Notes under the pieces: generated by a model
What the model saw: only the letters and a program-made list of their open reading frames with translations
What the model was told of the DNA's origin: nothing
The model's database searches: none
NCBI RefSeq assembly: GCF_030704535.1
Contig: NC_081817.1
Coordinates: 3,797,001-3,861,000, forward strand
Direction of reading: 5' to 3'
Length of the DNA: 64,000 nucleotides
From: Vitis vinifera
Taxonomy: Eukaryota; Streptophyta; Magnoliopsida; Vitales; Vitaceae
Shown here: one piece after another, positions 1 to 64,000 of the stretch
How positions within the stretch are numbered: position 1 is the stretch's first letter
How the letters are laid out: the number at the start of each line of letters is the position of its first letter
Program-made: the position numbers and the translations under genes

Positions 1-1217
1 AAGCAGGGCTTGTGTCCCCCAGTTCCTAGAGAGACACAGTACATGCCAAGAAAGAACACCACCTCATGAACCTTCCTAGGATGCCCACAGTGTTTCCTAT
101 TGCTGCATGGTTTTAGCCTTGGGATGAACTGAGACATTGTCAAGAGGCTTAAACCCTAATTCTCATAGGAACAAAAGCGAAACATTCTCATTAGTCTTAG
201 TACAAATACCACATTCAAAAAATTTATTTCAGCTATAAGATTTACCATGACATAGATGATGGATGAAAGGAGGACGGTATAAAATTGACCAGTATAGGCA
301 TCGGCAAGAAATCCTCCCAGTAGGGGCATCACGGTTGTGACTCCTATCCAGTAATTTACATTCTTTGCTGCTGTTTTGGAGTCTTGATTAAGCACTTTAG
401 AGAAGTAATTGAAGAGATCGGTTGCTAATCCAAAGTAGCTCAGCCTCTCACTAAGCTCAATTGCTAGTCAAAAAATAATAGAGGTTCCCAAAAGTTAGAT
501 ACCAATAAGAAAAAGAAAGGGAGTACTATACTTTTGAATCAATTCCCTATTTAACAAACGCTGTTATAGGCTAAGTAAAAGGAACAAAGTAAGGTGCCCG
601 AAAAAGTGGGTGGGAATGCGGACAAAATTTTAAAACGACATGGGTCAATTTTTCAGCAGTCAATCCATTAAAGTAGCTAGTAACAAAGGTTGCAGAAGTG
701 ATGAGGAATTTTTGTTGTGATTGGTTCATTTCTCATGGTTTCCGTTCATCCAAAGAGAACAACTTTCAAGGACTCATCTCCATCAACAGACCCCTGATGT
801 TTCTCCATTTAAACTGAGGAAACTAATCAAATTGTGAATCAAAACTTCATACTTCTTTTGAATGACTTAGCTAGCAACTCTTTTTAACTATTTAGATTTC
901 AAAACATTTCAAATTTAAAGATAGTGATTGTGGGCATGAATGAAATATATACTTTGTGAAAGAGATTCTACTGATGATCATCTGAACATCTACATGAAGG
1001 GAGAAGGCAAACATACATTTGTAGTGTATAGTTACAGCAACTCAGCATATTAAATGTTCTTACTGATAATGAAGGAGGCAGCTTTCCACACGCCAGTTGA
1101 AGCTCGAGGAGGAACTCTTCCTTTATAATCCACAGATGAATCATGAACCCACTTCTCATCACCACCTTCTCCTTCTTCTCCATGACCTCTCTCTCTCCTC
1201 TCCATTTCTTGCTCCAT
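1..1217 (-). CDS. NRT1/PTR family (NPF5-type) proton-coupled transporter, 5' part (3 exons, off left edge)
   Basis: The first three exons are seen on the minus strand: 1217-1064, 463-246 and 155 to beyond base 1. All junctions are GT-AG and in phase. Translation starts at ATG 1217 (MEQEMERRERGHGEEGEGG) and runs through DEKWVHDSSVDYKGRVPPRA and the segment after STGVWKAASFII into ELSERLSYFGLATDLFNYFS, VLNQDSKTAAKNVNYWIGV and MPLLGGFLADAYTG. Exon 3 gives GLSLLTMSQFIP and FFLAMYCVSLGTGGHKPC. The ERLSYFG, NYW.G and GGFLADA blocks are POT/NPF signatures, and the acidic leader with DSSVD.KGR resembles the NPF5.6/5.7 group. The family has 12 membrane helices and imports nitrate, peptides or other small solutes with protons. 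Substrate cannot be told from this part. No stop or frameshift is seen, so the gene is probably intact; about three quarters of the protein lies outside the window. Confidence 0.88.
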
Positions 1218-4200
1218 AATATGCCTTAACTAATGATCAAAATGGTCAGTAACTGATTATAAAGCAAACCTATAACTGGGTCAGAGGAAGGTGGCTCTTG
1301 TTGTAAGACTGGAAGTGGTTTTTTTTTCCCTCTTAAATGGGATGAGTGGTGGGCTTGCTTTGATCTGCTTTTTATAGAGAGGTCTTTGCTTCACTTTTTT
1401 AGGTTCTTTGTCTTTAAAAGGCTAGATATAGTCGACCTTGGACATGGATCAGATGGGAAAAAAGGGTTAATGTGTCACTGTTAATGACTTCCTATGATGT
1501 AAATTATTCAACTTTCTTCATTCAGTTCCATGTCCTTTTTGGGCATAAACACAGTGGAAGGAGAGCACCCAATCCAGCCAGGAGGATTTCTTTTTTAACT
1601 TTTTTTTTTTTTGAAATAAAGCCAAATTAAAGTGGTACCATGTAGTCCAAAAGAAAGAAAAATGCCAATGATATAAGCCTGATAATTGGTTAATAGTAAA
1701 GGCAATTTCAGTCAGTAATAAAGTATTTTGGGATAAGATATCACTCTTAAGGGAAAGTTACAAAGTGAATTTGGTTGAGTGACACACCAAATCAATGAAG
1801 ACCTCACAAGAAATGTGAGGCACCTAATCATAGAAGTTATATTTTTGCAAATGAATGTTGGATCAAACTAAATTCTAAAGAAAATGTTTTTGGTGATATT
1901 CTTGTGGATAGTATGTTGGATGAAACTAAATTCTTAATCTTAAAGTAGATGGTATTATCACATGATATTACATGAATGATGCTTGGAAGATTTTGAGTCA
2001 AGTCTTTTGGAAAGTGCCTTTTTTTTTTACAATTCCTCAAATTAATATTCACTTCTCCCAAACTATGTAACAAAAAAGTCCACATGAAAGGTGGGATATG
2101 CGGGCTGTTAGGGTTTTTTAAGCATATTGTTGGCTTACTTCTATAGTTTGGTGAAGATTGTAAATGAGATTGGATGGGTTAAATATACTTCTAAAGCCAA
2201 GATTCATTCAATATCATCTTTTATCAGGACGAAGAAGTATTTGATTGAAGGAACACTTTGTTTTTGACTGAAAAGTTCCACTCTTGAGGCCCAAAGCTCA
2301 AAGCTACATGATAATATTGCCTAGTGATCTCTCTTTAGTTAACATGGCCCAAAAGATTTATTCAACATAATCATTTTTGAACTTGTCCTAAAAATTCCTA
2401 CCCAAAAGATGGCATCAAGCTAGCATTTGACCACCTTAAAAGTGTCATGCACTAAAAACTATTATTTCAAGTTGGAATTTTCACAAAAACTTTCGGTTAT
2501 GACCATTTGAAGTGGGTCACCATAAGATTCCCAAATTTTTTTTTTTTTTTTTTTTTTTTTCTTCAGCTCTTTTGATGTCCCTGGTTCCGTCCAAGGTAGG
2601 CCTACTGCTCATTTCATTGCCCACTATGAACATGTGCACAAATCTATGATGGAGACAGATGCATTTTTGCTTTGTTTTGCACAACCTGCAAAAGCTAGTG
2701 TATAAAAGTGTGTACATAATCATTAGCTTGTGATAACTGATAATTAAGCTTAACTGCCTGAGTTACCAAGCCATTAAGGTGAATCCCATGAAGCTGAGGC
2801 AGATGAGCTCATGAAGCTGCTTTTTGATGGCATATATTCGAAGTGTGTGTGTACAGATGCAGATGTAAGAGCCACATGGTTTAATGTGGCTTTTGAGTAG
2901 TAGGAAAGCTTCACATTGTGTTTGGTAGGAAAGAAAATATTCTCTACGTGATTGACAATGAGAATTTAACTTGGGTTTTCTTTTTCGGGTCCCCTGTCAC
3001 TCTCTTGGAACCAGATAGAGTTTGAAAATACGGTACTAACTAACCAAAATCATTGAATTTCTTAGTGAAATGGATAAGCTTGGTGGGATTTTATTCTCCT
3101 CTGACTCCAAAAATGTACTTTAAAGACGAACCTTTTCTTTAAGTGAATTACCATATAAAAAAACCAAGGCTATCTTAAGTGGAGAATTTATTTGCTTGTA
3201 ATGCTTCAATTTAGAATCTTAGAACACAATGGGTCCTGGACCACTTCAAGTCTTAAGCTTGGAAATGTGCCCATGAGCTGAGCCCCCTCTCCCACCCAGG
3301 GAAAAGTCGGCGATTCTATCAACCTTTTATATGTATTTGCCTTCTCAATACTTTGATAAAAGCTTGTTTGGATTGTAAGAAAAGATTTTCCATACCTTTT
3401 CTATGCCTAGCTACAAGGCGGAAAGAGACATGTCCTGCAGATGGACCCTAACCTGCACCAAGCGGCACTGAGAAGCAAGGATGATGGTGGATAAATATTC
3501 TCTCTCTATATATCAGCACATGATAGCTTCAACTTACCAATTGGCTATTGACAATGATCAAATCTTAGAAAGATTAATGGAGTCCACTGGCATTAGTGGT
3601 CCTCCAGCATCTCTGCGCCTACTTATTATAAGAGAGCACCCGATCCATGTCTATAAGATACCCTAGCATCTAAAGGGTTGGAGTAGGAAATTAACCTATT
3701 GGCCAGGCTTAGGGTAGTAAGCTTATCATTGATTTTTCATTACTAAAAGATCAGCATGGAATATTTGTTCAGGCTTGCGAGAGGCTCAAGTAGCTTGTTC
3801 TTGTTCTCCTCAATCTTTTAAGTTCCTGCTACTAACTTGAGAAAAGTTTGGAACCTGCTGCTAACAAACAAGAGCCATCATTGTCAAATTCAATCTCCAC
3901 ACCACCAAAATACACACACAAAAACAAAGGCCCTGCACTCTTTAGTGCCACAACAGTCTAAACGTGTCAACCACACAATAATTTTTGTAGGATAGGCATT
4001 AAGAAAAAGCAACTACATTCACAAATGTGTCTTTCATTAATCTCCCGGCTATACAGAGACCCTGATTTCACAACCGTCCCTCATGGTTCCCATGAGTTCT
4101 GAGTCAAAAGAAGATAGCACTAACATTGTCAAACCCAATTCAAGCTATGGTTATTATGAATTAGAAACCTGCTTTTCACATGGGCTCTAGAGGAAAACAT

Positions 4201-4301
4201 GCTACAAGTTAGAAAGTATACCACATGTCTGTCACAAGGAACAAAGTTGTTTGCGCATGCTAGCTTCCCTTTTTCCTCTCTTACAGAAAGAGGATATCCT
4301 G
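1218..4301. other. Spacer between the divergent NPF 5' end and the Rab 3' end
   Basis: I see no convincing gene here. Open frames such as 3481-3666 (plus) and 1837-2085 (minus) have no recognisable domain or splice context. The part next to 1217 should hold the NPF promoter and leader; the leader just upstream of the ATG on the minus strand is not distinctive. Poly(A)/poly(T) runs occur near 1600 and 2537-2560. The stretch ending at 4301 should hold the Rab 3' UTR. Confidence 0.5.
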
Positions 4302-6868
4302 TTAGGTAGAACAACAAGTTCTCTTGTTCATATTACCTGAAAGGTCCCCAACATTAATCGTAGTGCCATGAGGAAGGTTAATAGAGGCTGCCTCCTGAGC
4401 TGCTAGAGCCTTCTTGCTTATTATGTGGTAGATATCCAATAAAATAGTCTGGAATGCCTTCTCTACATTGAGTGCTTCCAATGCTGAAGTCTCAAGGAAT
4501 GAGAGACCCTCCTTCTCTGCTAAGATCTGAGCATCGTCTCCTGAGACTGCTCTTAAATGATTCAGGTCAGACTTGTTCCCAGCCATCATGATGACGATAT
4601 TGGAGTCAGCATGGTCCCTCAGTTCACGGAGCCACCTCTGAACATTCTCAAATGTTTGCCTCTTGGTTATGTCATAAACCAAGAGAGCACCAACAGCACC
4701 TCTATAGTAAGCACTGGTGATAGCTCGGTACCTTTCTTGACCTGCCGTATCCCATATCTGTGCCTTAACTGTTTTCCCCTCTACCTGTGTCATAATTAAA
4801 CTAAATTTAGAAACTCCAAAATGAAAAAACTTCTAGTTTCATTAGATAGCAGCTAGGCTCTCACATATAAGTTTAGGCATGCATAAGAGCCATCAAAGAG
4901 AGTGGCAAACTGCCATTTTTGGCTCCCAAAAGGAAGAAAACTTCATGGTTAGTAAATAGGTAATCAGTATTGTACAGCTCAAAGCCCACATGCTCTCGTA
5001 AGAGTGACTGATTACCGCAGGTACCCCCTGTCACTGCCCCTCGTGTTGGCCCCAAATGGAAATCCACCATGTCAAATGCTGGAGAGGTAGAATTTGACAT
5101 GCTCATATCCAACAGAAGCTCTACCAATCCCAGGAAACAGACTACATCTTTAAACCTAAATCCCTACTTAACCAAGACAGCACATGAATTTATTAATGAC
5201 CTCTTAAATGAAAAATATATCAGATTGTTTCAATATTTTTTTCCTGTTAAGTTATTTCACAGTAGGAAACTTGTTACATGTGACTGATCAAAACAAGCAA
5301 CTGACCCTGTGGAAGTGTCTCCTTTGAAATTACAGGAAAACAAAGATGAAAATCTTGTATTGTTATCAAATAGTTATGACACATGCCAACCGTGAATGGA
5401 ATAAGGAATTACACAGTTTCATGTCATTTTTTGTAGAATACATAATGTTCCAAAACAGACAGAAAGAAACATGCATTCTTTTTCATGTAGAACTGAAGTG
5501 TGATCAACAAGGATTGGATAATTGCTTCTAGTCAGTAGTCCAATCTCAACCAATTACCAGTTAAAAAAATAAAACGCCCATATTTAAGTTTTTGTGTTCA
5601 ATCTATGGCAGCAATTTGCTGCTATTCCAAGTTCTTGTAGTGCTCTGGCCATCTCAATCCAAAAACTGCACCATATCATTATGAGCTTTTCAATCAATTA
5701 ATCATCTTTACATTGACTTTCAATAATCACAAAATCAGAATGATCCTCATCAGCAGGAAAAAAAAGCACATCTGAAACCCAATTTCTAATTAGTAATTCA
5801 AATGGCAGCCGATTGATAAAAAAAAAAAAACTCTCCAATAATCCTACAAATTGAACCAACCCATCAGACATTTTAAATTAATCTGAGAGATTCAACAGGC
5901 TCCATTAATTAAAAAGCCCGCAGTGGAAGGGCCATATCCAAGACTAAAGTCAAACTAAATAGTGAAATAATATCCCCAACCAAATATTGTAAGGAAATTC
6001 CCCGTTCTTCAGTCAAAATGCAAATACAAGTCAACCGTGGGGTGGCATTATCATCACAACTTGGACATGACAAAGGATGTTGCCACCCACTACTGGGTAT
6101 TTCTGTACAATTAGGTTCGATCACATGAGCAAAGTTCGGCCATCGTTTTCTTTTTGGGTCGATTGTTGCAGTTAGGAAAATGTCCATACTTAAAAAAGAA
6201 ATACTTTTGAAACTACTTGTTACCTTGGAATTAACTTCAAACCCATTTCAAATTATTGTTAGTTATTCCCCATCAAGATGGATGTCGTCGGGAAAGTAAT
6301 GAACCGGACCAGGCTGGCGAAGTTCGAACATATATAGGCACTAAATTTGAACCCCACTTCCCTTCAATAAGAAATGAAATAGAAAGCCCAATGAAAGAGG
6401 AAAAAAAAATCTGTCAACCTCACATGATGAATATCCTAATCAATTTGGGTGCATATGATTAGATAATAATTTCAATAGAACTTTTCCACCACCTCTATTG
6501 TTCAACGCAGTATAAATAGCAAACCTACAGGAAACAAAATGGAAACCCTCGCCTAGAATCACGGAATACAGATCAATTGCACAAGGTCTGTAAATAAAAG
6601 AAAGGTAAGGAAATGAAAACAATACACACGATATCTTGTTTTGTCAAGTCAATATAAGGTCATTATAACCATGAAATTGAGGATCAAAGATTTGGACACT
6701 GACCTGAAGAGTCCTTGTTGCAAATTCCACACCAATGGTGGATTTAGACTCCAGGCAAAATTCGTTTCGCGTGAACCTCGAAAGAATATTTGATTTCCCC
6801 ACACCAGAATCTCCGATCAGTACGATCTTGAAGAGATAGTCATACTCGTGGTCGACCTTGTACGCCAT
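4302..6868 (-). CDS. RABA2: Rab11-type small GTPase, RABA2 class (2 exons, 215 aa)
   Basis: Exon 1 is 6868-6704 (55 codons) and exon 2 is 4784-4302, joined across a 1.9-kb GT-AG intron after ATRTLQ. The product is a complete Rab: GDSGVGKS P-loop (residues 19-26), switch I STIGVEF with Thr44, WDTAGQER switch II (66-73), NKSD (125-128), ETSA (153-156), and a C-terminal CCST whose cysteines are expected to be geranylgeranylated. The start [17 protein letters not shown] and the body [20 protein letters not shown] resemble plant RABA2 proteins, which cycle between GDP and GTP on trans-Golgi/recycling endosomes and direct secretion to the plasma membrane and cell plate. Length and all nucleotide-binding motifs are normal for the family. 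The exact paralogue within RABA2 is not assigned. Confidence 0.95.
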
Positions 6869-7442
6869 GGATTCTTCTCTCTACACACTCCCAAACCTAC
6901 CAGATCCAACCTTAATTACACGAAAAGAGAAGAGAAAAAAAAAAAAAAAACACGCATCAATCAAAATGGAAATCAGCGAAAAATATTGGAAACCACTTGA
7001 TTCCTCAAACGTTCTCATCTTCTCCGGGATTTTCCCTAGAAACAAGCGGAGGGGAGAGAAAATAAATTAAAGGAACTAACCATAAAACGATGATGAAGTG
7101 CTTTCGATTTGACCTGAGTTTGTTTTGAGTAGCAAAATTTGAAATTTCAAAGAATTGGAGAGATTTTCAGGGGAAGGAAGAAGAGAGAGACAAAGAGAGT
7201 ATTTCCATAACCAACGAGAAGAAACAGAATAACCGATGAAAAGGCATTTTTAAACGGCTTGAGGGACTTTCGGAGAAGTTCAAAAATAGCGACTTTCTTC
7301 CGTTTGTTTGCCGCGAAAATTTAAGATTCAAAATTTCCCCTTTTTTTTTTTTTTTAATCATTTTGATCCATTTTCTCGCCCAGCAAACTACATTGAAGGA
7401 GTTGAATTAGTATCGCATCCAACTAAATAAGGATTCTAGTAT
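6869..7442 (-). promoter_or_regulatory. Probable 5' UTR and promoter of the Rab gene
   Basis: This stretch lies immediately upstream of the Rab start codon. On the coding strand it is pyrimidine-rich, with CT runs near 7170-7200, as is common for plant 5' leaders. A 5' UTR intron is possible but I cannot fix its ends. There is a T-run at 7341-7356. No other gene is seen. Confidence 0.4.
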
Positions 7443-7776
7443 ATCTTCGTTATGGGTGTTTGATGAATAATTTAAGTGAATTAAGTATAAAAATAACTTT
7501 AAATATTAAAAATAATTAATTTATTTTTAAATTAATTTTTTTATTTTATTTTATTTATTTATTTATCCTTATTACCTTCGAAATTTCATTTATTATTTAA
7601 TCATTTTTATTGTTACTTAACTCTTTTACTTTAATTATAATTTATGAGGATAAATATCAATTTAATAATTTAAAAATAAATTTTATTGTACAATCTTAAT
7701 ATTTGAAATAAAATTATGTAATAAGTTTTAAGTTAATAATTTAAATAATAAGTATTAAGTTTAGTATTTTCTTTTA

Positions 7777-8138
7777 TGATTTTTTTAATTAAAACCATTT
7801 AGTACTTGAAAAAGAATGATTATATATATATATATATATATTAATATTTTTAAAAAAGTCATGAAGTATAAAATAATTAACTCAATAACTCATCCAAAAT
7901 TGGACATTTATTAAATAAAATTCTTTTTTTTTTTTCAAATAAATTAAAAATGGTAACTTCCCTTATATGAAATTTATATTTAAAATTGAGAGGATTTATT
8001 TGGTATTATTTTGAATTTTTTTAAATTAAAACCATTTAATATTTGAAAAGAATGACAATTGTATCTTTTAGTATTTTTTAAAAAGTCATGAAGTATAGAA
8101 TAATTAAGTCAATAACTCAACCAAAAATTTGACTTTAA
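7777..8138. repeat. Diverged tandem repeat in AT-rich spacer (about 235-bp period)
   Basis: The segment at about 7777-7908 recurs at about 8011-8138. Shared anchors are AATTAAAACCATTTA followed by a CTTGAAAA/TTTGAAAA-AGAATGA motif, and AAAAGTCATGAAGTATA followed by AATAATTAA and CAATAACTCA. The copies differ by scattered substitutions and small indels, so the duplication is old. No coding content is seen. Confidence 0.6.
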
Positions 8139-8592
8139 GTTTCAAATACATAAAAAATTCTATGTCAACTACAAAAAATGATATAGGTCAATAATAATAA
8201 TGTTGATGATGGAATTTTGTATTGGAATTAAAGACATATTAATCCATCATTTTGAAGGATATTCCTAATAGATAATAAATTCAACTCATTTTGAGTAACA
8301 TTCACCTACATAAAATAAATGAATTACTTGAATTATAGATTCTTTAGACAAAGGTAAAAATATTTATTTCATTAAAAATAAAAAAATAAAAACAGTATTC
8401 TAAATAAATAATTAATTAAAAAAGGATATTTCACTTGAATTATAAGTATTTTTATATGATATCAAATTTTGTTACCATGCTAAGAGTATTGATTAATAAG
8501 AAATAGTCACATGATTACATCAATGATTTTCTTATTTCATTTTATTTATATTTCATTTCTTTATTTTTTATTTTATTTGTTTGTTTCTAAAA

Positions 8593-8994
8593 GGGTGTTT
8601 GATAAAACTTAATGTTTATTACTTAAAGACTTAAGTTGTTGACTTCAAACTTATTACTTAATTTTTGATAAAATTAATTTAAAGTTTATTCTAAATTATC
8701 AAATTGATATATTTATTTTTATAAATTATAATTAGAACAAAGAAAGTCGCTTAATAATGAAGATCGTAGAATAATAAAAGAGATCGTGAAAATAAGCCAG
8801 ACAAATAAAGGTAAAAATATAAAATGAAGATATGAACTCGAGAATTAATTAATTTTTTTTCTTATTACTTAAAGTTATTTTTGACTTTAAGTTATATCAT
8901 TAAGTTATTTTACTAAATATACTTAATTTATTTAATGACATAAATTAAGTTATTGAATTATTTAAAGTTATTTAAGTTGATTTATCAAACACCC
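8593..8994. mobile_element. MITE-like element with 14-bp terminal inverted repeats
   Basis: GGGTGTTTGATAAA at 8593-8606 is matched by its perfect inverse TTTATCAAACACCC at 8981-8994. The interior is AT-rich, non-coding and partly self-complementary (ACTTAAAG/AAGTTATT motifs), about 400 bp in all. A possible 5-bp duplication CTAAA lies one base outside each end (8588-8592 region and after 8995), but it is not clean. A similar half-end, GGGTGTTTGATGAATAA, occurs at 7454. Size and ends suggest a non-autonomous DNA transposon; the superfamily is not fixed. Confidence 0.6.
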
Positions 8995-9818
8995 ACTAAA
9001 CCTTATTATTATTATTATTATTTTTATATATTTGTTTAACACATTAGAAATAGTCATACATATTAATTAATAGTTTATATTAAATTAAAAGTTCATTTAT
9101 ATTAATAGTCATACATATAAAAATATAAATAGAAATGAAGTTAAAACTAATCATGATAAGATATAGGAAATAAAAATGGAAAAATACAAATAAATACAAA
9201 ATAGTAAAAAAATATTAAAATGCTAGAAAGAATTCATGATTTTGTCAGTTTAATAAATTTTTTTCCTCATTGTACAAATTCTTTTATATAAAGTTGCAAC
9301 TAAATTTTGTAACTTCTATAGAAAGTTATTTCAATTCCTCCTAAACTTAGGATAAAAATATCAATCTATTATTTTTTGTTTTTTCTTTTAAATATAATAT
9401 AATGGGAAAAGTGGGTTTTTACCTCACTAATTTAAAAATATATAAAAAAAAACCCTAAATTTTATAAATCAGTTTTATCTTCATCAATTTAAAAATATTT
9501 TAAAATATATGATTTTTTTTATATAATTAATTATTTTATGAAATGACCCTTTACTTGATAATATTAAATAAAATTGTAAAAAAATAATTTACCACTTTAA
9601 GTCAATAAAAATATTTTACAAATAAATATATTATAAATTTTTATCTAATAAAAAGGTGTCAAGTTAATATTTTTTTAAAAAGTAATTTTCCTTTTAAGCT
9701 CATTTATCAGAAGTTTTAATTCTAAAAAAAATAACAATGGTGCTTTGGGCCTATTATTACCTATGGTCAGCCCTAAGCCAGTGGGGCATGTATTGAGGTT
9801 GAGAAAAGAGTTGGCCCT

Positions 9819-9904
9819 CATCATCATCATCATCATTATTATTATTATTATTATTATTCCTATTATTATATTATTATATTATTATTATCATCATCATCAT
9901 CATT
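9819..9904. repeat. (TCA/TTA)n trinucleotide microsatellite
   Basis: Runs of ATC and ATT trinucleotides, about 85 bp with a few interruptions. The open frame crossing them is an artefact of the repeat. Confidence 0.9.
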
Positions 9905-10210
9905 ACATAATCATATCTCTAATGCAAAAAACAAAAACATTGATCTGGTCTTCATTTTGAATTTTCAACATGCTCTCCTTATCATCATCGATGCTTTTGT
10001 CATGAAACTGGTTGTTCCATCTGGGTCATGCTTCAACTTGAGCCATTTGGGGTTTAAGTAACTCCATTAGAAAGACTTTCAAAAGTTCCTCCCAATGAAA
10101 TTTCTCTAATGTTCCATTTTTAAGGCCAATGTTTTTAAAAAACATTTTATGTATTTTGTTTTTAATTCACCAAGATTTTATATATGCATCCACCACCCAC
10201 CTAACACAAT

Positions 10211-10214
<4 letters not shown>

Positions 10215-10247
<33 letters not shown>
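10215..10247. repeat. (CT)n microsatellite upstream of gene A
   Basis: About 16 TC dinucleotides, some 230 bp before the gene A start codon. CT runs are common near plant core promoters, but no function is claimed. Confidence 0.9.
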
Positions 10248-10251
<4 letters not shown>

Positions 10252-10413
10252 ATACACTAATTGATTAGTATTTTTCCATGAAATTAAACATTATTGCAGC
10301 CGGCTTAGCCAGTTTGTTTCTGGACAGTTGCAACGAGCAAAGCATTTGAAAATCATATAAAGATAGAAACATAAACTATATATAAGAAAATTAATATGAT
10401 TTGAGAAGCTAAG

Positions 10414-10431
10414 TATATATATATATATATA
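10414..10431 (+). promoter_or_regulatory. TATA-rich core promoter of gene A
   Basis: A TATATATA run lies about 50-65 bp upstream of ATG 10480. Paralogues C, D, E and F have a TATATATA element 40-55 bp upstream of their ATGs, in the same context before a conserved TAGCTTA sequence. The shared position supports a core promoter role. Confidence 0.55.
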
Positions 10432-10479
10432 CATCTACGTTCAAAGCACCACAAAGTGCTTTAGCTTATTGCTTCTGTG

Positions 10480-14656
<4,177 letters not shown>

Positions 14657-14683
14657 AGAATACAAATGCCTCCCACCAAAAAA

Positions 14684-14689
14684 AATAAA
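14684..14689 (+). terminator. Candidate poly(A) signal of gene A
   Basis: AATAAA 28 bases after the stop codon. Plant poly(A) signals are degenerate, so this is only a candidate. Confidence 0.4.
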
Positions 14690-15689
14690 GCATTGCAATT
14701 GTTATACCTATAAAATAGAAATCCGTGAATAAATTGTATAGGTATCATTTGATTTGCTTTCTTTTAGGATGCAGTGTGCTGTTTTTAGATCCAATATTGG
14801 CTTTATATTTATGTTGTTTTTGAGGAAGATTGTGTTGGGTAAAATTAAAAATCCTCAGACCAATCATCCATAAATAGTCTTAATAAAATTATTCCACCTT
14901 ATAGACCTTTTAGGAGGGAAAACTTTGACACTTTGTATGTTTTTTCATTAAAATGAGCCTAGAATTTTTATACAAATTGTAACATCACGGATAACACATT
15001 TCTAAGAGTGAAAACTCTTATATTCCTTGGCTCAAAATATATAATTGCTATAATATTTATGTAAGTTGTAATATATCGAATGAAGAATTTAAGATAAAGA
15101 TATAATTTTGTTTTAAAGCAAATATATATAGGTAGCTTGATTTGAGAAAGTAGAAATTCTAGACATAAATGACAATTTAATATAGAATTTACAAGAGATC
15201 ATGGATAAGTATCATCAAGTTATATTGCAATTTGTAAGAGTGAAAACTCTAAGATTGCTTTTATTAAAATGATTATTATGTTGAGATTTTATTCAAATGA
15301 TTTTGATACCTCCACTGTGACATCAAAATTGGCTTATGGTATCGAAATTGAGTATTGCTTGTCGTTGCAATGTATTTGCATAACACCTTAAACTCACTAT
15401 ATTTGGATTGACTTTCTACCTTGTATTGAAGCGGTGCCAAAATCCACTCTTTTATATCGAAATACCTCTTTTCCTTGCCTTCTTCAATAGATGTAAACAT
15501 TACTCCTAAATTTGGGACTTAACATATAAGCTAAAAGATAATGATTTGCACTAAAAAATGATTCAAAAACCAATTTTTTTTATTATATATATTAAAAACC
15601 ATCAATTTTGAGTGTTAATCATTAAATAATGTTAAACATGTTCCTAAGTTGAGGAGAAGTTTAATTTCTTTAGGGGCTTTAGACAATTT
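14690..15689. other. Spacer after gene A with a 16-bp direct repeat
   Basis: No gene is seen. TAAGAGTGAAAACTCT, itself partly palindromic (GAGTGAAAACTC), occurs at 15003-15018 and again at 15235-15250, each preceded by similar sequence. This may be the edges of an old small element. Confidence 0.45.
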
Positions 15690-16570
15690 GGATTGTTATT
15701 TTTTTTTTTGCAAAGAACAATATTATGAAGATCATCAATAAAGGTGCTTTGATAGCTATGAAAGGAAAAAAGGTGAAAGATTTACATACTTTGATTGGGA
15801 AGACAATTTTAGGTGGAGTTATGAAGGTGGAGCCACACTATGAAGAGTCTTTTACTAGTGTTAAAGAAGTTGTTAAAGTAGAGGAGTGCAACAAGATGAT
15901 CAAGACTACATTTTTGGTTAAGAGTACTCATTGGCGCAAGGATGAGAGTAATCACAAAAGGAATGAAGTTTTGAAGAAGACATAAAAATGATTTCTTGAA
16001 TCAAGTTTGACGAGAGTTTAAACTTGATATATGTTTATTCTCATTAATTGCACAGTATCAAGAGAATTCAAGTCAAAACATAGATTGTTGAAATTTGACT
16101 CAAATGATTTATTTTTTATTTTTAGAGAACTCAATATTTATAGAGCTTGTGTTTTAATAAATTACTTTTTTAAAGTTTGACTATGATTAGGGAATTTTTG
16201 GTTTGAGGTTAATCCATAGGACTATAAATATGTGGTTTTTATGATAGATTTACATAGAAGAGACAAAGAGAAGAGAAAGTGAGAAAAGAGTGAGAGAAAT
16301 AGGAAGAGTGTATTGGGTTTTGGGTAAAGAAAGGTTGAGAAAGTTTGAAGCTTATATTCATTAAAATAAATTTGATCTCCCTTTTCTCATGGAGGTAAGC
16401 GATTACATTGAACTATGTAGATATTTGTCTTCTTTATTTCATTTTTATTTTTCTGTTAAATTTGGTAGTTAATTTTAAAGCAAATAGTGTTAATTAAGTT
16501 TGGTTGTTAATTTTAAAGCAAATAGAGTTAGCATGAATTTAGAAAATAGACATGCAATAGGAATTTAACG
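15690..16570 (+). mobile_element. Copia retrotransposon remnant (pre-integrase fragment and probable LTR piece)
   Basis: The frame 15725-15985 encodes KGALIAMKGKKVKDLHTLIG followed by KTILGG. This resembles the stretch just before the integrase zinc finger in plant copia polyproteins (typically KG..V.KG....LY.L.G). Just downstream, AGATTGTTGAAATTTGACTC at about 16081 looks like the junction of a polypurine tract and a copia 3' LTR starting TGTTGAAATTTG. No other polyprotein domains remain, so this is a deletion derivative on the plus strand, between genes A and B. The right boundary is uncertain. Confidence 0.6.
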
Positions 16571-16678
16571 TAGATCAACTTATACGGGGCATGAATGTAT
16601 TCGGTTCTGCAGTTTATATATTATTGTTTTATTTTAATTAGGATTTTGATTCTGATATTTCTATAAACCTATCTTCCC

Positions 16679-20378
<3,700 letters not shown>

Positions 20379-20843
20379 ATTCTCCCACTTGGATTACATA
20401 ATCAAACATCACAACATATACATAATCATAAATCAATGTCTCATAGAATCTCATCAAAACAAATAATCAAAAGCAATCATACATGCTTAATTGCTTGATT
20501 TACAGGGAAATATACAATAATAGCAATCCTTCCAACAATAGCATAATATTACAATACCAAAAATGGCTCCCACTAACTTAATGCAACCTAGACTTCCAAC
20601 AACCCTATTTGAAACACATGTTCATGAAACACAACTATGGGTAAGCCTTTTGTTAGTGGATCTGCCAACATACCTTTTGTGGACATGTGCTCAATATCAA
20701 TAAGAGACTCTACCACTTTCTCTTTAACAAAATAGAACTTTACATCAATTGCTTGGAGCGAGAAATACTCCTAGTGTTCTTAGAGAAAGCAACAGCTGCG
20801 GAATTATCACAAAATAATTTTAACGGTCTAGAAATGGAGTCAA

Positions 20844-23800
20844 CTACTCCAAAACTGAAACAAAATTCCGCATCCATATAGCATGACAACAAACCTCATA
20901 ACATGCCACATACTCGGCCTCCATAGTTGAGGATGCTGTAAGTGTTTGCTTGACACTTTTCCAAGATACAGTTCCTTCTGCCATCATAAAAATATGGCCC
21001 GTAGTGGATTTCTTATCATCTATGCATCTAGCAAAATCAACATCACAAAATCCAACTACATCAAGTATGTTGGTGCACTGATATATCAACATTAAGTCCT
21101 TAGTTCATTGCAAATACCTAAGGACCTTCTTAGCAGCTTTCCAATGTTGACTCCCAAGATTGCTCAAGTACCTTCCTAACATGCCCACAACAAAAGCAAT
21201 ATTAGGGCATGTACATACTTGAGCATACATAAGGCTGCCAACCAAAGATGAATAAGGAATGACTCTCATTTCCTCTCTCTCATCATCATTTTGATGATAT
21301 CGAGCCTTTGAAAACTTATCACCGTTCATAATTAGCGCTCCAGTAGAACTACAATTGTGCATATTGAATCTCTTCAATATCTTCTCAATATAAGCTCTTT
21401 GAGACAATTTAAACACTCCATTAGCTCTATCACGTAGAATCTTTATGGCCAAAATATAAGAAGCCTCACCAAGATCCTTCATGTCAAAATGGGTTGACAA
21501 CATGTGCTTTGTCACAATCAACAAGTCAGAATCATTTGATGCGAATAGTATATCATCAACATATAAAACAAGAAATATGTAACTACTCCCACTGACCCTC
21601 AAATATATGCATCTGTCAACTGTATTCTTTTTAAAACCATTTTGGGCGATAATCTTATCAAACTTTAGATACTATTGCCTTGAAACCTGTTTAAGACCAT
21701 AAATTGACTTATTGAGATTGCAAACTAAATCTTCCTTTCCAACTTCTACAAAACCAGTAGGCTGCTCCATATACACGTCCTCATCCAGATCACCATTCAA
21801 GAAAGTTGTCTTGACATCCATCTGATGTAACTCCAAATCAAAATGAGCTACTATGGCCATAATCACTCTAAAAGAGTCCTTGGTCGATACAGGTGAGAAT
21901 GTTTCTTTAAAATCAATTCCTTCTCTTTGACTATAACCTTTAACCACAAGTCTAACTTTATATCTCTCTATTTGCCTGCTAAAATCACGTTTGGCCTTAA
22001 ATACCCACTTGCATTCAACTGGTTTATAGCCATGTGGCAATTTGACCAAATCCCAAACATCATTCATATACATAGAGTTCATTTCATCATCCATGGCTTT
22101 TTTCTAAGAAGGGAATTGAGGACAATGAATTGCATCTTGAAAAGTGATTGGATCAGAAGCATTAGAACCATCATACTCATGCTCTTGCAAATAAACCATA
22201 TAATCATCTGAAATAGCTGGCCTACGAATCTTCTGTGATCTTCTCAAAGTAATCCCATCTACAACAGTATCATCAACAGGAATGCCAAGTTCCACTTGAT
22301 CACCATGCTTTCCTTCATTAGTGGCTGACTGTTGGAGAATAGGAACATCCACATTTGGAACATGAGATGTGTGAAAAGGAATTATAACATGCTCTTCTCC
22401 AAAAAATATCTCATAAGGCACAAAATTGGGATCAACATTAACTTCATCTTCAAAGTATACATCCCTGTTTGACTCAATGTTCCTGGTGGTATGAGATGGA
22501 CAATAAAATCTGCAACCCCTTGATCCAATGCAATAGCCAACAAAGAAACCATTAATGGTTTTAGGATCAAGTTTCTTTGACTGTGGGTTATATGGCCTAA
22601 CCTCAGCTTTACATCCCCAAACATGGAAATAGCGAAAGCTCAGTTTCTTTTCTGACCATAGCTCATAAGGTGTCTTAGGCACAGACTTACTGGGCACTTG
22701 ATTCAAAATATATGCCGCAGTCCTTAAGACTTCACCCCACATAAACTCTTAGTAAGGAGGAATTAGACAACATGCACCTCACCATATCCAACAATGTGCG
22801 ATTCCTCATTTCTGCAACCCCATTTTTTCGAGGAGTGCCTGATATTGTATATCTAGCATCAATGTCGCATTCCAATAGAAACTTAGCGAATGGTCTAGGA
22901 TTCCATCCAATCTCATCATATCTCACCACTTCTATCAGACTTCACAACTTTAATGGGCTTTCCCAACTGCAACTCCACCTTAGCCTTAAAGGCCTTAAAC
23001 ACATTTAGGAAGTAAGATTTCTCATGGATTAGTTCAACATAACCATATCTAGAGAAATCATCAATAAAAGTGATGAAATATTTATAACCCCCTAAAGCAG
23101 TTGGTGTCAAAGGACCACATATATCTGTGTGGATAAAGTCTAAAGTACTTCCACACCTATCAATCTTCTCATATTTGGTCTTAGTCGTCATCTTCCTTTT
23201 TGAGCAAACAACACAAGTCTCGAAGTCTGAGAAATCAAGATTAGAAAGCACACCATCTCTAACCAATCTATCTAATCTTTGCCTAGAAATATGACCTAGG
23301 TGTTTGGGCCACAACATGGAAGAACTCAAATTCATTCTAGCACACTTGCAACCAATAACAAAATTAAAAGAAGATGAATCACATAAAGGACTGTGATGCA
23401 AATTGAGACTATAAAGATTGCCAAAGAAAACAACATTGCCAATTAGAATTGAGTTGCCAAATATATCCACTTTTTCTTTTCCAGAGTGGAAAGTGTAACC
23501 TTATCTATCCAAAATAGAAACAGAAATCAAATTTCTCCTAAGTGAGGGTATGTAAGCAACATTGTGTAACAACAAAAAACTTTTTGTGATCAATCTTAGC
23601 TTTATCATGCCAAAAAATTCTACTTTCACTTTGCTTCTATCACCCATATAGACACATTCTTCATGCTTTGATGACCTCCTTTTGTTTGTCATCTCCTACA
23701 AAGAATTAGTGACATGAATAGTGACACCAGTATCGAACCACCAAGAATTGGGATGAACATCAACAATATTAGTCTCAATCATGTTTGCATTCAAATTAAC

Positions 23801-24650
23801 CACAACCACAATTTCACTTTTCTTTTTCTTCTCTAGCCAATTTTTAAACTTGAAGCAATCAACCTGCTTGTGGCCAATCTTGTGGCAAAAGTTGCACTTC
23901 CCCTTGAATCTCTCACTCTTTGTAGCATTAGAAGAAGCAGATGCATTGGAGGTTCCTTGACTTGAATTCCCTTTCCTCTTGAATTGCTTAGAGCCTCCAA
24001 AATTCTTGTGTGAAGGTTTTTTCTTCATATTACTCACTTGGTCAGTAACAAGAGCAAATGAGTGAATCTCATTTTTCTTCAGTGAGACTTCATGTTGCAC
24101 CACAATGGACATCAACTCCTCCAGAGTCCATTCTTCCTTCAAGGCATTATAAGTCAACTTCACTGCATCAAAGGAAGTAGGAAGAGACTCAAAGCATCAA
24201 CCATTTCAAGAATTTCTCACTCAACTCTACTTTCATCTCATTTACCTTGTTGAAGTAGTGCTTTAGCTTGATGATGTGATCTTTAACCCCACCTACTCCA
24301 TCATACATAGTGGTTGTGAGAAGCTTCAAATAAGTTGTCATTTCTGCCTTATCAATCTTGGTATAATTGGCTTTCACATATTCCAAGAAGTCTTTGGCTC
24401 TTTCCGTCTTTGGCACACATTCTTTAATAGATTTGTCCATAGTATACTTCATTACCATCAAACAACTCCTATTGGAGTGCTCCCATATCTCATAAAAAGA
24501 TATTTCATCAGTAGAGCTCATATCAGTGGGCTTACTTGGCTCATTAACTCTCAAAACCAAATCCAAATTTTGCAGAGTCATATGCACATTGAAAGACTCA
24601 TACAATTCCTCAAAATTATTTCTAGTAAGGGGCTTGATGGCAGATAATTG
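20844..24650 (-). pseudogene. Copia gag-pol polyprotein, interrupted
   Basis: Read right to left: a gag segment (24605-24189); a zinc knuckle CNFCHKIGHKQVDC and a protease-like WWFDTG (24163-23696); pre-integrase and integrase with LGHIS, CVVCSKRK and HTDICGPL (23470-22916); integrase C-terminal pieces (22929-22104); reverse transcriptase with WVFKAKRD, MDVKTTFLNGDLDEDVYMEQP and LYVDDILFAS (22094-21105); RNase H with GFCDVDFA and SSTMEAEYVA (21092-20844). The frame is broken by several stops and shifts (for example near 23480, 22740, 22100 and 21665), so no full polyprotein can be made. Domain identity is certain from these motifs. The element can no longer move by itself. Confidence 0.9.
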
Positions 24651-25747
24651 CAGAGTAATTCCAGGATTGCTAATAGTTGGAAAATAGCAAAATTAAATAA
24701 TATGCATAAAATTTCTCAATTTAGCAATAGCTTGGAATTTTGAAATTCTACAGTGGTAAGGACAATTAATTAAATATCACAACCAAGATGCACTAATTAT
24801 ATTACCGAAAGGGCAAAAGAAAATTAGTACGGTTCATAATATATAATTAATTTCCTTCACCAATCTAAGCATCCTACTAAGTATTATAATCATCGATATG
24901 ACAATTACAATACCCGTATGGACCTTAGTAATCACAATAATAAAGCAACCAAAAGTGGGAGATAAAATATCTCAACAAAAACAATTTGACACATATAGTA
25001 TCATGATAGACAACTACTTATATGTTCACTATTGTCATGATAAACTCAAATATTTAATTTGCACAACTTGACACACTTGGAATTACGATAGGCAATCACA
25101 AAAGTGTTCTTTATTGCCATAATAAATTTAAATATTTCACAAAAATGGCCTAGGACAACATTATTGGTATAAGATAAAAAATTATATCATAAAGAACAAC
25201 AATAATAATAATTGTCCCAATAAAACCAAATTTAACATATGTATAATAATTCCAAGAATATGCATAATGATTCCAAGAATACCAAGACAACCAAAACAAA
25301 AAAAAAAAAGGTTTTTTTTAATGATGTCATGATGACGTCATCTCATCATCTCCACCAGAACACGACCTGGTTCATCTTTGGAGAGGAAAAAAAAAATTCT
25401 GCCAAAATTTTGTGCATTTTCCGACGAAAACACTTAGGTCTCCATCCTCAAACATCAATCCTTCAATCTAAACCCAAAAATTGCACAAAAAAACACATAA
25501 TTGGAAGAACCAAAATAAGCCCTAATTTTCGAAATTCCATCAAATGAGCTCCAAAAACCATAAAAACAAGATGGGTTTTGCTCCAAACAATATTCTCTAC
25601 AAATCTCCAACATCAATCGGGCTTGAAAACCGAGAAACAACACCAAACGAAAAAAAAAAAAACTCCAAAAAAAAATTGGCTTCCATAACTAGAAAACGGG
25701 AAACCTTGAATAACCCAAATATGCAGCTCAAATGTCATCCATGTTAT

Positions 25748-25760
25748 GCTCTGATACCAA
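25748..25760 (-). other. Primer-binding site of the copia element (tRNA-iMet type)
   Basis: The minus strand reads TTGGTATCAGAGC directly next to the LTR end, the usual primer-binding site of plant copia elements. It fixes the element's orientation and the inner LTR boundary. Confidence 0.85.
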
Positions 25761-25761
25761 T

Positions 25762-25994
25762 TGATGAATTTTGAACAACATAGGATCACATGTAGATATT
25801 AAAGCATGCATTAAACGAGAATAAACGAAACGCTCACCTTGATTAATGTTGTGGAAAACTATTTTCTCGTTCCACTGCCTCCAAGACGAAGCTTAGTCCG
25901 TGATGGTATGTGAATCCGGGTTCAATGAGCTATTCCCTTTTCTACACCCAAGATTCAATCCAAGTGTGTTGTGTGTGCCCTCTCAAGCCAAAAA
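25762..25994 (-). repeat. Truncated copia 5' LTR
   Basis: It aligns with the first about 233 bp of the 3' LTR from TGATGAATTTTG to the AAGCCAAA region, then similarity stops abruptly at about 25994. Roughly half of the LTR (its transcriptional 5' half) is missing. Confidence 0.8.
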
Positions 25995-26269
25995 AGATGC
26001 AATACGCTTGTTGCATTGCAAGAATAGCAGTACTAAATATTGAAAAAAAAACACAATTTTTTTTTTTTTATTCAAGCTGGTGATTTCAATTAATTCTTAT
26101 TGTAATGCCCAATCTTTGATTTTTCAACTCTCGGGAAAATTTCTAGATTCATAGTAAAGTAGTGTTTATAATATAACTTATTTGGGATACCTATTGGTTT
26201 CCTCACATGTTATAGTGGTCCTTGCTTGCATATATCATTTTAGTCTAGATGGTCACTAGTTGCAAATTA

Positions 26270-26457
26270 AGACAATGTTTGTTTTTTGGTTAAACAGAAA
26301 AAACAAAAATATTTGACTTTTTCTATTCAACTAAAAGCAACTTATTGATATCAACCAATATAACTAAACTAAACCTATTGATAACATATTCACTTTAGTT
26401 ATGTTGGTTGATATCAATATGTTACTTTTAATTGAATAGAAAAAACCAAATATTAGA
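26270..26457. mobile_element. Hairpin-forming MITE remnant
   Basis: The left half (TTTGGTTAAACAG, then TTGATATCAACCAATATAACT) is matched in inverse orientation by AGTTATGTTGGTTGATATCAA and ATTGAATAGAAAAAACCAAAT. The same arms occur in the intact element at 29171-29390, so this is a related but degraded copy. Confidence 0.6.
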
Positions 26458-27172
26458 GTGTATTGTGGAGGGTATGTGAATTTCCTTGAGGACATTTGAA
26501 TGCCCCACATGTTGTTTGAATGCTCTTCATGATGTTTGAACGCTTTGCTTTGATTTTTGTGCACTAAGCTTTATTTATTTATTTTTTGTGTTATTCCCTT
26601 AAATTATTTTCTATTTAACATATTGGAGCTATTTCTTAAGCTCTAATTAGTTTAAGTATATATATACCTTGTAAATTAATTAACTTTGAAATAGTTTGAA
26701 GTTGCATAACACCCATAAGAATAAGATAATTAAAATACAATGGATTCAATATTTAAATGAAATAAAATGGTTAATAAAGTATGCCCTTATATGCCAAAAA
26801 CCTCATTTGAAGGGCTAACATATATAATAGAAGATGCCATGAAAAGGTGAGATAATATGAACTTGTTCGGTTATATATATAATGTAAATTTTTTAAAAAT
26901 ATTCTTTGGAGAGATTTTCAAATAATATTAAATTGGTTTTAATCAAGTATAAAAAATTCCCATCCAACCAAATTCAAGCAATACACTTTGACGCTGGAAA
27001 AGTGGTGGTGATGAGTGCAGCCAATAAGCAGATATTTAAGAATTTGAGGAACCAATCAGAACATGCTAGGGGTCGTAACCAATTTAGCTGGCACAACTTT
27101 ATCGTATTCCGTGTAAAAAATGTAGGTTATATTCCAAAAGTCTTTAACGAGAAGACAATGACAATTTTTAGA

Positions 27173-27377
27173 TTATGTTTGGTTATCGAAATTTGAAGGA
27201 CAATTTAAAAAACAAAAAAAGAAGTTAAAGTTAATATTTTATATGATACTTCAAGCTTATTAAATATATATAATTTAAATAATATTTATTTATTTATTTG
27301 TTTGTTTTTTAATTTTTTATAAAAAAATTATTTTAATTATGTATTTTTTCTTAATATTTTTAGAAAACCAAACATAA
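27173..27377. mobile_element. Small TIR element with flanking 14-bp direct repeats
   Basis: TTATGTTTGGTTATC (27173-27187) is inverted at 27363-27377 with one mismatch. The interior is AT-rich and non-coding. TCCAAAAGTCTTTA occurs outside both ends (27133-27146 and 27379-27392). A decayed copy of the right end appears in the duplicated flank near 29850. Confidence 0.45.
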
Positions 27378-27802
27378 CTCCAAAAGTCTTTACCACATTA
27401 TTTATAGTCAATGGTCCCCTTTTTAATTCCACAATTCAGATTAGATCACTAGTCCCAGTCCCCATGGACCCCACCCCTTTGTCTATAGAAATCAGTGGGT
27501 CAGGCTCTACTTTTTGAAATGAAAGGACTCTCTCATGGAAAAAAATTGTGGAAAAGGATATCTTTGTTTAGCATATAAAACAATAAATTTTAATAAAAAA
27601 ATTATCTAATTTATAACTTTAGTATACTAAAGAACTTTTTTTTGAAAATATTTTTCAAGGGTATTCAAAGAGCATTGACAATGGGATGAAATTTTAAAGA
27701 TGAAATTTAGTATAATAATTCATTTTTTTTGGAGCAATAAAAGTATTGAAAAAGGTTATGAGCCTTTGATTATTATACTTTTCTAGTGATGACATGGTAG
27801 TA

Positions 27803-27805
<3 letters not shown>

Positions 27806-27846
<41 letters not shown>
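27806..27846. repeat. (AT)n microsatellite
   Basis: About 20 AT dinucleotides. The minus-strand frame over it is an artefact. Confidence 0.9.
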
Positions 27847-27850
<4 letters not shown>

Positions 27851-28757
27851 AAGAATGATTTTTTAATTGTGCTAATTTTATTCACTTCCTTTGATGTTTT
27901 AGTTAAATATAATTAGTTTATGTTAGTTTGAAAAATTGTCAAATACTTCCCTTATTTTAAATTAGAGGGGACATGAGTTGAAATATAAAAAAAGAAGGAT
28001 ATGAGAGACAGTTGATGAAATTTCAAATCAATAGAGGTTAGATTTATTTAGCTAAAATCTTAGGAGAAGTTAATGAAATTAACCGTTTTGTAATTTTATA
28101 TGAGCTGTAAAGTAGATGTTAATGTAAAATTTCCTTTCATCAAATAGTGGTCTTTCATTTTCTATTGACTTAATGCTATCAAGGTCAAGATATTCTTGCC
28201 AAGACATGATAGGTGAGTCCTTAAAATTCTTTGGTGTATTAAGGCCACAACCATGAAGATATTTTGTCAACGTTGTTTATTTATTTATTTTTAAAATATA
28301 TTTATTTAAAATATCCTTCAGGGTGTAACTCAAGCATTTGAAAATCATATTAATATATGTACCATCAAATTGGAAAAAAATTAAGGTATATTGGACTTTG
28401 CATCTTGATTGTCAAATGTGTATCATAAGGTTTAAACAGTGTATCTCAATCTTTGAAAGCATACGAAAAAGTTCAAATTAATGATAATGATGTGATGCAA
28501 GTAATAGAATTAAGTACAGATCAATAAAATTAAGGTAAAAAACAATAAAATCAAAGTATAAAATAATGAGACAAAACTCGATATAAAAGAAATGAAATTA
28601 TAATACGAACGTAATATAACTTGATTAATTGTGCTTTTTAATACTTATCATCGATTCAATATTACAGAGGGGCCTATGATGATTAAAAGATGAGGATTGA
28701 AATGCTCAGATATATATACATGTCCAAAGTGCCAGAACGTGCATAGCTTACCATATA

Positions 28758-28814
28758 ATGGCAAGAAAGAACTATTTTCTTCTGTTTCTCCTTCTCGGTC
28801 TCAATCATTTTTAG
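28758..28814 (+). pseudogene. Relic exon 1 of a further subtilase copy
   Basis: ATG 28758 opens MARKNYFLLFLLLGLNHF and then a stop. This is clearly the signal-peptide exon of the C/E type (gene C begins MARKNSFLWLLLLSLICT). The upstream context is also shared: TATATATACATGTCC and GCATAGCTTACC with the same spacing. After about 28808 the homology ends and no later exon is found. The next subtilase sequence downstream is the promoter and exon 1 of gene C. It looks like a truncated tandem copy. Confidence 0.85.
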
Positions 28815-29170
28815 AAATAAAATTTTTATGAAATTGAAAAATGGTTTTTTTTAATTAATTAATTTATTTTGTGAAGGTAGTATATATTTATGTATACAAC
28901 GTAAAAATTTTTAAAATATTATTTGGAGAGATTTTCAAATAATATAAATATAGGAGACACTTCATATTTTTTCTAATATAAAAAAAAATAAAAAATAAAC
29001 TAATTTCCATTACAATACTTATTTTTATTTTCGGAGACACCAAAATATTACCCAAATATCCTTGAATATAACTTGCTAGAAATTTGGGGTGCCAATTTTC
29101 TGGAAGAAATATGAACCCACCCAGTTTTGACTAAAATGGAATGGATGGAACCAGATTAGATCAATACTAA

Positions 29171-29390
29171 GGTGGTATTTGTTTTTTAACGGGATAAAAA
29201 AACTAAAATATTTGATTTTTTCTATTCAGCTAAAAATATCTTATTGATATTAACCAATATCACTAAAATGAATTTGTTATCAATAAATTTAGTTAAATTA
29301 TATTGATCTATGTAAATAAATTACTTTTAACTGAATAGGAAAAGTTAAATATTTTAACTTTTTTTATTCAGCCAAAAAACAAATACCACC
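29171..29390. mobile_element. Tourist-like (PIF/Harbinger-type) MITE with TAA target duplication
   Basis: The ends are perfect inverses: GGTGGTATTTGTTTTTT (29171-29187) and AAAAAACAAATACCACC (29374-29390). TAA flanks both sides (29168-29170 and 29391-29393). At 220 bp it is non-coding and its two arms are largely self-complementary. A 3-bp TWA target duplication and short TIRs are hallmarks of PIF/Harbinger MITEs. Confidence 0.85.
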
Positions 29391-30007
29391 TAAATCATAT
29401 CCGTTTGAATCAACAATTAAGTCCATTTAAAAAAATTCCCATCCAACCATTTTTTATTTATTTATTAAATTTAAAAGTTAAAACAAACAAGTGGTGGAGA
29501 TGAGTAATCAGTGGAGCCAATCAGCAAATATTAAGTGACGTACAACTGTACAAGGGGTCATAGCCAACTTGGCTGCCGCTAGCTGGCGCAACCTTGTCGC
29601 ACTCCGCCTGAAACACGTAGGTCATCATCTACCGGATGCCTTCAACGAGAAGGAGATGGCAATTCATGTCAGGATTTGAAGCACAATCTGAAGAAAAAAA
29701 ACAAAGAAAAAAAAAGGCTAAAGTTAATATTTATATGATACTTTAAACTTATTAAATATATATATAATTCAAATAATATTTATTTATTTGTAGTTTTTTC
29801 ATATTTTGATTTAAATATTATTTTAATTAGCTTTTTTTTTTCTTAATATTTGTGGAAAACCAAGCATAACTCCAAAAGTCTTTACTTTCTCCATACGTTA
29901 TTTTAATTAGCTTTTTTTTTTTTTCTTAATATCACTGGTCCCATCCTCACGACCCTCACCCTTGATATATAGAAATCTATGGGTGAGGCTGTACTTTTTG
30001 GAATGAA

Positions 30008-30975
30008 AATTTGCAACCCCACCACTCTCCCCCTCCCCCAAACACGTCGTCACTGCTCGACGACAACGCCATCTCCATCGGCCGATGACGACGCCGTCCC
30101 AACAATGACATCCTCCCAATGCCATCACAATGGTTGTAAGAGCATGAAAAAGTTACCACCAATAATTTAATGAACTTATGATGTCGTCATCCCAACAATG
30201 ACGTATCCTAATGTCATCACTATGACGATAAGTTGTAAGCTTGTAAAAAGTTATCTCCGATAATTTAATAAACTTTTGAAACTTTTAAGTTCTAATATAA
30301 AAGTGTCAAGCTTATAATTAAATTTGTGGCTATAATTTTATAAATTTTAAATCAAAAGATCAAATTCTAGGCTACAGTATCCTATTATGTTGATGATTAA
30401 ATGAGTAAAAGAAATTTTAATCTTTTGGATTGATTATAGAAAAACTTCAAAATATCAACTATATATATAGAAGTTTGTTATTGATTAAAAAAATACTAAT
30501 TATTTACGTAGAAGTTTCTCATTGGTCAAAAAGGAAATATGTGATAGAGAAGTTTTTTTTTTTTTATGTCATAGTTAAATTAAAATAAGAGGAAAAGATT
30601 ATGAGTCTTTTACTCATATTTTCAAATTTTATTATATTTTTATTTTTATTTATTTTATTAGTTCATTTTCATTATTATTTATTTAATTTTATAATTATAT
30701 ATTTTTTTAAAATTTATGATTTTTAAAATTTATAATTTTAATCTAAATTAATCAAAACATTATGATTTTAAATAAATTTCTAAAAACATTGTGTTCTTTA
30801 GAATTTATTATTTTAATTTTGTAAATTATATTTAATTTTAATAATATAAAAAAAAATATACATTTATGATGTCATTGATTCGACCATGGTCCAACTGTCG
30901 GTCTAATTAGTAAACCGTGAACCGGTAACTTTTTCGATTTAATGATCGATCCGATTTTGAAAACATTAATAAAAA
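30008..30975. other. Unexplained insertion in the gene C upstream flank
   Basis: Relative to unit 1, similarity breaks after the TACTTTTTGGAATGAAAA block (about 30007) and resumes at the CATTGAAAAACATTGTGGAAAA block (about 30977). The insert starts with a C-rich, GC-balanced stretch of about 130 bp and continues as AT-rich DNA. Two related sentences, GATGTCGTCATCCCAACAATGA and GACGACGCCGTCCCAACAATGA, occur at 30181 and 30087. No TIR or coding domain is recognised. Confidence 0.4.
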
Positions 30976-32049
30976 ATCTTTCATTGAAAAACATTGTGGA
31001 AAAAATGATATTTTTATTTAATATATAAAATAATAATTTTTAATAAACAATTATCTAGTTTGTAACTTTGGGTTATTAAAGAACTTTTTTTTTGAAAATA
31101 TTTTTTAAGGGTATTCAAAGAGCATTAACAATGGGATAAAATTCTAAAGACGATGTTTAGTGTAGTAATTCCTTTTTGTTTTACTTTTTTAGGGACAAAA
31201 GTATTGAAAAAGGTTATAATAGATTGATTATTATACTTTTTTCTAGTGATGACTTAATAGTATGATTTTTTTTAAAGGTTGATTTTGCAATTAGGTTAAT
31301 TTCTCCTTCAAGTTTTAGTTAAATACAACTAATTTTCATTAGTTTGAAAATTTATCAAATACCTACCTTATTTCGAATTAGAGGAAAGATAGTAAAAATA
31401 TTAAATAAAAATGATAAAGAAGATATTTTATGAAATTTCATACTAATAAGGTTTTTATATGAGTTGTAGAGTAGATGTCGATGTAAAATTTTCTTTCATC
31501 AAATAGTGGTCTTTCATTTTCTATGGACCTAATGCTATTAGGGTCAAGATATTCTTGCCAAGACATGATTGGCGAGTTCTTAAAATTCTTTGGTATATTA
31601 AGGTCACAATCACGAGGACATTTGGTTGGTGTTGTTTATTTTTTTATTTTTTTATTAAATATAAATCATTTGAAATGTCTAACAATGTGTAACTCAAGCA
31701 TTTAATATATGTACCATAAAATTAGAAAAAATTAAGGTATATTGGACTTTGTATCTTGATAGTCAAATGTGTATCATAAGGTTTAAATGGTTGGATTTTG
31801 TACCTCGATCATTGAAAGCGATAAAGTTTAAATCAATGATGATGATGATGCAAGTAGTGGAATTAAGTATAGATCAATAAAATTAAGGTGAAAAGTAATA
31901 AAATCAAAGTATAAAATAATGAGACAAAATTGGGTATAGAAAAATGAAATTATAATACAAACTTGATACAACTTGATTAATTGTGTTTTTAGTACTTATC
32001 ATCGATTCAGTATTACAGAGGGGTCTACTGGAGAATTGAAAGGCTCGGG

Positions 32050-32057
32050 TATATATA
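32050..32057 (+). promoter_or_regulatory. TATA box of gene C
   Basis: TATATATA 40 bp before the end of the leader at ATG 32097, in the context GTATATATACATGTCCAAAG shared with gene E and the 28758 relic. Position and conservation support it. Confidence 0.65.
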
Positions 32058-32096
32058 CATGTCCAAAGCACCAGAATGTGCATAGCTTACCTTCTA

Positions 32097-35455
<3,359 letters not shown>

Positions 35456-38134
35456 AATTCCAGAATCCTGGTGTTCTTGTGGTACTATCTATAAGATTGA
35501 AATAAATGATGCGGCAAGCACAACATTTTACCTAATTTAAGATCTTCAATCTTATTCAGCTGTTTTCCCTGTATCTTAGGAATTTTAGCTTTCCACTATC
35601 TTTATAGGGGACTTTTTAAAAATCTCTCCAACTGTGACCTTGGGCTTTTCTTAATATCCACACACAAGAAGGCATCTGAGTGTTAGATAAGGAGAATGAG
35701 AGAATGGACGGACACAACATCGGATCAACCCATTTAAGTTTCTCACTTGAAAGAGATTCTTGAGTTCAAAACTCTCGAACTTTTTTGTAGAAAGTACAAA
35801 CACACCCTCGAAAAATTCAAATGATTTGAAGATCAAGAAGGCAACCCACTCTCTCTCCGCCATGAATCCCTCACACGGAAAATGGGTGTAAACAGTATGG
35901 ATTTATGTTTAGTCCAATGGCTCATATTAACATTAAAATGGAAAGAAAAAAAAGAAAAAAAAGTGAAAGAAATGTCATCCTTATATAACAATTGATCAAT
36001 CACTTTTGAGCCTAATCGAACACAACTTGAACCAATTGGTTTAAAGTTTGACACGCCTAAGATTTCAATGAATTGAAATTTCTAACACATGAAAACACTC
36101 ACAAGAACGATTTTTACCATCTTTCAATGAATAATATACTATTGAATAATATACTCAAGTATATTATCATAATTGCTAGACCGGGAAAACTAATAAAATA
36201 CCAATAAATGTCATCGAAAGCGTAATATTTGATGAATTCATTCTTATTAATTAGTTATTATATATTATTATTTTGTTTTTAAGATATCCGTAATTAATTA
36301 AAATTAATAAATATAAATGGATGAAATAGTAAAAAAAATTGAAGTTAAAAAGATTTTGATAAAAGCAACATATTTAAAAAAACAAAAATAATAATACATA
36401 CTAACTCTTTTATTTTTTATTTTTAATATGGACCCATTTTTGGCTCAATTGGAATCCATGGAAACAAATTAAACCAATACTATGTTATAATAAATTCCCA
36501 TCATGCCAAATTAGAACAATTTTCTTGAATACGAACCAAATATAATGTTAATGAAATTAAATGAGATTTCTTTTTCAATATTCTTGGACAATTAAGTATA
36601 ATGTAAAGAGATTTTTGCTTTCTTGCACAATTTGAAGCTAGTCGTCTCCTTTTACCCCATGATTGGGATTGGACTCCACTTGAGTACCCCACCATTTCTG
36701 CACCCTATCCATATCGTGACCACTTTCATAGAAATCGACAGGCTAAGCTCCACTTTTTAAAAAGAAAGGGCATTTCATGGAAAAAGATATTTTATTTAAT
36801 ATATAAAAGAATTATTTTATCCCTAACACGTACCTTTGGATGCTAAAGAAATTTTATGTTGGAAACATTTTTTAGTGGTAATCAAAGACACAAAAATGTA
36901 CGATTTATGGGAAAATATAAAATTTATTTAAATAATTGTAGTGAGAAAGAAAAACGAAAAAAATGAAAAATATTTGAGAAAAAAAGTTGGTAATAATACC
37001 CTAAAAAGAAATTGAAGAGAATTAATAATGGAATGAAGTTCTAAAGATGAAGTTTAATATAATGATAGATGCTTTCACACACATTTTCTGTCTTTGTATA
37101 ATATTTGAGTTTTATCCGTGACTTTAATCAAACTATTTCTTAATAAAAGCTATAATAATAATAAAAAAGATTGAATTATCGAAAGAGATGTAAAGTAAAA
37201 GTTGATGAATATATCTTTTAATAAAAAAACACATCCTTTGGTATTATCGAGGACATATTCTTGCCAACACATGGGATGGTTGGTGTGTATTGATCTTTAT
37301 TCCTTTATCTTTTTAAATATAAAGAGTTGTACCCTATTTTCAAAGGTCGTGTGGATTAATATTTAATTTCATCATATAAAAATTTTAATGTTTAATAAAA
37401 TTAACAAAAAATTCATATAAAAGATTAAGTATAATTTTTTAAAGAAAAAATGTATTTATATTTTATATTATATAAATAAAAAAATTAAAAATTTTAACGA
37501 AACAAAATATTACAACTACATGGAATCGTAATCAATTGTGGTGGGCTGACACAGCCTTCTCACCCTCCTTTTTTCCAACACGTGAGTCACGGGTCTAAGA
37601 ACTTAAATGAGAAGACATTAACATATAGCACATTTCTTAATTCTATGTTTGATATCCAAAAAAAATTTAAAAAGTAAAAAAAAAAATTTAAACTTATGTT
37701 TTCAACTCATTTTATTTTATTTTTACTTATATAAAAGTTAAATAATTTTAAAATATATAAGTTTATAATTCATCATAATCATATTTAATTTTTTATTTTT
37801 TTATAAAGAAATTAAAGATATATGGGAGACACAAAAATGCACCATTCATGGAAAAAATATAAAATATATTTTTAAAAAATTATTGGGTGATAGTTGATTT
37901 TTCTATATCCAGTTTGTGATATAGGAAAGAAAATAAAAGTAGAAACTTAAATAAAATAAGTGGAGTGAGAAAAAAAAAGTTGAATGCCCGAGAAGGAAAT
38001 TGAAGAGCATTAATAATGGAACGGAATTCTAAAAATGAAGTCTAATGTAATGATTGATGCTTTGGTACTTTCTCACTTTGTATAATCTTTGCGCTTTATC
38101 CATGACTTAAACAAAATTCTTTCTTTAAAGAAGT

Positions 38135-38167
<33 letters not shown>

Positions 38168-38384
38168 GATTGATTTATTGAAAGAGATGTAAAGAAGATG
38201 TTGATGTGCATATCTTTCAATAAGAAAAACAGCCTTTGGTATTACGGGGGATGACTGGTGAGTCCTTTTGATTCCTCCGTGCATTGCTCTTTATTCCTTT
38301 ATCTTTTTAAATACAAATTATTGGAAATGTCCTGGAAGGTGTAACATTAGATTAAGAGAGAGAGAGGAGATTGGAAGGCTCCAG
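35456..38384. other. C-D spacer with an internal duplicated flank
   Basis: No gene is seen. After the gene C 3' UTR region, 36660-37330 and 37540-38340 are diverged copies of one another. Shared pieces are GGAAATTGAAGAG.ATTAATAATGGAA, TTCTAAA.ATGAAGT and the GAAAGAGATGTAAAG block. A single version of this flank lies upstream of gene F (about 58600-59380). 37500-37600 (CGTAATCAATTGTGGTGGGCTGACACAGCC) has a match at 58580-58640. An (AAT)n run is at 38137-38166. Confidence 0.55.
38137..38166. repeat. (AAT)n microsatellite
   Basis: Ten AAT units in the gene D upstream region. The matching position upstream of gene F has only a short AATAATAATAA. Confidence 0.9.
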
Positions 38385-38392
38385 TATATATA
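38385..38392 (+). promoter_or_regulatory. TATA box of gene D
   Basis: TATATATA about 50 bp before ATG 38440, at the same position relative to the TAGCTTACCATCATCTA leader as in gene F. Confidence 0.6.
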
Positions 38393-38439
38393 TGTATGCA
38401 TGTCCAAGCACCACGAAGCCCATAGCTTACCATCATCTA

Positions 38440-41830
<3,391 letters not shown>

Positions 41831-42818
41831 AATTCCAAAAGCCTGGTGTTTTGTAGCAGAAGCATCGGAATTGTGGTATCTATCATGTTGAACTAAATGA
41901 TGTGGTATCTATATAAGATGGAAATAAATGATAATATTTAGTATCGGTTGTATTACCTGTCCATACGAGCTATTAGATCGAATACCAATCGCACGAGCGA
42001 CTTGAACGCCCGGTAGACCCGAAGGTTCGTTCTCAATACCCTTCTTTCTCCTCTCCCGGCCACTTTTCTCCTAGGCGGCCAGGCCCATCCTTTCTTTTTG
42101 CTCTCCCTAGGCACTTTTCTCCGGGGCCCACCGCACCTTTATGTGATACTTTAAGGACGTAGCTTTATCATGGTTGAAATTATTGCCAAAACATATATAT
42201 TTAAATAATAATCAAATAAAAATTTCATAATTAGACTAATTTTATTCAAATATACACTTAAATAAAAGTCAAATAAGAACTCCATAGTTATTTTCTTTTT
42301 AAAAAAAATCTTTTATGGGACAAGTTATTGTTGAAAGTACATGTATCAAATTTCATGCCTTTTTTTGTTTCTCTTTATTTTATTAATTTCTTATTTTAAA
42401 AATATTTTTATATATTTTAAATTTTTTTCTACAAATGTACTTATGTAGAAAAATTAAAATTAATTACAGTGAAATATATTTGTACCAATCTTCAAGAGGA
42501 GTGAATAAAATTAATCTTTTTAAACAAATCAACATACCTTGAAAATAACCTAAAAATATTTTAAAAGAACTTTTGGAAATAATTTTGTTCTAATTTGGAA
42601 AAAAAATTATAATTAAATTTAAATAAAAATTATTTCATTAAAAATGTCGTCATCTTTGATATATCTGAGGGTTTTTGGCATTTTTTCGGTTTCCATGTCA
42701 TGATTATTTATTAATTTGTAATTTTAAAATTCTTTTTAAAATTTTTTTTACTCCTAAAAGATAAGATAAAAGACTCATACCTCAATTTTGTTTCATCAAA
42801 ATTTGAAAAAAAAAATTG

Positions 42819-42885
<67 letters not shown>

Positions 42886-43300
42886 TTTTAATTAGAGAAA
42901 CAAATTATTTATTTATTATTAAAAAAGATTGGCTTTTAAGATTAAATGCTTATAATATGCCAATCACTAAAATAATAAAAAATAATTCAAAAAAAAAAAA
43001 AACCTCTAATATGCACTCTGTCAACAATACATTTGTATTGATTTTACAACGTAGGTATAAAACATTTTGTTGTGAATATGTTACAAGATACTTGAAAAGT
43101 GTAGTCCTATAAATTTGTTTTAAGATGATTTTACTTAATTCTTCAAAAATGGAAAGACCATTCATGGTATTTTCTTTGTATTCACAATTAAAAAGAGTGC
43201 ATGGGACCATGTAAAAGGGAATACATTCTCTATTTTAAAGGAATGAGTTTCTTCTCCCACACCCAAGAGAATTTGACATTGTGGAATAATTTTTACTTAG
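41831..43300. other. 3' flank of gene D, shared with the 3' flank of gene F
   Basis: No gene is seen. 41831-43168 aligns with 62889-64000, including a GC-rich block (GGCGGCCAGGCCCATCC at about 42074 and 63123). Relative to the F flank, this copy has about 200 extra bases (about 42800-43005) that contain the long TA microsatellite. Confidence 0.7.
42821..42882. repeat. (AT)n microsatellite, about 31 repeats
   Basis: Uninterrupted AT dinucleotides. They lie inside a segment absent from the duplicated flank downstream of gene F. Confidence 0.95.
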
Positions 43301-44654
43301 GGCCTGTTTGGAAAGTGTTCTTGAAAACTGTTTTTTGTTTTCTAGAACAAAAAAGGATGTTTCTATTCTCCGTGTTTTCCATGTTCTCAAAACCCTGTTT
43401 TCTGATAACAACTTCAAGTTGTTTTCCCTGTTTTTTTGCACCATTTAGAGGAAAAAAGAGGTGGTTGTTCTCCGTGTTTTCAAAAGGGTGTTCTCCTTGT
43501 TCTCGTGTCTCTCTTTCTTAGGTAAAACGTGTTAGCCTTAACCCTTTAAAATCAAACCCAATTTGATAGTTCTGAGAGTAGAGAAAGAGTAATTTAGAGG
43601 CTTTCCTATTGAATTTTCACCCCTCGACGGCAGCTACAGTAGCCACGGCCACCGCAATCACATGGCGTTGCTCGGCGGCGGCAGCAGCAGAGACATCATC
43701 ATTCACTGGTGCAACACCACCACCATCATTGATGCTGACGAAAGCTGCAACCTTTCATTGGGTTTGTGGCGATGCGGTTTCTTGGTTCGTGGGTTTCCGG
43801 AAGATCAATCTCCGTTTCTCTATTTTCTACGCAAAACCCAGCAAACACCACTATTGCATCCATCTACCCACCACTTCAAATAGACCAAAAAACAGAATAA
43901 ATTCAAAAATTTCAACAAGAAAAAATCTCAAACCTTTTCTTCATCTTCCTCCCGGTCATGTTCCTCTCTTCTTCTACCACCTCTCTTATCAGTCTCTTTG
44001 GTAGGAGATCTGAAAGCCCTTTTCACAGCAATCAACCATGAACTTCCCCCCTTCTTCCCCATAACCTAGCCGCATTTACAGCAACCCAGCTAAACCGAAC
44101 TCCACAAAACAAGCAGCAGGAGTATAATTTCAATGATGTTTTGACCTAAAACATGTATTAGTATAATCTATTTATGATTAAAATATATATTTTTAAAATG
44201 ATTAAGAAGTTTATCTTTTGTGTGAATAAAATATTATTAAAATTAAGTATAATTATACATGTTTATAAAGTAATTATTTAAAAAAAATTATAATTGATGT
44301 AAAAATTTTAAAATCAAATAAATTTTAAATTCAAATGAAGTATAAATTCAAAAATTATTTATATATTTATAATATCAAATTAATGAAAAAAAACTTACTA
44401 ATAAATAAATAAAAAGCAACTCCAAACATGCTTTTTTTTGTTTTACTTATTTTAAAAAAAATATTAATTCAACAAAACATATTTTTTTATTAACTCAACC
44501 AAACATGTTTTTTTTTTTTAGAACAAAAACTATTTTTCAGAATTCAGTTCCCAAACACAATTTTTTTTTTTGAATACGCAAAAAATTGTTCTTAAAAACT
44601 GTTCTCAAAAATTGTTTTCCTGAACAGTTTTCGAAAACACCAACCAAACAGGCC
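43301..44654. mobile_element. 1.35-kb TIR element with GGCCTGTTTGG ends and a GC-rich core
   Basis: GGCCTGTTTGG at 43301 is inverted at 44644-44654. The inner arms (TTGAAAACTGTTTT / AAAACAGTTTTCGAAAAC) extend the similarity to about 45 bp with gaps. TTAG lies on both sides (43297-43300 and 44655-44658) as a possible target duplication. Multiple GTTTTC/GAAAAC motifs in both arms are subterminal repeats. The core at 43600-44130 is far richer in G+C (CGGCGGCGGCAGCAGCAGAG) than the AT-rich surroundings. The open frame 43609-44004 crosses the core but lacks a good start. No transposase is seen: a non-autonomous DNA element, perhaps hAT-like. Confidence 0.7.
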
Positions 44655-44717
44655 TTAGTCATCCATGTACAAAACATTTGTTTCGATTTGTGAAAGACAT
44701 TTTGGATATAAGAAAAC

Positions 44718-44860
44718 ATTGTACATCAAATAAGGACCCATTGTTATGTTCGCCCTAATATAAAATTCCAAAATCTTCGTGTTGGTATCAACGCATTGGA
44801 ATTGTGATATATATAAAATTGAAAACAAATGGTGTGACATGAGTAAGATGGAAACAAAAG
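44718..44860 (+). pseudogene. Relic of the 3' end of a further subtilase copy
   Basis: GTACATCAAATAAGGACCC at 44721 matches the last coding stretch of genes C and E (GTACATCAAGTGAGGACCC, VHQVRTPIV), with a stop replacing the Arg/Val region. The following CGCCCTAATATAAAATTCCA matches their stop-codon context (GCCCTCCCATAAAATTCCA). Similarity continues into the 3' UTR (GGAATTGTGATAT). Nothing upstream remains: the 43301-44654 element abuts it. More of the C-type 3' flank reappears at about 45470-45560. Confidence 0.75.
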
Positions 44861-46192
44861 AGAAAATTGTAAGCTTATAATATTAAGGAAATTTGGAATT
44901 AATTTTAAAATAAAATGTGTCATTAATTATTTGACTAGTTTTTTGTATATGACATGGAGGGTTGTTTCTCAACGTAACGTCGTAACACATTGCTTATTAA
45001 TAGGATATGTGAATATTAGTTGTGGATTAACACCTAGAGCCAGCTTGAGGTTGATTGTGGTGTTATAAAACTTTCAAAAAAAGACTCATAAATGTAGTCT
45101 TCCTCTATTTTATCTTTTTCTTAATTTTTCTAATAAATATATAGACCACATTACAAATCATGTAACAATACAATCTCCTACATAGTTTAATCAATGTAAG
45201 TCATATGCCGAAAAAAAATCAATACTCCTAGTATAGGAAATAATGACTTATTCATAAATACGAATCTTATGCTATAATTAAATCAAAAATAGAAATTAAA
45301 GAATAATAAAGAGACGAAAAAATACATGAATATAAGGTGAAAAATCTTTAAGGAGATAAAGAACTATGAACCAATCTTAATTAATTACAACATCTATTAT
45401 AAAGGAAATGTCTGGTTCAAGATTTTACTTAATATACGGCTTCCAATTCTCTCCAAGGCCATTTGTTTAGTATTTTAGGGATCTTAACTTTCCACCGTCT
45501 CCATGTGAAACTTTTTTGGAACCCCTTCAAACCTGATTTTGGACTCTTTTTGATATCCACAGAAAAATACATTTAACCAAAATGAGAGTATGAACAAAAA
45601 TAATGGAATTAAATGGTAGTAAATAAATCTATTAAATATATATATAAAAAATGTATATAAAATTACTTCATCAAGATGTGAATACAAAGTAAACACCATG
45701 AATGGTCTTCCCATCCCTGGAGAATTAAGTGAAATCATCAAATAGTGGATGTTGTAAAACTTCCTTTCATCAAATAGTGGCCGTTCATTTTCCAGTTTAT
45801 TTTTTTATTATATTTTTAAAAATAAATCATTTGAAATGTCGTGTAAGGAGTAACTCAAGCATTTGAAAATAATATATATTGGACTTTGTAGGTTGATCAT
45901 CAAATGTGTATCATAAGGTTTAAGCGGTTAGATTTGTATCTCGATTGTTGAAAGTGTACAATAAAGTTTAAATCATCAATGATGATGATGCAAGTAATGG
46001 AATTAAGTATAAAAAAATAAAATTAAGGTAACAGTGACAAAATCAAAGTATAAAATAATGAGACAAAATTCGGTATAAAGAAATGAAATTATAATATAGA
46101 CGTTGATTATTTGTGCTTTTTAATACTTATCATCGATTCAGTGTTACAGAGGGGCCTACGATGATTAAAAGAGGAGGATTGAAAGGCTCAGG
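44861..46192. other. Spacer upstream of gene E
   Basis: No gene is seen. 45470-45560 resembles the C-type 3' flank (TTAGCTTTCCACTATC type, TTGATATCCACA). 45740-46239 is a copy of the 31480-32096 flank upstream of gene C. The part between about 44880 and 45420 is AT-rich and unexplained. Confidence 0.5.
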
Positions 46193-46200
46193 TATATATA
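46193..46200 (+). promoter_or_regulatory. TATA box of pseudogene E
   Basis: TATATATA about 40 bp before ATG 46240, in the same context as gene C. The promoter looks preserved although the coding region is dead. Confidence 0.5.
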
Positions 46201-46239
46201 CATGTCCAAAGCATCAGAATGTGCATAGCTTACCATCTA

Positions 46240-48570
<2,331 letters not shown>

Positions 48571-49700
48571 TGTGGACCCGTTTTTTTCACCTACGTCCCC
48601 ACTCAATCGGCGAGACTTGCTTTTATTTGTGAAAAATTATTTTTGGAAAAGTCGGAGTCGCCACTTATTTTATTTTATTTTAAAGGAAAAATAAAATAAG
48701 AAATAAAACCCTAAAAAAAATTACTCCAAAGTTTTTGGAAAAACGTGTCTTTGAAAAAACTTGAGTCTGGATTTGGGGATCAAGTTACTTATTAGGAAGG
48801 TACCTCTAAAAGGTAGCACCCCTCTAAGCCCTATAAAGGTCTCTACTAACTAAGTTAAGGGAGATAAGACAATTAATTGATTAATTGAGGGTACCTAGGT
48901 AGACTAAGGTGATTTCAAAAAATAGTATGTCAAACAAAATCAAATCACAATAAAGAAAAGTTAAGATGCGTACCTGAATGGCTTCTTAAGCGCCATTAAA
49001 AGACATCAAAGGTTAGTTTGAAAATATGACATATAACATGCATTTTTATCAAAGATGATCAAACAAGCATCAAGGCAATCAAATATGACATCAAACATGG
49101 ACATGACTCATGATAACATACACATTCATAAAATTTTAGAGTTGGAGGGTAGAAAGAGTGTACCTGATTAGCGAGCATCCACACGTCTATGGAAAACTAG
49201 GTTAGCTTAATAACAGGTATAAACACTTCTCATATATATCATAAAGAATAATTAAAATCAACCAAATATCAAACAATCCCCTCATTTGAATCAATATTAG
49301 AGAAGATATCAAGAATGTCGGACCCCCCACCAAGGTCCAAATTGCTTTTGCACGAATTGATTCAATTATTCCTATTATTTAGAACCATGAAGTTTATTCG
49401 TGCTTGAGGAAAATCGAGAAAATCAAGAAAATGGTTGAAAGTCAAAAAAAATAGTGAAAGTGCATGCCAAGAGGAAAAATGGCAGCAAAAGATTATTGAA
49501 ATCTAGATTTTATTGTTTAAAGAAGATCCGAAGATGATTCTCTAAAATCAGAGTTATTTGGATGAAGATGATTTTGAAGACACAATTCATAACAGGTGAA
49601 ATCACGAGGAATATGAGAGGGGTGGAAAAAGGAAGAGGGTAGTGTGCACCAGAGTGGCCATGTCGGAGCGAGGCTTGGGGGTTTAGCTGTAGCTAGATTG
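48571..49700. other. Left terminal region of the insertion
   Basis: Non-coding. It contains AAGTCGGAGTCGCCACTTAT near 48650, a phrase I associate with LTRs of plant retroelements (recollection, not verified), and repeated GTACCTGA.T phrases (48971 and 49161). No primer-binding site is recognised. It would be the left part of an LTR if the ends are read as TG...CA. Confidence 0.4.
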
Positions 49701-49764
49701 CTGATGGTTGTTTGAAGAGGCCTCTGTACATTGCTGGCATGTCTGGAGAAGAGCTGGCCATATC

Positions 49765-50125
49765 CATTTCAGAGCATGTGCTCACTTGCTGTCAAAGCGA
49801 TCGCCATGGTCGGGACACATGGGCAACATATAATGAAAAAGAGGCCACAGTTGCTGTTTACAGAACCCATGATAAAACTTTTATGCAGGTCATGAGGTAA
49901 AAATGTTGGTACATAATTGAAATCCTCCAGCAGTTTCTGTGCAACTTCTTCCTGTTCACTTGCATCTATTTCAACCTTGAGAGACCCCACATAAATGACC
50001 TCTGTTTCAGGGGAGAAACCATCCTTTAAATGCAATAGAAAGGCATCTTCATCTAAACTGAAGCACCATTTGGCAGTCACTTTATCTCTTTCAAGATGCA
50101 GCCATGGTATTCTCTGATTTATCTA
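49765..50125 (-). pseudogene. Fragment of class II trehalose-6-phosphate synthase (TPS8-10 type)
   Basis: The minus strand encodes KWCFSLDEDAFLLHLKDGFS, PETEVIYVGSLKVEIDASEQ and EEVAQKLLEDFNYVPTFLPHDL, characteristic of the N-terminal glycosyltransferase domain of plant class II TPS proteins. A frameshift follows, after which the LWPLFHYMLP and CPDHGDR region is still visible in another frame. About 110 of some 850 residues are present. No start or end belongs to the original gene. Class II TPS proteins combine TPS-like and phosphatase-like domains and act in sugar signalling; this piece cannot. Confidence 0.85.
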
Positions 50126-50185
50126 CAGCCATGATGCTTTGAAAATCCGTCGTGAGTCTTCTCAAAAATCTGGTGAAGCCCCTCT

Positions 50186-50389
50186 TCAAAAAGCTGTGTT
50201 GTCCCCCTGAAAAATCTGGTCATTCATTCTTTTCAAGAAAAAGGCCATACTTCCTCTTTCAAGATCTTCATTCCCCATATTTCTGAATTTAAATTCCAGA
50301 ATCTCATACGAAAATTGATTGGCTGCAGATATTTCTGACAGATGGCTTGACTCCAACATGTAATAACTTTCTATGAATTCTGGGTTCAC
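50186..50389 (-). pseudogene. Unidentified captured coding fragment
   Basis: The minus-strand frame contains NPEFIESYYMLESSHLSEIS, FSYEILEFKFRNMGNEDLER and FFLKRMNDQIFQGDNTAF. The composition looks like genuine protein (balanced, acidic and aromatic residues) and sits between recognised fragments on the same strand. I do not recognise the family. Confidence 0.4.
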
Positions 50390-52850
50390 ATCTGGTCTTA
50401 GAAAAGTGTAGAAAAATTCTCTTATATTAACATTTGAATTCTGTTTCTATTGTCAACTTGCTTACATTCAATTTTCTTCAACTGAATGCTCGCATCTTAA
50501 TTGATTTTCAGATGTCCAGTTTACTGAATAACTCCTCATTCTTCAGGCGTATCAAATTGCCCATAATCAGAAATTAACTCTCAGTCAATAGGATTCAGCA
50601 ACTTATTCGCGTGTGTGAAGGCAAATGGGCAGTAAGCTAGAGACTTTCTGATGGATCCTGCATTTCTGGACTTTCGAGAGTGGCTGCCAAGAAGACACCA
50701 AGCTCCACCATCCTCTTGTTCCTCCTGAAGGCTTCTTCTCGACGGGCTTCTTCTTTGTTTTATGAACCAGGACCTGAATCTGGACAAAAAGGCAGCGTTT
50801 ACACCATTGACCGAATTAAGACTTCCGACTTTTCATTTTTTTTTTTTATCTTGCACCATCTAGTTGTGTTTTCTGATCTTACACAATTACTGTAGGAAGA
50901 CGGACTTTTGCCACTTTCAGAAGGTACATGAAACTCAGGTGTAACGCCCATCATCTTCCAAATAACACAAAGAACATCAGACGCTGTCTTCCAGGATTTC
51001 TGTGGAGCTTTTCTTGGCTTCAACTTCATTGTATCTGCTTTAAAATCGGTATCCTTCCAGGACTTGATAACGCAGGAACAGAAGAGATGATTTTTGGAAA
51101 TGAGATTGCTACTGTTGAACCAAGAACTGCAGATTCTGCTGTTGAACAGTCTTCCATAGTCAGCCAACAATGCGTGTCCCCTCAGGAAAACTTTAAAGAA
51201 TGAACTGGAGGTTGTTGACTTGATGCTTATAGGACTGCCTTTTCTGATTCATCTTGTACTTTTACATCATTTTCTGTTTCATCAGTGATCTGTCAGTATC
51301 AGAAAGGATAGAAATGCATTTTCGCTTTGAAGGAGGACCTTGGTTCTCAGCACCTCAACTCAGGCTAAGTTTGCCTGTTTGTTCCCATGTTGAAGCAAGA
51401 AAATATAAATGGCAGTAGTATTTTCTAAGCAGCTCGGCATGTCTTGCGTTTTGTAATTGACTCTTGAATTTCTCAGCCTTGAAGGATGCTTTCGAGATGC
51501 CCATGGAGAACTTCATCCTTTCCAGAATATACGAAATGGAGTTGAGAGCAAGTTGAATTCTTTTAGCTTCATCTTTCTCATGACAAGAATAAACTCGAAT
51601 TCTTTAAAGTCATTTGAATGGGCTTGCTCAACTATTGATTTCTCAAAAGTTCCATGTGGAATGGTTTAATGCAGAAAATGCTAAATTTTCCAACATGAGG
51701 AAAATGAGAAGAAATGCAGGATCTGGAAATGATTTGAAGCAGCTGAGGAACTCGAGCACATATACATTCGGAGGTCAACATTCTCTAAACCCATGGTTAT
51801 TTGTCTATTCTCTGACCTGATGTTCATAAGTTTCTTTAATCACACAATTTCAGAAACTTAATCAAAATATGCGGTTTTCTGTCCATTTTCTGGTTGCCTA
51901 TAGAGAGGTTTCTGAATTGATCGTCACTGGATGAAACACAGGAGACTCATCAAGGATATCTGCTGTGTGCATTAAATTGTTGTGCGTCTCCAAATAAAAG
52001 TGTTCTTGGCCTCCTACTTGGATTTCTCTTTCTATGATTTTCGCCAAACATGTGAGATAGCAATTGGTCGATGCTTGTGGTCCATCTCTTTCCCTTAAAT
52101 ACCCGAACTTGCCACCTCTGGTCTGTTTGAAGGTCCGTCAACTCACTAGCAAAGAGGATAATCAAAGTAACATGAATCACCTAATTTGCAATCACTATTC
52201 AAGAGGTTGGTTTAGACTTCTTTGTGTCATCTGGTGCTTTAGTAGAGCCATTAATTGTCGCTGCTGGGCATTCTTAATCTGATCTCTAGTCGGGGGGTGG
52301 GGGGGGGGGGGGGGGGGGGGCGCGTGGCAACAATGATTGTTATAAAAGGACCAGATTAATCTTCTGGCTGACTTTGAAGCTTTCAGACGTCATCTCTGAG
52401 TCTCTGATGTGATCAAAGCAAGGAAAATATCATGGCAGTCGGGCTCTTTATAAAATCGGTGATAGCTTAGGGGTTTGAAATTGCACGCTTCAACAACCTA
52501 CTATCGTTTCTCCTAAAAAATAATAACAGTAACAGTGTCATGTCTCCAAACATCTCAAGTTCAATCAGAGACCCTATTCCAATATCTCCAATCTGAAATT
52601 TCTAAGTGCTCATGCTCTGGAACCTGTGACTATGCTACTTCATCTCTGTTTGTGCGCGGACAATTGAACTTTTCCTATAATTTTCTTTTCTGTTTTTCGA
52701 GATTCTCCGTGCTGAAGGAGGCCTCATGATGAGTTAGAATTGTCCTCTTTGGCAACGGCTCCCTTAAAAGAAACGGGAAGAAGATCTGTATCCCCATTAA
52801 AAGCTCTACTAATCCCATAACAGTTTCAGAATTCTGAACCAGTTGGTCTC
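50390..52850 (-). other. Captured-fragment region, mostly unidentified
   Basis: Base composition is gene-like rather than AT-rich spacer. Minus-strand frames at 50799-51170 (including LKPRKAPQKSWKTASDVLCV) and 51950-52180 (including LTDLQTDQRWQVRVFKGKRW) look protein-like but I cannot name them. Antisense frames on the plus strand are equally open. The stretch probably contains several short frameshifted pieces. Confidence 0.35.
52299..52320 (+). repeat. 22-G homopolymer preceded by GGGGGGT
   Basis: G6-T-G22 followed by CGCGTGG. This is very unusual in plant DNA. It could be biological (G-tailing, quadruplex) or a cloning or assembly scar inside the composite element. Confidence 0.9.
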
Positions 52851-52894
52851 TTAGCCGGACGAACAGATGAAGTCTGTATGTGATTCCCATTTAT

Positions 52895-53253
52895 TCATCA
52901 AGAGCAAACTGAAGACTCTTGATGTCATATCCCAAGCTTCATCCCATCCAAGTCCTTCATCATTCATCAGTAATCGCATCAATTCTGGAATTGCACGGGT
53001 AGGATGTGTATCGTTCAACTGCACTGCTACCTTATTGTGAAATTCAGACCATTGGCTTGAGCCCCCATCTTTCCTCCTTGAATCTGAAAATAATGTCCTG
53101 AAGTGAGGCATTGCATAGGAAAAATTGTTGCTTTGGTTGCAAGAGCTTTCCATTTTCTGTAGCATCTCTAGGATATAGAACAACACAAATCTGCTGAGCT
53201 CGAGAATGAAGCTGTGCAGGAGCTTCATATTGCCCATCACTAAAGTTGACCAT
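52895..53253 (-). pseudogene. Fragment of plastidic (L-type) alpha-glucan phosphorylase
   Basis: One minus frame gives [40 protein letters not shown] and [15 protein letters not shown]. After a frameshift near 53085 a second frame gives [40 protein letters not shown] and AWDMTSR. These are consecutive parts of L-type starch phosphorylase (PHO1), which releases glucose-1-phosphate from alpha-1,4-glucans in plastids. The QLNDTHPT motif distinguishes it from the cytosolic form (QMNDTHPT). No intron is visible across the stretch. The gene end and start are absent. Confidence 0.9.
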
Positions 53254-53255
53254 CT

Positions 53256-53570
53256 GCCCAGAATTGCAGCATTCTGCTCAGAATTGCAGCATTCTGCTCC
53301 CCTACAGCATTCCTCATACTATTTTTGGTTGCTAGTATTAAGCAATACTGTTCAATACTTGGATTTAAAAATGCAGCGTGATTGGATGAAAGAGTAGGCT
53401 TGTTGATCACAGAATCCATTTGGCAGCCAAGCATTATCAGAAAAGATAGGAAATACTTCCCTAGTTCCTACTCTGTGATACTTGCAAGTCAGACTCACAT
53501 CGTCTTGGAAGAACACGATCTACAGGTTCCAATAGCTGCAAAACATAGACGAAATCCCCTGCTGTGATGG
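53256..53570 (-). other. Unassigned junk between captured fragments, with a 23-bp tandem duplication
   Basis: CAGAATTGCAGCATTCTGCT occurs twice in tandem at about 53259-53305. The minus frame at 53480-53567 contains AGDFVYVLQLLEPVDRVLP, possibly another captured piece, unidentified. Confidence 0.4.
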
Positions 53571-53634
53571 CCATTACGTTTGCTGGAGAATCCCAAAAAG
53601 CACTGCCTTTACCACTAATCTTCGAACCACAACT

Positions 53635-53820
53635 TCAAAAGCAAAGTTGGAGAATGTTACTTTCTGAAGCAACAGACACAGAGAAGCACTCATAAAGAGG
53701 CAACAGTTGTTCTTTAGTAGAAAATATGGATGCCAAATTTGGGCTGCTTGTCAGTAAGTTCTGGAGAGAAGTCAATCCAAACTGAACACTGCTTCTGTCC
53801 ACTGAGGCATTTGATGCCAC
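53635..53820 (-). pseudogene. Fragment of GRV2/KAM2-like DnaJ protein (RME-8 homologue)
   Basis: The minus strand encodes ASNASVDRSSVQFGLTSLQN, LLTSSPNLASIFSTKEQLLP and LYECFSVSVASESNILQLC, matching my recollection of plant GRV2 (a very large J-domain protein of endosomes and vacuolar sorting). About 60 of more than 2,500 residues. It begins and ends abruptly. Confidence 0.75.
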
Positions 53821-53823
53821 TCC

Positions 53824-54075
53824 TCAAAGGTCCTGTAGAGAATATTCATTCAGATCAATATCACCATTGTGCATGGCCTGACTATAAGTGCTGGTGCCAC
53901 CATTGACAAAGGTTTGATTGTAGGAACCTGCAATGTGATTGATCAACCGATTCTTTTCTGTAAAATTGCCATCCCAATTATATAATGTCTGACTCAGACC
54001 TCCAAGATCAATTAGATTCAGATTCTGAACCACCCCATTGCAATTCTGAGTTTCACGCCCACCAGGAAAACCCAA
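53824..54075 (-). pseudogene. Unidentified captured coding fragment
   Basis: The open minus frame includes GFPGGRETQNCNGVVQNLNL, IDLGGLSQTLYNWDGNFTEK and NRLINHIAGSYNQTFVNGGT. It looks like real low-complexity-poor coding sequence rich in Asn, Gly and Gln, in the same orientation as its neighbours. I do not recognise the source protein. Confidence 0.4.
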
Positions 54076-54179
54076 GAGTACTTGCCAATTGATTCTTCCT
54101 GACTTCAGATAATTTAGTTTATGTCTTCTGTGATTTCATTTTTATTTCCAAATTGATTTCTGCCATCAAACTCTTGCAG

Positions 54180-54392
54180 TCTGCTGCCATCCCTATAATC
54201 TTTTCTTTGTTGTAAGGGATACGACATGCAGGGCACCGAACCTCTGTTTCATCCTCCTCAGCCATGTTCATTGTGTCACGCCATCACCAAACACATATCT
54301 CACAACCACATTTGCATGGCTTCAATTTGCTAGTCGGTCAATTCCATCTCTTCAGCACAGAGAGGACAAGTCTTTTCTCCTTCGTCACTCAT
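54180..54392 (-). pseudogene. N-terminal fragment of a NOT4-like RING E3 ligase (CCR4-NOT subunit 4 type)
   Basis: From ATG 54392 the minus strand reads MSDEGEKTCPLCAEEMELTD, then a stop. Shifted frames continue with KPCKCGCEICVW-like and ETEVRCPACRIPYNKEKIIG sequence. This is the start of plant NOT4-type proteins, with the C4C4 RING (CPLC...CPAC). It contains the natural start codon, a premature stop and frameshifts. NOT4 is a ubiquitin ligase of the CCR4-NOT complex; this piece is dead. Confidence 0.8.
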
Positions 54393-54486
54393 GGTTGTCA
54401 CCAGATACTGTTCATCTAACTTTACCACTCTTGGTGGTACGCCTAAGATTATACATCAACATGTACGCATCACCAGATGAGTATGT

Positions 54487-54950
54487 CTATGAACCACTAA
54501 CAATACTACATTCTGAAGATTGTAGCTGACCAATATTTATATGATTTCCATTCATGACACCATTCATTGGTTCAGTGGAAGACAGATGAACAGATGGCTC
54601 AGTTTGAACAGGTTTAGCAGCAGAACTTGAAGACCCCTCTCCAAATGGATGATGACCCAGGTTTGAGACATGCTCATCATCAAATTCCCACCATTGCCCT
54701 GTATTCTCATCTTTAATATGAGCTATGTAATGGCCACTGTTCACAGTAGTCCCCTCGTGAATCAGCACAGCTGACAAGTCATATATTAGTTCAAAATCAG
54801 AAGGTTCAGACAACCTTTCTCTCATATCCAATTCTCCAGGAAAACAGAATGCAGAAGTGATTATCTTCTTTGTTGTAGTCTTTGGAAGGAAAACACAGCG
54901 CTTGAGCTGGAAATTAAGGACATAAGGCCGTGTGGGTAGCTTAATGCTAC
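54487..54950 (-). pseudogene. Fragment of ubiquitin carboxyl-terminal hydrolase UBP26
   Basis: The minus strand encodes [60 protein letters not shown] and [20 protein letters not shown] before [20 protein letters not shown]. It includes the catalytic-His box of the C19 peptidase domain (NSGHY). The piece is intronless and in frame over most of its length, although plant UBP26 genes are intron-rich (family knowledge, exact positions not checked). The Cys box is absent. UBP26 removes ubiquitin from histone H2B. Confidence 0.88.
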
Positions 54951-54951
54951 G

Positions 54952-55125
54952 GATGGCATAAAACCATTGGATGAATCAACAAAGTCATTAAGTACATTAC
55001 TGATCTCCGTGAAAACCCTTCTCCTTGCTTCTGTAGAGTGAACACAAGCTGCCACTAAAAATTGACTAGCCCAGGTTGCTAGTTTATGCATCCAATCATC
55101 ATCAATTTTTCTTTTTTTTCTTTGT
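54952..55125 (-). pseudogene. Fragment of HECT ubiquitin ligase UPL1/UPL2
   Basis: The minus strand encodes KKQRKKRKIDDDWMHKLATW followed by ASQFLVAACVHSTEARRRVF and [17 protein letters not shown], matching the N-terminal armadillo-rich part of the giant plant HECT ligases UPL1/2. It joins directly to the UBP26 fragment at about 54950, on the same strand, in a shifted frame. About 60 of some 3,700 residues. Confidence 0.78.
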
Positions 55126-55339
55126 TTTTTGGAACTTCTGGAATATGGAAGAAACCTATGAAAAATATGGTGGGATATTCCAGTAGTGCAGTACACAATA
55201 GGACCCCTTTCTCAATTGTCAGGTGGCTCCCCATTCTGCCTTCTCCTATCTGCTGAATCAATCAATCCGTCCTTGAGAATAGCTCTAAGCCGTTTAGACC
55301 CAGGTACAGATGAAATTCTCTCCCAAGTTACAGTGTCCC

Positions 55340-55745
55340 TAAGCCAACACAAGCAGATAACACATTCACCAGTGTGATCTCATTCAGTTTCACGGACTGC
55401 CTTCATGAGACAGTATAAATCAATTTCTTCCTCAGAAAGTCCACACTGCACATATCCCGTAATGATGGCATTCCAAGGGGGGCGACTTCTTACAAGAAAC
55501 ACCATCAAAGATTTTTCAAGCTTTCTTCACATTCCCGCACTTGGAATACAGATCATTGTTACCGCATCGAGCAGGACCTCATCAGCCGAAATAAGCATCC
55601 GGAAGACAAACTCGACATCTCCACAAAATCCCTTTCTTCCCCATACACGTTTATCATTGCAGTCTGGAAAACCACATTCCTTCTCATTGGTATTTCTTCA
55701 AACAACTCCCACGCTCCTCAATCTCCCCTCAGTGTACATACCATG
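55340..55745 (-). pseudogene. Fragment of a pentatricopeptide-repeat (PPR) protein, PLS type
   Basis: In shifting minus frames: WELFEEMPMRRNVVFQTAMI, SKCGNVKKA, PPWNAIITGYVQCGLSEEE, LYCLMK and NEITLVNVLSACVGLGTL. These are classic PPR repeat phrases of organelle RNA-editing or -processing factors. Several frameshifts show it is not coding now. Confidence 0.75.
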
Positions 55746-56767
55746 AAATGATCGAATTTTGAGAAGCCACATCTCTAATCCCCATATGAAGAGCTCATGG
55801 CCATGTGACGGGTAGGAGGAAAAACATAAACAAGTATAGTGGAGAGTAGAGGAAACAAAGAGAGAACAAACATGCGAGATTGAAATAAGATAAAGCCACA
55901 TCTCATGATCTTTCAATGGGCTCAGGCTAGTGGGGAAGATCACAAACAGATTTGGGACAAAATAAGTACGCAACCAATATCAACAAAACAATTTGTGGCC
56001 CTTTCCATCCACACCAATCAGCAGTACATTAAATATTCAGAAACGAACACACGGAGAAATCGAATATGGGTAAGAATTCCAAGAGTAACAAGAAGCATAC
56101 TCGGACAGCCTTGGTTGCAATTGCTCCTTTCCCGCTTCCTCTGTGCTTCTCCCAAAAATCCCCCTCCCTCTTCTGTTCTGCCCCCACACTTTTAAAATCC
56201 CTCTCTTGCGTCTTTGTATCAGTTTTTTTTTGTTTTCCTTTTGTAACCGATTCCACCATGGAAATAATATATGTGCTATCCCTCTAAAAACAAAATCTCC
56301 TCTTTTTCAAAATTCTGTTGATTCTCCTTCCAAATAGATGGCGGCCCGTTCCTTATGCCCAAAAAGCCAAAAAATATGATTTAGAAAACTTGTAATAAAA
56401 TGAAATTAAAATAATAAAGAAAGTCATACAAGTCACACAAGTCATTTAGGTCATGCAATCATGTAAGTCATATAAAAAGTGAGTCTAAAAGTACTTAAGT
56501 GGGCCTAAGTGAGCTTAAGTGGGCCTAAGTGAACTAAGCTCGATGAAGTGTCTAAGTGGGCCTAAGACGTTTAGGATAGTGCCTAAGTCTAAATTAGAGC
56601 CGTCAAGGTCATAATGTGGAGTCGGATAAACCCTTCAACCAAAGTCTCCAAAGTGGCTCAGAAAATATAAGTAGTAATGAATAGCAATGGGCCACCAAGG
56701 AACTACTGTGGAGCACTGGAAGCGAACTTAAAGATATGTGCTAAATGGATAAAATTGAGGGTCTACA
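55746..56767. other. Right terminal region of the insertion
   Basis: 55746-56340 may include captured 5' UTR-like sequence. 56380-56767 is non-coding, with degenerate tandem GTGGGCCTAAGTG units (about 56495-56570) and ends ATAAAATTGAGGGTCTACA. No counterpart of the left end is found here. Confidence 0.4.
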
Positions 56768-57796
<1,029 letters not shown>

Positions 57797-59434
57797 AATT
57801 CCAGAATCCTGGTGTTCTTGTGGTACTATCTATAACATTAAAAATAAATGATGCGGCAAGTACAACATTTTACTTGATTTAAGATCTTCAATCTTGTTTA
57901 GCTGCTTTTCCACCATCTTTATATGGAACTTTTTAAAAATCTCTCCAAATGTGACCTTGGGCTTTTCTTAATATCCACACAAGAAAACATTTGAGTTTTT
58001 GATAAGGAAAATGATAGTATGGACAGAAACAACATTGGATCAACCCAGCTTGTGCAAAAGTTTCTCCCTTGAAAGAGATTCTTGAGTTCAACACTCACAA
58101 ATTTTTTGTAGAAAGTACAAACACACCCTCAAATATCATTGTCATTAATAAGATATCCCTCGAATTGGAATACATGGAACCAAATTAAACCAATATTATC
58201 TTTATACTAGAAAAGTTGGAATTGGGCTTTGTTGTAACTTTTGTTATATTTTGTTATTTTTATTTTTGAAAATATTTACGAAAGTACCATTGCTTTCCTT
58301 TCATATATAGGATGGGATAATGATAATTATCAATTAAATGCAGGTCGAAAGATGTGGTATGGCAGCAACGTGTATTGCGTTTGGAAAGCTCCTCTTTCCC
58401 GGCCAAAAAGGCTCATTTTCCACAATTTCATGAAGCCTCTCTTTTTCCTTTACTTTGTTACTTTCAAATTAGAACAATTTACTTAGATTAAGGCGGTAGG
58501 GATGAATCACCTGTGGGAGTGACCCAAATTCTAATTGCTACACCAATCAACATTGATAGAAAAAGTGGTGACGTATTATGGGAATCGTAATCAACTGTCG
58601 GTGGGCTGACGCAACCTTCCCACCCTCCTTTTCTCCAACAACGTGAGTCACATGCTTGAGACCTTCTATGGCAAAACAATTATATCATGCACCTTTGGAT
58701 GATATAAAACAATTATATAAAAGAATTATTTTATATCTAACACGTACCTTTGGATGCTAAAGAAATTTTATGTCAGATACATGTTTTAGTGGTAATCAAA
58801 GGCACAAAAAAGCACACTTATGGGAATATAAAATTTATTTAAATAATTGGAGTGAGAAAAAAAATGAAAAATATTTCTCTGCTAGAAATTAGGATCCAAC
58901 ATTGTTAAATAGGATTTTGAGATGGTAATTTTACAAAAAAAGTTAGTAATAATATCCTAAAAATAAATTGAAGGGTATTAATAATGGGATGAAATTCTAA
59001 AGATGAAGTCTATTGATGCTCTCTCTCTCTCTTTGTATAGTCTTCGAGCTTTATTCATAACTTTTAACAAAATTCTTCCTCAAAAGAAGCTTATGAAGCG
59101 ACAATAATAATAAAAAAGATTGAATTATTGGAAGAGATGTAAAGTAGATGTTGAATATAACTTTAACAAAATTCTTCCTCAAAAGGAGCGACAATAATAA
59201 TAAAAAAGATTGAATTATTGGAAGGGATGTAATGGGATGTTGATAATGGGATGTTGATGGGCATATCTTTTAATGAAAAAAAGTCTTTGGTATTATGGGG
59301 GATGACTGGTGAGTCTTTTGATTTATCCGTGCATTGCTCTTTATTCTTTTATCTTTTTAAATACAAATTATTGGAAATGTCCTGGAAGGTGTAACATTAG
59401 ATTAAAAGAGAAAAAGGATTGGGAGGCTCATGTG
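57797..59434. other. E-F spacer
   Basis: No gene is seen. 57797-58135 matches the gene C 3' flank (AATTCCAGAATCCTGGTGTTC; AAGATCTTCAATCTT). 58560-59430 matches the flank upstream of gene D. It contains a local tandem duplication of about 95 bp around 59066-59230 (TTTTAACAAAATTCTTCCTCAAAAG and AAAAAGATTGAATTATTGGAAG each twice). Confidence 0.6.
59066..59230. repeat. Tandem duplication in the gene F upstream flank
   Basis: The unit running from CTTTTAACAAAATTCTTCCTC to GATTGAATTATTGGAAG is present twice with small indels. The homologous place upstream of gene D has one copy. Confidence 0.7.
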
Positions 59435-59441
59435 TATATAT
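59435..59441 (+). promoter_or_regulatory. TATA box of gene F
   Basis: TATATAT about 50 bp upstream of ATG 59488, at the position of the gene D TATA box but with flanking substitutions (GTGTATATATGTATAGATG). Confidence 0.55.
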
Positions 59442-59487
59442 GTATAGATGTCCAAGCACCACGAAGCGCATAGCTTACCATCATCTA

Positions 59488-62888
<3,401 letters not shown>

Positions 62889-64000
62889 AATTCCAAAAGC
62901 CTGGTGTTTTGTACCAGAGGCATCGGAATTGTGGTATCTATCACGTTGAACTAAATGATGTGGTATCTACATAAGATGGAAATAAATGATAATATTTAGT
63001 ATTGGTTGTATTACCTGTCCATACGAGCTATTAGATCTAGCTCTAATAGATCTAATACCCTTTACATATGAAGGTTCGGTCTCAATACCCTTCTTTCTCC
63101 TCTCCCAGCCACTTTTCTCCTAGGCGGCCAGGCCCATCCTTTCTTTTTGCTCTCCCTAGGCACTTTTCTCCGGGGCCCACCGCACCTTTATGTGATACTT
63201 TAAGGACGTAGCTTTATCATGGTTGAAATTATTGCCAAAACATATATATTTAAATAGTAGTCAAATAAAAATTTCATAATTAATCTAATTTTATTCAAAT
63301 ATACACTTAAATAATAGTCAAATAAGAACTCCATGGTTATTTTCTTTTAAAAAAAAATCTTTTATGTAACAAGTTATTGTTGAAAGTACATGTATCAAGT
63401 TTCATGCCTTTTTTTGTTTCTCTTTATTTTATTAATTCATTATTTTAAAAATATTTTTATATATTTTAAAATTTTTTCTACAAATGTACTTACGTAGAAA
63501 AATTGAAATTAATTATAGTTAAATATATTTGTACCAATCTTCAAGAGGAGTGAATTAAATTAATCTTTAAACAAATCAACATACCATGAAAATAACCAAA
63601 AAATATTTTAAAAGAACTTTTGGAAATAATTTTTTTTCTAATTTGGAAAAAAATTATAATTAAATTTGAATAAAAATTATTTCATTAAAAATGTTGTCAT
63701 GTGTGATGTATCGGACACTCATGTACTAAGGGGTTTTGGCATTTTTTTGGTTTCCTTGTCATGATTATTTATTAATTTGTAATTTAAAAATTCTTTTTAT
63801 AATTTTTTTTACTCTTAAAAGTTAAGATAAAAGACTCATACCTCAATTTTGTTTATGCACTCTGTAAACAATACATTTGTATTGATTTTATGACATAGGT
63901 ATAAAACATTTTGTTGTGAATATGTTACAAAATACATAAAAAAGTGTAGTCCTATAAATTTATTTTAAGATGATTTTACTTAATTCTTCAAAAATGGAAA
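62889..64000. other. 3' flank of gene F (copy of the gene D flank)
   Basis: Aligned with 41831-43168 to the end of the window, with a changed patch near 63035-63085 (CTAGCTCTAATAGATCTAAT) and lacking the TA-microsatellite segment. The right boundary of the duplication lies beyond the window. No gene is seen. Confidence 0.75.

Follow-up and report, generated by a model that had tools for sequence, protein, structure and literature searches.

A solo LTR in grapevine belonging to a Ty3/gypsy-type family whose long LTRs appear to have captured pieces of spliced host mRNAs

The 8.2-kb insertion at positions 48571-56767 of the analysed 64-kb stretch of grapevine DNA (the window, C13:3797001-3861000; element coordinates are given in window numbering) is, by its sequence features, a solo LTR of a giant Ty3/gypsy-type family, and we consider it probable, at roughly 85%, that this family captures fragments of spliced host mRNAs into its LTRs of about 6-9 kb. 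The insertion is genuine. As read directly from the letters, it has TG at 48571 and CA at 56766-56767, and it is flanked by ACAAT on the left (48566-48570) and ACAAC on the right (56768-56772), which are identical in four of five positions and constitute the target-site duplication. When the flanks are joined with one copy of the duplication, they align gap-free across the joint with four paralogous subtilases of the same window that lack the insertion. The clean split of a subtilase exon, the TG...CA ends and the near-perfect duplication that the initial annotation had described are thus upheld, and the empty site is at hand in the window itself. At the position where the left copy of the duplication has T, all four paralogs have C, and the mismatch is therefore most simply explained by a later C-to-T change. 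The interrupted exon belongs to one member of a tandem cluster, and we take this gene to be a subtilase, following the name it was initially given.

TG...CA ends together with a 5-bp target duplication are the ends of an LTR retrotransposon, and what lies between them is a single LTR of 8197 bp, with no internal region when compared with a full-length element. Besides these features and the empty site, the assignment draws on family copies with the same ends and on a full-length relative. The LTR starts with TGTAGACCC at 56767 and ends with GGGTCCACA at 48571, and in sense orientation it runs along the minus strand of the window, because the LTR of the full-length relative reads TGTAGACCC...GGGTCCACA, is followed by a PBS-like sequence, and has a purine-rich tract before it. 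Around the insertion, a search for inverted repeats of at least 30 bp and for direct repeats involving the element came back empty, and the element has no match elsewhere in the 64-kb window. The two ends of the insertion compared with each other gave only exact matches of 9-10 bp and weak alignments, and the idea that they are remnants of paired LTRs was rejected on these grounds. The LTR motif had no matches in viral contigs.

In the grapevine genome itself (495.6 Mb in 21 contigs), a 20-nt motif from the LTR end, in which one position may be C or T, has 868 matches, which is an undercount, as the window copy itself does not match the motif; the motif read backward has none. The left end of the insertion has at least 44 genome matches, itself included (from the best 40 of 3759 candidates), and the right end at least 64 (from the best 40 of 1763 candidates). 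Twenty longer loci were taken, and after eight without both ends had been left out, a set of 13 LTRs that includes the window copy could be cut at both ends, with lengths of 5907-8762 bp. The 12 other LTRs (5.9-8.8 kb) have the same ends as the window copy and mostly different interiors, and copies that share the ends and carry different gene fragments, which the initial annotation had proposed to look for, were indeed found (L009, L012, L015, L017, L021, L024 and L027). The 5-bp duplications are identical in seven of the 13 and alike in four of five positions in four, the window copy included, while L015 has no clear duplication (3/5). The flanks of L021 also do not match, because L021 serves as the 3' LTR in a full-length element, which has the outer duplication CATGG on both sides.

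Comparison with the 12 other LTRs defines a conserved 3' (U5-side) end at 48571-49660 on the minus strand, the outermost 0.86 kb of which is common to all 12 and up to about 1.1 kb to L009 and L015. At the 5' (U3-side) end (55780-56767, minus strand), the outermost 0.16-0.19 kb is common to the other 12 and the full stretch is shared with L009 (82%), and further parts of the first kilobase recur in some other LTRs. Counted in 200-bp bins, the middle of the window LTR is mostly matched by zero to two other LTRs. Elsewhere in the set, L011 and L012 have interiors in common, and parts of L009 and L014 are each covered by one other LTR.

The full-length element that contains L021 lies at C4:14317018-14342658. 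It is 25,641 bp long, and its LTRs of 6969 and 6980 bp are 97.68% identical over one unbroken alignment of 6983 columns. It combines these paired LTRs with PBS-like and PPT-like sequences, where the window copy consists of one LTR. Its internal region encodes Retrotrans_gag, then RVT_3 (RNase H-like), then the zinc-binding Integrase_H2C2, that is, gag and pol with the RNase H before the integrase, which identifies the family on domain evidence as a Ty3/gypsy-type LTR retrotransposon. No match to the reverse transcriptase core was seen in the two internal pieces scanned, which are about 1 kb apart. These pieces (9.45 of 11.69 kb, three sense frames, one element) also contain no host family at E<=0.001, the G-patch match having an E-value of 0.0019. 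Presumably the primer is tRNA-Arg, and the large size, the PBS and the RNase H hint at a possible place in the Tat/Ogre lineage. A fragment of PP2A-A (HEAT) is present in both LTRs of the C4 element. Since this element has two matching 7-kb LTRs, captured fragments can be understood as part of the LTR, and no nesting is needed. Of the earlier suggestion of a solo LTR with a second element nested inside, the solo LTR therefore stands; a nested element was not found, and the C4 relative has LTRs of comparable size with a captured piece of their own. Of the two findings that would together have spoken for an ordinary explanation according to the initial annotation, one was obtained, as the family to which the ends belong has both LTRs and pol, and the other was not, as the fragments do not form an ordinary gene cluster.

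In a Pfam scan of both strands of the window element, with E<=0.001 as the limit for counting, the minus strand gave trehalose-phosphate synthase (GT20/TPS, slightly under Pfam's curated cut-off), zf-RING_4, UCH and phosphorylase, as well as PPR at 0.0012, and a PDB search added PPR and a weak match to aldehyde oxidase/xanthine dehydrogenase (E 0.0057). The following fragments, all on the minus strand, are given in the order in which the LTR reads them. The PPR gene fragment (55280-55758), recognized by Pfam, PDB, genome matches, alignment and comparison with L009, is missing some 115 bp of coding sequence apparently present in six related loci (five on C9, one on C19; compared by coordinates in all six and by letters in one), and the L009 LTR is contiguous across this region. 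The adjacent fragment (54950-55210) matches at DNA level, with 90% identity, a locus at C18:6231832-6232083 whose frame is open throughout and which we take to encode a UPL1/2-like E3 ligase. It overlaps slightly with a ubiquitin hydrolase fragment (54391-54957; Pfam and genome matches), presumably UBP26-like, in which two exons of the donor at C4:2633176-2635085 are fused with a splice junction near 54880. Three exons each are fused in the NOT4-like RING fragment (54083-54399; Pfam and genome match; donor C6:4514554-4515966) and in the alpha-glucan phosphorylase fragment (52918-53244; Pfam and sequence comparison; donor C6:6846973-6848581). Between these two lie a piece of an unnamed gene that contains 36-bp tandem repeats (53782-54104; genome match to C13:8555618-8556552, 94-95%) and a fragment at 53640-53781 that we assume to be GRV2-like. 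Four places in the genome cover 53640-53781 at 90-91%, and four cover much of 53066-53855; in both cases they may be further copies of the family. The weak aldehyde oxidase/xanthine dehydrogenase match lies at 51979-52077, and the TPS fragment at 49782-50122 (Pfam and genome match) corresponds to C1:9302608-9302917, with 96% identity over 49792-50100 and an open frame along the whole match.

Donor or close-relative loci were thus found for seven of the window fragments, and the earlier view of one insertion with LTR-type ends and pieces of many unrelated host genes is borne out by the ends and the Pfam matches. From the earlier list of fragments, TPS, NOT4-like RING, UCH, phosphorylase and PPR were recovered. 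The names UPL1/2, UBP26 and GRV2 come from the initial annotation and are used here as presumed identities; UPL-like and UBP-like loci were found in the genome by DNA match, and the PDB search gave nothing significant for the UPL-like and GRV2-like pieces. The phosphorylase had been labelled as L-type, and this label had to be given up: the cytosolic H-type (Arabidopsis PHS2) scores 78.9 bits versus 39.9 bits for the plastidial L-type, and 72.1 versus 54.6 in a second comparison, which identifies the fragment by similarity as H-type.

Ten introns were found in donor genes, and all ten are absent from the captured copies, seven of them demonstrably at splice sites; introns were detected as gaps in donor matches, to which a retained intron would be invisible. 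Five of the seven are in the window LTR, where exons are joined at positions at which the donors have GT...AG introns (one in the UBP26-like, two in the phosphorylase and two in the NOT4-like fragment), and the other two, of about 0.14 and 15 kb in the donor, are gone from the Tra1/TRRAP fragment of L009. The PP2A-A piece carried by the C4 element corresponds to four blocks on C17 that follow one another directly in the LTR, which implies three missing introns on the basis of coordinates only. Both single-block loci checked (UPL and TPS) are open frames. Two further gaps had been regarded as introns and were withdrawn, as the 610-bp gap of the C13 locus is an array of 36-bp tandem repeats and the 115-bp gap of the PPR locus is coding. 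At three joints with known donors on both sides, the donors are nearly identical to each other (UPL/UBP26 8 of 8, UBP26/NOT4 8 of 9, NOT4/next gene 9 of 10 nt; raw counts by eye), and near-identity over 8-10 nt is expected if the end of the nascent cDNA pairs with the next template. The best explanation for the captured pieces would be that they come from spliced host mRNAs.

The orientation of the captures points in the same direction. When 10 of the 13 LTRs were scanned with Pfam in six frames, over part of the interior in most (L011, L014 and L026 were left out), host-gene domains were detected in eight, and at E<=0.001 there were 22 such domains in LTR-sense and none in antisense. The window LTR contributes four (TPS, RING, UCH and phosphorylase, with PPR left out at 0.0012), L027 four (BEACH, aldehyde oxidase/xanthine dehydrogenase, midasin AAA, SNF2), L017 four (WPP, SNF2, NT-C2, PPR), L012 three (peptidase C13, eIF3m, CCCH), L009 two (Tra1/TRRAP, PI4K), L024 two (NOG1 and a coiled-coil match to DUF3450), L015 two (UTP20, glucan synthase), and L021 one (PP2A-A), all in sense; the other two LTRs scanned, L025 and L028, have no host family at this limit. 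Nineteen of the 22 pass Pfam's curated cut-off, and without the other three (GT20, DUF3450 and CCCH) the ratio is 19 to 0. The strongest antisense matches are CCDC84 at 0.013 in L021 and SIR2 at 0.023, the latter being the only Pfam match on the plus strand of the window element. At even odds, 22 to 0 would have a two-sided probability of about 5 in 10 million, a value to be read with the shared ancestry of the LTRs in mind, as modules common to several copies make the hits not fully independent. Sense-only, spliced pieces of multiple genes argue that several spliced mRNAs were reverse-transcribed into a single cDNA.

How could such pieces enter an LTR? Eight of the 13 LTRs have a TATA-like box at 634-760; in five, the window copy included, it is unmatched. 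The variable zone is located downstream of this box, and the variable middle is thus probably transcribed. Host mRNAs would be packaged together with the element RNA, and as the reverse transcriptase copies the section of the LTR downstream of its promoter (R/U5), it would jump again and again to spliced mRNAs of the host, most likely while the minus-strand strong-stop DNA is being made. Since this DNA supplies R-U5 to both LTRs, each capture would be written into both ends and inherited, and a lengthened R-U5 would give further switches more room; in this way the LTRs would have grown to about 6-9 kb. That one copy serves both LTRs is described in the available part of PMC1950507. We slightly favor the strong-stop step as the site of switching, which fits because the captures sit inside the LTR and are found in both LTRs. 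A later recombination between the two LTRs may then have reduced the element in the subtilase exon to a solo LTR.

A variant of this explanation, whose probability overlaps with that of the explanation itself, is that the switching from spliced mRNAs occurs at other steps, namely internal copying, plus-strand synthesis or recombination between dimeric RNAs, and that selection accounts for the location in the LTR, since internal captures break gag-pol. Template switching is possible throughout reverse transcription, and the elements that survive would tend to have their captures in the non-coding LTR. The lack of a host family at E<=0.001 in the internal pieces of the C4 element speaks against this variant, but one element cannot decide, and we regard it as a possibility of lower rank. 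Quite improbable is an entry of spliced mRNA pieces into the LTRs one by one, as retrocopies made by LINE-type retroposition. Introns would likewise be removed, but inspection by eye showed neither poly-A tails nor target duplications between the fragments, the pieces lack poly-A ends, three joints are at short near-identity, and independent insertions should fall both ways, whereas all 22 families are in sense. Least tenable is the insertion of a gene-capturing DNA transposon, a Helitron or Pack-MULE, into an ordinary, shorter solo LTR: these elements are known to capture multiple genes, and copies of the LTR agree at their ends and differ in the middle, but capture by Helitrons and Pack-MULEs occurs at the DNA level and the captured fragments are spliced and sense-only, the C4 relative has the long interior in both LTRs, no Helitron 3' end (CTRR plus hairpin, with set limits for stem, GC content and spacing) was found on either strand, where the duplication present is one of 5 bp and a Helitron would leave none, and a raw scan for Pack-MULE ends, which would be terminal inverted repeats with an 8-11 bp target duplication around the gene pieces, gave 21 inverted 12-nt pairs that had some duplication but 3-4 mismatches each, and none with fewer than three mismatches beside a target duplication. 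The scans thus agree with the earlier remark that Helitron and Pack-MULE ends are absent.

Gene capture by LTR elements is known, and the feature for which we found no report is a family-wide, serial capture within the LTR; in open-access titles and abstract openings, there was none of multi-gene or serial host-mRNA capture inside LTRs, nor of this grapevine family. Maize Bs1 is likewise an LTR retroelement with several host-gene pieces, from three genes according to the accessible text of PMC13317346, but there they form a chimeric gene within the element, whereas the grapevine pieces lie in the LTR itself, in eight of 10 LTRs scanned, and come from more genes. LTR retrotransposons of maize, rice and sorghum have also picked up host gene fragments (PMC2774510 and PMC3726574, as far as their available parts go), but among 425 intact maize elements with gene fragments none is described there with more than one nuclear gene (PMC2774510), and captured genes of the rice and sorghum elements are drawn as boxes apart from the LTRs (PMC3726574). 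Abnormal template switching has been described for BARE-2, where it changed the LTR sequence, and for Triticeae complexes (excerpts of PMC13317346 and PMC1950507), with another retrotransposon as the partner, in contrast to the host mRNAs in the grapevine family. Helitrons and Pack-MULEs likewise carry host gene fragments, as counted for maize in the accessible part of PMC2774510, but their ends were not found here, and the grapevine captures have their introns removed. To speak of a new kind of transducing element, as was done initially, is therefore too strong: the family appears to be one of LTR retrotransposons in which gene capture is unusual in its place and extent.

If this reading is correct, host mRNAs have repeatedly been captured into an LTR and multiplied with it, which would be an RNA-based route to multi-gene chimeras, unlike that of Helitrons and Pack-MULEs, and would explain the very long LTRs. 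The site of template switching in plant retrotransposon replication would become testable. For annotation, it would be a warning that such genomes may hold many intronless, sense-oriented gene pieces that resemble genes.

More speculatively, the LTR might act as a self-extending recorder of host mRNAs, in which one more spliced fragment can be added per cycle and inherited by both LTRs, and in which captures are tolerated because a leader intron containing them is spliced out of the coding transcript. This tentative reading is based on donor-like motifs: AGGTATG occurs near the LTR start in seven of 13 LTRs, in five of these 108-154 nt past the TATA-like box, and U5 has two recurrent CAGGTAY sites, one shared by 10 and the other by 12 of the 13 LTRs, with two such splice-donor-like motifs in the 3' end of the window LTR (48571-49660).

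Splice-donor-like motifs recur at defined places in the LTRs of this family and, judged from sequence, hint at a leader intron that would enclose the captured zone, i.e. the variable LTR middle with its host-gene fragments. Near the LTR start, at sense positions of about 740-871, AGGTATG is present in 7 of the 13 compared LTRs, and its count in the 61 kb of captured zone is 0. In the U5, the conserved 3' side of the LTR, CAGGTAY lies about 600 and about 410 nucleotides from the LTR end (10/13 and 12/13 LTRs, respectively), and 4 occurrences were counted in the 61 kb of captured zone. As the U5 is well conserved over its whole length, the recurrence of a motif therein is by itself little proof.

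Among the genes that are donors or close relatives of donors, one (C13:8555400-8556800) has a tandem array about 610 bp long, made up of imperfect 36-bp repeats; this array is collapsed in the captured copy. Within the solo LTR of the window, parts of 50251-50774 have more than 20 further genome matches with 82-92% identity, and therefore a portion of this chimera is widespread. The same LTR contains a 29-base G-rich run (52292-52320; 92% matches to G). The surrounding subtilase cluster includes a 4.7-kb duplication (38153-42793 versus 59193-63854, 95% identity). In the full-length element, a weak G-patch match (E 0.0019) was found downstream of gag (C4:14324150-14328900). At a further locus (C13:25003666-25013660), two family LTR ends are inverted and face each other, both arms share an interior module, and the PP2A-A-bearing piece is found on both strands.
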